In this document: positions 1 through 64,000 of the stretch, piece by piece | How the letters are laid out: each line of letters opens with the position of its first letter | Position numbering within the stretch: the stretch's first letter is position 1 | Assembly (NCBI GenBank): GCA_003583745.1 | Contig: QXPY01000005.1 | Span: 1-64,000 of the forward strand | Direction of reading: 5' to 3' | DNA from: Rhodocyclales bacterium GT-UBC | Lineage (GTDB): Bacteria; Pseudomonadota; Gammaproteobacteria; Burkholderiales; Rhodocyclaceae | DNA length: 64,000 bases | Program-made: the position numbers and the translations under genes | Notes under the pieces: model-generated | The model's input: the letters and a program-made list of their open reading frames with translations, nothing else | Databases searched by the model: none | What the model was told of the DNA's origin: nothing

Positions 1-55
1 AACTCTCGACCTATACCTTGGCAAGGTATCGCTCTACCAACTGAGCTACTGCCGC
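1..55 (-). tRNA. tRNA-Gly (GCC), cut by window start
   Basis: The 5' part of a minus-strand tRNA with anticodon GCC. It is identical to the complete tRNA-Gly at 322-397, and its 3' end lies outside the window. Confidence 0.93.
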
Positions 56-66
56 TCATGAAACTT

Positions 67-142
67 TGGCTCCCCGACCTGGGCTCGAACCAGGGACCTA
101 CGGATTAACAGTCCGGCGCTCTACCGACTGAGCTATCGAGGA
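67..142 (-). tRNA. tRNA-Asn (GTT), copy 2 in transcription order
   Basis: A 76-nt minus-strand cloverleaf with a fully paired 7-bp acceptor stem (one G-U), anticodon GTT in loop CTGTTAA and an encoded 3' CCA at 67-69. It is identical to the copy at 409-484 and is followed 11 nt later by tRNA-Gly. Confidence 0.96.
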
Positions 143-156
143 ACTACAGGCGCAGG

Positions 157-184
157 ATTATAAATCGAAACAACTCGGATTCAA
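157..184 (-). promoter_or_regulatory. promoter of the downstream Asn-Gly tRNA unit
   Basis: On the minus strand a -35 TTGAAT (179-184), a 16-bp spacer and a perfect -10 TATAAT (157-162) lie 14 bp before tRNA-Asn. The second tRNA unit can therefore be transcribed independently of tRNA-Thr. Confidence 0.7.
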
Positions 185-241
185 ATCCCGCAACAACACA
201 AAGCCAACAAACCAGCACCCGTTTCACGCCAAGAAGCGCGG

Positions 242-316
<75 letters not shown>

Positions 317-321
317 CAACC

Positions 322-397
322 TGGAGCGGCAGAAGAGTCTCGAACTCTCGACCTATACCTTGGCAAGGTATCGCTCTACCAACTGAGCTACTGCCGC
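322..397 (-). tRNA. tRNA-Gly (GCC)
   Basis: A 76-nt minus-strand cloverleaf with acceptor GCGGCAG/CTGCCGC, anticodon GCC and an encoded CCA at 322-324. It is the middle gene of Asn-Gly-Thr. Confidence 0.96.
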
Positions 398-486
398 TCA
401 TGAAACTTTGGCTCCCCGACCTGGGCTCGAACCAGGGACCTACGGATTAACAGTCCGGCGCTCTACCGACTGAGCTATCGAGGAAC
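343..486. repeat. 144-bp direct repeat, copy 2 (Gly-Asn tRNA unit)
   Basis: An exact copy of 1-144 that includes both tRNA genes and the spacer. tRNA-Thr and a second promoter lie between the two copies. Confidence 0.95.
409..484 (-). tRNA. tRNA-Asn (GTT), first gene of the cluster
   Basis: Minus-strand tRNA with anticodon GTT and an encoded CCA at 409-411. It is the promoter-proximal gene of the cluster Asn-Gly-Thr-(promoter)-Asn-Gly. Confidence 0.96.
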
Positions 487-498
487 AACAGGGCGCGC

Positions 499-526
499 AT
501 TATAAATTCGAATTCAGGCTTTGCAA
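499..526 (-). promoter_or_regulatory. promoter of the tRNA cluster
   Basis: Minus strand: -35 TTGCAA (521-526), 16-bp spacer, perfect -10 TATAAT (499-504), then a GC-rich discriminator GCGCGCCC. Such discriminators are usual for stringently controlled stable-RNA promoters. Confidence 0.75.
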
Positions 527-598
527 CAAAATTTCTGCATTTTCTGCTGCCAACCCGAGATTTTTTCGTGCAGAAAGCCACCCGCCGCGCAAAGACAC

Positions 599-630
599 TT
601 GTCATGAATTGGTAACACGAAATTTATACA
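599..630 (+). promoter_or_regulatory. candidate Pho box and -10 of the gsp operon
   Basis: TTGTCAT (599-605), GAAT, TGGTAAC (610-616) fits the 7-4-7 layout of a PhoB site (CTGTCAT-N4-CTGTCAC), with 6/7 and 4/7 matches. A TATACA (625-630) follows 8 bp later as a possible -10. The rest of the 485-691 gap shows only a small GTCGG/CCGAC hairpin. Assignment by eye. Confidence 0.35.
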
Positions 631-691
631 GTCGGTTTTTCCGACAAGATCGATCCACGCCGCCCGCCCGGCTAACACAAGGAAGCATCAC

Positions 692-1210
692 TTGGCATGG
701 TCAACTCACGTGCTGTCCATTCGTGCATCACAGTATTTTTCCCGAACACCGTTGATCAAGGCTTCGATCGCCATTGCCTTGACGCTGCTCATCGTCGGCG
801 AATCCTGGCTGAATATCGAGCTAGCCTGGTCCTTGCGTGAGCACGCCCATGCACCGCCGCCCGCCCCGCCTGGCGAACTGGGCGACATTGCCCGGCGCAT
901 CGCACACAGCCACCTGTTCGGCGAAGCCGGTAGCGCCCCCGCGCCGGCCGGCCAAGTCGATTTTCGCCTGCTCGGCGTTCTGGCCAGCCGTAACGCCGGC
1001 GAAAGCGTGGCCATTCTGCAATCGACCGATAGCAAGGCGCCGCTACTCGTCAAGCTGGGCGAAAGTCCTGCCCCCGGCCTGCAACTGACTGCGCTCAGTG
1101 CGCACCAGGCCGAGTTGAGCCGAGCCGGCGAAAAACTGACTCTCCCGCTATACCAGCCGACGCAACAGGCGACACCGTCGCTCCCACCTTCCAAACCGGT
1201 TTTTGATTGA
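692..1210 (+). CDS. gspC: type II secretion inner-membrane protein GspC, short form
   Basis: First gene of the T2SS operon. GspC links the inner-membrane platform to the secretin GspD. The 172-residue product has one N-terminal membrane segment (about 21-41), a Pro/Ala-rich linker and a homology-region domain (about 70-155). The chosen TTG start at 692 has AAGGAAG 6 bp upstream; a GTG at 710 is an alternative. The protein ends shortly after the HR domain, so the PDZ or coiled-coil domain of classical GspC (about 270-300 residues) is missing. Its stop overlaps the gspD start (TGATG). Family is clear from position and domain; sequence conservation is modest. Confidence 0.85.
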   Translation: MAWSTHVLSIRASQYFSRTPLIKASIAIALTLLIVGESWLNIELAWSLREHAHAPPPAPPGELGDIARRIAHSHLFGEAGSAPAPAGQVDFRLLGVLASRNAGESVAILQSTDSKAPLLVKLGESPAPGLQLTALSAHQAELSRAGEKLTLPLYQPTQQATPSLPPSKPVFD

Positions 1211-3233
1211 TGTTCACATCCTGCCCGCCCAGCCCCGCATCCACCGTGGCTCGCACCCTGCTGCCCCTGATCTTGAGCGCCTTGCTCACCTTTTCCGCAC
1301 GTGGCGTCGGCGCGGCTGACGAATCGGAGATGACGCTGAATCTGGTCGGCGCCGACATCGAAACCGCTGTCAAGGCCATTTCCCGGATCAGCGGCCGGAA
1401 TTTCCTGATCGACCCACGCGTCAAGGGCAACGTCAATGTCATTTCAGGCAAGCCGGTATCGCGCGAACTGACTTACCAGATCCTGGTTTCCGCCTTGCGC
1501 CTGCAAGGCTTCTCGGTCGTTGAAGGCAAGCACCTGACCAAGATCCTGCCCGAGGCGGATGCCAAGTTTCACGCCGGCACCCGGCGGACGCGGGATACGG
1601 GCGGCGAACAAGTCGTCACACAAGTCCTCGCCGTGCGTTACCAGCCGGCGGCCCAACTGCTGGCCGTTCTCAAGCCATTGGTCGGCAACAACCAATCCAT
1701 CTCGGCCGACACCGGCAGCAACACGCTAATCGTCACCGACTCGGCCGACAACATCGCCCGTCTGGAAAAGGTACTGGCCGCCATCGACATCCCGCGCGGC
1801 GACGAACCGCTGATCGTCAACCTGCGCCATGCCTCGGCGATCGAGGTCGCCGCCAGCCTGAACCGGCTCTATGCCGGCGCGGCGGGGACGCAAGGACAAG
1901 GCGGCCTGAATGCCATCGCCGATTCGCGCAGCAACCGGGTCATCGTACGCTCCGAAAACGCCGGCCAGCTGAGCAAGCTGGTGCCCTTGATCAACGAAAT
2001 GGACAAGCCGGGCGCCGGGCTCGGCAACGTCCGCGTGATCTATCTGAAACACGCCGAAGCCACCAAGGTGGCGCAAACCCTGCGCGCCATCCTGAGCAGC
2101 GAAACCACGGCGTCATCCGGCTCTTCGCTCGTCACGCCGCCAGCCGCTGCCGGCAGTGCCGCCCAGCCGAGCCAGGGCGCATTGCAACCGGGCAGCCTGG
2201 TCCAGGCCGACCCGGCCAGCAACGCGCTCATCGTGACCGCCGCCGAACCGGTCTTCAACAATCTGCGCCAGGTCGTCGACATGCTCGACCATCGCCGCGC
2301 CCAGGTGTACATCGAAGCACTGATCGTCGAGCTGAGCGCCGACCGCGCAGCCGAATTCGGCATTCAATGGCAGGACCTCTCCGGGCTGACCAGCAAGGGC
2401 ACCCGCGTCTTCGGAGGCACCAATTTCGGCGGCACCGGCACCAATATCATCGGCACCGCGCAGAACATCGGCAGCCTCGGCGGCGGCCTGAACATCGGCG
2501 TCGCCAAAGGCACCATCAACATCCCGGGCCTCGGCTCGATCACCAACCTGGGCCTGCTGGCGCGCTTCCTGGAAACGGAAACCCAGGCCAACATTCTTTC
2601 CACCCCGAATATCCTGACCCTCGACAACGAGGAAGCCAAGATCGTCATCGGCAAGAACGTTCCCTTCGTTACCGGCTCGTTCACCACGACTTCGGGTAAC
2701 GCCGCGGTCACACCCTTCCAGACCTACGAACGCAAGGATGTCGGCCTGACCCTGAAGGTCAAGCCGCAAATTTCCGAAGGCGGCGTCGTCCGCGTCCAGA
2801 TCTATCAGGAAGCCTCCTCCGTCCAGGAAAACACCGCCAGCAACTCGGCCGGCCCGACCACCAACAAGCGCTCGCTCGAATCCAACGTCCTGGTCGACGA
2901 TGGCAACATCATCGCCCTCGGCGGGCTGATCGAGGACAACTTCAACCAGGCCGACGAACGCGTCCCTGTGCTCGGCGACCTGCCCTACGTCGGCAACCTG
3001 TTCCGATATCGCAACCGGGAACGCAAGAAGACCAACCTGATGATTTTCCTGCGCCCGCATATCATCCGTGACAGCGGCGGCTACCAGGCCTTGAGCAACG
3101 AACGCTACGACCGTCTGCTCGGCCAGCAGCGCGCACAGGCCGAACAGTTGCGCGACGCCTTCGATGCCGCGCCGGTGCCCATGCTGCCGGCGCGCGACGA
3201 AGCGCCGACCGCTGGCGCGACGAGGGCGCAGCC

Positions 3234-3237
<4 letters not shown>
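1210..3237 (+). CDS. gspD: type II secretion outer-membrane secretin GspD
   Basis: The 675-residue product forms the outer-membrane channel of the T2SS. It has a signal peptide (about 1-35), an N0 domain beginning near [11 protein letters not shown], three N1-N3 repeats, and a C-terminal secretin domain with the signature [16 protein letters not shown] Ser/Ala/Gln-rich loop interrupts N3 near residues 300-330. The ATG at 1210 overlaps the gspC stop; a TTG one codon earlier is possible. No S-domain for a pilotin is obvious at the C-terminus. It overlaps gspE by 4 bp, so the two are probably translationally coupled. Confidence 0.96.
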
Positions 3238-4714
<1,477 letters not shown>

Positions 4715-4718
<4 letters not shown>

Positions 4719-5941
4719 CCGCCTTTCGCTACCGCGCGGTTGATCTCGACGGCAAGGAAATCAGCGGCATCCTCGAAGCCGATACCCTGCGCCTCGCCCG
4801 CCATCAATTGCGCGCCCGTTCGCTCTTTGCGCTCGATGTCAGCGCCAGTCGCGAACCGGCCGATGCCAGCCGCTCGCCGCGTCGCCACACCCTCGGCAAT
4901 GCCGAGCTCTGTCTGCTGACCCGGCAATGGGCGACACTGCTCGAAGCCGGCGTCCCGGTCGAACGCAGCTTGACCGCACTGGGCGAGCAATACGCCGAAA
5001 GCAGCGCGCGCCAGCCTGCTGGCATCCCGCTGCTGCTCGCCGCCATCCGCAGCGAACTGCTGGCCGGCCACCCCTTGCACGTCAGCCTGGCCCGCTTTCC
5101 GCAGACCTTCAGTCCGCTGTACCGGGCGCTGGTTGCCGCCGGCGAGCAAAGCGGCCAACTGGCCGGCGTCATGCTCCGCCTCGCCGACAACCTCGAAAGC
5201 AGCAGCGCCCTCCGGCAAAAGCTGATGCAGGCCCTGATCTACCCGGTACTCGTCTCGCTGGTCGCGCTCGCCGTCGTCATCGGCTTGATGACCTACGTCG
5301 TGCCGCAGGTCGTCGCCGTCTTCCAGCACGGCCAGCAGACGCTGCCCCTGCTTACCCGCTGGCTGATGGCCTGCAGCGACCTCCTGCGCGCCACCTGGCC
5401 GCTTTTACTGGGTCTCGCCGGACTCGCCCTGTGGGGAGGCCGGCGGGCCTGGCGCATTCCCGCCCTGCGCCATCGCCTGCAACTCCGCCTGATGAGCCTG
5501 CCGGCCGTCGGACGCCTGCTGGTCAGCCTGGACAGCGCCCGCCTGGCGCAAACCCTGTCCATCCTGGTCGGCAGCGGCGTCCCCCTGCTCGCCGCCCTCG
5601 AAGCCGGTCCGGCGGTGATCTGGCTGATGCCGCTCAAGGTCGCCGTCGGCAATGCCATCACCGCCATCGGCGAAGGCCTGCCGCTGAGCAAGGCCCTGGG
5701 CCGCGAACAGGTTTTTCCGCCTTTCCTCATCCACATGATCGCCAGCGGCGAAAACAGCGGCCGCCTCGATCCGATGCTGGCCAAGGCAGCCCACCAGCAA
5801 CAACAGGAAGTCAGCAACCGCCTGGCCGTCTTCATGAGCCTGCTCGAACCGCTGCTCATCCTGAGCATGGGCCTCGTCGTCCTGGTCATTGTCCTGGCCA
5901 TCCTGCAACCGATCGTCGAAATCAACCAACTCGTCCGTTAA
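4715..5941 (+). CDS. gspF: type II secretion inner-membrane platform protein GspF
   Basis: Polytopic platform protein that couples GspE to pseudopilin assembly. The 408 residues contain the two tandem T2SSF domains (about 70-195 and 272-395), each followed by hydrophobic segments; the last is near the C-terminus. It starts at ATG inside the gspE stop (ATGA). Confidence 0.96.
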
Positions 5942-5949
5942 ATCCTCAC

Positions 5950-6390
5950 ATGCGCCCCACTCCATTCACTCGCCGCGTCGCCGGCTTCACCCTGATCGAA
6001 ATCATGGTGGTCATCGTCATCCTCGGCGTGCTCGCCGCTCTGGTCGTACCCAAGGTCATGAGCCGCCCCGACGAGGCACGCGGCGTCGCCGCCCGCCAGG
6101 ACATCGCCAGCCTGATGCAGGCGCTGAAACTCTACCGCCTCGACAACCGCCGCTACCCGACAACCGAACAAGGCCTCGCCGCACTGGTCGCCAAGCCGAC
6201 ACTGGCGCCGCTACCGGAAGGCTGGAAGAGCGGCGGCTACGTCGAACGCCTGCCCCTCGACCCGTGGGGCAAGCCTTACCAATACCTCAACCCGGGCTTG
6301 CGCGGCGAAATCGACGTCTTCAGTTTCGGCGCCGACGGGATGGCTGGCGGCGAAGGCAACGATGCCGACATCGGCAACTGGGCGCTCTGA
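5950..6390 (+). CDS. gspG: major pseudopilin GspG
   Basis: A 146-residue major pseudopilin. The prepilin signature is G|FTLIEIMVV with Glu at +5, followed by the hydrophobic helix. The C-terminal half carries the conserved DPWGKPYQY region and a calcium-site-like end (GADGMAGGEGNDADIGNW). The ATG at 5950 is the only one that leaves a normal leader (RRVAG). An upstream in-frame extension exists but runs inside gspF and is not plausible. No prepilin peptidase gene is present in the operon, so PilD/GspO must be supplied elsewhere. Confidence 0.96.
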   Translation: MRPTPFTRRVAGFTLIEIMVVIVILGVLAALVVPKVMSRPDEARGVAARQDIASLMQALKLYRLDNRRYPTTEQGLAALVAKPTLAPLPEGWKSGGYVERLPLDPWGKPYQYLNPGLRGEIDVFSFGADGMAGGEGNDADIGNWAL

Positions 6391-6898
6391 GTCGCCAGCC
6401 AGGACGACGCGGGCGAGCGGTTTCACACTGCTCGAACTCCTCGTCGTCATGGCCATCCTCGGTCTGCTCGCCGTGAGCGTCAATCTCACCCTGCCCGATC
6501 CCCAACGTCAGGCCGAAAGCGAGGCGGCGGCGGCCGGCCGGCGGCTGGTCGAACTGGCCGCCCGTCTCGCCGACGGGCGGGCCAGTCCGGTGGCAGTCGC
6601 CCTCGACGATGGACATCTGAGCCTGCAGGAACAGCGTGCCGGCGCCTGGCTGCCGCTCACCGCCGCCCCCCAGGGCGCCAGCCGCGCGCCGCTCGCCCTG
6701 CCTGATGGCCTGCGGATCAGCGGGCTGGAAATCGACGGCCTGCGCCTGGCCCCGGGCGGCCCGGACAACCGGCGCCTCGTATTCCTGCCTGGCCAGCCTC
6801 CGCTCTTCCGCCTCAGCCTGAGCGGCCGCCATCGCAGCTGGCAGATCGACGGCCTGGCCAACGGACAGATCGAGCTTCATGATGCCCCCCCCCAATAG
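6362..6898 (+). CDS. gspH: minor pseudopilin GspH
   Basis: A 178-residue minor pseudopilin with processing site SG|FTLLELLVVM and Glu at +5. It overlaps the end of gspG by 29 bp; the ATG at 6362 gives a leader of about 19 residues, and no better start lies after the gspG stop. The gene ends in a run of nine C bases shared with the start of gspI. Confidence 0.9.
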   Translation: MPTSATGRSESPARTTRASGFTLLELLVVMAILGLLAVSVNLTLPDPQRQAESEAAAAGRRLVELAARLADGRASPVAVALDDGHLSLQEQRAGAWLPLTAAPQGASRAPLALPDGLRISGLEIDGLRLAPGGPDNRRLVFLPGQPPLFRLSLSGRHRSWQIDGLANGQIELHDAPPQ

Positions 6899-7262
6899 CC
6901 GCCACTGCCGCGGCTTCACCTTGCTCGAAGTGCTGATCGCCCTGGCTATCCTGGCCGTCGGCCTGGCCGCCAGCATCCGTGCCGGCGGTACCGCCGCAGG
7001 CCAGAGCGAAGCGCTGCGCCTGCGCCAACTCGCCGGCTGGACGGCGGAAAACCGTCTGGCCGACATCCGCGCCAGCCACCAATGGCCGGCAATCGGACGG
7101 CGCCAGGGTGAGGAGGAACAAGCTGGCATCCGCCTGCATTGGGCCAGCCAGGTCGAGGCCACCGCCCACCCGCTGTTCCGGCGCGTCGAAATCACCGTCG
7201 CCCCGCCCGACCAGCCCGACGCGCCGCTCAGTCGCCTGGTCGTCTACCTGCCCGCTTCATGA
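6879..7262 (+). CDS. gspI: minor pseudopilin GspI
   Basis: A 127-residue minor pseudopilin with processing site CRG|FTLLEVLIAL. It probably initiates pseudopilus assembly with GspJ, GspK and GspH. The start is one of two adjacent ATG codons (6879 or 6882), directly before a nine-base C tract encoding Pro-Pro-Pro. Its stop overlaps the gspJ start (ATGA). Confidence 0.93.
   Translation: MMPPPNSRHCRGFTLLEVLIALAILAVGLAASIRAGGTAAGQSEALRLRQLAGWTAENRLADIRASHQWPAIGRRQGEEEQAGIRLHWASQVEATAHPLFRRVEITVAPPDQPDAPLSRLVVYLPAS
6885..6893 (+). repeat. C9 homopolymer at the gspH/gspI junction
   Basis: Nine consecutive C bases are read in two frames: the last codons of gspH and codons 3-5 of gspI. A length change would shift gspI in its leader peptide. 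Confidence 0.9.
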
Positions 7263-7870
7263 TCCAACGCCAACGCGCCTTCACCCTGATCGAAGTCCTG
7301 GTCGCCATGACGCTGGTCGCCTTGCTCGGCGTACTCGGCTATCGCGGCCTGGAAAGCACCCGACGCACGGCCGCCCATTTGGCCGACAACGCTCAACGCT
7401 GGCAGGCGGTCGCCCTCGCTACCGAGCGTTTCGGACGCGACGTCCGGCAAGCCATCGATCGCCCCGGCTACCGCGCCGACGGCTCGCCCAGCCCGGCCTG
7501 GTGGGGACGACGTCAACCCGATACGCAACCCGATGCAGCCCACCTGAGCCTGACCCGCCTGGGCGGTGCCGGCGGCGACACGCACCGCCTCGCCTACCGC
7601 TGGACAGCGACCGCCGGCAATGGCGCCGGCAAGCTCGAACTGCTGCTCTGGGCCGCCCCCGAATCGACCACCCCGCCGCGCCGCTATCTGCTCCTCGACG
7701 GCGTCCGCGAGTTGCAGCTCGCCTACCTGAACCAGGCCGGCCAATGGCTCGACGACTGGGATGGCCGGGGTACGGCGCAAAGTCCTCTGCCCCGCGCCGT
7801 CCGCCTGCGCCTTCTGCTCAGCGAAGGCAGCTGGATCGAGCGCCGCTACGACATTCCGGGTGCGCCATGA
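7259..7870 (+). CDS. gspJ: minor pseudopilin GspJ
   Basis: A 203-residue minor pseudopilin. The N-terminus RQRA|FTLIEVLVAM has Glu at +5, but the residue before the cleavage site is Ala rather than the nearly invariant Gly. The rest matches GspJ in length and in the C-terminal RLRLLLSEGSWIERRY region. It overlaps gspI and gspK by 4 bp each. Confidence 0.92.
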   Translation: MIQRQRAFTLIEVLVAMTLVALLGVLGYRGLESTRRTAAHLADNAQRWQAVALATERFGRDVRQAIDRPGYRADGSPSPAWWGRRQPDTQPDAAHLSLTRLGGAGGDTHRLAYRWTATAGNGAGKLELLLWAAPESTTPPRRYLLLDGVRELQLAYLNQAGQWLDDWDGRGTAQSPLPRAVRLRLLLSEGSWIERRYDIPGAP

Positions 7871-8817
7871 AGATGCCGCGATCGACGACGAGACAAGGCG
7901 GCGCCGCGATAATTGCCGCGCTGTTGGTCACGGCGTTGGCGGCGGCACTGGCCAGCAGCCTGCTGGTCAGCATGGACGACTGGCTGAGCCGCGTCGCGCT
8001 GGAGCGCGACAAGCGGGCCAGTCGCGAACTGGCGCGAAGCGCGCTCGACTACGCGCGCAGTGTTCTCGCCGACGACGGCCGGCGCAGCGCCGTCGACACG
8101 CCGGACGAAGCCTGGGCCCGCATCCTGCCCCCGATCCTGGCCGAAGAGGCCGAACTGGGCGGACGGATCGAGGATCTGCAAGGGCACTGGAACCTCAACA
8201 ACCTGCTGCAAAACGGGGTCATCGACGAAGGCGCCGTGGCCACTTACCGCAAACTGCTGCGTGCCCTCGGCGTGCCGGGCGAACAGGCGGTGCAACTGGC
8301 CGACAGCCTGGCCGACTGGCTCGACCACGACGACAGTCCGCGCCCCGCCGGCGCCGAAAGCGCCTACTACCTCGCCTTGCAACCGGCCTACCCGCCGGCC
8401 GGACGGGCACTCGACCAGCTCTCCAATCTGCTGCGCATCAAAGGCTATAGCCCGGCGCTGATCGAACGCCTGGCCCCCTACGTCTGCGTCCTGCCCAGCC
8501 AGCAGCCGGTCAACGTCAATACCGCCCCGCCCGAGGTCCTGCATGCCATTCAACCCGGCCTCGATCTCGACGCCGCGCGGCAACTGGTCCTGAGCCGCCG
8601 CAGCGTCTACTTCCGTGACCTGGGCGACTACCGAAACCGCCTGCCGGCCAGGGACCTGCCCGAAGCCAGCACGGCGCTCGCCGTCGGCAGCAGCTATTTC
8701 CTGGTCCACACCAGCGCCCGCCTGCAAGCCCCCGACGGCGTCGCCACCCGCCTGAGCGCCCTGCTCCACCGCCCCCTGAACAGCCCGCCGACGCTGCTCT
8801 GGATTACCGAACAATAG
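7867..8817 (+). CDS. gspK: minor pseudopilin GspK
   Basis: The 316-residue tip pseudopilin. The short leader ends QG|GAAIIAALLV and, as usual for GspK, lacks Glu at +5. The large periplasmic part has the GspK features: ARSALDYAR, the D-W-L-D-H-D-D calcium region and the helix-hairpin-helix-like VNVNTAPPEVL. The ATG at 7867 overlaps the gspJ stop. Confidence 0.93.
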   Translation: MKMPRSTTRQGGAAIIAALLVTALAAALASSLLVSMDDWLSRVALERDKRASRELARSALDYARSVLADDGRRSAVDTPDEAWARILPPILAEEAELGGRIEDLQGHWNLNNLLQNGVIDEGAVATYRKLLRALGVPGEQAVQLADSLADWLDHDDSPRPAGAESAYYLALQPAYPPAGRALDQLSNLLRIKGYSPALIERLAPYVCVLPSQQPVNVNTAPPEVLHAIQPGLDLDAARQLVLSRRSVYFRDLGDYRNRLPARDLPEASTALAVGSSYFLVHTSARLQAPDGVATRLSALLHRPLNSPPTLLWITEQ

Positions 8818-8821
8818 GACC

Positions 8822-10057
8822 ATGAATCATCTCCGCTTACTGATCGCCCCCGGTTGGCCCCAGACCCATCGCGAATGCGCCTGGGCCCTTTACGCGCCCG
8901 ATGGCCGCCTGCTGCAACAAGGCCACAGCGAACCGCGCCACTGGCCGGGCGTCGCCACTGCCGGCCAGGACGGACCGGACAACCGGCTCACCGGACAAGC
9001 CTGCGACCTGATCCTGCTCGGAGCGCAAAGCGCCCAGTTCCGGGTCAGGCTGCCGCGTGGCCCGGCCGGACAACGCAACGAAGTGATCGCCGCCGCCGTG
9101 GAAGAACACCTGCTCGACGATCCGGAGCACGCCCAGTTAGCGCTGCGCCCGGGCGAAGACAGCAGCGATGGCTGGCGCGACATCGCGGTGATCGACCGCA
9201 ACCGCCTGGCCGGTCTGTGCGAGACGCTCAGGCAACTCGGGCTCAAGCCGCACAGTGCCTGGCCCCTCGCCTTCCTGCTCCCGGCCAAGGGCGAGCAAGG
9301 CCTGGCCTGGGCCGAAGGCGGCCTGCTCGCCCTGCTCCACCCGAACGGCCAGATCCTGCACCTGCCCCTCGACGCAACGCTGGCCGAATGGCCCGCCACC
9401 CTGGCCGAACTCGGCTTTACCCTGCCCGTCCAGGCGGTCGACCGGGAAAACAGCGAAACAGGACGACTCGCCCTGCAAGCCGCGCACAACGCCGGCTGGC
9501 TGCGCATCGCGAGCGACCCGCCCGACCTGGCCATGCCGCCCCCGGACGGCCTGCTCAATGGCCCGCTCGCACCGCCATCCCCCCAGGGCGACTGGCGCCA
9601 GAGTTTCCGCCGGCCCCTGCGCCTGGCCGCCGGGCTCGCCCTGCTCGCCGCCGGCCTCCTCGTCGCCGACTGGGGACGCCTGGCCTGGCAGGCCACGAAC
9701 TATCGGCAGCAGATCGCGCAACACTATCGCGACAGCTTCCCGACCGGCGCCATGGTCGCCCCCTTGTTGCAGATGCAACGGCAGCTCGATCAGCGCCGCC
9801 ACACCAACGGCCAACTGGCAACCAGCGATTTTCTGGCCTTGCTCGCGCCGCTGAGCGAGGTCGCGCACTTCACGGCGCACCGCCTGGACTACGACGGCCA
9901 GCATCTGCAAGTCGAAGCAAGCTTGCCGCCCAGCGGGCTCGACGATTTGCGGCGACGCGCCCGGCAAGCCGGGCAACGTCTGGAGATCGCGCAGCAGACG
10001 CCGGCCGGCGAGCAGCTCAAGCTGAACTTTTCACTGACACCGGATGTTGCCCAATGA
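8822..10057 (+). CDS. gspL: type II secretion protein GspL
   Basis: Bitopic platform protein that recruits GspE and binds GspM. The 411 residues comprise a cytoplasmic actin-like region (about 1-250), one membrane segment (about 266-286, LAAGLALLAAGLLVADW) and a periplasmic ferredoxin-like domain. Sequence is divergent, as is common for GspL; the call rests on layout and operon position. It starts 4 bp after gspK and overlaps gspM by 4 bp. Confidence 0.88.
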   Translation: MNHLRLLIAPGWPQTHRECAWALYAPDGRLLQQGHSEPRHWPGVATAGQDGPDNRLTGQACDLILLGAQSAQFRVRLPRGPAGQRNEVIAAAVEEHLLDDPEHAQLALRPGEDSSDGWRDIAVIDRNRLAGLCETLRQLGLKPHSAWPLAFLLPAKGEQGLAWAEGGLLALLHPNGQILHLPLDATLAEWPATLAELGFTLPVQAVDRENSETGRLALQAAHNAGWLRIASDPPDLAMPPPDGLLNGPLAPPSPQGDWRQSFRRPLRLAAGLALLAAGLLVADWGRLAWQATNYRQQIAQHYRDSFPTGAMVAPLLQMQRQLDQRRHTNGQLATSDFLALLAPLSEVAHFTAHRLDYDGQHLQVEASLPPSGLDDLRRRARQAGQRLEIAQQTPAGEQLKLNFSLTPDVAQ

Positions 10058-10536
10058 ACGCCTTTCGCCAAACCTGCCTCAGCCTCTGGCAAGCGCGCAC
10101 GGCGGCCGAACGTCGCGCCTTGCGCGGCCTTGCCATCGTTCTCGCCCTGGCCGCCCTGCTCCAGTTTTCATGGAGCGCCTACCAGGCCCGCCAGACGCTA
10201 CGCCGTCAGGTGCCCGAACTGGCGCGCGCCGCCGAAACCATGCAGCAGCATCGCCAGGCCTGGCTGGCCCTGGAACAATCCCCGACGACACCCAGGGCGG
10301 CGCCGGGGCACAAGGAGATCGAGCGGCGCCTGCAAGCACTGGGCGCGCTGACGGTCACCTGGTCGGGCGAAAGCCAACTGCAGATCGACGGCGAAGTCGC
10401 CTTCGCAGCCTGGATCGACTTGCTGGCCGAATTGCAGCGCGAGCACGGACTCGTCGTCAGTCGCCTGCGCGCCCTGCCGGCCGGGCCGGGGCATATCGGC
10501 CTGCACGCCGAATTGAACGGCACGGCCACGCCATGA
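10054..10536 (+). CDS. gspM: type II secretion protein GspM
   Basis: A 160-residue bitopic protein with a short cytoplasmic N-terminus, a membrane helix at about 27-44, a coiled-coil-like stretch and a small periplasmic ferredoxin-like domain with the typical VTWSGESQLQIDGEVAF pattern. It is the GspL partner. It overlaps both neighbours by 4 bp. Confidence 0.88.
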   Translation: MNAFRQTCLSLWQARTAAERRALRGLAIVLALAALLQFSWSAYQARQTLRRQVPELARAAETMQQHRQAWLALEQSPTTPRAAPGHKEIERRLQALGALTVTWSGESQLQIDGEVAFAAWIDLLAELQREHGLVVSRLRALPAGPGHIGLHAELNGTATP

Positions 10537-11267
10537 AGACGCATCACCGCTTGTGGCGCGGTATCGGCCTGCTCGGCGGCGTGATCGTGCTGGCAGGCCT
10601 GAGCGCCCCGGCCGACCTGTTGGCCCGCAGCCTCGCCAGCACCTGCCCAAGTCCTTGCCGGGTCGCCGCTGCCGAAGGTTACTGGTGGCGCGGCCAAGCA
10701 TCGCTCTATGTCCAGGGCGGGCCGGCTCGTCAGTGGCTTGACCTGGGCACGCTGCGCTGGCAGCCGGAGAGCGGCGGCTTGCGCATCGATGTTGCCGGCG
10801 GGAGCATCCGTCTTCGCCCCCGCTGGGCAGGTCTCGACATCGATCTGGAAGCGGTCCGCCTGCCCGCCGAACTGCTGCTGGCCCACGCCGGGCACGGCCT
10901 GCCCGGTAGCGGCTGGGGAGGCGACGTGCTTGCCCGTTCGATGCATCTGAGCCGGCCCTGGGGCAACGCGCCGCTACAGGTCCAAGGCGACATCCTGTGG
11001 CTGCAGGCAAGCAGCGCACTGCTCGAAAATCAGCCGCTCGGCGACTACCAGCTTCGTTGGCAAGGCGATGGGGCGACGCCAGGCGAAGGCGATCTGAGCA
11101 CCCGGCACGGCCCGCTGCAACTCGAAGGCAGGCTGCACCTGGCGCCCTTTCACTTCGAAGGCCGGGCGCGCCTGGAGGCGGCCGGCAAGCCGCTGGCCAA
11201 GTACCTCGACCTGCTGGGCCGGGCGGATAACGGCGTCTACCGGATCAGCCTGCCACCCCCTCGCTAG
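10533..11267 (+). CDS. gspN: type II secretion protein GspN
   Basis: The 244-residue product has a membrane anchor at about 10-28 followed by a beta-rich periplasmic domain, the layout of GspN. GspN is optional in T2SS and its role is not established. The ATG overlaps the gspM stop. This is the last gene of the operon; 98 bp follow before the phosphatase gene, with no clear terminator. Confidence 0.85.
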   Translation: MKTHHRLWRGIGLLGGVIVLAGLSAPADLLARSLASTCPSPCRVAAAEGYWWRGQASLYVQGGPARQWLDLGTLRWQPESGGLRIDVAGGSIRLRPRWAGLDIDLEAVRLPAELLLAHAGHGLPGSGWGGDVLARSMHLSRPWGNAPLQVQGDILWLQASSALLENQPLGDYQLRWQGDGATPGEGDLSTRHGPLQLEGRLHLAPFHFEGRARLEAAGKPLAKYLDLLGRADNGVYRISLPPPR

Positions 11268-11365
11268 GCTGGGCAGCGTCGCAAAAAGGTCATCTCAACG
11301 AAAACACCCGGTCACATGCGATTTGGATACTTCCGCTTTTTTTCGAAATGGCAGGGAGTATCGAC

Positions 11366-13381
11366 ATGGATCGCAGGCAGTTTCTCAAACTCGGCAGTTT
11401 CGTCACCGTCTCGACGGCAGTCGTCGGGCTTTCCGGCTGCACTGATGGCGAGGATTCGTCCGGCACGACGGCGCCGGGCGCCGGGGCAACTTTCCCGCAA
11501 GGCATCGCCTCGGGCGACCCGAAGCCGGACAGCATCCTGCTCTGGTGCCGCGCCGTGCCGCGCGACAATGCCGAGAGCCTGAAAGTCACCGTGCAACTCT
11601 CCGACAAGGCCGATTTTTCGAGTCTGCTGGTCAATACCGTACTTACCGCCGAAAGCGCCTGGGATTTCACGCTGCGCCACAAGGTGAGCGGCCTCAATCC
11701 GGCGACCACTTACTACTATCGCTTCCAGGCCGGCAGCGACAGCAGCCCGCTCGGCCGTACCCGCACCGCGCCGGCGGCCAATGCCAGCCCGGCCCAACTC
11801 AAGTTCGCCTTCGTCACCTGCCAGGACTGGAGCGTGAACCACTGGGCCGGCATGGAGGAACTGCTCAACGAGGATCTCGACTTCATCGTCCATCTCGGCG
11901 ACTACATCTATGAAACGGTCGGCGCCGACTTTCAGAGTTCGGCCGCCGAGAGCCGCCATGCCCGTCTCAGCCTGCCCAACGGCAGCCGTCTTGCCGACGG
12001 CAGCAGCGCCGCCGCAACGCTGGCCGACTACCGCTACCTGTACAAGACCTACCGCAGCGACAGCCGCCTGCAGGCCTTGCACCAGCGCTTCCCGATGATC
12101 GCCATCTGGGACGACCACGAGTTTTCCGACGATTGCTGGCAGGATCACCAGACTTACACGCTGGCCGATGGCGCCAATTCGGCCGCCGCCCGCCGCCGGA
12201 TGGCCAACCAGGCCTGGTTCGAATTCATGCCGGCCGACGTCAGCTTCAACAGCAGCGATAGCAGCTTCACCAACATCAAGATCTATCGCAGCTTCACCTT
12301 CGGCAAGCTGGCCACGCTGGTGATGACCGACGAACGCCTCTACCGCGCCGACCACGTCATTCCGGAAACGGCCGCCGGCAGCGAGATCGGCAGCCGTTAT
12401 TTCGTTTCGAAAGGCACCCTGGCCGGGCTCGAAGCGCAAAAGATCTCCGCGGCCGGCGGCCAGCTGGCACCGGTCTCGATGCTCGGCGACAGCCAGCGTG
12501 CCTGGTGGCAGGACCAGATGCGCAATGCCGGCACGACCTGGAAACTGTGGGGGAACGAAGTTTCGCTGCTGCGCATGCAGATCGACGGCAACCAGGCGGT
12601 GGCCAGCCTGATGACCAGCTCCCTGATCGCCGCCAATGCCGCCCTCGCCCCGTTGCAGGCGGCCATGAGCAGCGCGCTGGTGCTCGACATGAAGGCGGCC
12701 AACAAGACGGCGACCCTGGCCACCGCCAGTTTCAGCAACCTCGCCGCGCTGCTCGCCAGCCAGGCCGGGATCAGCGCCGCCGCTTTCGCTGCCGGCATCA
12801 AGCCGGCCCTCGACGCCGCCATGCCCCCATCGGCCCTGCTCGACCTGATCATCATCGATGCCGACCAGTGGGATGGCTACAACGCCGAGCGCAAGGCCCT
12901 GCTCGCCTACCTGAAGAACAACGCCATCGGCAATGTTGTGGCGCTGACCGGCGACCTGCACGCCTTCTTCGCCGGCGTCGTGATGGACGACTTCGATGCC
13001 GCCAGCCCGACGCCGGTCATGGTCGACCTGGTCACCGCCGGCCTGTCGAGCAACTCGCTGTTCAGCTACTACAAGCAGGTGGTGGATACGGTACCGGCCT
13101 TTGCCGCCGCCAAATCCTTGATCTACACCACGAACGGCAACGGGCAAGTGGTCAATACCTTCAACTCGACGCTGAGTGCCTTCAACGGCAACTGGATCAA
13201 GTATCTCGATACCGACGCCCAGGGCTATGCCGTGGTCACCCTGACGGCCAGCCAGCTGGTCTGCTCGCTGCGCAAGCTGAAGACCCTGAACGGGGCGACG
13301 ACAGCGCCAGCCTTGCCGGCCACCGCTTCAGCCAGGACCATCACCGTCAATGCCGGCAGCGTCGAGGTCAACGTCAGCTAA
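11366..13381 (+). CDS. phoD: PhoD-family alkaline phosphatase, Tat-type lipoprotein
   Basis: A 671-residue secreted phosphodiesterase/phosphomonoesterase. The N-terminus DRRQFLKLG resembles a Tat signal and is followed by lipobox LSGC, so export as a folded, lipid-anchored enzyme is likely. A PhoD N-terminal domain starts at FPQGIASGDPKPDS. The metallophosphatase core shows HLGDYIYE, WDDHEFSDD and TGDLHAFF metal-ligand motifs. A large alanine-rich insertion (about 400-470) is longer than in Bacillus PhoD. The ATG at 11366 has GGGAG 8 bp upstream; an ATG at 11348 is less likely. It lies directly behind the T2SS operon, suggesting a substrate or coregulated enzyme. Confidence 0.9.
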   Translation: MDRRQFLKLGSFVTVSTAVVGLSGCTDGEDSSGTTAPGAGATFPQGIASGDPKPDSILLWCRAVPRDNAESLKVTVQLSDKADFSSLLVNTVLTAESAWDFTLRHKVSGLNPATTYYYRFQAGSDSSPLGRTRTAPAANASPAQLKFAFVTCQDWSVNHWAGMEELLNEDLDFIVHLGDYIYETVGADFQSSAAESRHARLSLPNGSRLADGSSAAATLADYRYLYKTYRSDSRLQALHQRFPMIAIWDDHEFSDDCWQDHQTYTLADGANSAAARRRMANQAWFEFMPADVSFNSSDSSFTNIKIYRSFTFGKLATLVMTDERLYRADHVIPETAAGSEIGSRYFVSKGTLAGLEAQKISAAGGQLAPVSMLGDSQRAWWQDQMRNAGTTWKLWGNEVSLLRMQIDGNQAVASLMTSSLIAANAALAPLQAAMSSALVLDMKAANKTATLATASFSNLAALLASQAGISAAAFAAGIKPALDAAMPPSALLDLIIIDADQWDGYNAERKALLAYLKNNAIGNVVALTGDLHAFFAGVVMDDFDAASPTPVMVDLVTAGLSSNSLFSYYKQVVDTVPAFAAAKSLIYTTNGNGQVVNTFNSTLSAFNGNWIKYLDTDAQGYAVVTLTASQLVCSLRKLKTLNGATTAPALPATASARTITVNAGSVEVNVS

Positions 13382-13385
13382 ACGA

Positions 13386-13412
13386 GGCATGCCGGGTCAT
13401 TCCCGGCATGCC
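13386..13412 (+). terminator. hairpin after phoD
   Basis: An 11-bp perfect stem GGCATGCCGGG/CCCGGCATGCC with a 5-nt loop, 5 bp after the phoD stop. No T tract follows, so termination is only likely. Confidence 0.5.
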
Positions 13413-13420
13413 CGGCAACA

Positions 13421-13446
13421 AAAAGCCCCGCCGCGGCGGGGCTTGA
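13421..13446 (-). terminator. rho-independent terminator of the minus-strand unit
   Basis: Stem GCCCCGCC/GGCGGGGC followed on the minus strand by TTTTT. It ends the transcript of the unknown gene at 13492 and may also stop plus-strand readthrough from phoD. Confidence 0.8.
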
Positions 13447-13491
13447 AGCCATGCCGGCGAGTGCCGAAGCCGGCACCGCCCAGCCATCGCC

Positions 13492-14178
13492 TCAATCGAG
13501 GTAGTCGGAATATTCCTTCTGGGCGTAGCCCTGCAAATTGGCCCAGGGCAGAACCTTGGGCGCCGGCGCGGCGCTGACCACCATCAGCTTGTGGCGGGTG
13601 CCTTCGCTATTGCGGCTTTCGACGCGACGCGGAAATTCGCCCTTGCCATCCCACTCGACCTGCAGGTCGAGATTGCCCTTCTTCAGCCGGTAGTGCTCGG
13701 CCTTGCCGGGAACCGCCTGCATCGTTTTCAGCTGCTTGGGATCGAGCAGGTGCCAGGCATTGGCCCAGTTGCCGTCAAAGCCGATATTGCCGTACTCGGG
13801 CGGCGGCACATTGATCACCACCTTGTCGTGCACATTGACCAGACGCACGCTGATCGTCTTGTCGGCGGCCAGGGTGACCTGGCGGGCGGCCGCAGCCAGA
13901 TCGAGATGCTTGTGTTCGTGCCCGCCCTTGGCGTGCTCGGCGGCATCGTGGGCGCCGGCCGGCAGGACGCGTTCGACCCAGACCATGTTGGCCCGGCGGT
14001 ACATGCGTTCCTGGAAGTGCAGCTTGCGGGTCACGCCATCCGGCGTCGTTTCAGTCAGCCTGTGATCGATCAGCAGATCGACATCGCCGGCCGGTGCGGC
14101 CATGGCCAGCGAAATGACGGTGGCCGAGGCGAAGCCGACCAGGTAATGCGCAAAAGAGAGAGACATGATTTGCTTCAT
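13492..14178 (-). CDS. exported protein of unknown function with a His-rich stretch
   Basis: A 228-residue protein that I do not recognise. An N-terminal signal peptide ends near SLAMAAPAG. The mature part is soluble, with a clustered His segment (AEHAKGGHEHKHLD, about 80-95) that could bind metal. The C-terminal half has beta-strand patterns resembling lipoprotein-carrier-like folds (HYRLKKGNLDLQVEWDGKG). An in-frame ATG at 14166 is an alternative start. It sits between PhoD- and PhoA-type phosphatase genes, just behind the phoA terminator, so a role in phosphatase metallation or phosphate scavenging is a guess from position only. Confidence 0.8.
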   Translation of the reverse strand: MKQIMSLSFAHYLVGFASATVISLAMAAPAGDVDLLIDHRLTETTPDGVTRKLHFQERMYRRANMVWVERVLPAGAHDAAEHAKGGHEHKHLDLAAAARQVTLAADKTISVRLVNVHDKVVINVPPPEYGNIGFDGNWANAWHLLDPKQLKTMQAVPGKAEHYRLKKGNLDLQVEWDGKGEFPRRVESRNSEGTRHKLMVVSAAPAPKVLPWANLQGYAQKEYSDYLD

Positions 14179-14185
14179 TCAAATG

Positions 14186-14211
14186 GAAAAAGGTGGGCCC
14201 GAGAGCCCACC
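14186..14211 (-). terminator. terminator of the phoA pair
   Basis: Minus strand: stem GGTGGGC/GCCCACC with a 6-nt loop, followed by TTTTT. It lies between phoA copy 1 and the unknown gene, whose start codon almost touches the T tract. Confidence 0.75.
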
Positions 14212-14236
14212 GAAAGCAAGACCAGCGACCCGGCAA

Positions 14237-15637
14237 TCAGAGCCCGAGCGCGCTTTTCACCAAGTTGAAGACACGGGTGTTGACCATGGTGCCCTTGAAG
14301 GCGGCATTGCCCGCGCCGCTCGAGAAGAGCATCACATCGCCGCCGCCATGGGTTTCGGCGCCCGGCGTACCGAGGACCACGCCGACTTCCTGCAGATAGT
14401 CGTCAGCCGCCGTATCGACGCTGGTCAGATCGTCGCGCGTCGCCTTGCGCGGACCGCCGCCATTGCCGAAGACCAGCGCGGTGTACGGCAGGTTGTCGGC
14501 CGCCTTGGCCAGCACCGGCTTGCCCTGGACCGTGGTCTGGGTGATGTCGGAAACCTTGCCGAGGATCGGGTTGCCCTTGTGCGAGTAACCGTTGATGGTC
14601 ATCGTGTGGTCATGGTCGGCGGTAACGACGATCAAGGTATTTTTCAGATCGACCAGCGACAGGGCGCGCTTGATCGCCTCGTCGAAGGCAATGGTGTCTT
14701 CCAGGGCGCGCTTGGCATTGGTGCCATGCAAGGCATGGTCGATGCGACCGCCTTCGACCATCAGGAAGTAGCCCTTGCTGTTCTTGTTGAGAATCCGGAT
14801 GGCCTTCTCGGTCATGTCGGCCAGGCTGGGTTCGTCGATATTGTTCTTGACCCGATCCAGCTCGTAATTGAGGTGATCGAGGTTGAACAGGCCGACCAGC
14901 TTGTTGGTGGAAGCCGGATCGATGCTCTTGAACGCGGTGCCGGTGCTGACATAGGTATAGCCAGCCGTCTTCAATTGCGCCGTCAGGTCGACACCGTCGG
15001 TGCGCTTGCCGCCCGTCGTGGTGCTCGGCAGGAAGAACTTCGAACCGCCGCCGAGCAGGACATCGACGCCGGTACCCAGCTTGCTGTTGAACTTGGCATT
15101 GCCCGGCACGACCTGGGCCGCGATGTCGTTTTCACCATCGCGATGGCAGATATGGGCATAGGTGGCGGCCGGCGTAGCATGGGTAATGCGCGTCGTAGTC
15201 ACGGCACCGACCGATTTGCCGGCGGCTTTCGACAGTTCGAGCAGGGTCGGCACGGCGGAACCGTTGCCGCTGCTCGGGCAGGTACTGTCGGCACCGCTGA
15301 TGTAGGGGGTGGTGCCGTTGTAGGCCTTGGTGTCGGCGCTCATCGAAATGACTTCGTTGTTCATCTTGACGCCGGTCATGTAGGCGGCCATCGACGGTGC
15401 GCTGTCGGTGGTCTGGGCATCGGCCGAGTAGGTCTTGATGCGGGCCGTGCGACGCAGCGACTCCATGGTCAGGGCACCGGCCTCGCCGTACTTGTAGATG
15501 CGGCTGGCCGTGATCGTCGTCGGCCCCATGCCGTCGCCCAGGAAGAAGATGACATTGGTCGCCTCGCCAGCGGCAAAGGCGGACGTCGCGCCAGCCAGGG
15601 CGGCGACAAAGGTGGCGATTTTGAATTGCTTGTGCAT
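14237..15637 (-). CDS. phoA: alkaline phosphatase, PhoA family, secreted form
   Basis: A 466-residue zinc/magnesium phosphomonoesterase. The signal peptide ends at TSAFA. Motifs are FFLGDGMG (metal Asp), the nucleophile region TDSAPSM with the catalytic Ser, VEGGRIDHA, TADHDHT and ETHGGGD (metal ligands). The ATG at 15637 has GGGGAGT about 7 bp upstream; an upstream in-frame extension lacks a signal-peptide layout. It is about 19 bp downstream of a paralogue in the same operon and is closely similar along its whole length. Confidence 0.93.
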   Translation of the reverse strand: MHKQFKIATFVAALAGATSAFAAGEATNVIFFLGDGMGPTTITASRIYKYGEAGALTMESLRRTARIKTYSADAQTTDSAPSMAAYMTGVKMNNEVISMSADTKAYNGTTPYISGADSTCPSSGNGSAVPTLLELSKAAGKSVGAVTTTRITHATPAATYAHICHRDGENDIAAQVVPGNAKFNSKLGTGVDVLLGGGSKFFLPSTTTGGKRTDGVDLTAQLKTAGYTYVSTGTAFKSIDPASTNKLVGLFNLDHLNYELDRVKNNIDEPSLADMTEKAIRILNKNSKGYFLMVEGGRIDHALHGTNAKRALEDTIAFDEAIKRALSLVDLKNTLIVVTADHDHTMTINGYSHKGNPILGKVSDITQTTVQGKPVLAKAADNLPYTALVFGNGGGPRKATRDDLTSVDTAADDYLQEVGVVLGTPGAETHGGGDVMLFSSGAGNAAFKGTMVNTRVFNLVKSALGL

Positions 15638-15656
15638 GATTGACTCCCCGACCCGC

Positions 15657-17105
15657 TTACAGGCCAACCGCCTGGCGGATCAGATTGAATACTTCGGTGT
15701 TGTTGATGACACCCGTGAATTTGTCTGCATTCAGACCGATGGCGCCGAGGAAGACATCCGTCCCGCCATGCGTTTCGCTACCCGCAGCCATCGGCACGAC
15801 GGCTTCCTGGTGGTAGTTCTTGTCCGAAACCTGGGCATCGGTCAGCGCGGTACGGGTTGCCGGACGGTTTTCGCCATTGCCGAAACCGATGATGGTGAAG
15901 GGATTGCCCGAGGTATCGGTGCTGTTCGCCCCACTGACGAAGTTCTTGAGCAGGCCGAGAACGCCCGGATTCGACGCGGTGGTCGGGCCGGTGCGCTTGG
16001 CGTAGCCGTTGAGGACCAGGGTGTGGTCATGGTCGGCGGTGACGACGATCAGGGTGTTGGCCAGGTTGGGATCCTTCAGCTTCATCTTGTCGATGGCCGC
16101 CTTGATCGCATCGTCGAAGGCGACGGTATCCTGCAGCGCCTTGGCGGCCGTCGTCTCGTGCAGCGCGTGGTCGATCCGTCCGCCCTCGACCATCAGGAAG
16201 AAGCCCTTCTGATTCTTGGACAGGATGTCGATCGCCTTGCCGGTCATTTCGGCCAGACTGGGTTCCACGGCCGGATTGCGGTCGATGTCGTAGCTCATGT
16301 GGCTGCTGGTGAACAAGCCGACCAGCTTGTTGGTCGAGGTGGCAGACACGGCATCGAACTCGCTCTTGCTCGCGACGTAGGTGTAGCCCTTGGCCTTGAG
16401 TTCGACGGTCAGGTCGCGCCCGTCCGTACGCTTGCCGCCGGCCGTGGTCGGCACGAAGAATTGCTTGCCGCCGCCGAGCAGCACGTCGACGCCGTCGCCC
16501 AGCGCGGTGTTGTAACCGACACCGCCCGGCACGGCCTGGGCAGCGATATTGTTTTCGCCATCGCGATGACAGATATGGGAATAGGTTGCAGCCGGCGTCG
16601 CGTGCGTGATGCGCGTCGTGGTCACCGCACCCGTGCCCCAGCCTGCCGCCTTGGCCAGTTCGAGCAGGGTGGTAACGGCCTTGCCGTTGCCGCTGGCCGG
16701 ACAGGTACTGTCGGTACCGTTCAGATAGCTTTTGCCGGTGGCGTCGAAGGCGGCCGTTTCCGGCGTCATCGAAATGACTTCGTTGTTCATCTTGACGCCG
16801 GTCATGTAGGCCGCCATCGACGGCGCGCTGTCGGTAACCTGGGCGTTGTTGGAATAGGTCTTGACGAAGGCGGTTTCCGGCAGGGTGTCGATCGTCAGAT
16901 CACCGTCTTCGCCAACCTTGTAGATGCGGGCGGCTGTCAGGGTATTGATGCCCATGCCGTCGCCCAGGAAGAAGATGACATTCTTGGGAACGGTGGCAAC
17001 AGGCGGGGTGCTCGACGACGACGAAGAGTCGCCGCCGCCATTCCCCAAACAGCCGGCGAGCAGGACCGCGCTACCGAGCGCGATCAGCGAAGAACGTAAA
17101 TACAT
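15657..17105 (-). CDS. phoA: alkaline phosphatase, PhoA family, lipoprotein form
   Basis: A 482-residue paralogue of the next gene, with the same FFLGDGMG, TDSAPSM, VEGGRIDHA, TADHDHT and ETHGGTD motifs. Unlike its sister it has a lipobox (LLAGC) and a Gly/Ser-rich linker of about 15 residues, so it should be lipid-anchored. First gene of the pair, preceded by a repeat that resembles a Pho box. The pair looks like a tandem duplication followed by a change in localisation. Confidence 0.93.
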   Translation of the reverse strand: MYLRSSLIALGSAVLLAGCLGNGGGDSSSSSSTPPVATVPKNVIFFLGDGMGINTLTAARIYKVGEDGDLTIDTLPETAFVKTYSNNAQVTDSAPSMAAYMTGVKMNNEVISMTPETAAFDATGKSYLNGTDSTCPASGNGKAVTTLLELAKAAGWGTGAVTTTRITHATPAATYSHICHRDGENNIAAQAVPGGVGYNTALGDGVDVLLGGGKQFFVPTTAGGKRTDGRDLTVELKAKGYTYVASKSEFDAVSATSTNKLVGLFTSSHMSYDIDRNPAVEPSLAEMTGKAIDILSKNQKGFFLMVEGGRIDHALHETTAAKALQDTVAFDDAIKAAIDKMKLKDPNLANTLIVVTADHDHTLVLNGYAKRTGPTTASNPGVLGLLKNFVSGANSTDTSGNPFTIIGFGNGENRPATRTALTDAQVSDKNYHQEAVVPMAAGSETHGGTDVFLGAIGLNADKFTGVINNTEVFNLIRQAVGL

Positions 17106-17160
17106 TGGAAATAGCTCCTGAGAATAGAGTCGAATGACCCCATCACAGTGCCATTCCTCG

Positions 17161-17178
17161 ATTTCAGGAATATTTCAG
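17161..17178 (-). promoter_or_regulatory. candidate Pho box before the phoA pair
   Basis: Minus strand CTGAAAT-ATTC-CTGAAAT: two identical 7-bp repeats 4 bp apart, the geometry of a PhoB site. Each half matches CTGTCAT at 5/7. The site lies 56 bp before the start codon; no strong -10 is visible. Confidence 0.4.
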
Positions 17179-17230
17179 TCGAATAAACACGACCGATACG
17201 GCCCGCCTGCGGCCGGCCGGGATCGTCGAC

Positions 17231-17746
17231 TCAGGCGACTGCGGCCGCTTTCATCCAGACCGCCAGTTCGGGCGGGTGACAGATCTCGGCCAGAAAAGCC
17301 CAGGCCTGCTCGATGTGCGATTCGGCCGCGGCCCCCGGCGGCTTGCCCAAGCCAAACTGCTCGCCACGTACGCAAAGCACGAAAGCCGGCGGCGGCTCTT
17401 CGCCTTCGATCTGGCGATAGACCTGCAGCACGGACTCCGGCGGCAAGGCATGCGAGGTGTGGGCGATGCCTTCGTGCGGCGCGATGCGACTGAAGGTGAA
17501 CGGCCCCGGCGTGTTATCGCCGGCATCGATGAAGAGAGCCATCTGCCGCCCCTTGAGATCGATCGCATGCTCGATCTGCAACTGGAAATCCTCATAGAGA
17601 TCGAAGGACTCGGCCAGCCCCTGTGCGTCCAGCCAGGCCGTTAGCCGGGCATAAATCAGCGGCCCGATCGCGTCGTCGCCACGGCTTGGATTGCCGATGG
17701 CGAAAACGACGACGGGCCGCACCCCGTTGCCCGATGCTGCGCTCAT
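17231..17746 (-). CDS. hoxW: hydrogenase maturation protease HoxW
   Basis: A 171-residue peptidase that removes the C-terminal extension of HoxH after nickel insertion. It shows the M52-type motif FAIGNPSRGDDAIGP, a second acidic site FIDAGDN and the TSHALPP region. The ATG at 17746 overlaps the hoxH stop; an in-frame extension upstream lies inside hoxH. Last gene of the hox operon; no convincing terminator follows. Confidence 0.92.
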   Translation of the reverse strand: MSAASGNGVRPVVVFAIGNPSRGDDAIGPLIYARLTAWLDAQGLAESFDLYEDFQLQIEHAIDLKGRQMALFIDAGDNTPGPFTFSRIAPHEGIAHTSHALPPESVLQVYRQIEGEEPPPAFVLCVRGEQFGLGKPPGAAAESHIEQAWAFLAEICHPPELAVWMKAAAVA

Positions 17747-19206
17747 CCGCGGCTCAGCGAATGCAGCATCTGCCCGTCGGCATCGATCAGCTCGACGGTC
17801 ATCGGCATCTTGCCCAGCGCGTGCGTGGCGCAGGACAGGCAGGGATCGTAGGCCCGGATGGCGCACTCGATATGGTTGAGCAGCCCCTCGGTGATTTCCT
17901 TGCCGTCAAGATATTGCCGCGCCACGGTACGCACCGCCTCGTTCATCGCCTGGTTGTTATTGGTGGTCGATACGATCAGGTTGCAGTAAGTCACCAGATC
18001 GTCGTCATCCACCCGGTAGTGGTGGAACAGCGTGCCGCGCGGCGCCTCGATGACGCCGACCGCTTCGTGCCGCCGCGGCCCCTTCTCTGCCATCAGGTCG
18101 AGGCCGAGGATGTCCGGGTCGTTGAGCAGGTCGCGGATCATTTCGGCGGCATGTACCACCTCGATCAGGCGTGCCCAGTGGTACATCAGCGTGCCATGCA
18201 CCGGCTTGCCGCCGCCCAGCGCCATCATCGCCTGGCGCTCGGCCTCGGCCAGCGGCGTGGACAGGTAGCTGGCGGCCTGGATACGGCCGAGCGGGCCGAC
18301 CTTGTACCAGCCGTTTTCCGCACCCAGGCTCTTGATGTGCGGAAACTTCATGTAGCTCCAGGGCTTGATGTCCTCCTGCAGCACTTCCTGGTAGGTGGCG
18401 TAATCGACCTGGTCGAAGATGGTCTGGCCATCGGCATCGACGGCGCGCAACGCACCATGGTAGAAATCGAGCGCCCCGTCCGGCCGGACCAGGCCCATCA
18501 TGTTCGAACGGAAATCGCCGAAGACGTTGTAGAAGGCCGGGTTGGTCTCATGCAACTGTTTGACCATATGCACGGCACCAAGCGACCAGGCGATCATCTG
18601 GTCGATGTCCTTGGCCATTTCGTCGCGCTCGGCGCGACTCAATGCCTTGTTCATGCCGCCGGGAACGGCGCCGGTGCCATGCACCCGCTTGCCGGCGGTG
18701 TGGCGAATGACTTCCTGGCCGTACTTGCGCAGCAGCACACCCTGCTTGGCGATTTCCGGATGATCGAGGGCGACGCCGACAATGTTGCGCCGGGTGAAGT
18801 CGCTATCGAAACCGAGCAGGATGTCCGGCGAAGCCAGGTGGAAGAAGTGTACGGCGTGCGATTGCATGATCTGGCCGTAATGCATCAGGCGGCGCAGTTT
18901 CTCGGCCGTCGGCGTAAGCGGGCCGTAGCCGGCGATCAGGTCCATCGCCTTGACCGCCGCCAGGTGATGGCTCACCGGGCAGATGCCGCACAGGCGCTGG
19001 ACGGTGACCGGCACCTCCCAGTACGGACGGCCTTCGATGAAGGCTTCGAAGCCGCGGAATTCGACGATATGCAAACGAACCTGGTGGATCTTGTTGTCCT
19101 GATCCAGCAGCAGGGTGACTTTGCCGTGCCCTTCGACCCGGGTCACCGGGTCGATGGCGATGCGGCGCAGGGTTTCCGGGTGAGCGGCGGTTTCCAGTGC
19201 AAACAT
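17743..19206 (-). CDS. hoxH: NAD-reducing hydrogenase large subunit HoxH
   Basis: A 487-residue [NiFe]-hydrogenase catalytic subunit. The active-site ligands are both present: RLCGIC (C73, C76) and DPCLSCATH (C456, C459). A 25-residue tail after His462 is the expected substrate of HoxW, whose gene overlaps. The sequence resembles group 3d bidirectional enzymes (CPVSHH after the first motif). Maturation genes hypA-F are not in the window. Confidence 0.96.
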
Positions 19207-19217
19207 GGGGGCTCCGA

Positions 19218-19769
19218 TTAATCGAATTTGAGCAAGGGGTGCTCGATCCGGGGCGTGCGCCCGGTCAGCAGATCGGTCAGGAACTTCCAGATGGTGTCGC
19301 CGGATGGCGGACAGCCGGGCAGGAAGTAATCGACGCGGACGATTTCATTGATCGGGTACACCTTGTCGAGCAGCAGCGGCAGTTCCGGATCGTTCGGCAC
19401 GGCAACTTCGCCACTTTCGGTGCGGTAGATCTGGGTCAGGCATTTCGCCACATCGAGATTGTTGCGCTGGGCCGGCAAGCCCCCACCCACGGCGCAGGCG
19501 CCCAGGGCGACCAGTACCTTGCAGTTCTTGCGCAACTCGTGCAGGACGTGGACGTTCTCGGCATTGCAGACGCCGCCTTCGACCAGGCCGATATCGCACG
19601 GACCGCAGTGCTTGATGTCGGTGATCGGCGAACGGTCGAATTCGACCAGATGCGCCAATTCGAGCAGACGTTCGTCGATGTCGAGAAAGGACATGTGGCA
19701 GCCGAAGCAGCCTGACAGCGAGGTTGTCGCGACCCGCAGCTTGCGGGGAAGATCACGCGGTGCGTTCAT
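19218..19769 (-). CDS. hoxY: NAD-reducing hydrogenase small subunit HoxY
   Basis: A 183-residue small subunit with the proximal [4Fe-4S] cysteines: SGCFGCHMS (C21, C24), GAC and LPGCPPSG. The short length, without medial/distal cluster domains, is typical of group 3d. The ATG at 19769 is 1 bp from the hoxU stop; an in-frame upstream extension would run into hoxU. Confidence 0.95.
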   Translation of the reverse strand: MNAPRDLPRKLRVATTSLSGCFGCHMSFLDIDERLLELAHLVEFDRSPITDIKHCGPCDIGLVEGGVCNAENVHVLHELRKNCKVLVALGACAVGGGLPAQRNNLDVAKCLTQIYRTESGEVAVPNDPELPLLLDKVYPINEIVRVDYFLPGCPPSGDTIWKFLTDLLTGRTPRIEHPLLKFD

Positions 19770-19770
19770 T

Positions 19771-20556
19771 TCAGGCTCCCTCCGTTTCCGTGGCGGGTTC
19801 GACGGCTTTGATAGGAATCGTTCGCCGCGCCAGGTAATCGACCTGATGACTGATCGTCGCCTGGTCGAACTGGCGCTCGCCGATCGGCACGGCATAACCG
19901 ACGCGCTTGGGCAGGATGGCGCCGACCGGGCAGACATGGGCCGCCCGATCGTCGATGCTCAAGGCACTGTCCTTGAGCAGCCCGGTCGGCGAATTGACCA
20001 CCACCTTCGACTCGGCACCGCGCCCGGCCAGCATGAAGACGCTCTTGCCGTCGAGATCGCGGCTGGCGCGGACGCACAACTCGCACATCACGCAGCGATT
20101 GAGATCGAGCCAAACATCGGGATGCGAAGCATCGACCGGCCGTTCCGGGAAGGCATGGCGAAAGTGCGGCGCCAGCATTTCCAGGTCGTAGGCCAGGGCC
20201 TGCAGCTGGCAGTTGCCGCTCTTTTCGCAGCCCGGGCAGAAATGGTTGCCTTCGACGAAGAGCATCTGCAGCAAAACGCGGCGACGATCGTTCAGGGCCG
20301 GCGTATCGTTTTCGACTTCCAGCCCCGGCATGGCGCGGGCCGTGCAGGCCGAGCCGTTGCGGCCGTTCACCGTCACCGTGCACAGCTTGCAACTGCCGTG
20401 CGGTTTGAGCTCGGGATGGTGGCACAGATGCGGGATGTAAACCCCAGCCTCCAGCGCCGCATGCAGGATGGTCTGGCCGGGTTTGAACGGCACCCGGCGG
20501 CCATCGATGGTAAAGGTATTGGCGCTATCGAAGACGCTGTTCATGCTATCGCTCAT
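19771..20556 (-). CDS. hoxU: NAD-reducing hydrogenase diaphorase subunit HoxU
   Basis: A 261-residue iron-sulfur subunit homologous to the N-terminus of NuoG. An N-terminal [2Fe-2S] ferredoxin domain has cysteines C45, C56, C59 and C71. The central His-Cys motif (HFCPGCEKSGNCQLQ) and a CVMCELCVRAS cluster follow. It passes electrons between HoxY and the FMN site of HoxF. It overlaps hoxF by 4 bp. Confidence 0.95.
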   Translation of the reverse strand: MSDSMNSVFDSANTFTIDGRRVPFKPGQTILHAALEAGVYIPHLCHHPELKPHGSCKLCTVTVNGRNGSACTARAMPGLEVENDTPALNDRRRVLLQMLFVEGNHFCPGCEKSGNCQLQALAYDLEMLAPHFRHAFPERPVDASHPDVWLDLNRCVMCELCVRASRDLDGKSVFMLAGRGAESKVVVNSPTGLLKDSALSIDDRAAHVCPVGAILPKRVGYAVPIGERQFDQATISHQVDYLARRTIPIKAVEPATETEGA

Positions 20557-22349
20557 GCTTCTGCTCCCAGGTGGGCGTGGGCATCGTCCCGACCGGTCAC
20601 TTGCCGGGCCTTGGCCAGCGCGGCATCGAGATCGAAAGCCGGAACGAAATCGGTCTGCGCCAGCCGGCGCTCGTAGGAAGGACGGAATTTCTGCACCGTA
20701 TCGGCCACCGCGTTACCGGCCGTCTGCCCTAGGCCGCAGTGGCTGCTCGCCTTCATCACCGCCTGGATGCGCAGCAACTCGTTCATTTCGTACTGGGTGC
20801 CGCGCCCTTCGGCGATCTTGTCCATCATCTCGCTCAACAAGGCCGTCCCGGCCCGGCAGGGGGTGCAGAAGCCGCAGGATTCGTGCTTGAAGAAATGCGC
20901 GAAATTGCGCGCCACTTCGAACATGTCGCGCTGGGCATCGAAGATCATGAAGGAGCCGGCGGTCGGCACATCCTCGAAGGCAATGCGCCGCCCCAGCTCG
21001 CGCTCGGACAGGCAGGTCCCGGAGGCGCCGCTGACCTGGACGGCGATGGCATTGCGCGCCCCGCAATCCTCCAGCACCTGCGAGATGCGCACGCCGAAAG
21101 CGTACTCATAGATGCCCGGCCGTTCGCAATCGCCGGAAACGGACAGAATCTTGGTGCCAGTCGACTGCTTGGTGCCGATCGCCTCATACCAGGCGCCGCC
21201 GTGAATCGCGATCTCGGTGGCCTTGCACAGGGTTTCGACGTTATTGACCACAGTCGGCTGGTTCTTGTAGCCGCAGGTCACCGGGAAGGGCGGACGAATC
21301 CTCGGCTTGCCGGCCTTGCCTTCGAGCGACTCGATCAGCGCCGACTCTTCGCCGCAGACATAGGCGCCGGCACCAAGATGGATTTCGATATCGAAATCGA
21401 ACCCGGCCAGCCCGCCGATATCCTTGCCGAGCAGGTTCTGCGCCCGCATCTCGGCCAGGTAGGCTTCCAGCTTCGGCCGCAGGTAGCGGTACTCGGCCCG
21501 CAGATAGAGCAGACCGAGGTGGGCACCGACGGTGAAAGCGGCGATCACCATGCCTTCGAAAACCCGCCCGGGATAGGATTGCAGCAGCACGCGATCCTTG
21601 AAGGTACCCGGTTCGCCTTCGTCGGCGTTGCAGACGATGTAGCGCCGGACACCCGGCGCATTGCGGCATGCTTCCCATTTGATGCCCGTGGTGAAGCCGG
21701 CGCCACCGCGACCGCGCAGGTTGGAGGTGCGCATTTCGAACAGCATTTCGTCGCGGCCGCGCGCAATCGCGGCACGGATGGCCTCGCCCGGCTGGTGAGT
21801 CGTCCCGAGCAGCAGGTCGGCACGCTGGATATTGTCTTCGACGACGAACAGTTCGGCCGGCCACTCAGCCAGGGGAACCTGCCGGCTGACCAGGGCGCAC
21901 ACTTCTTCGACCCGTTGCGGCGTCATGCGCGGAATAGCCATTTCATTGACCAGGATCGCCGGCCCCTGATCGCACATCCCGGTACAGGAAGTCAGGTCCA
22001 CGCTGACCAGGCCATCGCCCGAGACCTTGCCCGGCGCAATGCCGAAATAGTTGAGCATCTGTTTGAACAACGCCTGGTTGCCGGCCATCCGGTCGGTAAT
22101 GTTGTCCGAGAACAGGATCCGGTAGCGACCGCGGTTTTCGCGATAGAGGAAGGCGTAGAAATCGCGCGTACTGGTCGCCTGCGCATAGGAAATTCCCAGC
22201 GCCTTGGCCAGCCAGGCAGTGGTCTCGTCGGACAGGTAGCCCAGCACGTCCTGCGCATCGCGCAGGATTTGCAGCAGGCGGTCGGGGCGACTCTGGTGTC
22301 GCTGCAAAACCGGGTCTAGCAATACAGGCAACTCGGAAGCGTCGGTCAT
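20553..22349 (-). CDS. hoxF: NAD-reducing hydrogenase diaphorase subunit HoxF
   Basis: The 598-residue NADH/FMN-binding subunit and first hox gene. Residues 1-160 are a NuoE/HoxE-like thioredoxin-fold domain in which only the second cysteine pair (C122, C126 in SCTGMC) is visible. The NuoF-like part has the FMN/NADH motif GRGGAGFTTGIKWE, GAGAYVCGEESAL and the [4Fe-4S] site ESCGFCTPCRAG plus HCGLG. The architecture equals the Cupriavidus-type HoxF, where HoxE is fused rather than separate. Confidence 0.95.
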   Translation of the reverse strand: MTDASELPVLLDPVLQRHQSRPDRLLQILRDAQDVLGYLSDETTAWLAKALGISYAQATSTRDFYAFLYRENRGRYRILFSDNITDRMAGNQALFKQMLNYFGIAPGKVSGDGLVSVDLTSCTGMCDQGPAILVNEMAIPRMTPQRVEEVCALVSRQVPLAEWPAELFVVEDNIQRADLLLGTTHQPGEAIRAAIARGRDEMLFEMRTSNLRGRGGAGFTTGIKWEACRNAPGVRRYIVCNADEGEPGTFKDRVLLQSYPGRVFEGMVIAAFTVGAHLGLLYLRAEYRYLRPKLEAYLAEMRAQNLLGKDIGGLAGFDFDIEIHLGAGAYVCGEESALIESLEGKAGKPRIRPPFPVTCGYKNQPTVVNNVETLCKATEIAIHGGAWYEAIGTKQSTGTKILSVSGDCERPGIYEYAFGVRISQVLEDCGARNAIAVQVSGASGTCLSERELGRRIAFEDVPTAGSFMIFDAQRDMFEVARNFAHFFKHESCGFCTPCRAGTALLSEMMDKIAEGRGTQYEMNELLRIQAVMKASSHCGLGQTAGNAVADTVQKFRPSYERRLAQTDFVPAFDLDAALAKARQVTGRDDAHAHLGAEA

Positions 22350-22381
22350 TTTTCGATTCCCGTGCGATTAATGAAGCGGCG

Positions 22382-22423
22382 ACCATATTCTTATTCCAAA
22401 AGGGAAATATTGAGCTTGGTCAA
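22382..22423 (-). promoter_or_regulatory. candidate FNR-type promoter of the hox operon
   Basis: Minus strand TTGACCAAGCTCAA (22410-22423) keeps the TTGA-N6-TCAA core of an FNR/Anr box. A TATGGT (22382-22387) stands where a class II promoter needs its -10 if the box is centred at -41.5. The implied start lies about 25 bp before hoxF. Confidence 0.4.
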
Positions 22424-22556
22424 CAAAACCCTTCTCAGCTATCTACTTGAATATTCGGGAAAGTTTTGGAAACCTAAATTTCACGAATTTGTGCCACAAT
22501 GATGTTGCACTGCAGTAGCGATCTCCGGCCGAAATGCCGCCGATGCACGTTCTTGG

Positions 22557-22571
22557 TGCTGCATCGCAGCA
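22557..22571 (+). promoter_or_regulatory. palindromic operator before fabI
   Basis: TGCTGC-ATC-GCAGCA, a perfect 6-3-6 inverted repeat 33 bp before fabI. The same element occurs at 24673-24687. It contains CTGC-N3-GCAG, described for the PHB regulator PhaR of Paracoccus. A partial copy, TGCACTGCAG, lies at 22507-22516. Confidence 0.5.
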
Positions 22572-22604
22572 GAAAAAGTCTGTCAAAACGAAAGGGAAAA
22601 CAGC

Positions 22605-23408
22605 ATGAACCAGAATCCAGAGCAAAACTCCACGGCAACCCCGCTTCTCCCGCTTGCCGGCAAGAAGGGACTGATCACCGGCGTCGCCAACGACAAGTCG
22701 ATCGCTTATGCCGTCGCCAAGGCAATTCGCGCCCTCGGCGGTGAAATCGCCCTGACCTATCAGAACGACAAGACCGCCAAATACACCCAGCCGCTGGCCG
22801 AAGCCCTCGGCGCCAAGCTCTTTCTCAAGCTCGACGTTACCGAAGAGGGTAGTCTGGAAGCTGCCGTCGCCCAGTGTGGCAACGAATTCGGCGAAATCGA
22901 CTTCGCCATCCATTCGATGGCATTCTGCAACGGCGACGACTTGCACGGCCGTGTCATCGATACCACCGAAGCCGGCTTCGACTCGGCGATGAACATTTCC
23001 TGCCACAGCTTCCTGCGCATGGCCAAGGCCCTGGAGCCGTTGATGGCCCACGGCGGTTCGCTGATCACCATGTCCTACCTCGGTGCCGAACGCGTCGTCC
23101 GCAACTACGGCGTCATGGGCATCATCAAGGCGGCGCTCGAATCGGCCGTCCGTTACATGGCTTACGACCTCGGCCCCAAGGGCATCCGCGTCTTCGCCGT
23201 TTCGCCCGGCCCGATCATGACCCGCGCCGCCTCCGGCATCGCCAACTTCAACACGCTGCTCGAGAACGATGCCGCCAAGGCCCCGCTCGGCCGCACCGTC
23301 ACCATCGATGAAGTCGGCGCCCTGACCGCCTTCCTGTGCACCCCGGGCTCTTCCGGGATGACCGGCCAGACGATCTTCGTCGACGCCGGCGCCCACATCG
23401 TCGCCTAA
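22605..23408 (+). CDS. fabI: enoyl-[acyl-carrier-protein] reductase FabI
   Basis: A 267-residue short-chain dehydrogenase-like enzyme that reduces enoyl-ACP with NAD(P)H in the last step of fatty-acid elongation. It has the cofactor region GLITGVANDKSIAYA, SMAF and the catalytic SYLGAERVVRNYGVMGIIKAALE with the Tyr-x6-Lys pair. Length and motifs match FabI (triclosan-target class). It stands at the head of a cluster with maoC-pta and ackA, which suggests a metabolic link to acyl-CoA/acetyl-P turnover; a second fabI elsewhere cannot be excluded. Confidence 0.93.
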   Translation: MNQNPEQNSTATPLLPLAGKKGLITGVANDKSIAYAVAKAIRALGGEIALTYQNDKTAKYTQPLAEALGAKLFLKLDVTEEGSLEAAVAQCGNEFGEIDFAIHSMAFCNGDDLHGRVIDTTEAGFDSAMNISCHSFLRMAKALEPLMAHGGSLITMSYLGAERVVRNYGVMGIIKAALESAVRYMAYDLGPKGIRVFAVSPGPIMTRAASGIANFNTLLENDAAKAPLGRTVTIDEVGALTAFLCTPGSSGMTGQTIFVDAGAHIVA

Positions 23409-23421
23409 GGCAGTGCCCGCC

Positions 23422-23452
23422 CCTCCCCGGCACCGCAACGGCGCCGGGGAGG
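23422..23452 (+). terminator. strong GC hairpin after fabI
   Basis: A perfect 10-bp stem CCTCCCCGGC/GCCGGGGAGG with an 11-nt loop, 13 bp after fabI. It has no T tract, so it may attenuate rather than end transcription into the next pair of genes. Confidence 0.4.
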
Positions 23453-23480
23453 CCCCCCGATGACGGAGACGGAGTAACCG

Positions 23481-24059
23481 ATGCAAATCGACAGCAGCCT
23501 GCTCATACCCGACCCGGTTCCCGACCACCCCCTACTCCGGGGCAGAAAGGAAATCGGCCGCGGCGAAAACACCATCGTGCTCGACGGCGATGTCGTCGAT
23601 GGTCAGGAACGGGTGTTCAAGGTCCTCTCCTCCCCGACCGACTATGCGTACTACACGGCCCCTGACCGGCCAACCGGCAGCCACTTTCCGGTCGTATTCG
23701 CCGATCACGGTACCGCCGGACGCTCCAGCCGCGGTTTTCCCTTCCACATCGTCGAAGTCGAAAAACTCTATCCGCTTCCTGGTGGCTGCGATGCGGCCGA
23801 AGTTGCAACCAAGATTTCGACGTCCTACTTCGAAGCCTGCCAAGCCTGGCGCAACCTTGCCCAGGATATGGGCCGTATCGCCCTGCATCACTTGGTGGTC
23901 TCGCCCATGGGCTGGAGCGACGCGCTACGTCAATCGCTCAAGGCGCTCGAAGAGTTTTCCACCGAGTATGGCGCCCTCCCCGACCTGATCAAGGCCGACA
24001 ACCTGATGATGCGCAAGGACGGCACCCTGGTTTTTTCCGATCCGGTATTCATGGAATGA
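23481..24059 (+). CDS. kinase-fold-like protein of unknown function
   Basis: A 192-residue soluble protein without a named family that I recognise. It reads like a compact, atypical protein-kinase fold: a glycine-rich loop IGRGENTIVL (25-34), a VAIK-like lysine in RVFKVL (K47), a hinge-like HIVEVEKLYPL (89-99), a catalytic-loop-like DLIKADNLMMR (D168, N174) and a DFG-like FSDPVF (D187). The Asp-to-Asn spacing in the catalytic loop is one residue longer than in HRDLKPEN, so activity is uncertain. The start has GGAG 8 bp upstream. It overlaps the next gene, a dual-specificity phosphatase, by 4 bp, so the two are probably coupled. The fold call is inference from motifs. Confidence 0.6.
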   Translation: MQIDSSLLIPDPVPDHPLLRGRKEIGRGENTIVLDGDVVDGQERVFKVLSSPTDYAYYTAPDRPTGSHFPVVFADHGTAGRSSRGFPFHIVEVEKLYPLPGGCDAAEVATKISTSYFEACQAWRNLAQDMGRIALHHLVVSPMGWSDALRQSLKALEEFSTEYGALPDLIKADNLMMRKDGTLVFSDPVFME

Positions 24060-24544
24060 CGATCAAACAAGTTTTCTTTGCCTCGCGGGAACTGGCTGAA
24101 TCGCTAGCCGGGAACCCCTACATGGCGGTCATCTCGATTACCGATCCGGGCACCCCGGAAGCGCGGCTCGACCCGGCCTTCCGCCACGTCTTGCGACTTT
24201 CCTTTTACGACGCGGTGCCGGCCGACGAATTCATGCCAGCGCCGTTTCCCGGCCTGTTCGATCACCATATGGCAAAGCAGATCGGCGACTTCGTCGGGGA
24301 ACTGCATGCTGCCCCCTTCGAAATCTCGATGATGGTGCATTGCGAATACGGTGTCAGCCGCTCGGCCGCCGTCGCACTCTATGTCGAAGCCCGTTGCGGC
24401 GCCCCGCTGTCGGCACGCGAGTTCACCTATGAAGCCAACCAGTGGGTTGTCTGCCAACTGGAACAGATTGACCCCGGACTGGAATTGGAGATCCCGCCCA
24501 AAAATACGGTACACGACCGCCGGCAACAACAGCGTTCAAACTGA
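24056..24544 (+). CDS. dual-specificity/tyrosine phosphatase-like protein
   Basis: A 162-residue cytoplasmic protein with the complete cysteine-phosphatase signature HCEYGVSRS (H95, C96, R102), including the Gly three residues after Cys that is typical of dual-specificity enzymes. Candidate general-acid aspartates lie at 52 and 57 (FYDAVPADEF). The N-terminal VISITDPGTPEA strand pattern resembles small phage and bacterial phosphatase-like proteins. ATGA overlap with the kinase-like gene implies a functional pair. Substrate unknown; neighbours are lipid and acetyl-P enzymes. Confidence 0.75.
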   Translation: MTIKQVFFASRELAESLAGNPYMAVISITDPGTPEARLDPAFRHVLRLSFYDAVPADEFMPAPFPGLFDHHMAKQIGDFVGELHAAPFEISMMVHCEYGVSRSAAVALYVEARCGAPLSAREFTYEANQWVVCQLEQIDPGLELEIPPKNTVHDRRQQQRSN

Positions 24545-24667
24545 GCAGCCGATTGTTTCGCCCCCTCGCCTGCTGCAGTTGCACATCACTCGAATGGATT
24601 GCCCGGATGCACTACGATCAAGCAATCAGGAACAATTTCCAATTGAATTCCATGCTGGAAAACCACA

Positions 24668-24696
24668 TTGTTTGCTGCGACGCAGCACACTATACT
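24668..24696 (+). promoter_or_regulatory. promoter of maoC-pta with embedded palindrome
   Basis: -35 TTGTTT (24668-24673), 17-bp spacer, -10 TATACT (24691-24696). The spacer holds TGCTGC-GAC-GCAGCA (24673-24687), the same palindrome as before fabI, placed where a bound repressor would block polymerase. Confidence 0.6.
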
Positions 24697-24744
24697 GACG
24701 CATTCAGGATCGAAGCGTCCAACGTTTAGCGGGGAGCAAAGGAC

Positions 24745-26163
24745 ATGCAAGAGCGTAGCGAACAACGTTTTCTCGTCAATAAAACCTACGACGAGATCCA
24801 GATCGGCGACTCCTCGACCCTGACCCGCACCCTGGCCCCAGAAGACGTCAAGCTTTTCGCCATCCTGACCGGCGACATCAACCCGGCGGTGATCGATCCG
24901 GAATATTCCGAAAGCGGTCTCTTCCGCGAAGTCATCGCCCACGGCATGTGGAGCGGTTCGCTGATCTCGACCGTACTCGGCACCCAGTTCCCTGGCCCGG
25001 GCACCATCCTGATTGATCAGACGCTGCATTTTGCGCGTCCGGTCACCATCGGCGATACGATCACCATCACTGTCACCGCCAAGCAGAAGTTCGACCACAA
25101 CAAGCACATCATCCTCGATTGCGTCTGCACCAACCAGGAAGGCCTGCAAGTTGTCCGGGGCACGGCCGAGATCCTGGCGCCGGTTGAAAAAATCTCGCAC
25201 CTGCAAGCCGTCCACATGCCCTCCATCCGCATCGATGACAAGCATGAGCGCTATAAACACCTGCTGTCGCGCGTCAAGGGACTGGAACCGATTCCCACCG
25301 CAGTCGCCCACCCCTGCGACCGCGAGTCGCTCAAAGGACCGGTCATTGCCTTCCAGGAAGGCATCATCGAACCGATCCTGGTCGGCCCGGAATCGAAGAT
25401 TCGTTCGGTTGCCGAAGAATTCAACATCGACCTGCACGGCATCCGCATCGTTAACGCCGCCCATAGCCACGACTCGGCTGCGATGGCCGTCTCCCTGGTC
25501 CGCACCGGCGACGCCGAGGCCCTGATGAAGGGCAGCCTGCATACCGACGAACTGATGGGCGAAGTGGTTTCCCGCGCCAACGGCCTGCGCACTTCCCGCC
25601 GGATCAGCCACGTTTTCCTGATGGACGTCCCGACCTATCACCGGCCCCTGCTGATCACCGATGCCGCGATCAACATCGCACCGGGTCTGGAAGAGAAGGT
25701 CGACATCATCCAGAACGCCATCGACCTCGCCCACATCATCGGTATCCCGGAACCCAAGGTCGCCATCCTGTCGGCGGTCGAGACCGTCAATCCGAAAATC
25801 CAGTCCACCCTCGATGCTGCCGCTCTCTGCAAGATGGCGGACCGCGGCCAGATCCGGGGCGGCATACTGGACGGCCCGCTGGCTTTCGACAACGCCGTTT
25901 CCATCGTTGCCGCCAAGACCAAGGGCATCAAGTCGGCCGTCGCCGGCCATGCCGAAATCCTCGTCGTTCCCGACCTGGAGTCCGGCAACATGGTGGCCAA
26001 GCAACTTGAGTACCTCGCCAACGCCCTGACTGCCGGCATCGTGCTGGGCACCCGGGTTCCCATCGTGCTGACCAGCCGCGCTGACTCGGCCGAAACACGC
26101 ACGGCATCCTGCGTCATCGCGGCGCTGATTGCCCACGCCAACCGTAACAAAGGAAACGCCTGA
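24745..26163 (+). CDS. bifunctional enoyl-CoA hydratase/phosphate acetyltransferase
   Basis: A 472-residue fusion protein. Residues about 10-150 are a MaoC-type hot-dog domain with the hydratase motif LTGDINPAVID...FREVIAHGMWSGSL (Asp and His catalytic pair). Residues about 170-470 are a phosphate acetyl/butyryltransferase domain ending in LTSRADSAETRTASC. It links acyl-CoA to acyl-phosphate for the adjacent acetate kinase. This fusion beside ackA and fabI is a known arrangement in Betaproteobacteria. It starts at ATG 24745 with GGGGAG and AAAGGA upstream. Confidence 0.93.
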   Translation: MQERSEQRFLVNKTYDEIQIGDSSTLTRTLAPEDVKLFAILTGDINPAVIDPEYSESGLFREVIAHGMWSGSLISTVLGTQFPGPGTILIDQTLHFARPVTIGDTITITVTAKQKFDHNKHIILDCVCTNQEGLQVVRGTAEILAPVEKISHLQAVHMPSIRIDDKHERYKHLLSRVKGLEPIPTAVAHPCDRESLKGPVIAFQEGIIEPILVGPESKIRSVAEEFNIDLHGIRIVNAAHSHDSAAMAVSLVRTGDAEALMKGSLHTDELMGEVVSRANGLRTSRRISHVFLMDVPTYHRPLLITDAAINIAPGLEEKVDIIQNAIDLAHIIGIPEPKVAILSAVETVNPKIQSTLDAAALCKMADRGQIRGGILDGPLAFDNAVSIVAAKTKGIKSAVAGHAEILVVPDLESGNMVAKQLEYLANALTAGIVLGTRVPIVLTSRADSAETRTASCVIAALIAHANRNKGNA

Positions 26164-26164
26164 C

Positions 26165-27346
26165 ATGAAACAGGGCATTCTCACCATCAACGCCGGCTCG
26201 TCGTCGATCAAGTTCGCGCTCTTCTCGCTGGCCCATCCCATTTCACCAGAAGCCGAAGTTTCTGGCCAAATCGACGGCATTGGTGCCGAAACCACCAAGC
26301 TGATCGCCAAGAATCGTGCCGGCGAACGCATCACCGACCAGGTTCTGAGCGGCGAACGCGTCAGCCATGATCAATCCTTCGCTGCGCTGCTCAACTGGTT
26401 CACTGCCAGTCACGCCGACTGGGAAATCGTGGCGGTTGGCCACCGTGTCGTGCATGGCGGAGATCGCTATTCGCAGCCGACAGTGATCGATGAACAAGTG
26501 CTGGCTCATCTCACCGGCTTTACACCGCTGGCTCCGCTGCATCAGCCGCACAACGTCGCCGGCATCCTGGCGCTCCAGGCCTTGCTGCCCAGCGTGCCGC
26601 AAGTCGCCTGCTTCGACACCGCCTTCCACCGCAGCCAACCGGACGTCGCCCAGATCTTCGGCCTGCCGCGCTCGATCACCGCCGAAGGCGTCAAGCGCTA
26701 CGGTTTCCACGGCCTTTCCTACGAGTACATCGCCCGCGCCTTGCCGCAGCATTCACGTCGCGCCGAAGGCCGCGTCGTCGTCGCCCACCTCGGCAACGGT
26801 GCCAGCATGGCGGCCATGGTCAATCGCAAATGCGTCGCCACGACGCTCGGCTTCTCGACCATCGACGGCCTGGTCATGGGCACCCGCGTCGGCAACCTCG
26901 ACCCTGGCGTCATTCTTCACCTGATGGAAACCAAGGGCCTCAGCGTCAAGGACATGACCAAGATGCTCTACAAGGAATCCGGTCTGCTCGGCGTATCCGG
27001 CATCAGCCAGGATATGCGCACCCTGCTCTCCAGCGACAAGCCGGAAGCCCAGGAAGCGGTCAATCTGTTCTGCTACCGCATCGCCCGCGAACTCGGCTCG
27101 CTGGCTGCCGCGGCCGGCGGTCTCGATGCCGTGGTCTTCACCGGCGGCATCGGCGAACATGCCGCCGAGGTTCGCCGCCGCGTCTGCCTGCTCTCCGAAT
27201 GGCTCGGCATCCGCCTCAATCCGGAAGCCAATGCCCGCCACGACCTGCATATTGCAGCCGGCAACAGCAGCGTCGACGTGCTGGTCATCCCGACCAACGA
27301 AGAGTGGATGATGGCTCACCACGCCCAAACCCTGCTCGCCCTTTAA
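26165..27346 (+). CDS. ackA: acetate kinase
   Basis: A 393-residue ASKHA-fold kinase that interconverts acetyl-phosphate plus ADP and acetate plus ATP. It shows LTINAGSSSIKF (phosphate 1), GHRVVHGG, FDTAFH, YGFHGLSYEY, HLGNGASM and FTGGIGEHA. The ATG at 26165 is one base after the pta stop; an upstream in-frame extension inside pta is implausible. It forms an acetate-producing or acetate-assimilating pair with the upstream gene. Confidence 0.96.
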   Translation: MKQGILTINAGSSSIKFALFSLAHPISPEAEVSGQIDGIGAETTKLIAKNRAGERITDQVLSGERVSHDQSFAALLNWFTASHADWEIVAVGHRVVHGGDRYSQPTVIDEQVLAHLTGFTPLAPLHQPHNVAGILALQALLPSVPQVACFDTAFHRSQPDVAQIFGLPRSITAEGVKRYGFHGLSYEYIARALPQHSRRAEGRVVVAHLGNGASMAAMVNRKCVATTLGFSTIDGLVMGTRVGNLDPGVILHLMETKGLSVKDMTKMLYKESGLLGVSGISQDMRTLLSSDKPEAQEAVNLFCYRIARELGSLAAAAGGLDAVVFTGGIGEHAAEVRRRVCLLSEWLGIRLNPEANARHDLHIAAGNSSVDVLVIPTNEEWMMAHHAQTLLAL

Positions 27347-27361
27347 GATTTTTCCCGCGTT

Positions 27362-27386
27362 GCCTGCAGGCCCCAAGCCTGCAGGC
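27362..27386 (+). terminator. hairpin after ackA
   Basis: A 9-bp stem GCCTGCAGG/CCTGCAGGC with a 7-nt loop, 15 bp after ackA. No T run follows; termination is plausible but unproven. Confidence 0.4.
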
Positions 27387-27418
27387 GTGCTGCCTCGCAG
27401 AACCGCGGACGCGCGAAC

Positions 27419-28130
27419 TCAGGTTGCCTGCGCCGCCATGATGTCTTTTGTGGCCCCCTCCAGGCACTCCCTGTTAGTGCGCACATATTGCCGATCATTG
27501 AGTGAGGCGCGCTTCTCCGCATCGGCCAGGACTCTTTCTGCCGCCATTTCGACTCGCCCAAGCGAGGCCAGCCGGGACGCGTAGCGGCATCGGGCCTCCT
27601 CGTCAGGAAAGTGATCGAGAATCGCTTCATACTGCGCCCACGCTTTCTCCGTCCGCCCCGTGCTGGCCAACACGCGCGCCCTGAGCAATTTGGCTTCGCC
27701 CGCACGAAACCACAACTCGATCACGATTACATGATCCAAGGCCGCCAAGGCATTATCGGCATCGTGCTTGGAGAAATATGCCTCGGCCAACTCAAAAACG
27801 AGACCGGGCCAATCCGCATGCAAACCGACCGGGCAGCTCTGAAAATGCACGATGGCGTCGCCGAACTGTCAGGAACGGATCAATTCGTCAGCCAGCGCCG
27901 CTTTGTTGGCGACCGATCCACCGCGCTCGACCTCGCGAATCCTGGCTTTCAGGTCGACACCGGGATCCATTGCCTTGCTCACCCTTTTCACAACGCGACA
28001 GCCTCCAGCCTTCGGCAGCACTTCGAGAAACAGCTAGGCGAGTGCCCCTAGCACCGGCAACACGACGATCACCCGATACCACCACTGCGCCCTTCCCGTT
28101 CGATAAACGAGGATGATGCACAGCGAGACA
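27419..28130 (-). pseudogene. decayed TPR protein with PLDc_N-like N-terminus
   Basis: One minus-strand frame reads continuously as a membrane-anchored TPR protein but is broken by two in-frame stops: TAG at 28034-28036 (inside LPVLGALA*LFLEVLP) and TGA at 27869-27871 (inside DELIRS*QFGDAIVHF). The part after the second stop, 27419-27850, encodes 143 residues with TPR-like helices (FELAEAYFSKHDADNALAAL) and could restart at GTG 27850. Before the first stop, LCIILVYRTGRAQWWYRVIVV looks like a PLDc_N membrane segment, but no start codon precedes it in frame. The gene is most likely inactivated; sequencing error cannot be excluded. Confidence 0.65.
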
Positions 28131-28312
28131 TCAGTCTCCCGTCATGTCCACATCGCTATAGAATTCGCCCCCCAAAAATTTCGCCGCGGTCGCTTTGCCA
28201 AAGCCGGTCGTTTCTTTTTTTAGCGGCTCAACAACTCGCCATGCATTGCCCGGAGCCTTGTTTTTTCGAGCTTTTCCGGGGCATGACAAATCAGTCCGCC
28301 GCCGGGGCACAA

Positions 28313-28359
28313 CCACCGTATCTAGTCAACGGATTGTATTGACCTACTAGATATAGTAG
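28313..28359 (+). promoter_or_regulatory. two NrdR-like boxes before nrdJ
   Basis: CCACCGTATCTAGTCA (28313-28328) and CTACTAGATATAGTAG (28344-28359) each match about 11 of 16 positions of ACACWATATMTWGTGT. Their starts are 31 bp apart, the three-turn spacing known for tandem NrdR boxes. The rest of the gap 28131-28419 shows no adenosylcobalamin riboswitch that I can recognise. Confidence 0.6.
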
Positions 28360-28419
28360 ATTCTCGCCCATTCAAAAATTCACAAACATGATTAACGCAG
28401 CTATTCCGAGGAGCAAAAA

Positions 28420-31320
28420 GTGAGCCCAGTTGCCGAACAGCTTTCACTGACCGACATTCCCGCCCCCCCCGAATTTGCCCCGCTCCAGGAGCAGGAAATC
28501 TCAGCTGAAGTGCTGATCGAAAAATACGCGAAAGGCAAGGAAACCAACGTGCACGACGTTCGTCGTCGGGTCGCCTATGCCCTGGCGCAAGTCGAGCAAG
28601 AAAAGGACCGCGCTCATTGGGAAAACAAATTCCTGTGGGCCCAGGAAAACGGCTTCATCCCGGCCGGCCGGATCAATTCCGCCGCCGGTACCGACCTGCA
28701 AGCGACCCTGATCAACTGCTTCGTGCAACCGGTCGGCGACTCCATCGTTGAAAACACCGACGGTCGTCCGGGTATCTACACCGCGCTCGCCCAGGCCGCT
28801 GAAACCATGCGTCGCGGCGGCGGGGTCGGCTACGACTTTTCCTCCATCCGTCCGCAGGGCGCCCGCGTCAAGGGCACCCAGTCCCGTGCGTCCGGCCCGG
28901 TCTCCTACATGCGCGTTTTCGACCGCTCCTGCGAAACCGTCGAATCGGCCGGTGCCCGCCGTGGTGCCCAGATGGGCGTGCTGCGCTGCGACCATCCGGA
29001 TATCGAGGAATTCATCCACGCCAAGGATCATGGCGACCTGACCAACTTCAACATCTCGATCGGCGTCACTGACCCCTTCATGGAAGCAGTGGACGCCGAT
29101 GGCGACGTCGAACTGCTGCACCGCGCCGAGCCGAATGCCGACATGCGCGCAGCCGGTGCCTACCAACGCGACGACGGCCTGTGGGTCTACCGCAAGGTGC
29201 GCGCCCGCGACCTGTGGGACCAGGTCATGCGCTCGACCTACGATCACGCCGAACCGGGCATCCTGTTTCTGGATCGCATGAACAAGGACAACAACCTCAA
29301 TTACTGCGAAGTGATCGAGGCGACCAATCCCTGCGCCGAACAGCCGCTGCCGCCTTACGGCTGCTGCTGCCTGGGTTCGATCAACCTCACCCTGTACGTG
29401 CGCCACCCCTTCTCCGACAAGGCTGAATTCGATTTCGCCGCCTTCGAGGAAGTCGTTCGTGTGTCGACCCGCATGCTCGACAACGTGCTCGACGCCACCC
29501 ACTGGCCGCTCGAACGCCAGCAGCAGGAAGCCGCCAACAAGCGCCGCGTCGGCCTCGGCTTCACCGGCCTGGGCGATGCGCTGGCCATGCTGCGCCTGCG
29601 TTACGACAAGCCGGAAGCACGCGCCATGGCAACCCGCATCACCGAAAGCATGCGCGATGCCGCCTACCTGTACTCGGTCGAACTGGCCAAGGAACGCGGC
29701 GCCTTCCCTCTCTTCAATGCCGAGCTCTACCTGTCGGGCGGCAATTTCGCTTCCCGCCTGCCCAACGACGTCAAGGCCGAGATTCGCAAGCACGGCCTGC
29801 GCAACTCGCACCTGCTGTCGATCGCGCCGACCGGCACCATCTCGCTGGCCTTCGCCGACAACGCCTCGAACGGCATCGAACCGCCGTTCTCCTGGACCTA
29901 CAACCGCAAGAAGCGCATGCCGGACGGCACGCTGAAGGAATACGCAGTCGAGGACTACGCTTGGCGCCTGTACAAGCACCAGGGCGGCGATGTCAGCAAG
30001 CTGCCGGAATACTTCGTCACGGCACTGGAAATTTCCGCCCAGGCCCACGCCGACATGGTTGCCGCCGTCGCGCCGCACATCGATACCTCGATCTCGAAGA
30101 CCGTCAATGTACCGGCTGACTACCCGTACGAAGATTTCCAGGACCTCTACATGAGCGCCTGGAAATCCGGCCTCAAGGGCCTGGCCACCTATCGCCCGAA
30201 CAGCGTCCTGGGTTCCGTGCTCTCCGTTTCCGCCGAACCGGCCAAAACCGAAGCGACCGCAACCGATGCCAAGGCGCCGCAAGACTTCGTCTCCGACGCC
30301 AACCGTCGCCTGTCGATCAAGAACCTGCCGGCCCCGGTGCTGTCCAGCCTGCGCTGGCCCGGTCGTCCGAACCTGCCGGAAGGCAACCTGTGCTGGACCT
30401 ACATGATCGACTCGCCGATCGGCAAGTTCGCCCTGTTTGTCGGCCACGTCGAACCGGAAGGCCGCGCCTGGCCGTTCGAAGTCTGGGCCAATGGCCCGGC
30501 CGAGCCGCGTGGCCTGGGTGCCGTCGCCAAGACGCTGTCCATGGACATGCGCGCCAACGACCATGGCTGGCTGGAAATGAAGCTGGACGCACTGGCCAAG
30601 ACGCCAGGCGATTCCTTCGAAATGCCGATGCCGCCGCATGGCGAACGCAAGCGCGTGCCATCCGTGGTCTCCGCCATGGCGCAGGTCATCCGCTGGCGTG
30701 TCGAGCAACTCGGCGCCCTCAAGCATGAAGGCCCGACGCCGGTGATGGACGCCCTGTTCAGCGCCAAGGAACCGAAGACCGGTACCGATGGCACGCTGTC
30801 CTGGACGGTCGACATCAGCAATCCCTCGACCGGTGAAGATTTCGTCCTCGGCCTCAAGGAAATCACCCTGCCGGACGGCGTCACCCGCCCCTATTCGATG
30901 TGGCTCTCGGGCAACTACCCGCGCGCCCTGGACGGCCTGTCCAAGCTGCTCTCGCTCGACATGCGCGTCCTCGACCCGGCCTGGATCGGCATGAAGCTGC
31001 GCAAGTTGCTCGACTACTCCGAGCCGCTGGGCGATTTCATGGCCTTTGTCCCGGGTTCGCGCAAGCAACAGACCTACCCGTCCACCGTCGCCTACATCGC
31101 CAGCCTGATCATCCACCGCTACGCCATGCTCGGCATCCTGGACGACAAGGGTTTCCCGATCCAGCAAATGGGCATTCTGGAAGCACCGGAAAACACCACC
31201 AGCAACAAGGTGCTGCCGACCCAAGGCAAGCTCTGCCCGGAATGCGGCAATCACACCATGATCCGCAAGGATGGCTGTGATTTCTGCACCGCCTGTGGGG
31301 CAGTCGGCACCTGCGGATAA
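28420..31320 (+). CDS. nrdJ: adenosylcobalamin-dependent (class II) ribonucleotide reductase
   Basis: A 966-residue oxygen-independent reductase making deoxynucleotides with B12. The catalytic domain shows [33 protein letters not shown] and the [12 protein letters not shown] region. Two TSCPD-type repeats follow (about 650-770 and 790-910), then a cysteine-rich tail (CPECG, DFCTACG, TCG) that probably binds zinc and relays thiols. The GTG start at 28420 has GAGGAG about 8 bp upstream. The two NrdR-like boxes upstream indicate dNTP-responsive repression. Confidence 0.94.
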
Positions 31321-31359
31321 AGACCAGCAAGCTAGCTAACCGCTAGCTGGATTTGCACA

Positions 31360-31394
31360 AAGCCCCGAAATCGTAATGATTTCGGGGCTTTTCC
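31360..31394 (+). terminator. rho-independent terminator of nrdJ
   Basis: Stem AGCCCCGAAATC/GATTTCGGGGCT with loop GTAAT, followed by TTTT. Confidence 0.85.
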
Positions 31395-31434
31395 ATTGGG
31401 CGCACCAGAACCGACGTTGGTAGAGAAGAAAAAG

Positions 31435-31458
31435 AAAACGGGCCTTGCGGCCCGTTTT
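31435..31458 (-). terminator. rho-independent terminator of purA, possibly bidirectional
   Basis: Stem AAAACGGGCC/GGCCCGTTTT with a 4-nt loop. The minus strand continues into CTTTTTCTTC, so it ends the long hisZ-purA transcript. Confidence 0.85.
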
Positions 31459-31481
31459 GCTTGTTCGATCACACCCGACAA

Positions 31482-32789
31482 TTACTTGAACGGATGCTGC
31501 TTGAGGATGGTTTCGTCGCGCTCCGGGCCAGTGGACACGATGGCAATCGGCACTTCGCACAACAGCTCCAGGCGATCCAGATAGTTGCGTGCAGCAACCG
31601 GCAGATCTTCCCAGCGCTTGACGCCAAACGTGGTCTCGCTCCAACCCGGCATCGTTTCGTAGATCGGTTCGCAACGGGCCACTTCGTCGGCGCCGATCGG
31701 CAGCAGATCAACCACCTTGCCGTCGAGCTTGTAGCCGGTACAGATATTCAGCTCCTGCAGGCCATCCAGGACATCGAGCTTGGTGATGCACAGGCCGGTC
31801 AAACCGTTGATGCGCCCGGAACGACGCAGCGCAGCCGCATCGAACCAGCCACAGCGACGCTTGCGACCGGTCACGGTACCGAACTCGCGACCGACTTGCG
31901 ACATCTGATAACCCGGGACGCCTTCGGTATCGATATCCAGCTCACTCGGGAACGGACCACCGCCGACGCGCGTACAGTAAGCCTTGGTGATACCCAGCAC
32001 GTAATGCAACATGCCCGGGCCAACGCCCGAACCGGCCGCAGCCTGTCCGGCAACGCAGTTCGAGGAGGTCACGAACGGATAGGTGCCGTGGTCGATATCG
32101 AGCAGCGTGCCTTGCGCCCCTTCGAACAACAGATTTTGCCCGGCCTGGTTGGCGGCATAAAGCGCGGCCGAAACATCGGCAACCAAGGGCTTGATCTGCT
32201 CGGCATCGGCCATGGCCTGATCGTAGACAGCCTGAAAATCCACTGCCGGCGCCTTGAAATACTGAGTCAGCACAAAGTTGTGGTACTCGAGGACTTCCTT
32301 CAGCTTTTCCGCAAAGCGCTCCGGGCAGAACAGGTCGTACACGCGCAGACCGCGGCGTGAAACCTTGTCTTCGTAAGTCGGCCCGATCCCCTTGCCGGTC
32401 GTACCGATCTTCTTGTCCTCAGCCTTGGCGCCTTCACGGGCACGGTCGATCGCCGAGTGATAAGGCAGGATCAGCGGACATCCCGGGCTGATCTTGAGGC
32501 GCGAACGGACGTTGATGCCACCCTTTTCCAGTTCGGCAATTTCCGAAAGCAGATGATGAATATCGAGGACGACACCATTGCCGATGTAGCACTGCACGCC
32601 ATCGCGCACAATGCCCGAGGGCACCAGGTTCAGCTTGTACACCTGCTCGCCCACCACCAGTGTATGGCCGGCATTGTGCCCCCCTTGAAAACGCACCACC
32701 CCCTGGGCGTGATCGGTCAACCAGTCGACAATCTTGCCCTTACCTTCGTCGCCCCACTGGGTGCCCACCACAATGACATTCTTGGCCAT
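31482..32789 (-). CDS. purA: adenylosuccinate synthetase
   Basis: A 435-residue GTP-dependent ligase converting IMP and aspartate to adenylosuccinate. The N-terminal P-loop is [11 protein letters not shown], followed by HNAGHT and GTTGKGIGP. Full family length. It lies 3 bp after hisZ at the end of the hfl operon, a common betaproteobacterial order. Confidence 0.97.
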
Positions 32790-32792
32790 TTT

Positions 32793-33947
32793 TTAGTCCT
32801 CTTGTATTGCTTCAATAATCCAGTGTTCGCCCACCAGCACTAGCTTGCGGTCGCAAAACGGACCTTCACACGCCGTTTCACCCGGTAGCATTTGGACGAC
32901 AATCTCACCCTGCTCGCGCAGAGCAAAAATCTTCGAGGCCAGCGCCTGATCGTGCAGGACCGACGGCGCCAGAATTGCGGCAGCCGATTTGCCGGCCGGC
33001 ACCAGTCGGGCCAGTTCGCGCAAATCCATCGAAAAGCCGGTTGCCGGACGGGCCCGGCCGAAGGCTTTACCGGCACCGTCATAACGCCCGCCCAGAGCAA
33101 TCGCGGCCGGATACCCCGGACAATAGGCCGCGAACACCACGCCATTGTGGTAGTTATAGCCACGCAAATCGGACAGGTCGATCGAGAAAGGTAGGGTCGG
33201 GGCAGCTTCGACAATATGCCGCAGCCCATCCAGCGCCGAAACAATTTCAGGTAGCGCCGGTAACAACTCAGCAGCCCGGGCCAGAACTTCGCTGCCACCA
33301 TACAGATGGGGCAAGCATTGCAGGGCTTCGCGCCAGGGTGAGGCCACAGCACTGCACGCCTCGATGAGACCTGGCACATCCTTGGCTTGCAACAAACCAA
33401 GGACACGCGCTTCGACATCAGGCGTCATGCCAGCCTTTGCAGCCAACGCGCGGAAAATACCGACGTGACTGAGATCGACCCGGCTAAGCGGCAACTTGAT
33501 TCGGTCAAAGGCGCTGGCCATCAGGCCTATGATATCCAGATCGGCAGCAATACCGGCATAACCATAGAGTTCTGCACCGATTTGCACCGGTTCGCGACTC
33601 GCCGAAATCGATGCCGGCAAGGTATGCAAAACACTGTCGCAATAGCAGAGGCGCGTCACCCCTTGATGGTTCAGCAGATGCGCATCGATACGGGCAGCCT
33701 GCGGAGTCATGTCGGCCCGTACGCCCATTGTCCGCCCCGAAAGCTGGTCCACCAGCTTGAATGTACGCAAGTCGAGATCCTGGCCCGCCCCCGTCAGCAG
33801 AGAATCGAGATACTCCAGCATGGGCGGCATGACAAATTCATAACCGCGAACGCGAAAATGGTCGAGTAGGACTCGACGCAAACCTTCGATGCGCGCCGCT
33901 TCTACTGGCAGCGCATCGGCGATGTATTCAGGTAACAACCAATTCAT
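32793..33947 (-). CDS. hisZ: ATP phosphoribosyltransferase regulatory subunit HisZ
   Basis: A 384-residue HisRS paralogue that activates the short form of HisG. It has class II synthetase core motifs ([30 protein letters not shown]) but no anticodon-binding domain, and the C-terminus is short. It overlaps the DUF2065 gene by 4 bp. The real histidyl-tRNA synthetase is hisS at 41022. Confidence 0.93.
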
Positions 33948-34129
33948 GAAAATACCAAGAGCATCGCCAGACCAACGATCATCGACGCAAGGCCGACAAA
34001 ACGGATCTGACCATCCGAAAATTGAATAAGGCGGCGGAAGGTTTCACGCCACGCCGCCGGAGCAATGAAAGGCATGAGGCCTTCCAGCACCAGCATCAGT
34101 GCGAAGGCCAACAGCAAGGTCGAACTCAT
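33944..34129 (-). CDS. DUF2065 small membrane protein
   Basis: A 61-residue protein with two predicted membrane helices (about 4-24 and 43-60) and the conserved middle [17 protein letters not shown] of DUF2065. It overlaps hflC and hisZ by 4 bp each, so it is translated as part of the operon. Function unknown; linkage to hflKC is usual for the family. Confidence 0.88.
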
Positions 34130-35016
34130 TTGCCCTTGTCGTTGCCACGGCCGACATTCTTCATGTACTTGAAGAAATCGGAATTCGGCTCAACAACCAT
34201 GACGTCGCTCTTCGCCTTGAAACTGCTGCGATAAGCTTCAAGGCTGCGATAGAAGGCATAGAATTCAGGATTTTGACCAAAGGCTTGGGCATAGATCGCG
34301 CTTGCTTTGGCGTCGCCCTCACCCTTGATTTTCTGGGCATCGCGATAGGCATCGGCGATGATAATCTCGCGCTGACGATCCGCATCCGCACGAATCTTTT
34401 CCGCCTCCGCAGAACCTTCCGAGCGCAACTCGTTGGCCACCCGCTTGCGTTCCGCCTCCATACGACGATAGACCGCGTCGCTCACCTCGGTGGGCAACTC
34501 GACACGCTTGAGACGTACATCAACAATCTGGACACCGATCTTGCGGGCATCAGAATCAGCCTTTTCACGCATCTGCTCCATGATCTTGTCGCGACTACCT
34601 GAAACGACATCATGCACAGTACGCTTGCCGAACTCTTCGCGAAGACCGGCATTGACAGTCTGACTCAAGCGGGTCTTGGCACGCGACTCATCACCGCCAA
34701 CCGATACGTAATAAAGCTTCGGATCGACAATACGCCACTTGATGTAGGAATCAACCAGCACATTTTTCTTTTCCGAGGTGATGAAACGCTCGGGCTCGGC
34801 GCTATCCATGGTGATGATGCGCTTTTCAAAGAAGCGCACATTCTGGATCATCGGCACCTTGAAATTGAGACCAGGCTCGGTGATCACCTGCTTGACTTCA
34901 CCCAACTGGAAAACGACAGCAAACTGGCGCTGATCGACTGTGAAAATCGACATCGCCAGAACCACCAGCACCGTGGCGAACAAGGCCCCGATGAAATTGA
35001 TACGCGAACTCATCAA
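34126..35016 (-). CDS. hflC: FtsH protease modulator HflC
   Basis: A 296-residue SPFH/band-7 protein with one N-terminal membrane anchor (about 7-25). With HflK it forms the cage around FtsH. The band-7 domain (about 25-200) and Ala/Glu-rich coiled coil (RVANELRSEGSAEAEKIRADADRQREII) are clear. It overlaps hflK by 4 bp. Confidence 0.95.
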   Translation of the reverse strand: MMSSRINFIGALFATVLVVLAMSIFTVDQRQFAVVFQLGEVKQVITEPGLNFKVPMIQNVRFFEKRIITMDSAEPERFITSEKKNVLVDSYIKWRIVDPKLYYVSVGGDESRAKTRLSQTVNAGLREEFGKRTVHDVVSGSRDKIMEQMREKADSDARKIGVQIVDVRLKRVELPTEVSDAVYRRMEAERKRVANELRSEGSAEAEKIRADADRQREIIIADAYRDAQKIKGEGDAKASAIYAQAFGQNPEFYAFYRSLEAYRSSFKAKSDVMVVEPNSDFFKYMKNVGRGNDKGK

Positions 35017-36329
35017 CGCCCCTCCCGATCACGCGAACGCAGCGAACCTTCGCGCGAACTCGACGAATACGACCCACCACCAACCTGCGGCGCACGCTCC
35101 AATTGCGGCGGCGTTTCGTTCGACAGCGGTGTAGCCGGCACTTTACCCACCGCACTAGGGGCAGGCATTTCAGCTGTAGCCCCCGCCGCGCCAGCTGCAC
35201 CAGCGGCCGCCTGCATCAACTTGTCAAGCGGCAGATACAGCAGGTTTCCTTGCCCTTTGGCATCGACAATCACCTTGCTGGTATTGGAATAAACCTGCTG
35301 CATGGTTTCCAGATACATCCGCTGACGCGTTACTTCCGGCGCCTTGGCGTACTCCGACTGAATTTGCTTGAAACGCGACGCATCGCCCTCGGCCGTGGAA
35401 ATCACCCGTTGCTTATGGCCATTGGCTTCTTCCATCAAACGTGCAGCCGTCCCTTTCGCCTTGGGAATAACATCGTTGGCATAAGCTTGGCCTTCATTTT
35501 TCTGCCGTTCGCGATCCTGCCCCGCCTTAACGGCATCGTCGAACGCAGCTTGTACCTGTTCCGGCGGCTGCGCGTTCTGCATGGTCACCTTGGAAATCAG
35601 GATACCGCTCTTGTAACGATCAAGAATATCCTGCATCAGCTTGGCTGCCTGAGTGGCAATCTGTTCACGTCCCTCGTAGAGCACGAAGTCCATCTTGCTC
35701 TTGCCGACAATCTCGCGCACTGCGGTTTCGGCCGCCCCCATCACGGCCTCGTCGGGATGACGGTTGTTGAACAGGTATTCAACCGGGTCCTTGAGCACGT
35801 ATTGCACCGCAAACTGAATATTGACGATATTTTCGTCATCGGTGAGCATCAGTGCTTCTTTCAGCACCTTGTTGCGCTCACTGCCACGATAGCCGATCTC
35901 CAGCGTACGTACGCCATTGAGATTCACCAACTCATGCGACTGGATCGGATAAGGCAAACGCCACCGCAACCCCGGCTCAGTGGCCTCCTTGAAACTGCCA
36001 AACTGAAGCACGATGCCACGTTGCGATGCATCGACAATATAAAACCCCGAAGCCAACCAGACAACCGCCACCAGTCCAACCAGCAGAGAGAGTCCACCAC
36101 CGAGAAATTTGGGGCTGAAATCGAATTGGGGCATGCGGGGACCATCGCCGCCGCCATTACTGCCACCCCCATTTTTTTTGCCCATCATGCCGGAAAGTTT
36201 GCGGTTGAAATCACGCCACAACTCCTCCAGATCAGGAGGTCCGTCATTTGGGCGGCGGGAGCCGTTTCCATTGGGCTTGTCACCGTCATTTCCACCACGG
36301 TTGCCCCATTGCGGGTCGTTTAGCGACAT
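35013..36329 (-). CDS. hflK: FtsH protease modulator HflK
   Basis: A 438-residue partner of HflC. It has a Gly/Asn-rich cytoplasmic N-terminus, a membrane segment near residues 80-100, a band-7 domain and a long coiled coil. The C-terminus is a Pro/Ala linker and a Ser/Arg-rich charged tail. The ATG at 36329 has AGG upstream; eight further in-frame codons lead into the end of hflX. Confidence 0.95.
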   Translation of the reverse strand: MSLNDPQWGNRGGNDGDKPNGNGSRRPNDGPPDLEELWRDFNRKLSGMMGKKNGGGSNGGGDGPRMPQFDFSPKFLGGGLSLLVGLVAVVWLASGFYIVDASQRGIVLQFGSFKEATEPGLRWRLPYPIQSHELVNLNGVRTLEIGYRGSERNKVLKEALMLTDDENIVNIQFAVQYVLKDPVEYLFNNRHPDEAVMGAAETAVREIVGKSKMDFVLYEGREQIATQAAKLMQDILDRYKSGILISKVTMQNAQPPEQVQAAFDDAVKAGQDRERQKNEGQAYANDVIPKAKGTAARLMEEANGHKQRVISTAEGDASRFKQIQSEYAKAPEVTRQRMYLETMQQVYSNTSKVIVDAKGQGNLLYLPLDKLMQAAAGAAGAAGATAEMPAPSAVGKVPATPLSNETPPQLERAPQVGGGSYSSSSREGSLRSRDREGR

Positions 36330-36349
36330 GAATATACCTAGGGTCGGAA

Positions 36350-37522
36350 TCATGAATGTCGGGGATCAATATATATATAGTCGTTTTGGGCTTCGCTTCC
36401 AGCCTGATCGAAGGCCTTCCGCCGGGCTTCTGCTTTACTCCGGGCATACTCGGCCAACGCATCGCGCAATTGGTCGAGCCCTTCCCCGGAACGCGCACTG
36501 ACACGAACGCGCGCGATTTTATCATACTCGTCCCGCTCGGTTCCTGCAGCCGCCTCGGTCAAGTCGATCTTGTTCCAGACGATCAGTTGCCTGACGGTAT
36601 CAGCACCAATTTCTGCCAATACCTTGTTGACCTCGTAAATTTGCTCATCACGTGCGTGACTAGCGCTATCAACGACATGTAGCAACAAATCGGCATCGGC
36701 CGCTACCTCGAGAGTTGCATGAAAGGCATCAACCAGAGAATGGGGCAAGTCGCGAATGAATCCGACCGTATCAGAGATAACAACGTTTCCAGCCCCCTCG
36801 ATCCACAATTTGCGTGACGTCGTGTCCAGGGTTGCGAACAGTTGGTCAGCTGCAAACACGCCTGCATGAGTCAGTGCATTGAATAACGTTGATTTGCCGG
36901 CATTGGTGTAACCCACCAAGGATACATTCAGGACGTCGCCGCGCATGCGCGCCTTGCGCTGAACGCCACGCTGCCGAGACAATTTTTCCAGTCGCTCCTT
37001 GAGCAACTTGACACGTTTTCCGAGAAGACGACGATCAGTTTCCAGCTGCGTTTCACCGGGCCCTCGCATCCCGATCCCGCCACGTTGCCGCTCAAGGTGA
37101 GTCCACCCTCGAACCAGGCGGGTCGACAAATGCTCCAACTGAGCTAGTTCGACCTGTAACTTGCCTTCAGCACTGGATGCGCGTAACGCAAAGATATCCA
37201 GAATAAGGCTGGTTCGATCGATGACACGACATTTCAGCTCATGCTCCAGATTTCGCTGCTGAGCTGGGGACAAATCATGGTTGAAGATAACCAGATCCGC
37301 CGCCCCTGCCCCTTTCAAGGCAGCAATTTCATGAACCTTGCCTTTTCCCGCATAAGTTTTCGGATCAGGACTGTGTCGCGGCCCCCGCACTTCACCGACA
37401 ACCACTGCACCGGCAGATTCAGCGAGTAAACGGACCTCTTCCAGCTGATCTTCAAGATCAGGCTGGCCGAAGTCGAGCTGAACGATCACCGCGCGTTCAC
37501 CGGCGGCGGGCCGTTCAATCAT
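36350..37522 (-). CDS. hflX: ribosome-associated GTPase HflX
   Basis: A 390-residue GTPase that splits stalled or heat-damaged 70S ribosomes. The N-terminal HflX domain carries DPKTYAGKGK, the linker GGIGMRGPGETQLETDRR, and the G domain GYTNAGKST and DTVGFI, with NKID. It starts 61 bp after hfq with a terminator-like hairpin in the gap. Confidence 0.95.
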   Translation of the reverse strand: MIERPAAGERAVIVQLDFGQPDLEDQLEEVRLLAESAGAVVVGEVRGPRHSPDPKTYAGKGKVHEIAALKGAGAADLVIFNHDLSPAQQRNLEHELKCRVIDRTSLILDIFALRASSAEGKLQVELAQLEHLSTRLVRGWTHLERQRGGIGMRGPGETQLETDRRLLGKRVKLLKERLEKLSRQRGVQRKARMRGDVLNVSLVGYTNAGKSTLFNALTHAGVFAADQLFATLDTTSRKLWIEGAGNVVISDTVGFIRDLPHSLVDAFHATLEVAADADLLLHVVDSASHARDEQIYEVNKVLAEIGADTVRQLIVWNKIDLTEAAAGTERDEYDKIARVRVSARSGEGLDQLRDALAEYARSKAEARRKAFDQAGSEAQNDYIYIDPRHS

Positions 37523-37538
37523 GATCAGATCCTGGGAA

Positions 37539-37566
37539 GAAAAAAGGCCCGCCGGGACGACGGGCC
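37539..37566 (-). terminator. intercistronic terminator between hfq and hflX
   Basis: Minus strand stem GGCCCG/CGGGCC with an internal loop, followed directly by a T run (37539-37545), 17 bp before the hflX start. It should reduce readthrough from hfq into the hflX-hflK-hflC-purA genes. Confidence 0.65.
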
Positions 37567-37582
37567 GCGGCTAGCAAGGAAA

Positions 37583-37819
37583 TTATTCTGCCGCCTGTTC
37601 CTGCTGGAGGTTGACCGGACGAGCCGGCACCACCGTAGAGATGGCATGCTTGTACACCATCTGGGTAACCGTATTTTTGAGCAGCACGACGTATTGGTCG
37701 AACGATTCAACCTGGCCCTGCAGCTTGATACCATTTACCAGATAGATCGAAACCGGAACGTGCTCGCGACGAAGAGCGTTGAGGAAGGGGTCTTGTAAGA
37801 GTTGCCCTTTGTTGCTCAT
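37583..37819 (-). CDS. hfq: RNA chaperone Hfq
   Basis: A 78-residue Sm-like hexameric RNA chaperone for small-RNA regulation. The sequence shows [38 protein letters not shown] and the YKHAIST Sm2 motif. The short Gln/Glu-rich C-terminal tail is shorter than in Escherichia coli, as usual for Betaproteobacteria. The 70-bp gap to der contains only short imperfect inverted repeats. Confidence 0.97.
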
Positions 37820-37889
37820 GGTGTGGACTCCATGTGTGTTGTTATGAGGTACCTAATGTACCCAAAATTGGGGGTTGGCGCCAAAGTAT

Positions 37890-39221
37890 TTACTTTTTGT
37901 CACGATCCGCGAAGGGATTCTTGGCTGTCACAAACTGAATTCGCAACGGCGTACCGTGCAATTTGAATGCTTCCCGAAAGGTATGCTCAAGATAACGGCG
38001 ATAGCTATCGGTAATATGATCCACCGCATTGCCATGCACCACAATGACAGGAGGATTGGACCCACCTTGGTGGGCATAACGCGGTTTCGGACGGAAAACG
38101 CCGTGTTTGGCCGGGGCCTGCTTGGCTACCGCATCGGCAAGCACGCGCGCCAGACGCGGCGTCGACATCTTGGTCATGGCTGCTGCATAAGCTGCATCCA
38201 CAGAGCGGAAAACCGCCTCGAGACCAATATTTTCCCGTGCGGAAATAAAATGGAACTTGGCAAAATCGAGGAATTTCAGTTTGCGCTGCAAAATCAGCCG
38301 AGTCTGCTCCCGGGTATAGCTGTCAAGACCATCCCATTTATTGACCGCAACGACAAGGGCACGCCCTGACTGGACGATGAAGTCGGCGATGTGCGCATCC
38401 TGCTCCGAAACGTCGGCCTGGGCATCGACCATCAGAATCACCACGTTGGCATCCTCGATCGACTTCAGCGTCTTCACCACCGAAAACTTCTCGATCGACT
38501 CGAACACCTTGCCCCGCTTGCGCATTCCGGCGGTATCGACAAGTACATACTTGCGGCCGCCCCGCTCGAAATCGATTTCAATCGAGTCGCGCGTCGTACC
38601 AGGCGCATCAAAAGCGATGACCCGCTCTTCACCAAGCAGAGTATTGATCATCGTCGACTTGCCGACGTTTGGACGACCGACAATAGCGACGCGAATCGCC
38701 TCGGATTTCTCTTCCTCTTCATCCGGCTCAGGGAAGGATGCCAGCGCCAGTTCAACCAGCCCGCGCACCCCTTCACCGTGAGCCGACGAGATGGCATTGG
38801 GTTCGCCCAAACCCAGTTCGTGAAACTCGGCCTCGACCATCCCGGCATTCATGCCTTCGGCCTTATTGACGGCAACAAAAACAGGTCGATCGATCCGCCG
38901 CAGCTTGTTGGCAATTTCCTTGTCGTGCGGCGTCAGGCCGGTACGACCATCCACCACGAAAATGACGGCATCGGCTTCGGCAATCGCCTGCTCGGTCTGC
39001 CGCGCCATCTCGTGCAGGATGCCTTCCTTGATGAGCGGCTCGAAACCGCCCGTATCAACCACCAGATAAGGCTTGGTACCGAGACGTCCATGGCCGTAGT
39101 GACGGTCGCGGGTGAGGCCCGGCAAATCGGCAACGATTGCGTCGCGGGAGCGGGTCAGACGGTTGAAAAGCGTGGATTTGCCGACATTGGGCCGACCAAC
39201 CAGGACAAGCGTAGGTTTCAT
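37890..39221 (-). CDS. der: ribosome biogenesis GTPase Der
   Basis: A 443-residue protein with two tandem G domains, each with GRPNVGKST (about residues 8-16 and 181-189) and its own NKxE/NKWD motif, plus a C-terminal KH-like domain. Needed for 50S assembly. It overlaps bamB by 4 bp. Confidence 0.97.
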
Positions 39222-40378
39222 TGCGCCTCTATTGCACTCACGTTGCCGCCACTGGTCTGTACCAGAAAGCCGGAACCGAGCTGTTGTACCGGAGCACGGA
39301 CAGGCGTGCCATCAGTTTTCTGACGGCCGACGAAACTGCCATCTTCACGGGAAAGAAAGTGCACCATACCCTCCGCATCTGCCACTGCGACGGAACCACG
39401 GCGTACGGCCGGGGCGGAAACACGACGATTCAGCAACTTGTCCTGTTTCCAGAGACTGCTACCGGACAGACGGTCAAGGGCATGCACGGCTCCCCGCTCA
39501 TCCGTCACGAAAAGATAACGACCGTCCAGCACCAACCCTGCCGCCGATGAAATATCGCGTGACCAGATCATCGTGCCACTTTGCGCCAGGTCAAAACAGG
39601 CCACGCGGCCTTGGAATGCGGCCGCACAGACTTGGGTTCCCTCGATCACGGGTGAAGCCACCACATCGGCCACACGATCCAGTTCGGTTGCTCCCTTCGG
39701 CAATGCGACCGTCCCCTCCCAAACCGGAGCCCCATTCTGCAAGGCCAGGGCCACCAATTTTCCGCCAGGGAAACCGATAAACAGGTAGCGATCGGAAAAC
39801 ACGGGCGAACCCGCGCTCCGCACTGACAAGGGCGGCGTTGAACGCTGGTAGACCCATTTCCGCCCACCATCACTCAAATCAAACAGAAAAACCCGGTTGT
39901 CACCGCTTTTCACCGCCACGCCTTCTTCGCCTACAGCCGGGGCAGCAAGGATTTCGCTCGACGCCTTAGCCTGCCAGAGCGGCTTGCCATCCTCAGCCGA
40001 GAATGCTAGGACATCACCCTTGGGGGTTCCCACCACGACCAGTCGGCCATTTGCACCGACTCCGGCCGACAAGGCCTGTCCAGCATTGATTTTCCAGACT
40101 GTTTTGCCTTGTTCGAGCTTGCTGATCACACCATCGTGCCCAGCGACGTACACAGCACTGCCGACAATCGCCGGCGAAAAGGTGTAATCGCCCGCCTTGC
40201 CCACACTGCTCGACCATTGGACACTGATTTCCAGACTATTCTTGATGGGTGCCAGAGGTGGCAATTTTGCCGCAGAACTCGCAAAGGGGTTCAGCGAGTC
40301 GATGGTATCGGATACCGTGGCACAACCGGTCAGCAAAAGACCTGTCGCAGCCATCAGTGAAAGCAGACGGGAAGACAT
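39218..40378 (-). CDS. bamB: outer-membrane assembly lipoprotein BamB
   Basis: A 386-residue lipoprotein (lipobox LLTGC) folding as an eight-bladed PQQ-type beta propeller; repeats such as [21 protein letters not shown] and [12 protein letters not shown] are visible. It is the scaffold of the BAM complex. Located between yfgM and der, as in most gammaproteobacteria and betaproteobacteria. Confidence 0.95.
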
Positions 40379-41016
40379 CAGGCAGCATCCCCCAGACTAT
40401 CGAGCTTTTGTTGCAATAATTCACGCCCCGGCCCGGCCTTGCCTTCACTCTTTTCAAGAGCTGCCTTGTAGGCTGCCTTCGCTTCGGACTTCTTGCCTTG
40501 AGCCGTCAGCACATCGCCCCTGAGTTCCTGGAAATGGGCGTCAAAGGCCGCCGCATGGGTCACATCCAGTTGTTTCAAGGCTTCGTCATAGGCTTTTTCA
40601 TCGAGCTGAACCACGGCCAGGCGCAGGCGCGCGATATCCTTCAGCTCGTCCTTGCCGTTTTCGGCCGCCCAGGACAATTGGGCCTTAGCCGTTTTCAAAT
40701 CCCCTGCTTCAAACGACTGCTTGGCCGCCAGCAAGGCGCCCAAGCTGGCATAGTTCGTCCGACCAAACTTTTCCGCTAATTCACCGGCTGCAGCCTTCAC
40801 CTTCTGCGCATCGCGGACGGCTGCAGCCTGCTCCAATACGCCATAGATAGCGGAGGCCTGCACGGACTGGCTACGTTGATACCAATTCCAGCCTTGCCAG
40901 CCAATTACGCCAATCGACGCGACCACGACAACCCCGGTTACGAGATTGCCATACATCTTCCACCAGGTTTTCAGCGAATCAATCTGTTCCTGCTCTTCGA
41001 GGTCGTAATGCGCCAT
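40378..41016 (-). CDS. yfgM: YfgM-family membrane TPR protein
   Basis: A 212-residue bitopic protein with a cytoplasmic YDLEEQEQIDSLKTWW N-terminus, a membrane helix at about 24-42 and a periplasmic TPR region. YfgM interacts with the SecYEG translocon and PpiD. It shares one base with bamB and lies 5 bp after hisS. Confidence 0.9.
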   Translation of the reverse strand: MAHYDLEEQEQIDSLKTWWKMYGNLVTGVVVVASIGVIGWQGWNWYQRSQSVQASAIYGVLEQAAAVRDAQKVKAAAGELAEKFGRTNYASLGALLAAKQSFEAGDLKTAKAQLSWAAENGKDELKDIARLRLAVVQLDEKAYDEALKQLDVTHAAAFDAHFQELRGDVLTAQGKKSEAKAAYKAALEKSEGKAGPGRELLQQKLDSLGDAA

Positions 41017-41021
41017 GCTGC

Positions 41022-42311
41022 TTATTCCTCTTCATCCAAATCAATCAGTTGGCCGATGATGGCCTCAGCCAGATCATCGACCTTCAATTTCTGTTGCACC
41101 CCGTCTGCGGTTCGCAAGGGCTTCAACTGCGCCTCGCCAGTCAATGCTTCATCATCGCCAATAATCACGGCAAACACAGCGCCGCTACCATCCGCCTTTT
41201 TCATCTGCGACTTGAAACTACCGCCCCCACAATGCAAAAGGACGTCGATGCCTTGATCGCGCAAGCCTTCGGCAACGCGGAAAGCCAGACGGGCAGCTGC
41301 GTCCCCCTGATGCACGACATAAACGTCAGGCACTGGCGCCGAGGGCTCGCCGCCAGAATCCTTGATCAAGGCCACCAGGCGCTCCACCCCCATGGCAAAG
41401 CCGCAGGCCGGGGTCGGCTTGCCGCCCAACTGCTCGACCAGACCATCGTAGCGACCACCGGCGCAAACCGTTCCCTGCGCCCCCAGTTTGTCGGTCACCC
41501 ATTCGAACACGGTCTGGTTGTAATAATCAAGGCCGCGAACCAGGCGCGGGTTGATACTGAAAGGCACACCTGCATCGCGCAACACACGCTGCACGCCTTC
41601 AAAGTGAGCCAGTGACTCGGCCCCCAGGTAATCGATCAGCTTCGGTGCGGCGGCGCACAGTTCCTGCATCGCAGGGTTTTTGGTATCGAGAATCCGTAGC
41701 GGATTACTGTGCAAGCGACGCTTGGCATCGTCGTCAAGCAATTCGGCATGCGCCTCAAAGTAGGCAATCAACGCAGCACGGTGCAGCGCGCGTTCCGCCG
41801 GTTGCCCAAGACTATTGATTTGCAACTCGATACCATCAAGTCCAAGATCATTCCAGAGACGGGCGCCCATCAGAATCATCTCGGCATCGATATCCGGCCC
41901 GGCAATCCCGAAAGACTCGACACCTACCTGATGGAACTGGCGATAGCGCCCCTTTTGCGGACGCTCATGACGGAACATCTGACCAATGTAATACAAGCGC
42001 TGCGTCTGGCGTGCCGCCAGATTGTGCTCGATAACAGCGCGCACGCAGCCGGCAGTACCTTCCGGCCGAAGCGTCAATGCTTCACCATTGAGGCCGTCAA
42101 TAAAGGAGTACATCTCCTTTTCGACAATATCGGTCACTTCGCCGATGGCGCGCTTGAACAGCGGTGTCGGTTCGACGATGGGCATGCGGATCGGGCGATA
42201 ACCGTAGGCTTTCAACCACGAACGAACCGTTTCTTCGAACAGCTCCCAAAAGGCCGCTTCTTCCGGCAGGATATCGTTCATCCCGCGCACGGCTTGCAAG
42301 GTTTGACTCAT
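41022..42311 (-). CDS. hisS: histidyl-tRNA synthetase
   Basis: A 429-residue class II synthetase: motif 1 region VRGMNDILP, motif 2 [16 protein letters not shown], histidine-binding [14 protein letters not shown] and motif 3 [11 protein letters not shown]-terminal anticodon-binding domain is present. It overlaps ispG by 4 bp. Confidence 0.97.
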
Positions 42312-43537
42312 GACTTCAATTTCTTGGTGTAAGTGCGCTCGACGTAGCGCTCGATAATCTGCTTGAACTCACCGGCGATGTTGTCGCCCTTCAGGGTCAC
42401 CGTCTTCTCGCCGTCCTCGTAGACAGGTGCCGAAGGAGCTTCTCCGGTACCGGGGAGAGAAATCCCGATATTGGCATGCTTCGACTCGCCGGGTCCATTG
42501 ACGATGCAGCCCATTACCGCAAGCGTCATGTTTTCGGCACCATCATAGTGCAACTTCCATTCAGGCATCCTGGCTCGAACGAAGTCCTGAACTTCGCCTG
42601 CCAGTTCCTGGAAAAAAGTACTGGTGGTCCGGCCACAGCCCGGGCACGCGGCAACCATCGGCGTGAACGCACGCAAGCCCATGGTCTGCAGGATTTCCTG
42701 GGCAACAATCACCTCTTGCGAACGCGAGCCGCCGGGTTCCGGTGTCAACGAGACACGAATCGTGTCACCTATCCCTTCCTGCAAAAGTACGGAGAGTGCA
42801 GCAGTCGAGGCAACGATACCCTTCGACCCCATTCCGGCCTCGGTCAAACCAAGATGCAAGGCATAGTCTGCGCGCTCAGACAACTTGCGGTAAATCGCAA
42901 TCAGGTCTTGAACACTCGACACCTTGCAGGAAAGAATGATCCTTTCACCCGCCAGACCAATTTCCTCAGCCTTGGCTGCCGACTCGAGTGCCGAAGTAAC
43001 CATCGCATGCCGCATCATCTCGGTCGCATCGAGCGGAATGGCCAAACGACTATTCTCATCCATCAGACGGGCCAGCAATTCCTGGTCAAGGCTCCCCCAA
43101 TTGACGCCAATACGCACCGGCTTGTCATACTTGCAAGCAAGCTCGACCATCTGCGCGAATTGCTCGTCCTTCTTTTTGCCGAATCCGACATTACCCGGAT
43201 TAATTCGGTATTTGGCCAAGGCTTCAGCACAAGCCGGATGCTCCATGAGCAGGCGATGGCCGTTGTAATGGAAGTCCCCGATCAAGGGAACGGAGCAATT
43301 CATCTTGTCCAGATGATCGCGGATCAGCGGTACCGCCGCAGCCGCCTCAAGCGTATTGACCGTAATCCGCACCAGCTCAGACCCAGCTCGGGCCAACTCC
43401 GCGCATTGCAACGCGGTGGCGAGGTAATCCGCAGTATCGGTATTGGTCATCGACTGTACGACAACCGGCGCATCACCGCCCAACCTGACGTGGGCGATCG
43501 AAGTTGCGCGCGTCTGGCGCTTTTTAACTGCGGTCAC
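42308..43537 (-). CDS. ispG: 4-hydroxy-3-methylbut-2-enyl diphosphate synthase
   Basis: A 409-residue [4Fe-4S] enzyme of the MEP isoprenoid pathway. An N-terminal TIM-barrel ([16 protein letters not shown]) and the C-terminal cluster cysteines ([17 protein letters not shown]) are present. The middle insertion-free form matches the bacterial type. It starts 3 bp after rodZ. Confidence 0.97.
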
Positions 43538-43540
43538 TGC

Positions 43541-44485
43541 TTACTCCAGAACCAGCCGGGCAACATCGCCCCGCGTATGCGGCAACAAATCGACCGCTTG
43601 ACCATGCCAGAAAAGCTTGACGCCTGGCGCAAAACCGATAATCAGCGAAAAGGGGCCATTCCCCGACACAGACTGTTCAACACCCGACGTACCACGCTGC
43701 GACAAGATGACCTTGTTGTTTCGATCGCGAACTTCGACCCAGGATTCCTTTTCGAAAACGAAACGCAGCGGAGCCCCGCCAACGACGGGCACCGGCTTTT
43801 CGCCCTCGACCGCGGCAGACGAGGAGGCCTCGACTACGGCAGCCGGCACGCTCGCCGCAGCGACTGGCTCGGCCGGTACGGCCGGCGAATCGGCCTGCGG
43901 ATTCATCACTTGCTGCGGCGTCGAACCCGGCGGAAACACCGGCTCCGCAGCTGCATCGGGTGCCGCCACCGGTTGCGCCACAGGCGCTTCCTTGCGCGAA
44001 AGCGAGTCAAGCAGGGACTGGGCATTTTCCCGCAAGGCCGACAAATCATTCGGCAACAGGAAATAGACCAGTCCGGCAAAAGCAACGACCAAGGCACCGG
44101 AAAGTACTACTGCACGATCTCGCCGCGACAGAGACGCCCCGCCCTGCGGCATCGTCGCCGGCCTCGATTCGACATTACCCAACTGGGAAACCGGCTTTTC
44201 AAGCACCATGTCGAGTTCGGCCATCAACGGCGCGGGGTCGAGCTGAACCAGACGCGCGTAATTCCGGACAAAACCACGAATAAATGTATGGCCAGGCAAG
44301 GCCTCCCAGTTACCCTGCTCGAGCGCCTCGACTTGGCGCGCCCCGAGCTTCAGCGTATTGGCCAACTCGTTAAGCTGGATTCCCTTGCCCTCACGTGCAG
44401 CTCTCAGCTGCGCACCGACATTTGGCTTTACGGCGTATCCGGCCTCTTCAAACGAAGCCCCTTCGATACTGCTTTGGTCAATCAT
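43541..44485 (-). CDS. rodZ: cytoskeletal protein RodZ-like
   Basis: A 314-residue bitopic protein. An Xre-type helix-turn-helix (about 25-90, LRAAREGKGIQLNELAN), a membrane helix (about 125-146) and a periplasmic Pro/Ala/Val-rich linker precede a C-terminal DUF4115 domain (about 230-310). It links MreB to the membrane. It overlaps pilW by 4 bp. Confidence 0.92.
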   Translation of the reverse strand: MIDQSSIEGASFEEAGYAVKPNVGAQLRAAREGKGIQLNELANTLKLGARQVEALEQGNWEALPGHTFIRGFVRNYARLVQLDPAPLMAELDMVLEKPVSQLGNVESRPATMPQGGASLSRRDRAVVLSGALVVAFAGLVYFLLPNDLSALRENAQSLLDSLSRKEAPVAQPVAAPDAAAEPVFPPGSTPQQVMNPQADSPAVPAEPVAAASVPAAVVEASSSAAVEGEKPVPVVGGAPLRFVFEKESWVEVRDRNNKVILSQRGTSGVEQSVSGNGPFSLIIGFAPGVKLFWHGQAVDLLPHTRGDVARLVLE

Positions 44486-45282
44486 TGAAAATTGCCCTTG
44501 AGGAATTCTTGGTACTCAAGCGAAGTCGGAAAACGGCTGCGCAATTGCGCCGCATACGCACCTTCCGTGGAACGATTGCCCAGGCGCCGCTCGAGGCGGA
44601 CACCGAGCCACAAAACCTCAGCAGTAGGCTGATCCATCATTTTGAGTACTTCGTTCAAATAAATCTTGGCTTCCGAGTTATTGCCGCGTAGATAAAACAG
44701 CTTGGCCAATTGAACTCGCGCCGCCAATGCACCATCTCGCGAAAAACGCAGCGCATTAAGCAAATAGTTCTGCGCACCTTCCAGATCACCGGCCTTCAAG
44801 GCACAAGCGCCAGCATTGGCATAAGCGCGATCCGGCGTTTCGTACAAGGGGTTCTTCAGCGCCTGTAAAAAATAGGGTATAGACTGCTTTTCCTTGCCCG
44901 TATCGCAAAGATACCAACCGTAATTATTGTTGACCTCCGGGTCACCCGGTGCAATGTCGAGAGCCCGGCGGAAATCATCCTCCGCCTTTGCATACTCTTT
45001 GAGCTGTGCATAAACCAGACCGCGAACACTGTAGGCCTGAACATAGCTGGAATCGGCACTGAGTGCGATGCGCAATTCATCGAGCGCAGCAGACATATGC
45101 CCACTCTGAAAGTACGCCGCTCCCAACTCAGTATGCACACGAGCACGATTTCTCGGCTCGCCAGGTGCCTGCACCCGATTTCCTGCCTGCGACTCAAAAT
45201 CCTGCTGCGCCGCAGCCGACAGCGCAACAAATGCACCCAGGCAGAAACCGATTAGCCGACTATTGAGCGGAAATATTTTCAC
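44482..45282 (-). CDS. pilW: type IV pilus biogenesis/stability protein PilW (PilF)
   Basis: A 266-residue TPR protein with a signal peptide ending near LSAAAQ and about six TPR units. PilF/PilW is the pilotin that helps the PilQ secretin reach the outer membrane. The expected lipobox Cys just after the signal peptide is not apparent here (the only nearby Cys is inside the hydrophobic core), which is unusual for a pilotin. Gene order rlmN-pilW-rodZ-ispG supports the call. Confidence 0.87.
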
Positions 45283-46373
45283 GGTCTGACCTCTTTGACG
45301 GGAATCACTCTTCCGGAAGTACGCTTGGTTTTATCCTTGACCTGCCCGGCCAATTGCCCGCAGGCAGCGTCGATATCGTCACCGCGTGTTTTGCGCGTGG
45401 TAGTAACGATCCCTGCCCCCATCAAGATATCGGCAAAACGCCGCACCCGCTCCGCCGGCGAACGCAGAAAAGGCGAACCGGGGAAAGGATTGAATGGAAT
45501 CAAGTTGAACTTGCACGGCACATGTTTGACCAGGGCCAGCAATTCGCGAGCATGACCATCGGTATCGTTAACACCGTCGAGCATCACATACTCGAACGTA
45601 ATGAAGTCGCGCGGCGCCTTGTCCAGATAACGCTGGCAAGCAGCCATCAGCTCCTTCAGGGGATATTTCTGGTTGATCGGCACCAACTGATCACGCAGCG
45701 CATCATTCGGCGCGTGCAGCGAAACAGCCAGCGCCACCGGACATTCGTCGCGTAAGCGATCCATCACCGGCACCAAACCCGAGGTGGAAACCGTGACACG
45801 ACGCCGCGACAAGCCATAGGCATTGTCATCGAGCATCAGTTTGAGCGCTGCCACCGAGTTCTCGAAATTGGCCAGCGGCTCGCCCATCCCCATCAGCACG
45901 ACATTGGAAATCACCCGCTCGTCGCCATGCACGGCGCCCAGCGCACTATTGGCCTGCCAGAGCTGACCGATGATTTCCGCTACCGTCAGGTTGCGGTTGA
46001 AACCCTGCTTGCCGGTCGAACAGAAAGCACAATCTAGCGCGCAACCGGCCTGAGTGGACACGCAAAGCGTGCCGCGATCGTCCTCGGGAATGAATACCGT
46101 TTCAACGGCATTACCGCTGCCGACGTCGATCAGAAACTTGCGCGTGCCATCGTCCGACAACTTGTCGGAGACAACCGCGGGCGGTGCCACAACCGCCCTC
46201 GCCTTGAGCTTCTCGCGAAGACTCTTGGCAATATCGGTCATGGCATCGAAATCCGCCACCCCTGAGCGATGAATCCAGCGCAAAACCTGGCGAGCCCGGA
46301 AGGGCTTCTCGCCCTGCTCGGCAAACCAGGCGGTCAGGCCTTCGGCATCGAAATCCAGTAGATTGGCGGTCAT
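45279..46373 (-). CDS. rlmN: dual-specificity rRNA/tRNA methyltransferase RlmN
   Basis: A 364-residue radical SAM enzyme that methylates C2 of A2503 in 23S rRNA and A37 in tRNAs. The cluster motif CALDCAFC (CX3CX2C) and the GMGEPLANF motif are present. It lies 10 bp after ndk. Confidence 0.96.
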
Positions 46374-46383
46374 GCAGCGTTGA

Positions 46384-46812
46384 TCAGCGACCAGCGTAAA
46401 CGTTCATTTCCGGGAAGAAGAAAGCCACTTCCACGGCAGCGGTTTCCGGCGCGTCGGAACCGTGAACGGCATTGGCGTCGATGGATTCGGCAAAATCGGC
46501 GCGGATGGTGCCCGGTGCAGCTTCCTTCGGGTTGGTCGCACCCATCAGTTCACGATTCTTGGCGATGGCACCTTCGCCTTCCAGAACCTGGATCATCACC
46601 GGGCCGGAAATCATGAAATCAACCAGATCCTTGTAGAAAGGACGGGCTGCGTGCACGGCGTAGAACTTGCCGGCTTCCTGGGCAGACAACCAGGCCATCT
46701 TGGAAGCGACGATCTTCAGGCCAGCGCCTTCGAAGCGCGAGTAGATCTGACCGATGACGTTCTTGGCAACTGCGTCGGGTTTGATGATGGAAAGGGTGCG
46801 TTCGATAGCCAT
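46384..46812 (-). CDS. ndk: nucleoside diphosphate kinase
   Basis: A 142-residue enzyme with the active-site motif [10 protein letters not shown] and the N-terminal [12 protein letters not shown]. Full family length. First gene of the rlmN-to-purA block. Confidence 0.97.
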
Positions 46813-46884
46813 TTAATTGCTCCGCAAAAGCTAGTCAGTTGAAAAACGGGCAATTTTAGCAGATAAGCGGCACAAATAGCCGGC

Positions 46885-47571
46885 TCACTGGCTAGCAGTT
46901 TTATCACTTTGGGCTGCAACAAGCGGCTCACGCAGACGCGAAAAATCTCTAGGCGCAACATACTGGAGAAGTTCCTTGCCTTCTCCATCGACCAAAATAT
47001 CGAGACCTTGCTTCGAATAAAGCAGGTGAACCCGTTTTTCCGAGACGACAATGCGCTCGTCCGGCGCACCAAAGCGCTGCACGAGCGTTGCCTCATCCAG
47101 ATTGACCGTAGGAATCACCGCAATCGCGCGGATCGGCATCTGGTCTGCAACCAGCAGATCATCAGGGTGCAAGGTGATCTTGCGAGTCGTACTTTCCATG
47201 TGCTGAGACTTCAACGCCCGCTCGCGCATTGCCAAAACAGCTTCGCGCGACGCATCGACACTGACAATCACCCGGGCCAGGACAAACCCCAGTGGCACCT
47301 GCGCGTAATACGCCTCGAGCATCCCCGCCTCATTCGGTTCGGCAATGATCGCCACCTCCAACTCCGAACCCAGATGTTGCTTCACGTCAGCCAGCGTACT
47401 CACACCTGGCTTCAAACCAAAGACTTCACTGCCACCGCGCCCATCCAGCGCGATCTGCCAAGGCAGATTGCTTTCGGGATTGACACCCTGCTGACGCGCA
47501 TTGTTCGGCAACAAGAATGGAACGACGAGCGCGACAAGGACAAACGCAATCAGGGCGAGGGCAAATTTCAT
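46885..47571 (-). CDS. conserved protein of unknown function, membrane-anchored
   Basis: A 228-residue protein with one N-terminal hydrophobic segment (about 3-21, FALALIAFVLVALVVPFLL) and a periplasmic or cytoplasmic soluble domain. The ATG at 47571 gives a clean N-terminus; a much longer in-frame reading upstream (to 47862) is not plausible because it crosses the dctM terminator and stop. The motif LKPGVSTLADVKQHLG resembles SmpA/BamE-like or copper-amine-oxidase-like start motifs. I cannot assign a function. Confidence 0.8.
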   Translation of the reverse strand: MKFALALIAFVLVALVVPFLLPNNARQQGVNPESNLPWQIALDGRGGSEVFGLKPGVSTLADVKQHLGSELEVAIIAEPNEAGMLEAYYAQVPLGFVLARVIVSVDASREAVLAMRERALKSQHMESTTRKITLHPDDLLVADQMPIRAIAVIPTVNLDEATLVQRFGAPDERIVVSEKRVHLLYSKQGLDILVDGEGKELLQYVAPRDFSRLREPLVAAQSDKTASQ

Positions 47572-47630
47572 GGCAGCGGAGCTTGATAACAAGGCGGCCG
47601 ATTGTGCCACACGGTCAGCCTCGAAAAGAA

Positions 47631-47664
47631 AAAAGCCGCGCCCGGGGAAACCCGGAGCGCGGCT
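47631..47664 (-). terminator. rho-independent terminator of dctPQM
   Basis: Minus strand: a long GC stem (GCCGCGC plus CCGGG arms, one bulged base) followed by TTTTTTCTTTT. It sits 20 bp after the dctM stop. Confidence 0.85.
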
Positions 47665-47684
47665 TGCTTTGAGGCCGAGCGGCT

Positions 47685-48968
47685 TTAAATCATGCCCAGC
47701 ATGCGTGGCAACCAGAGCGAAAGATCGGGCCAGTAGGTGACCACCACCAGGAAGCCTAGCATCGACAGCAACCACGGCCACACCGCCACCGTCAGCTCGG
47801 TAATCCCCATTTTGGTGATCCCGGAAGCGACGTAGAGATTGAGGCCAACCGGCGGATGACACATGCCAACCTCCATGTTCACCACCATCAGGATACCGAA
47901 ATGCACCGGGTGAATCCCCAGCGCGACCGCCACCGGGAAAAGAATCGGCGCGAAGATCAGCACGATCGACGATGGCTCCATGAAGTTTCCGGCCAGCAGC
48001 AAGATGATATTGACCGCCAGCAGGAAAGTAATCATCCCCAGCCCGTTGCCCAGCATCCAGTCAGCCAGCGCCTGCGGAATGTTCTCGTTGGTCATGATGA
48101 ACGAGAACAGCACCGCATTGGTGATGATGTAGAGCAGCATCGCCGACATGTTGGCCGAATTGAGCAACACCTTGGGCACATCCTTGATACCAAGATCCTT
48201 GTAGATGAAGACGGCACAAATGAAGGCATAGACGGCCGACATGGCTGCCGCTTCGGTCGGCGTGAAGACGCCGCTATAGATCCCGCCCATCACGACAACG
48301 ATCAGCAACAAGCCCCAGACCGACGCTCTAAAGGCCTTCCAGCGCTCACCCCAGGTCGCTTTCGGCTGACGTGGATAGTTGAACTTCTTGGCGCGATACC
48401 AGGTGACGCCACCCAACACCCCGGCCAGCGCCAGACCGGGAATCACCCCTGCCATGAACAGCGCACCAACCGAAGTATTGGTCGCCACCGAATACATCAC
48501 CATGACGATGGACGGCGGAATCAAGATGCCGAGTGCGCCGGACGTAGCAATGACGCCAGCCCCGAACTTGTTCGGAAAGCCTGCCTTGACCATCGCCGGC
48601 AACAGGATCGAGCCAATCGCCACGACGGTTGCCGGACTTGATCCCGAAACCGCGGCAAACAGGGCGCAGGCCAGCACGCCAGCCAGACCCAGGCCGCCAT
48701 ACCAGTGCCCGACCATCGATGTAGCGAAATTGATCATCCGTTTCGCCACCCCGCCATGAGTCAGGAAATTGCCCGCCAGGATGAAGAAGGGAATCGCCAT
48801 GATCTCGAATTTCTCGATCCCGGTGAACAACTTCAAGGCCACCGACTCAAGCGGCACCTGCGTCATCGTGAACAGGAAAGTCAGCACGGTCAGGCCGAGC
48901 GAAATCGAGATCGGCATACCGGTCAGCATCAGAATTGCCAACAGACCAAAAATCACCATCGCGTTCAT
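47685..48968 (-). CDS. dctM: TRAP transporter large membrane subunit DctM
   Basis: A 427-residue, about 12-helix permease of the C4-dicarboxylate TRAP family. Family motifs GSSPATVVAIGSILLPAM and GILIPPSIVMVMY are present. It overlaps dctQ by 4 bp. Confidence 0.95.
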   Translation of the reverse strand: MNAMVIFGLLAILMLTGMPISISLGLTVLTFLFTMTQVPLESVALKLFTGIEKFEIMAIPFFILAGNFLTHGGVAKRMINFATSMVGHWYGGLGLAGVLACALFAAVSGSSPATVVAIGSILLPAMVKAGFPNKFGAGVIATSGALGILIPPSIVMVMYSVATNTSVGALFMAGVIPGLALAGVLGGVTWYRAKKFNYPRQPKATWGERWKAFRASVWGLLLIVVVMGGIYSGVFTPTEAAAMSAVYAFICAVFIYKDLGIKDVPKVLLNSANMSAMLLYIITNAVLFSFIMTNENIPQALADWMLGNGLGMITFLLAVNIILLLAGNFMEPSSIVLIFAPILFPVAVALGIHPVHFGILMVVNMEVGMCHPPVGLNLYVASGITKMGITELTVAVWPWLLSMLGFLVVVTYWPDLSLWLPRMLGMI

Positions 48969-49744
48969 TGCTGGCCTCCGTTTTCTTCTTTACTGCGGCG
49001 CTCACCCTGTCGGCGTTCGGCGCCATCGGCAGCGCCCTCGCCATGCCTGCGCTCGTCGCCGGAACGACGATCCCCGGTCATCGTATGCTTCAGGTCATGC
49101 ATGTGCAGGTTGTCGTCCATGCCATAAAGATTGACATCGACCGGCGGCTTTTCGTCCTCCAGGCCATCGACATGCCCATGATCGTGATGCGGCAACTCAC
49201 CGGTCTTGATAAAGCTCCAGGTGACTTGTAAGAAGCGGAAGCACATCAGCGACGAACCAAGCGGAATGGCGCTGTAGACCATCCAGGTTGGCCATTCCAG
49301 ATCGGGTGTCGTCGGACCTTCGAAATTGTCGCCAGTATCCAGGCCCAACCACTGGAAAATGGCGTAATGCGCACCGTTTTCCCAGACAAAATTCGCTCCC
49401 AGCGTCGCCACCGTGCCAGTAAACAGGGCGCCGGCCAGCAAGCCAAAAACGATGAACTTGCCGCGCATACCGTCATCCAGCCGATTAATCAGGACATCGA
49501 CCCCGACGTGGATACCGGTCCGCACGCCGTAGGCCGCGCCGAACTTGGCCATCCAGACGAACATGATGATGCACAGCTCCTGCGCCCAACCAAAATTGAG
49601 CGTCAATAGCCAATCCTGCAGCACCGGGATATCCACCCCGGCCAGATAGCGGTGTGCTACCGATACAAAAATGATTAGTGTGGCCGCTCCCATCAGGAAG
49701 GTGACCAACAACTCTTCAAGATGATTCAACGCTTTGTTGATCAT
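48965..49744 (-). CDS. dctQ: TRAP transporter small membrane subunit DctQ with long tail
   Basis: A 259-residue small permease subunit with four membrane segments ending near residue 183. The remaining about 75 residues form a hydrophilic tail: a His/Asp-rich part (HHDHGHVDG, DDNLHMHDLKH) and an Arg/Glu-rich end (GDRRSGDERRHGEG). Typical DctQ proteins lack such a tail. It lies 61 bp after dctP. Confidence 0.92.
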   Translation of the reverse strand: MINKALNHLEELLVTFLMGAATLIIFVSVAHRYLAGVDIPVLQDWLLTLNFGWAQELCIIMFVWMAKFGAAYGVRTGIHVGVDVLINRLDDGMRGKFIVFGLLAGALFTGTVATLGANFVWENGAHYAIFQWLGLDTGDNFEGPTTPDLEWPTWMVYSAIPLGSSLMCFRFLQVTWSFIKTGELPHHDHGHVDGLEDEKPPVDVNLYGMDDNLHMHDLKHTMTGDRRSGDERRHGEGAADGAERRQGERRSKEENGGQQ

Positions 49745-49805
49745 GATGAGTTCCCCCGTGACGACTTGGGGGCCGAAGCCCCCGAATCATTTTTAATAAT
49801 CCGAG

Positions 49806-50810
49806 TTACAGGGCGTCCGGCTTGAAACCGGTATCGCGATAGACCGCCTGGATCACTTCCTTGCCAACGCGCGACTCCATCTTTTGATGCACCGGTACCA
49901 GCGCCTTCTTGAAGGCCAGGCGTTCTTCCTTGGTCGGAACGTAGACTGTCGTCTTGCCGCTCTTCTTGACTGCATCAAGCGCGCTGTCGTTCTCAACCTT
50001 GGCGATCTGGTTGGCATAACGCGTTGCCTGCTCCATCGCATCCTCGAGCTGGGCACGCACATCGGCCGGCAGACCATCCCAGAACTTCTTGTTCACGATC
50101 ACGGCATACCCCAGGTAACCATGCTCAGTCAGCGTCAGATGCTTCTGCACTTCATGCATCTTCTGGGTGTAGAGATTGGAAATGGGGTTCTCTGTGCCAT
50201 CGACCACACCGGTCTGCAAGGCCTGATAGACCTCGGAGAAGGCCATCACCTGCGGCAAACCACCCAAGGCGCGGACTTCTTCTTCCAACACCTTGGAGGA
50301 CTGAATACGCAGTTTCTTACCCTTCAGGTCAGCCGGGGTCTTGATCGGCGAATTCAGCGAGAATGACTTGAAGCCATTGTCCCAGTAACCCAGACCGCGA
50401 ATCCCCTTGGGTTCCAGCTTGGCCAGCAATTGCTTGCCCACCGGACCATTGGTGACTTTGCGCAAGGCGTCGTAATCGCTGAAGATGAATGGCAGATCGA
50501 AGACTTCGAACTCCTTGACGCCGAGCGGTCCGAACTTGGCCAGCGACGGCGCCAGCATCTGCACAGCCCCCAGTTGCAGCGCCTCCATCTCTTCCTTGTC
50601 CTTGTACAGCGTCGAGTTGGCATAGACCTCAACCTTGACCCGACCCTTGGTCAGTTCGCCCGCTTTCTTGGCAAACATCTCGGCCGCCTTGCCCTTCGGC
50701 GTATCCGCCGCGACAACATGGCTGAACTTGATCACGATCGGCTGCTGCGCATAGGCCGCCAGCGACAAGGCGCCAGCAAACAATGCCACGAGAAGTTTCG
50801 AAACTTTCAT
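49806..50810 (-). CDS. dctP: TRAP transporter solute-binding protein DctP
   Basis: A 334-residue periplasmic receptor with a signal peptide ending at AYAQQ. Conserved features include IKFSHVVAADTPKG and the substrate-arginine region (RIQSSKV). The ligand is probably a C4-dicarboxylate, given dctA and dctSR nearby. GGAGGAA precedes the start by 6 bp. Confidence 0.95.
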   Translation of the reverse strand: MKVSKLLVALFAGALSLAAYAQQPIVIKFSHVVAADTPKGKAAEMFAKKAGELTKGRVKVEVYANSTLYKDKEEMEALQLGAVQMLAPSLAKFGPLGVKEFEVFDLPFIFSDYDALRKVTNGPVGKQLLAKLEPKGIRGLGYWDNGFKSFSLNSPIKTPADLKGKKLRIQSSKVLEEEVRALGGLPQVMAFSEVYQALQTGVVDGTENPISNLYTQKMHEVQKHLTLTEHGYLGYAVIVNKKFWDGLPADVRAQLEDAMEQATRYANQIAKVENDSALDAVKKSGKTTVYVPTKEERLAFKKALVPVHQKMESRVGKEVIQAVYRDTGFKPDAL

Positions 50811-50893
50811 GTTTATTCCTCCAGGAATGATCTAGCTTATTTAATTGGTTACTGCTGAGTAAAAGTATTACGCAATATAAAATCGCATCGTAT

Positions 50894-50907
50894 TGTGGTT
50901 AACCACA
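50894..50907 (-). promoter_or_regulatory. palindromic operator before dctP
   Basis: A perfect 14-bp palindrome TGTGGTTAACCACA centred 90 bp before the dctP start. The GTGG-N4-CCAC core recurs upstream of dctA. Probable DctR site. Confidence 0.5.
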
Positions 50908-50944
50908 GGCGCCGCGAGCATAGCCAGAGATTGGCAACCCACAA

Positions 50945-50975
50945 AGAAAAACCGCCGGACCAGCCGGCGGTTTCG
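50945..50975 (-). terminator. rho-independent terminator of dctA
   Basis: Stem AACCGCCGG/CCGGCGGTT with a 5-nt loop; the minus strand continues TTTTCTTT. Located 18 bp after the dctA stop. Confidence 0.85.
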
Positions 50976-50992
50976 ATTAACCACAGTACAAC

Positions 50993-52342
50993 TCAGTGAT
51001 GTTCGACAATCGGGCGCGGACTGTGCGGAATCGGCGGATCCTGCGCATCATCCAGCACCATCTCGGGCACATTGGCCTCATCCGAGGTCTCGCCATTCAG
51101 TACGGCGTTCAGCTTGTCGGCGTCGAGTGCCTTGCACCACTTGGCGACAACCAGCGTTGCTACGCTGTTGCCCACAAAGTTGGTCAATGCGCGCGCCTCG
51201 GACATGAAGCGATCGATACCGAGAATCAGGGCCAAGCCGGCAACCGGCACGGTTCCTACTGCAGACAACGTAGCAGCCAGCACGATGAAGCCGCTGCCGG
51301 TCACGCCAGCCGCGCCCTTGGAGGTCAGCAACAGAATGACCAGAAGGGTAATCTGATGCTGCAGGTCGAGCGGCGTGTTGGTCGCCTGGGCGATGAATAC
51401 TGCGGCCATGGTCAGGTAGATCGACGTGCCGTCGAGATTGAACGAATAGCCAGTCGGCACCACCAATCCCACCACCGATTTCTGGGCACCGGCATTTTCC
51501 ATCTTGGCCATCAGGCGCGGCAAAGCCGACTCGGAAGACGAGGTACCAAGGACCAGGAACAACTCCTCCTTGATGTACTTGATCAGCTTGATGATCGAGA
51601 AACCGTGCAGGCGCGCAATCAGACCAAGTACGCCGAGCACGAAGATCAGACAGGTCAGGTAGAAAGCCCCCATCAGGTTGGCCAGTTGCGCCAGGCTACC
51701 TACACCGTGCTTGCCGATGGTATAGGCCATTGCACCAAATGCGCCGATCGGTGCAACCTTCATGATCACGCCGACAATCCCGAAGAGGACATGCGACAAC
51801 TTTTCGATCAACTCGAACACCGGCTTGCCCCGTTCGCCGAATGCGTGCATCGAGTAACCGAACAGGATCGAGAAGAACAGCACTTGCAGCATATCGCCCT
51901 TTGCGAAGGCATCGACGACGCTGGTCGGAATGATGTTCATCAGGAAATCGGTCGTCGACTGCATTTGCCCGGGTTGGGCGTACTTGGCAATCCCCTTGGT
52001 ATCGAGCGATGCGGGATCGACGTTCATGCCGACGCCCGGCGCCCAGAGATTCACCACGATGAGGCCGATGATCAGAGCAATGGTACTGACGATTTCGAAA
52101 TAGAGGACGGCAAGGCCACCGGTTTTACCGACCTTCTTCATGTCTTCCATGCCGGCAATGCCGACCACGATCGTGCAGAAGATGATCGGTGCGATGATCA
52201 TCTTGATCAGTTTGATAAAACCGTCACCGAGCGGCTTCATCGCCGCCCCTGACTCCGGATAAAAATGACCGAGCGCCACCCCAATGGCGATGGCGACCAA
52301 CACCTGTACATACAAGCTACCGAAAAACCCTCTCTTGGCCAT
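50993..52342 (-). CDS. dctA: C4-dicarboxylate:proton symporter DctA
   Basis: A 449-residue transporter of the DAACS family for succinate, fumarate and malate. It has about eight membrane helices plus two re-entrant loops, with the serine-rich hairpin [13 protein letters not shown] and the [12 protein letters not shown] motif. The ATG at 52342 has AAGGAG about 9 bp upstream; a longer in-frame reading upstream enters the operator region. Divergent from dctS. Confidence 0.95.
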
Positions 52343-52425
52343 GATAGTCAAGCTCCTTTGGTAATTTTTTGGATTGATTTTTTTAAAATCCTGTCGATTA
52401 TGAACACCCAAGCAATCTGACACCA

Positions 52426-52456
52426 TTGTGGATATCCGAATAGTGGATAGCCACAA
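52426..52456 (-). promoter_or_regulatory. two operator-like repeats between dctA and dctS
   Basis: TTGTGGATATCCGAAT (52426-52441) and TAGTGGATAGCCACAA (52441-52456). The second contains GTGG-ATAG-CCAC, and the first keeps GTGG-ATAT-CC; their GTGG cores are 15 bp apart. The first is centred 91 bp before dctA, matching the 90 bp at dctP. Confidence 0.5.
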
Positions 52457-52495
52457 TAGGACCTTTGCGCTTTGTTGCGAGGTACCATTTCCTAC

Positions 52496-54490
52496 ATGAC
52501 GCCCACCGCCAAAATCCTCTCTGAAAAAGCGCTTCCCGCCTTCAGTACACGCTGGTTGCTGGCCTTGCCAAAACTCGGTGTCGTGCTGCTCCTCGCCGCA
52601 CTATTGGCCTTGCTGTGGCTTCTCCATCTCAACGAAATCGAGGAGGAGCGCGCCACCCTGATCAAGGATGTACTTTGGCTGGAGCAAAACCTACGCTTTC
52701 ACCTTGACAGCGACGAAGAACAGTTGCAGCAATTTGCCGCCGACATGAGCAACCTTGCGACGCAAAAGAAAACATTCCGTCTGCGCGCCAGCCATCTGGT
52801 TAAGAACACACCGGAAATCGATCAGTTGATGTGGCTGAATCCCGAGCGCAAAGTCATCGACGCCCTCCCCAGCATGACCCCACCTGACGCCGAAATTGAA
52901 GCCTTCGGCCCTCCGGTTACCGAAAAAGCATTCGATACGGCACGACGCCTGGGGAAACAGGTCTACAGCGAACCTTTCTTTCTCGAGAAAAACCGGTCGT
53001 TCATCGAAACCGCGACACCCATTTTTCATGAGGGACACTTCATCGGCATGCTGGTTGCGGTCTATCCACTCGACACCATGCTGGCCAACCTCGTTCCCTG
53101 GTGGTTTACGGAAAAATACAAGGTCGAGATCATTGACGACAACGACATCCTTTACGCGACAAAAACACACGTACAAGGCCAAAGCAGCCAGACTTACGAA
53201 ATCCCCTTCGACCCTCCGGGCTACGGCCTCAAACTGCGCATCGGGAGTTACAAGAGCAACGACAATCCGCTGCAAAAGCTCCTCACCATTGCCATCATCG
53301 CCTTGGCCGCCGGGGTATTCTGGAGTCTATGGGTCGTCCGCGACTTGATGCAGAAGCGCTCACGAGCCGAAGAAGCACTGCGTGCCGAACATGCCTTTCG
53401 GACCGCAATGGAGGACTCACTGACTGTCGGCATGCGCGCCCGCGACCTCAAAGGGCGCGTCATCTATGTCAATCCGGCCTTTTGCAAAATTACCGGCTTT
53501 AGCAGCCAAGAGCTCGTTGGCAGCACACCGCCCATGCCCTACTGGGCCCCCGAACAGATCGACGAATCCTACGCCATGCACCAGGCCGTACTGGCCGGAC
53601 AGGCACCGGTCGACGGATTCGAAATGACCTTCATGCGCAAGAACGGCGAGCGGTTCAACGCGCTGGTCTATGAAGCCAAACTGATTGACGGCAACGGCGT
53701 GCACACTGGCTGGATGGCATCGGTGCTGGATGTCACCGAACGCAAGCGGGCGGAAGAACTTGCCCGGCAGCAGCAGGAACAACTGCAGTTCACGTCCCGC
53801 CTGGTCACCATGGGCGAAATGGCCTCGACACTGGCACACGAACTGAACCAGCCTCTTGCCGCCATCGCCAGCTACAACACGGGCTGCCTGAATCTACTCG
53901 AACGCCCGGACTGCACGCCACAGGATATCCGTCCCGCGTTGGAAAAAGTCAGCATCCAGGCCCAGCGCGCCGGCAAGATCATCCGCCGCGTCCACGACTT
54001 CGTTCGCAAGAGCGAGCCCAAACGAGCCCCCTGCCAACTTGCTGAAGTCGTCGACGATTGCCTCGGCTTCGTCGAGTCGGATGCACGCAAACGCCATGTC
54101 CGGATCGAGTGCGCGATGCCGGAAATGCCGCCCATTCCGGCCGATCGCCTGATGCTTGAGCAAGTCCTGTTGAACTTGATCCGCAACGCCATGGAAGCGA
54201 TGGGGAACACGCCGGAAATCCACCGAACGCTTCGGATAATGATCAAGCTGGAAGATGCCGAATTGAGAGTCAGCGTCGCCGACCAGGGCTGCGGCATCGC
54301 CCCTGAAATTCGCGATAAACTATTTACCGCCTTCTTCACCACCAAGCCTGAAGGCATGGGGGTCGGGTTATCGATCTGCCGTTCAATCATCGAGTTTCAC
54401 CGCGGCCGCCTTTGGGCCGAGGACAACCCAAACTCCGCTACCGGAACCGGTACGATATTCGCTTTCACGCTGCCACTGGAAACTGCATGA
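52496..54490 (+). CDS. dctS: C4-dicarboxylate sensor histidine kinase DctS
   Basis: A 664-residue membrane sensor kinase. Membrane helix 1 (about 20-42), a periplasmic Cache-like sensing domain, helix 2 (about 262-280), a PAS domain (about 300-412), a HisKA region with phospho-His in [11 protein letters not shown] (about 446) and an HATPase domain ending in [16 protein letters not shown]. This is the DctS layout of Rhodobacter and Betaproteobacteria. The ATG at 52496 is weakly served (GAGG 12 bp upstream); a TTG at 52472 is an alternative. It overlaps dctR by 4 bp. Confidence 0.92.
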
Positions 54491-55089
54491 ACACGCCGCA
54501 AGCACACCTGGTCGACGACGACGAAGCCATTCGGGATGCGCTCTCCTGGCTCCTTTTGTCACGCGGCATTCCCTGCACCACCTATGCTAGCGCAGAAGCC
54601 TTTCTGAGCACCTGGAACCCAGGACTGGCGGGCTGTGTCGTACTCGACATGCGCATGTCCGGCATGAGCGGCCTGGATTGTTTCGACCGCCTGCGCGAGC
54701 AAAAATCGACGCTACCGGTCATTTTCCTGACCGGACACGGAGACGTACCACTTGCCGTCTCCACATTGAAAAAAGGGGCCTTCGATTTTTTCGAAAAGCC
54801 GCTCAACGACAACGACCTCGCCACCCGCATCCAGGAGGCCATGGAACTCGACGCCCGTCAGCGCGCCGACAATGCGACAGCCGATTCCCTCAACGCGCGG
54901 ATTTCCAGCCTGACCACCCGCGAAAAGCAGATCATGGAATTGGTCCTCGCCGGCAAATTCAACAAGGTCATTGCCGACGAACTCAACATCAGTATGCGCA
55001 CCGTAGAAGTCCACCGCGCGAACCTCTTCGACAAAATGCAGGTCAAAACGGCGGTCGAGCTTGCCAACTTGCTGAAACGGGGCCGCTAA
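54487..55089 (+). CDS. dctR: C4-dicarboxylate response regulator DctR (FixJ type)
   Basis: A 200-residue regulator: receiver domain with acidic pocket DDDEA and phospho-Asp in CVVLDMRMSG (about D54), then a LuxR-type helix-turn-helix (LTTREKQIMELVLAGKFNKVIADELNIS split around about 137-195). The ATG overlaps the dctS stop. It should activate dctPQM and dctA through the GTGG-N4-CCAC sites. Confidence 0.93.
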   Translation: MNTPQAHLVDDDEAIRDALSWLLLSRGIPCTTYASAEAFLSTWNPGLAGCVVLDMRMSGMSGLDCFDRLREQKSTLPVIFLTGHGDVPLAVSTLKKGAFDFFEKPLNDNDLATRIQEAMELDARQRADNATADSLNARISSLTTREKQIMELVLAGKFNKVIADELNISMRTVEVHRANLFDKMQVKTAVELANLLKRGR

Positions 55090-55193
55090 CCCTTCCCTAA
55101 GCCCCCGTTTTTAGTTAGCATCTCGCGCAAATCCCGTCGCCCAATGCGGCCATTCCCCCATCACTCCGGTTCACTCCATCCAAGAGGCAATTC

Positions 55194-55520
55194 ATGAGCG
55201 AGCACATCCATTACGTCACCGACGACACCTTTGAAGCCGAAGTGCTGCAATCGCAGCAGCCGGTTCTCGTCGATTATTGGGCAGAATGGTGCGGCCCCTG
55301 CAAGATGATCGCCCCGATCCTCGACGAAATTGCCAACGAATATGCCGGCAAGCTGAAAGTCGCCAAGGTCAACATCGATGACAATCAAGCCACGCCGGCC
55401 AAGTTCGGCATCCGTGGCATCCCGACACTGATGATCTTCAAGAACGGCAACGTCGAAGCCACCAAGGTTGGCGCGCTCTCCAAGGGCCAACTCGCTGCCT
55501 TTATTGACAGCAACCTGTAA
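55194..55520 (+). CDS. trxA: thioredoxin 1
   Basis: A 108-residue thioredoxin with active site WCGPCKM and the cis-Pro region [11 protein letters not shown]. Located before rho, as in many proteobacteria. AGAGGC stands 6 bp upstream of the start. Confidence 0.97.
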
Positions 55521-55536
55521 TCTCCGTAGTCTGCCG

Positions 55537-55565
55537 CCTGAGATTGCGTCCTGCGATCTCAGGCT
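55537..55565 (+). terminator. hairpin after trxA
   Basis: A perfect 9-bp stem GCCTGAGAT/ATCTCAGGC with an 11-nt loop, without a T run. It could be a weak terminator or part of the rho leader. The rest of the gap to 55677 shows nothing recognisable. Confidence 0.4.
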
Positions 55566-55677
55566 GACGCAAGCGGCATCCAGCCCGACGTCACTCCCCT
55601 CCCTTCGCTCCTAGCATCCACGCCCCGACCAATGGGCAGTCGCCCGCATTCCATCGGCGCTACACACTCCCAAATTC

Positions 55678-56937
<1,260 letters not shown>

Positions 56938-56946
56938 TAAAAAATA

Positions 56947-56980
56947 TTGCAACTGCGTGATTATTCTAGGATAATCACGC
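56947..56980 (+). promoter_or_regulatory. rpmE promoter overlapping an inverted repeat
   Basis: -35 TTGCAA (56947-56952), 17-bp spacer, -10 GATAAT (56970-56975). A perfect 10-bp inverted repeat, GCGTGATTAT (56955-56964) and ATAATCACGC (56971-56980) with a 6-nt centre, covers the spacer and -10. It may be an operator, or a hairpin at the end of the rho transcript. Confidence 0.6.
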
Positions 56981-57029
56981 GCTTCCCAGATCGGCCACAT
57001 CCGCCGGTCGCTTGCTTAAAGGACAAAAG

Positions 57030-57254
57030 ATGAAAGCCGATATCCACCCGAACTACAACGAAGTGCAAGTCACCTGCTCCTGCGGCAGCACTTTCACCAC
57101 CCGTTCGACCATGAACAAGCAAAGCTTCCACGTTGAAGTCTGCTCCCTCTGCCACCCGTTCTACACCGGCAAGCAGAAGATCGTTGACACCGCTGGTCGC
57201 GTTGAGAAGTTCAACCAGAAGTTCGGCGCCATGCGCGGCAAGACCGCTGCCTGA
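57030..57254 (+). CDS. rpmE: 50S ribosomal protein L31, zinc-binding type
   Basis: A 74-residue protein with the four zinc-ligand cysteines (CSCGSTF and CSLCHPFY). The ATG at 57030 has AAAGGAC 6 bp upstream. This C+ form is the zinc-replete version; zinc-free paralogues are Zur-regulated in many bacteria, but none is in the window. Confidence 0.97.
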
Positions 57255-57273
57255 TCCACTGGATTTGCGCTAT

Positions 57274-57300
57274 AAAAGGCAGCCTGAAGGCTGCCTTTTT
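57274..57300 (+). terminator. rho-independent terminator of rpmE
   Basis: Stem AAAAGGCAGCC/GGCTGCCTTTTT with loop TGAA. It ends 14 bp before the next gene. Confidence 0.9.
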
Positions 57301-57314
57301 CATTTCTGGACACC

Positions 57315-58949
57315 ATGCCTGAGCTGATTTCACTGCTGCGCACGACCATTCGTCGCGGCATTCACCTGCCGCCTGCCGGCTGGGTGCTTGCCGCCATGCT
57401 GGCTTTCTATGTTTTGGCCGGACTGTTTGGCCGCGACCCCTGGAAAGGCGAGGATGCAATCCATATTGGCGCCGCCTGGCACATGCTGTCCCACAGCGAC
57501 TGGCTGTCACCTGACTTGGCAGGTCGCGCCTTCCATGAACCACCGCTTTATTACTGGAGCGCAGCCTTAACCGGCAAGACCTTTGGCTGGTTGCTGCCAA
57601 TGCACGAAGCAATGCGCCTGGCCAGCGGTTTCTGGGTCGCACTGGCATTGATCGGCCTTTATTACGCCGGACGCGAGCTCTATGGCCAGGAATGTGCTGC
57701 TGCCAGCCCACTTCTTCTTGCCGGTTGTACCGGGTTATTGTTCCACGCCCACGATGCCCAGCCCATGCTGATTGCGCTCGCGGCCTACAGCGGCACGGTT
57801 GGCGCCCTTTCAACCCTTGAGCGACGCCCCAGACTCAGCGCCCTTCTCTACGGGCTCTCCGTTGCCGGATGCCTGCTTGGTGCGGGCATTGCGCCGATGT
57901 TACCGCTACTTGCAATCGCGCCTCTCGCCGGGTGGTTTGCCGTCGACCGAAGCAAGGCAGCCAAAACACTGACCAGCGGGCTGCTCTTGGCCATCGCGCT
58001 CTCTACACCGTGGCCATTGCAACTTCTGGCGGTCGAACCGGCTCGCTTTCATGGCTGGCTAGCGACTGAACTAGCCCCACTGAAAACACCTTTTTCATTC
58101 ATCGGCGCTGGTCGCTTCATTTCCATGCTGCCCTGGTTTGCCTTTCCCGCCCTGCCTCTGGCTGGCTGGACGCTTTGGACGCGCCGACAAAACCTGGCCG
58201 AACGCCCCCAGGCACTGCCGCTTGCTTTCCTCTTCATCACCTTGATGATGCTCGCCCTTGCCTACAGGCCGCGCGAAATCCCCACCCTGCTGCTTCTGCC
58301 GCCCTTGGCGCTACTCGCCACCCCAGGCGCCCTGACCTTGCGCCGGGGTGCTGCCAATGCTTTCGACTGGTTTGCCATGATGACCTTCAGCCTGTTCACC
58401 AGCCTGGTCTGGCTGTGCTGGTCGGCGATGGCTTTGGGCTGGCCGGAAAAACTGGCCAAACGCGTTGTCGTACTCCGCCCCGGCTTCGTTGGCCATTTTG
58501 AATTCCTTGCCATGCTCGTTGGTTTGGGCAGCACTTTATGGTGGATATGGTTGATTGTCACCGCGCCGCGCTCCCCCTACAGAAGCCTGACGCACTGGAC
58601 GATGGGTTTCACCACCCTTTGGCTACTCGCCACAACGCTCATTTTGCCTTGGTTTGACTATGGCAAAAGTTACCGGCCGGTTGCCCAAGCGATCGCCCAA
58701 GCCCTGCCAAAAAAACACGGCTGCATTGCCGAGCGTGGTCTGAGCGACACTCAGCGCGCCTCACTGGCTTACTTCGTCGAAGTCGAACCCATCCCGCTCG
58801 AAAGCACCGCGGGCAAGGAGTGCAACTGGCTATTGCTGAGTGGCAACGGCCGCGCCGAACTGACTCCGCCCGAAACAAACTGGATCAAGGTCTGGGAAGG
58901 CAATCGGCCGAGTGAACGCAAGGAAAAAATCCGTCTGTTCAAAAGGTAA
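57315..58949 (+). CDS. ArnT-like membrane glycosyltransferase (GT-C fold)
   Basis: A 544-residue integral membrane protein with about 11-12 hydrophobic segments. The first periplasmic loop carries an acidic motif (DPWKGEDAIHIG) and FHEPPLYYW, typical of PMT/ArnT-type transferases that use polyprenyl-phosphate sugars. The acceptor (lipid A, glycan or protein) cannot be read from the sequence. No Arn-pathway genes are adjacent. Confidence 0.82.
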   Translation: MPELISLLRTTIRRGIHLPPAGWVLAAMLAFYVLAGLFGRDPWKGEDAIHIGAAWHMLSHSDWLSPDLAGRAFHEPPLYYWSAALTGKTFGWLLPMHEAMRLASGFWVALALIGLYYAGRELYGQECAAASPLLLAGCTGLLFHAHDAQPMLIALAAYSGTVGALSTLERRPRLSALLYGLSVAGCLLGAGIAPMLPLLAIAPLAGWFAVDRSKAAKTLTSGLLLAIALSTPWPLQLLAVEPARFHGWLATELAPLKTPFSFIGAGRFISMLPWFAFPALPLAGWTLWTRRQNLAERPQALPLAFLFITLMMLALAYRPREIPTLLLLPPLALLATPGALTLRRGAANAFDWFAMMTFSLFTSLVWLCWSAMALGWPEKLAKRVVVLRPGFVGHFEFLAMLVGLGSTLWWIWLIVTAPRSPYRSLTHWTMGFTTLWLLATTLILPWFDYGKSYRPVAQAIAQALPKKHGCIAERGLSDTQRASLAYFVEVEPIPLESTAGKECNWLLLSGNGRAELTPPETNWIKVWEGNRPSERKEKIRLFKR

Positions 58950-61325
58950 TCACGAGTTATCCGGCTGACTACGCAGGAGATTCAGCGCCTCGCACAAAGC
59001 CTGCATTTCAGTTTCCAGGCTTCCCAGCAGCCGCTCCAGCTCGCCCCCCCCGTTGCCTCCCTGCAAAGCAAGTTCGACCTCGCCCGCCAGTACCTGCAAG
59101 TTGCACATGCCAAAGGTCCCGGCCACGCCTTTCAAGGTATGTGCCCGCCTCTCGGCTTCACGAATCAATCCTTGTCCGATCTCGCGCCGGAGTTCGACAG
59201 AATCGTTCCCGTGTTCCTCGACAAAACGACACAAAAACAGCTTCAATCTTGAAAACTGCCCACGCACGCTACGCAGCGCAACCGTCAGGTCAAGCCCCGG
59301 GATCGTCGCCAAATGTGCCACCAGCGCATCACCGGACAAATTGACTTGTTCGTCCAGACTACTGCCTTCGGTGATCGACTTGACCGGCAACCAACGCAGC
59401 AAGGTGGCGTAAAGACGGCTTGGCTCAACCGGTTTGGCGATATGATCATTCATGCCGGCAGCAATACTAACGTCACGGTCTTCATCAAACGCACTCGCCG
59501 TCATGGCCACAATCGGAGTCAGCGCATAGCCAGGTAGCAAGCGAATTTGACGCGTTGCCGCAATACCGTCCAGTTCGGGCATTTTCAAGTCCATCATGAT
59601 CAGGTCGTAGCGATGAGCCTCGGCCATGTTGACGGCCTCGATACCGTTATTTGCCACATCAACCTGCAAACCGACATCCTCCAGCAAACCGAGCGCCACC
59701 TCCTGATTCAAGGGATTATCTTCAGCCAGCAACAAACGCATGCCTTTGCGCGCGCGCAGGCGCGTCTCCTCGCTTTCCGCCGTCGCAGCATGACCTGGCA
59801 GATCGCTTCCCAATGCGAACGGCAACTCGACCCAGAACGTGCTGCCGACACCGGGTTCACTCTCGGCGCCAACGCCCCCGCCCATGAGTTCAGCCAGACG
59901 CTTCGATATGGCCAAGCCCAGCCCTGTTCCGCCAAAACAACGCGAAGTCGAGGCCTCTGCCTGCTGAAACTCCGAGAACAATCGATCAAGTTGCTCGGTA
60001 CTCAAACCGATCCCGGTATCCCGAACGCTAAAGCGCAAGCGCAACTGGTCCTGACTACGCTCCAATTCCTCACTGTAGACCGACACACTTCCTTGCTGCG
60101 TGAACTTGACCGCGTTCGTGACGAAATTGAGCAGAATCTGACCGAGCCGCATGCCATCCCCGAACAGGATGGGCGGAATTGCCTTGAAATCAATCTGCAG
60201 ACTCACCCCTTTTAATCTGGCCTGCTCTCCAACCAGACCAACGATATTCCGAGCCAATTGAGCGACATCGAAATCTGTCTTGTCCAAAGTCATTTTTCCA
60301 GCCTCGATTTTCGACAAATCGAGCACATCATTGATTAGCGCAAGCAAATGCTGCGCGGCATCGCCGACCTTATCGAGTTGCAGACGCTGATGCGGGTTCT
60401 CTGCCTCCCGGCGTAATCGATGGGTCAAACCGATGATGGCGTTCATCGGCGTTCTAATCTCATGGCTCATATTGGCCAGAAAGGCGCTCTTCGCCAGATT
60501 GGCTCGCTCGGCCTCTTCCTTTGCCCTCAGCAGCGCCAGATGGCTTTCTTCCAATCGGGATTGCAATCGCCGCCGGGTCAGGATGCCATTGAGGCGAATG
60601 AACAACTCCTCGTTCACCACCGGCTTGATGATGTAATCGGTGATCCCCAGATTGAACAACTCAACGCGCCGCGACGCATCATCGAACGCCGTGACGGCCA
60701 GCACGGGAACATCACCCTTGTCGCCGACATGCCGGCGGATCCGATTGACCAGCGCCAGGCCGCTCATCATCCCATCAAGCACGATATCGGTCAGGACCAG
60801 ATCGTACTCGTTGGCCAGGAACAACGGCCATGCCTGTTCGGCAGAGACACAGGCATCCACCGTCAAGCCACGCTCCTCGAGGCGTGCCTTGAGCAAGGCA
60901 CGTTGCGCCGGCGCATCTTCGACGTAGAGGATATGACCCGACAAGCGGCCTTGAGGAAAGGAGAAACGCCGAATGAATGCCAGCAGTTGCTCAACCTGGC
61001 TCTTGTGGAAAATTTCGGTGACACCCGCCGGCAAGGCACGGGACAAGACATCCTCGACCGTAACCGAAGTCAGCAGGACAAAGGGCTTGAATGCGCAATT
61101 GGTCAGCGCGCGGACCTGACGACAAAGATCGATTCCCTCCATGTCACGGAGAAAATAATTGGAGCAGATAAAATCGATATATTCGCCGCCAATCAGCGCC
61201 AAAGCCTCCTGCCCCGAGTTGCAATAGCGCAATTCGAAGTCGGTATCGGCCAACGCTGTCTTGAACAAACTCTGGAAGATTCGACTTTCGTCGACTAACA
61301 GCACTTTTCTCGGCATTTTGTTCAT
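58950..61325 (-). CDS. hybrid histidine kinase with three receivers and HPt
   Basis: A 791-residue cytoplasmic protein. Order: REC1 (about 7-125), REC2 (about 130-250), a coiled coil, HisKA with H near 287 (MSHEIRTPMN), HATPase (about 375-510), REC3 (about 530-650) and HPt with H near 727 (AHTLKG). REC2 (LTDIVLD) and REC3 (MMDLKMP) keep their Asp, but REC1 has Asn56 where the phospho-acceptor should be (DFICSNYFL). No membrane segment. A complete phosphorelay could run inside this one protein. Its output partner is not in the window. Confidence 0.93.
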   Translation of the reverse strand: MNKMPRKVLLVDESRIFQSLFKTALADTDFELRYCNSGQEALALIGGEYIDFICSNYFLRDMEGIDLCRQVRALTNCAFKPFVLLTSVTVEDVLSRALPAGVTEIFHKSQVEQLLAFIRRFSFPQGRLSGHILYVEDAPAQRALLKARLEERGLTVDACVSAEQAWPLFLANEYDLVLTDIVLDGMMSGLALVNRIRRHVGDKGDVPVLAVTAFDDASRRVELFNLGITDYIIKPVVNEELFIRLNGILTRRRLQSRLEESHLALLRAKEEAERANLAKSAFLANMSHEIRTPMNAIIGLTHRLRREAENPHQRLQLDKVGDAAQHLLALINDVLDLSKIEAGKMTLDKTDFDVAQLARNIVGLVGEQARLKGVSLQIDFKAIPPILFGDGMRLGQILLNFVTNAVKFTQQGSVSVYSEELERSQDQLRLRFSVRDTGIGLSTEQLDRLFSEFQQAEASTSRCFGGTGLGLAISKRLAELMGGGVGAESEPGVGSTFWVELPFALGSDLPGHAATAESEETRLRARKGMRLLLAEDNPLNQEVALGLLEDVGLQVDVANNGIEAVNMAEAHRYDLIMMDLKMPELDGIAATRQIRLLPGYALTPIVAMTASAFDEDRDVSIAAGMNDHIAKPVEPSRLYATLLRWLPVKSITEGSSLDEQVNLSGDALVAHLATIPGLDLTVALRSVRGQFSRLKLFLCRFVEEHGNDSVELRREIGQGLIREAERRAHTLKGVAGTFGMCNLQVLAGEVELALQGGNGGGELERLLGSLETEMQALCEALNLLRSQPDNS

Positions 61326-61447
61326 TTGACAATCTCAAGCATTCTGTTCTCGGCAGTTGCTGGCGATTTGAATTTTTAGGAGATAGTGCATCGAGGATAC
61401 GCAATTAGCGTTTGAATGTCATAGGAATTTATTAGCAACACCCAACA

Positions 61448-61469
61448 AAAAAGGGGCCGCAGCCCCTTT
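61448..61469 (-). terminator. rho-independent terminator of orn
   Basis: Stem AAAGGGGC/GCCCCTTT with loop CGCA; the minus strand continues with TTTT. It lies 23 bp after the orn stop. Confidence 0.8.
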
Positions 61470-61491
61470 GACAAACAGTCCCAAAACGCAA

Positions 61492-62037
61492 TCAGACTTT
61501 CAGGAAATGCTCCCGGTAATACTTGAGTTCGTCGATCGACTCGTAGATATCCGCCAGCGCGGTATGCCGCCCCTTCTTCTTGAAACCCTTGTAGATTTCC
61601 GGCTGCCAGCGCTTGCACAGCTCCTTCAGTGTGCTGACATCGAGGTTGCGATAGTGGAAGAAGGCCTCCAGGGTCGGCATGTAGCGCGCCATAAAGCGAC
61701 GGTCCTGGCCGATGGTATTGCCGCACATCGGCGAATGACCGGCCGAGGAATATTTCTTGAGAAAAGCCAGCGCCTCGGCCTCGACCAGTGCCTCATCAAG
61801 TGTCGACGCCTTGACCTTGTCGATCAAGCCGGAACGACCATGCGTCTTCTGATTCCACTCATCCATCGCCGCCAGCACGGCATCGGACTGATGAACCACC
61901 CAGGAAGGCGATTCGGCAACCATCTCCAGATCGGAGTTCGTCACCACCATCGCCATTTCGATGATGCGATCGCCGTCCGGATTCAAACCGGTCATTTCCA
62001 TGTCCAGCCAGACGAGGTTGTTTGCATTGCCTGCCAT
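61492..62037 (-). CDS. orn: oligoribonuclease
   Basis: A 181-residue DEDDh exonuclease that degrades short RNA oligomers and pGpG. The motifs are [29 protein letters not shown] and H-x4-D in RHTALADI. The ATG at 62037 begins [12 protein letters not shown]; an in-frame start 7 codons upstream is less likely. Divergent from the M48 protease gene. Confidence 0.96.
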
Positions 62038-62093
62038 ATAATTGCCCAAATTCTTCAAAACCCGGATTTTCTCACAGCTTTCACCCCTGTTTA

Positions 62094-63338
62094 GTGACCA
62101 CGAACTTCACCTTGATCTTTCTCGCCACGCTGTCTGCTACGCTCGGCGTCCGCCTGTGGCTCGCCAACCGCCACATTCGCCACGTCACCGCCCACCGCGA
62201 CCACGTTCCCGCCGAATTTTCCGACCGCATTTCGCTGACCGCTCACCAGAAGGCAGCGGACTACACCATCGACCGCAGCCGCGCCGGCATCGCCAGCCAC
62301 ATTGTCGATGCGGCACTGCTGCTGGCCCTGACGCTCGGCGGCGGGCTGGCTGCCCTGCATGATTTCTGGTTGCCACGACTCGACGGGCTGGCCTACGGCC
62401 TGGCAATGATCTTCAGCCTGATGCTGATCTCGGGCCTGATCGACCTGCCCTATTCGCTGTATCAGCAGTTCGTCATCGAGGCCCGCCACGGCTTCAACCG
62501 GATGAGCCTCGGCCTGTTTTTCGCCGATCTTGGCAAACAAACAGTCCTCGGCATCCTGATCGGCGCGCCGGTCATCCTCGCCGTCCTCTGGCTGATGGGC
62601 GCCATGGGAACTTACTGGTGGTTTTACGTCTGGACGTTCTGGAGCATTTTCAACTTGCTGATCATGTTCATTTATCCGACCTGGATCGCACCGCTGTTCA
62701 ACAAGTTCTCGCCCCTCGAAGAAGGCGAAATGAAACGCCGTATCGAAAATTTGCTTGCCCGCTGCGGTTTCCGTTCCAACGGTCTCTTCGTCATGGATGG
62801 CTCGAAGCGCTCCAGCCATGGCAACGCCTACTTCACCGGCTTCGGCAACAACAAGCGCATCGTTTTCTTCGATACGCTGCTCGCCCGGCTCACCCCACCC
62901 GAAGTCGAAGCCGTACTGGCTCACGAACTGGGGCATTTCCGGCACCGTCACATCCTGCAGCGCATGGTGCTGATGTTTGCCGCCTCCCTGGCCTTTCTCT
63001 GGCTACTGGGCCAACTGATCGAAGCCCCCTGGTTCTTCTCCGGGCTCGGCGTTCCTGCTCAGAATACGGCGTTGGCACTCATCCTTTTTTTCCCGGTCAT
63101 TCCCGTCTTCACCTTTCCGCTCGGGCCAATCGGCAGTTATCTCTCCCGGCGCAACGAGTTCGAAGCCGATGCGTATGCCGCTCAAAATGCCTCGGCCGAC
63201 GACCTCTGCCGCGCTTTAGTCAAGCTGTATCAAGACAATGCCTCGACCCTGACCCCCGATCCCCTGCACTCCCTGTTTTACGACTCGCACCCGCCGGCAG
63301 CCCAACGTATCGCCCATCTACTGAAAGTCGCCGCCTGA
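62094..63338 (+). CDS. M48-family membrane metalloprotease (CAAX protease-like)
   Basis: A 414-residue zinc protease of the Ste24 type. Several membrane helices flank the active site [12 protein letters not shown], and a downstream NEFEADAYA provides the third zinc ligand. The GTG start at 62094 gives the usual N-terminus; a longer reading into the orn leader is unlikely. Its stop overlaps rsgA by one base. Confidence 0.92.
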
Positions 63339-64000
63339 TGGAAGGCCGCGTTATCGCCGCGCACGGTCGCCAGTACCTGGTGGAAACCGATGGAGGCAGG
63401 TTGCTTCCCTGTTTCCCACGTGGCAAGAAAAGTGAAGTGGCCTGCGGCGACCGGGTCGTTATCAAGCAAACCTCGGACGATCAAGGCGTCATCGAGGCGA
63501 TCCAGCCACGAACCAGCCTGCTCTACCGCTCGAACGAGATCAAGCAGAAACTGATTGCGGCCAACGTCGACCAATTGTTGATCGTTGTTGCAACCGAACC
63601 AGCCTTCTCCGACGAGTTGGTTACACGTGCCCTGCTCGCTGCCGAAAGCGAGGATATCGAAGTGCTGGTCGTCCTCAACAAGTGCGACCTGCTCGATAAA
63701 CTGCCGGCCGCCCGTCAGCGCGTCCAGATCCTGGCGCAACTGGGCTATCCCATCTTGGAACTCTCCGCCCGCGACCATGCCGAAGCGCTCCGTCCGGCAC
63801 TGCATGGCAAAACGAGCGTCCTTGTCGGCCAGTCCGGCATGGGCAAGTCAACCCTGGTCAATGCACTGATTCCCGAAGCCAACGCTGCCACCCGGGAAAT
63901 CTCACTGGCCCTCGATTCAGGCAAGCACACGACCACGCATGCCACGCTCTACCATCTCGATGCGGAAAGCCACCTGATCGACTCACCCGGCTTGCAGGAG
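63338..64000 (+). CDS. rsgA: ribosome small-subunit-dependent GTPase RsgA, 3' end outside
   Basis: Partial: 221 codons are visible. An N-terminal OB fold, then a circularly permuted G domain with NKCDLL (G4) before the P-loop GQSGMGKST (G1) and DSPGLQE (G3). It helps mature 30S subunits. Orn, M48 protease and rsgA form a common neighbourhood in Betaproteobacteria. Confidence 0.96.
   Translation, partial: MEGRVIAAHGRQYLVETDGGRLLPCFPRGKKSEVACGDRVVIKQTSDDQGVIEAIQPRTSLLYRSNEIKQKLIAANVDQLLIVVATEPAFSDELVTRALLAAESEDIEVLVVLNKCDLLDKLPAARQRVQILAQLGYPILELSARDHAEALRPALHGKTSVLVGQSGMGKSTLVNALIPEANAATREISLALDSGKHTTTHATLYHLDAESHLIDSPGLQE

Follow-up and report, generated by a model that had tools for sequence, protein, structure and literature searches.

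The locus

The stretch of DNA analyzed here (referred to below as the window) comprises 64,000 nucleotides, positions 1 to 64,000 of contig QXPY01000005.1 from Rhodocyclales bacterium GT-UBC, and includes two short overlapping genes that we call K and DSP (Table 1). An initial annotation, made by inspection of the sequence, had placed this pair between fabI and maoC-pta plus ackA (together 24745-27346), and Pfam matches for the neighbors agree. Its other readings at this level also hold: the ATGA common to the 3′ end of K and the 5′ end of DSP follows from the ORF coordinates, the kinase landmarks IGRGENTIVL (residues 25-34), K47, D168, N174, and FSDP (185-188) are found in K, HCEYGVSRS with C96 is found in DSP, and one palindrome does occur on both flanks, before fabI and before maoC-pta.

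Table 1. Coordinates of the genes and candidate elements around K and DSP in the window
Feature	Position	Strand	Basis
Palindrome TGCTGCATCGCAGCA, upstream of fabI, candidate PhaR-type operator	22557..22571	.	Motif search
fabI2, second enoyl-ACP reductase paralog	22605..23408	+	Pfam PF13561; 2 FabI copies in this genome; tree
Strong hairpin in the fabI-K intergenic region, arms of 14 bp with 93% complementarity and no T run	23422..23452	.	Folding z -2.28
K, phage-type minimal kinase fold, 192 aa	23481..24059	+	ATG ORF; fold and family matches
DSP, dual-specificity-phosphatase-like, 162 aa, C96-x5-R102	24056..24544	+	ORF; profile and fold matches
Palindrome TGCTGCGACGCAGCA, upstream of maoC-pta, candidate PhaR-type operator	24673..24687	.	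Motif search
maoC-pta fusion, MaoC dehydratase and phosphate acetyl/butyryltransferase	24745..26163	+	Pfam PF01575, PF01515
ackA, acetate kinase	26165..27346	+	Pfam PF00871

K and DSP are real genes, because each has roughly 500 homologs and evolves under purifying selection. At E ≤ 1e-3, 508 of 606 candidates are homologs of K and 487 of 580 are homologs of DSP (the best 120 of each were listed), and pN/pS values, from four pairs for each gene, are 0.13-0.24 for K and 0.27-0.34 for DSP, indicating weaker constraint on DSP than on K. The ATGA overlap is not typical of loci that carry both genes: the two genes overlap in 10 of 60, with a gap of 0-30 bp in 33 and a longer gap in the remaining 17.

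K has a minimal kinase fold of phage type

The predicted structure of K is a kinase fold (pLDDT 91) in which the chain ends just past the DFG-like Asp. The proposal that the 192-residue protein folds as a kinase is thus borne out, both by structure prediction and by fold matches. The Gly-rich loop and β3 Lys are present, with G26, R27, G28, E29, and K47 invariant across the alignment, and K47, D168, N174, and D187 are all invariant in 30 sequences with identities down to 51%. The canonical kinase catalytic loop is D-x4-N, one residue shorter than in K, where D168-x5-N174 (a spacing of 6) departs from the pattern of eukaryotic-like protein kinases. D187, the Asp of SDP and likewise invariant in the 30 sequences, occupies the position of the metal-binding DFG Asp: in the fold alignment, residue 192 of K falls at CDK2 150 and PKR 437, which, in the numbering of those two kinases, sets D187 on the DFG Asp. 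K ends at residue 192, five residues after D187, and so is without a full C-lobe (activation segment and later helices).

By fold, K is closest to small kinases from phages, those of the phrog_3809 type. The phrog_3809 HMM matches K at 6.6e-9 (residues 86-189 only), a Thauera homolog at 1.5e-13, and the K of Plasticicumulans at 1.7e-11. Over its whole length, K matches the fold of U5PZN2 from phage Presley (E 2.6e-8, TMq 0.60 over 191 columns), which, from its length (212 aa) and its phage, we infer to be Presley_35; this Acinetobacter phage protein itself matches the phrog_3809 HMM at 5e-5. Like K, it has the unusual D-x5-N loop (seen in this one small phage kinase) and a chain that ends soon after an SDP/LDP motif. 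Presley_35 is a phage gene, however, whereas K is chromosomal and kept behind fabI, and a K profile does not find Presley_35 significantly from sequence (E 0.14). The T7 gp0.7 Ser/Thr kinase (phrog_2828/15752) resembles K in its Asp loop, its TDP/SDP motif, and the 13 residues between N and the DFG-like Asp, but has D-x4-N and 359 aa, as opposed to D168-x5-N174 and 192 aa; phrog_15752 matches K weakly (0.049) and the Thauera homolog at 2.6e-5.

K has no family match in Pfam or NCBIfam, and its profile matches no PDB sequence at E ≤ 10. In a draw of 250 genomes from the order, the phrog_3809 HMM matched only three, all of the genus of the window, and the HMM must be insensitive here because searching with the protein itself detected K in 42 of the 150 family genomes.

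DSP resembles dual-specificity phosphatases

For DSP, the structure prediction gives a DUSP fold, and fold search together with the complete signature upholds the original reading of the gene as a phosphatase. Within the H-C-x5-R-S/T signature (HCEYGVSRS), H95, C96, R102, and S103 are invariant in 22 sequences. The candidates for the general-acid Asp, D52, D57, and D69, are invariant as well; residues 57-60 are modeled at pLDDT <50. In contrast to DUSPs proper, DSP scores below the curated Pfam DSPc cut-off (17.8 of 33.5 bits), and it is nearer to the phage and plasmid proteins of phrog_5614 (7e-18).

The fabI-K unit is more widely conserved than the K-DSP pair

In one draw of 150 genomes from the family, K is present in 42, and by coordinate comparison 36 of these have fabI, in the same orientation, as the gene directly before K (the six others are G288, G312, G349, G363, G369, and G407). 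DSP adjoins K in only nine of the 42, all with a K identity of at least 81% (the Azonexaceae type). The 33 other K proteins are 51%-61% identical, a kind whose named homologs come from Thauera, Azoarcus, and Aromatoleum, and DSP was not matched at E ≤ 1e-3 in any of their genomes. Of the two arrangements, fabI2-K is the one conserved more broadly, with DSP as an addition in one lineage. In a draw of 274 genomes from the class, K was found in its own genome and in none of the 273 others.

The initial annotation had pictured a coupled writer/eraser pair and asked whether the two genes always occur together next to fabI and pta. As a constant unit the pair does not survive. Among close loci (n = 63, K identity at least 73%) DSP does follow K in 60, but this fails across the family, given nine neighboring DSP genes in 42 K-bearing genomes and none in the 33 outside the Azonexaceae type, and a constant K-DSP pair was rejected. 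The expected neighborhood is upheld for fabI, which also precedes K in 58 of the 63 close loci, but not for pta, which is downstream in 49, across fabI in four, and absent from the stretch in 10; several of these stretches end at contig ends (e.g., L054, L058, L061, L063), so that misses include truncation. A tie of K to pta-ackA was rejected on these counts.

Two uncut stretches, L056 (a Rhodoferax MAG) and L057 (Plasticicumulans), carry K with neither fabI nor DSP beside it, showing that K turns up sporadically elsewhere as well. The latter, from Plasticicumulans acidivorans, a strong PHB accumulator, encodes a 73% identical K (5001-5576).

We examined 29 of the 33 loci of the Thauera/Azoarcus type, and fabI lies 53-162 bp upstream of K in 24. 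The L080 stretch ends short of fabI, which coordinate comparison places there, and L095-L098 are without it; these last come from two genera with genomes of 2.2-2.4 Mb, in which K stands apart from fabI and FabI2 was not detected. Only one of the 29 loci (L089) has pta nearby. A divergent HAD_SAK_2 gene (PF18143) is found upstream of fabI in 23 of the 29 (L075-L103); it is absent there in the window, where a NuoE/F-like gene takes its place.

Stable folds between fabI and K are common in close loci, with differing sequences, and rare in the Thauera/Azoarcus type: 29 of 59 close intergenic regions (that of the window included) fold at z ≤ -2, as do two of 24 regions of the other type.

K adjoins a second FabI

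The genome encodes two FabI copies, and the one beside K is the second paralog. In a FabI tree of 80 rows, 14 that we label as the canonical type stand apart from 66 FabI2 rows with a split support of 100. Calling FabI2 at ≥240 bits to the FabI of the window (a cut chosen here), we found it in 70 of the 150 family genomes. K is present in 36 of the 70 genomes with FabI2 and in six of the 80 without, an association that is mostly the linkage itself and in which the counts carry no kinship correction.

Twenty FabI2 loci without K were compared (one, L190, is a second copy in a K-bearing genome). The maoC-pta gene is found in 14 and directly follows fabI on the same strand, at a gap of 19-82 bp, in 10, of which eight also have ackA. 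The window differs in that K and DSP intervene. Because half of these loci without K have fabI and then maoC-pta directly, K-DSP of the Azonexaceae type looks like an insertion into a fabI-maoC-pta module. L190 itself (G335 C7:64602-65354) is the third FabI of a congener, is of FabI2 type, and has no K beside it.

The trees differ on whether fabI acquired K once or twice. In the quick tree (80 rows), the two K-linked FabI groups form separate clades, each supported, whereas in a careful tree of 58 of those rows (pruned of L177 and L189, which have long branches, of near-copies, and of the bulk of the canonical rows) they are joined at 80/95.9, with a grade neither shown nor rejected. Two independent captures of K by fabI were considered, and we do not claim them.

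The alignment also offers a hint as to substrate. At positions T25, T57, T79, S83, T120, and T241 of the window FabI, Ser/Thr is shared by the two FabI2 groups linked to K (10 and 24 rows) but occurs in under half of the 20 FabI2 rows without K. These positions make up six of 20 conserved Ser/Thr columns, whereas the count for the 143 remaining columns is 11 (Fisher p 0.008, a post hoc comparison without correction for shared descent, in which both groups may belong to a single clade). Most canonical rows have T25 too. This hints at FabI2 as the first candidate substrate of K, and no more. The mycobacterial kinases that act on InhA are global STPKs. What is described of InhA in PMC4014462 is control of an enoyl-ACP reductase by phosphorylation, and the regulated enzyme would be of the same kind here; the difference is that a mini-kinase gene adjoins a second FabI, whose modification is putative.

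A candidate PhaR regulon

The two flanking palindromes have the form TGCTGC(N3)GCAGCA. In its 20-base form, the pattern matches twice in the window, once exactly and once with 3 mismatches, as against a mean of 0.00 over 100 shuffles, and it is frequent in the genome, with 160 forward places at ≤2 mismatches versus 41 for a reversed control. Three phasin genes of this genome (G000 C9:235814, C9:161505, and C5:156153) are each preceded, at 44-70 bp, by a site of this type. Such sites are not exclusive to phasins: among 12 sites in ten hand-picked stretches, three precede phasins and nine are in or near other genes. In the 300 bp that precede fabI, a site with ≤2 mismatches is present at 53 of 55 close loci, at 16 of 24 loci of the Thauera/Azoarcus type, and at seven of 20 loci without K (0.6%-1.4% of single-base shuffles, 20 per locus, reach this criterion). 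Upstream of maoC-pta the corresponding counts are 26 of 53, 0 of 1, and three of 13. Where K is not behind fabI (L056, L057, and L095-L098), no palindrome at ≤2 mismatches was found in the 400 bp upstream of K.

The genome encodes a PhaR homolog (PF07879, 102 bits, G000 C13). PhaR sites are TGC-rich in the accounts of binding given in PMC3570403 and PMC10888616, and the expression results in the latter include strong induction of pta and two ackA genes in a Bradyrhizobium phaR mutant. Because the palindrome also stands before three phasins and many fabI2 genes of relatives, the fabI2-K unit probably belongs to the PhaR/PHB regulon, and we infer control by PhaR through the predicted operators. 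The link to acyl/acetyl metabolism that had been suggested for the two genes is supported, in that a second FabI accompanies the unit, whose palindrome recurs at phasin genes.

Interpretation and alternatives

We propose that K is a small Ser/Thr-type kinase sharing ancestry with small phage kinases of the phrog_3809 type, and that in part of the Rhodocyclaceae (in the GTDB sense) it lies downstream of a second FabI that is itself probably controlled by PhaR. The fabI2 and K genes would be co-transcribed once PHB-related genes are on, and K may then phosphorylate, and so tune, FabI2 or a close partner in the acyl/acetyl-phosphate module. In the Azonexaceae branch, the DUSP-type phosphatase encoded directly behind K would probably reverse the modification. 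We give this reading as a whole (a mini-kinase of phage type that modifies FabI2 or one of its partners in acyl metabolism tied to PHB, and DSP as an eraser confined to one lineage) a probability of about 40%. Its computed basis consists of the folds, the invariant catalytic-type residues, purifying selection, the fabI-K linkage, the lineage restriction of DSP, and the motif shared with phasin genes; PhaR binding, co-transcription, catalytic activity, substrate, and the eraser role enter it as putative steps. A stricter version, in which the recruited mini-kinase is a dedicated regulator of FabI2 within the PHB (PhaR) regulon and one lineage added a DUSP to give a one-operon writer/eraser circuit, seems to us doubtful. 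A narrow search of open-licence literature found no prior report of such a system.

Two alternatives are each unlikely and deserve equal weight. K might have little or no catalytic activity and serve instead as an allosteric regulatory subunit with a kinase fold, bound to FabI2 (or to a nucleotide), with DSP acting elsewhere. The D-x5-N loop, the chain end right past the DFG-like Asp, and the dispensability of DSP (missing from 33 of 42 K genomes) speak for such a subunit, but a dead scaffold would not need K47, D168, N174, and D187, which are invariant, and several of the phage fold relatives are annotated as kinases. Alternatively, the linkage may reflect descent only, K having a housekeeping or stress role unrelated to FabI2 and having merely stayed adjacent; one ancestral event may suffice if the two K-linked FabI2 groups are one clade, as in the careful tree, and six of 42 K genomes lack fabI beside K. 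Against this, fabI-K is kept while pta-ackA varies (placed after K, beyond fabI, or missing), and kept even though the HAD gene upstream is restricted to the Thauera/Azoarcus type.

Distinctly less likely is a small-molecule kinase of the aminoglycoside-phosphotransferase type, acting on an acyl, pantetheine, or alcohol metabolite instead of a protein. In the PDB, APH(4)-Ia and APH(2'')-Ia rank with the best fold matches of K, at E values near those of protein kinases, and the locus is metabolic. However, protein kinases of phages are found among its best viral fold matches, and APH enzymes bind substrate through C-terminal helices, which K, stopping at the DFG position, does not have.

Least probable is recent phage or defense cargo with incidental metabolic neighbors, the phage-derived pair of the initial annotation. 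Both families have phage relatives (phrog_3809 for K, in keeping with its fold, and phrog_5614 for DSP), and DSP relatives occur in 63 Pseudomonas phage and 1087 plasmid records (991 conjugative). However, K keeps its place beside fabI from genus to genus, and most of the K-bearing genomes in the 150-genome draw (33 of 42) lack DSP. Searches of phage, plasmid, and viral collections (including tblastn against 50,697 phage records) gave no match to K, and no kinase, by annotation or K profile, lies within 3 kb of the DSP relatives in phage JBD44 and one Variovorax plasmid.

Significance

Small phage kinases are known as takeover tools. On the preferred reading of K as an active mini-kinase, a relative retained on the chromosome next to a fabI paralog would represent a kinase of this sort put to metabolic use. 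The presence of a phosphatase gene after K in one branch suggests, and does not prove, reversible phosphorylation of this metabolism. In Ralstonia, PHB synthase and depolymerase carry phosphosites, for which the account in PMC7204398 does not name the responsible kinase. A kinase and phosphatase encoded in an apparent PHB regulon would make phospho-control of PHB testable by deletion, and lineages that have DSP could be set against those that lack it, a natural contrast between a kinase accompanied by its likely eraser and one on its own.
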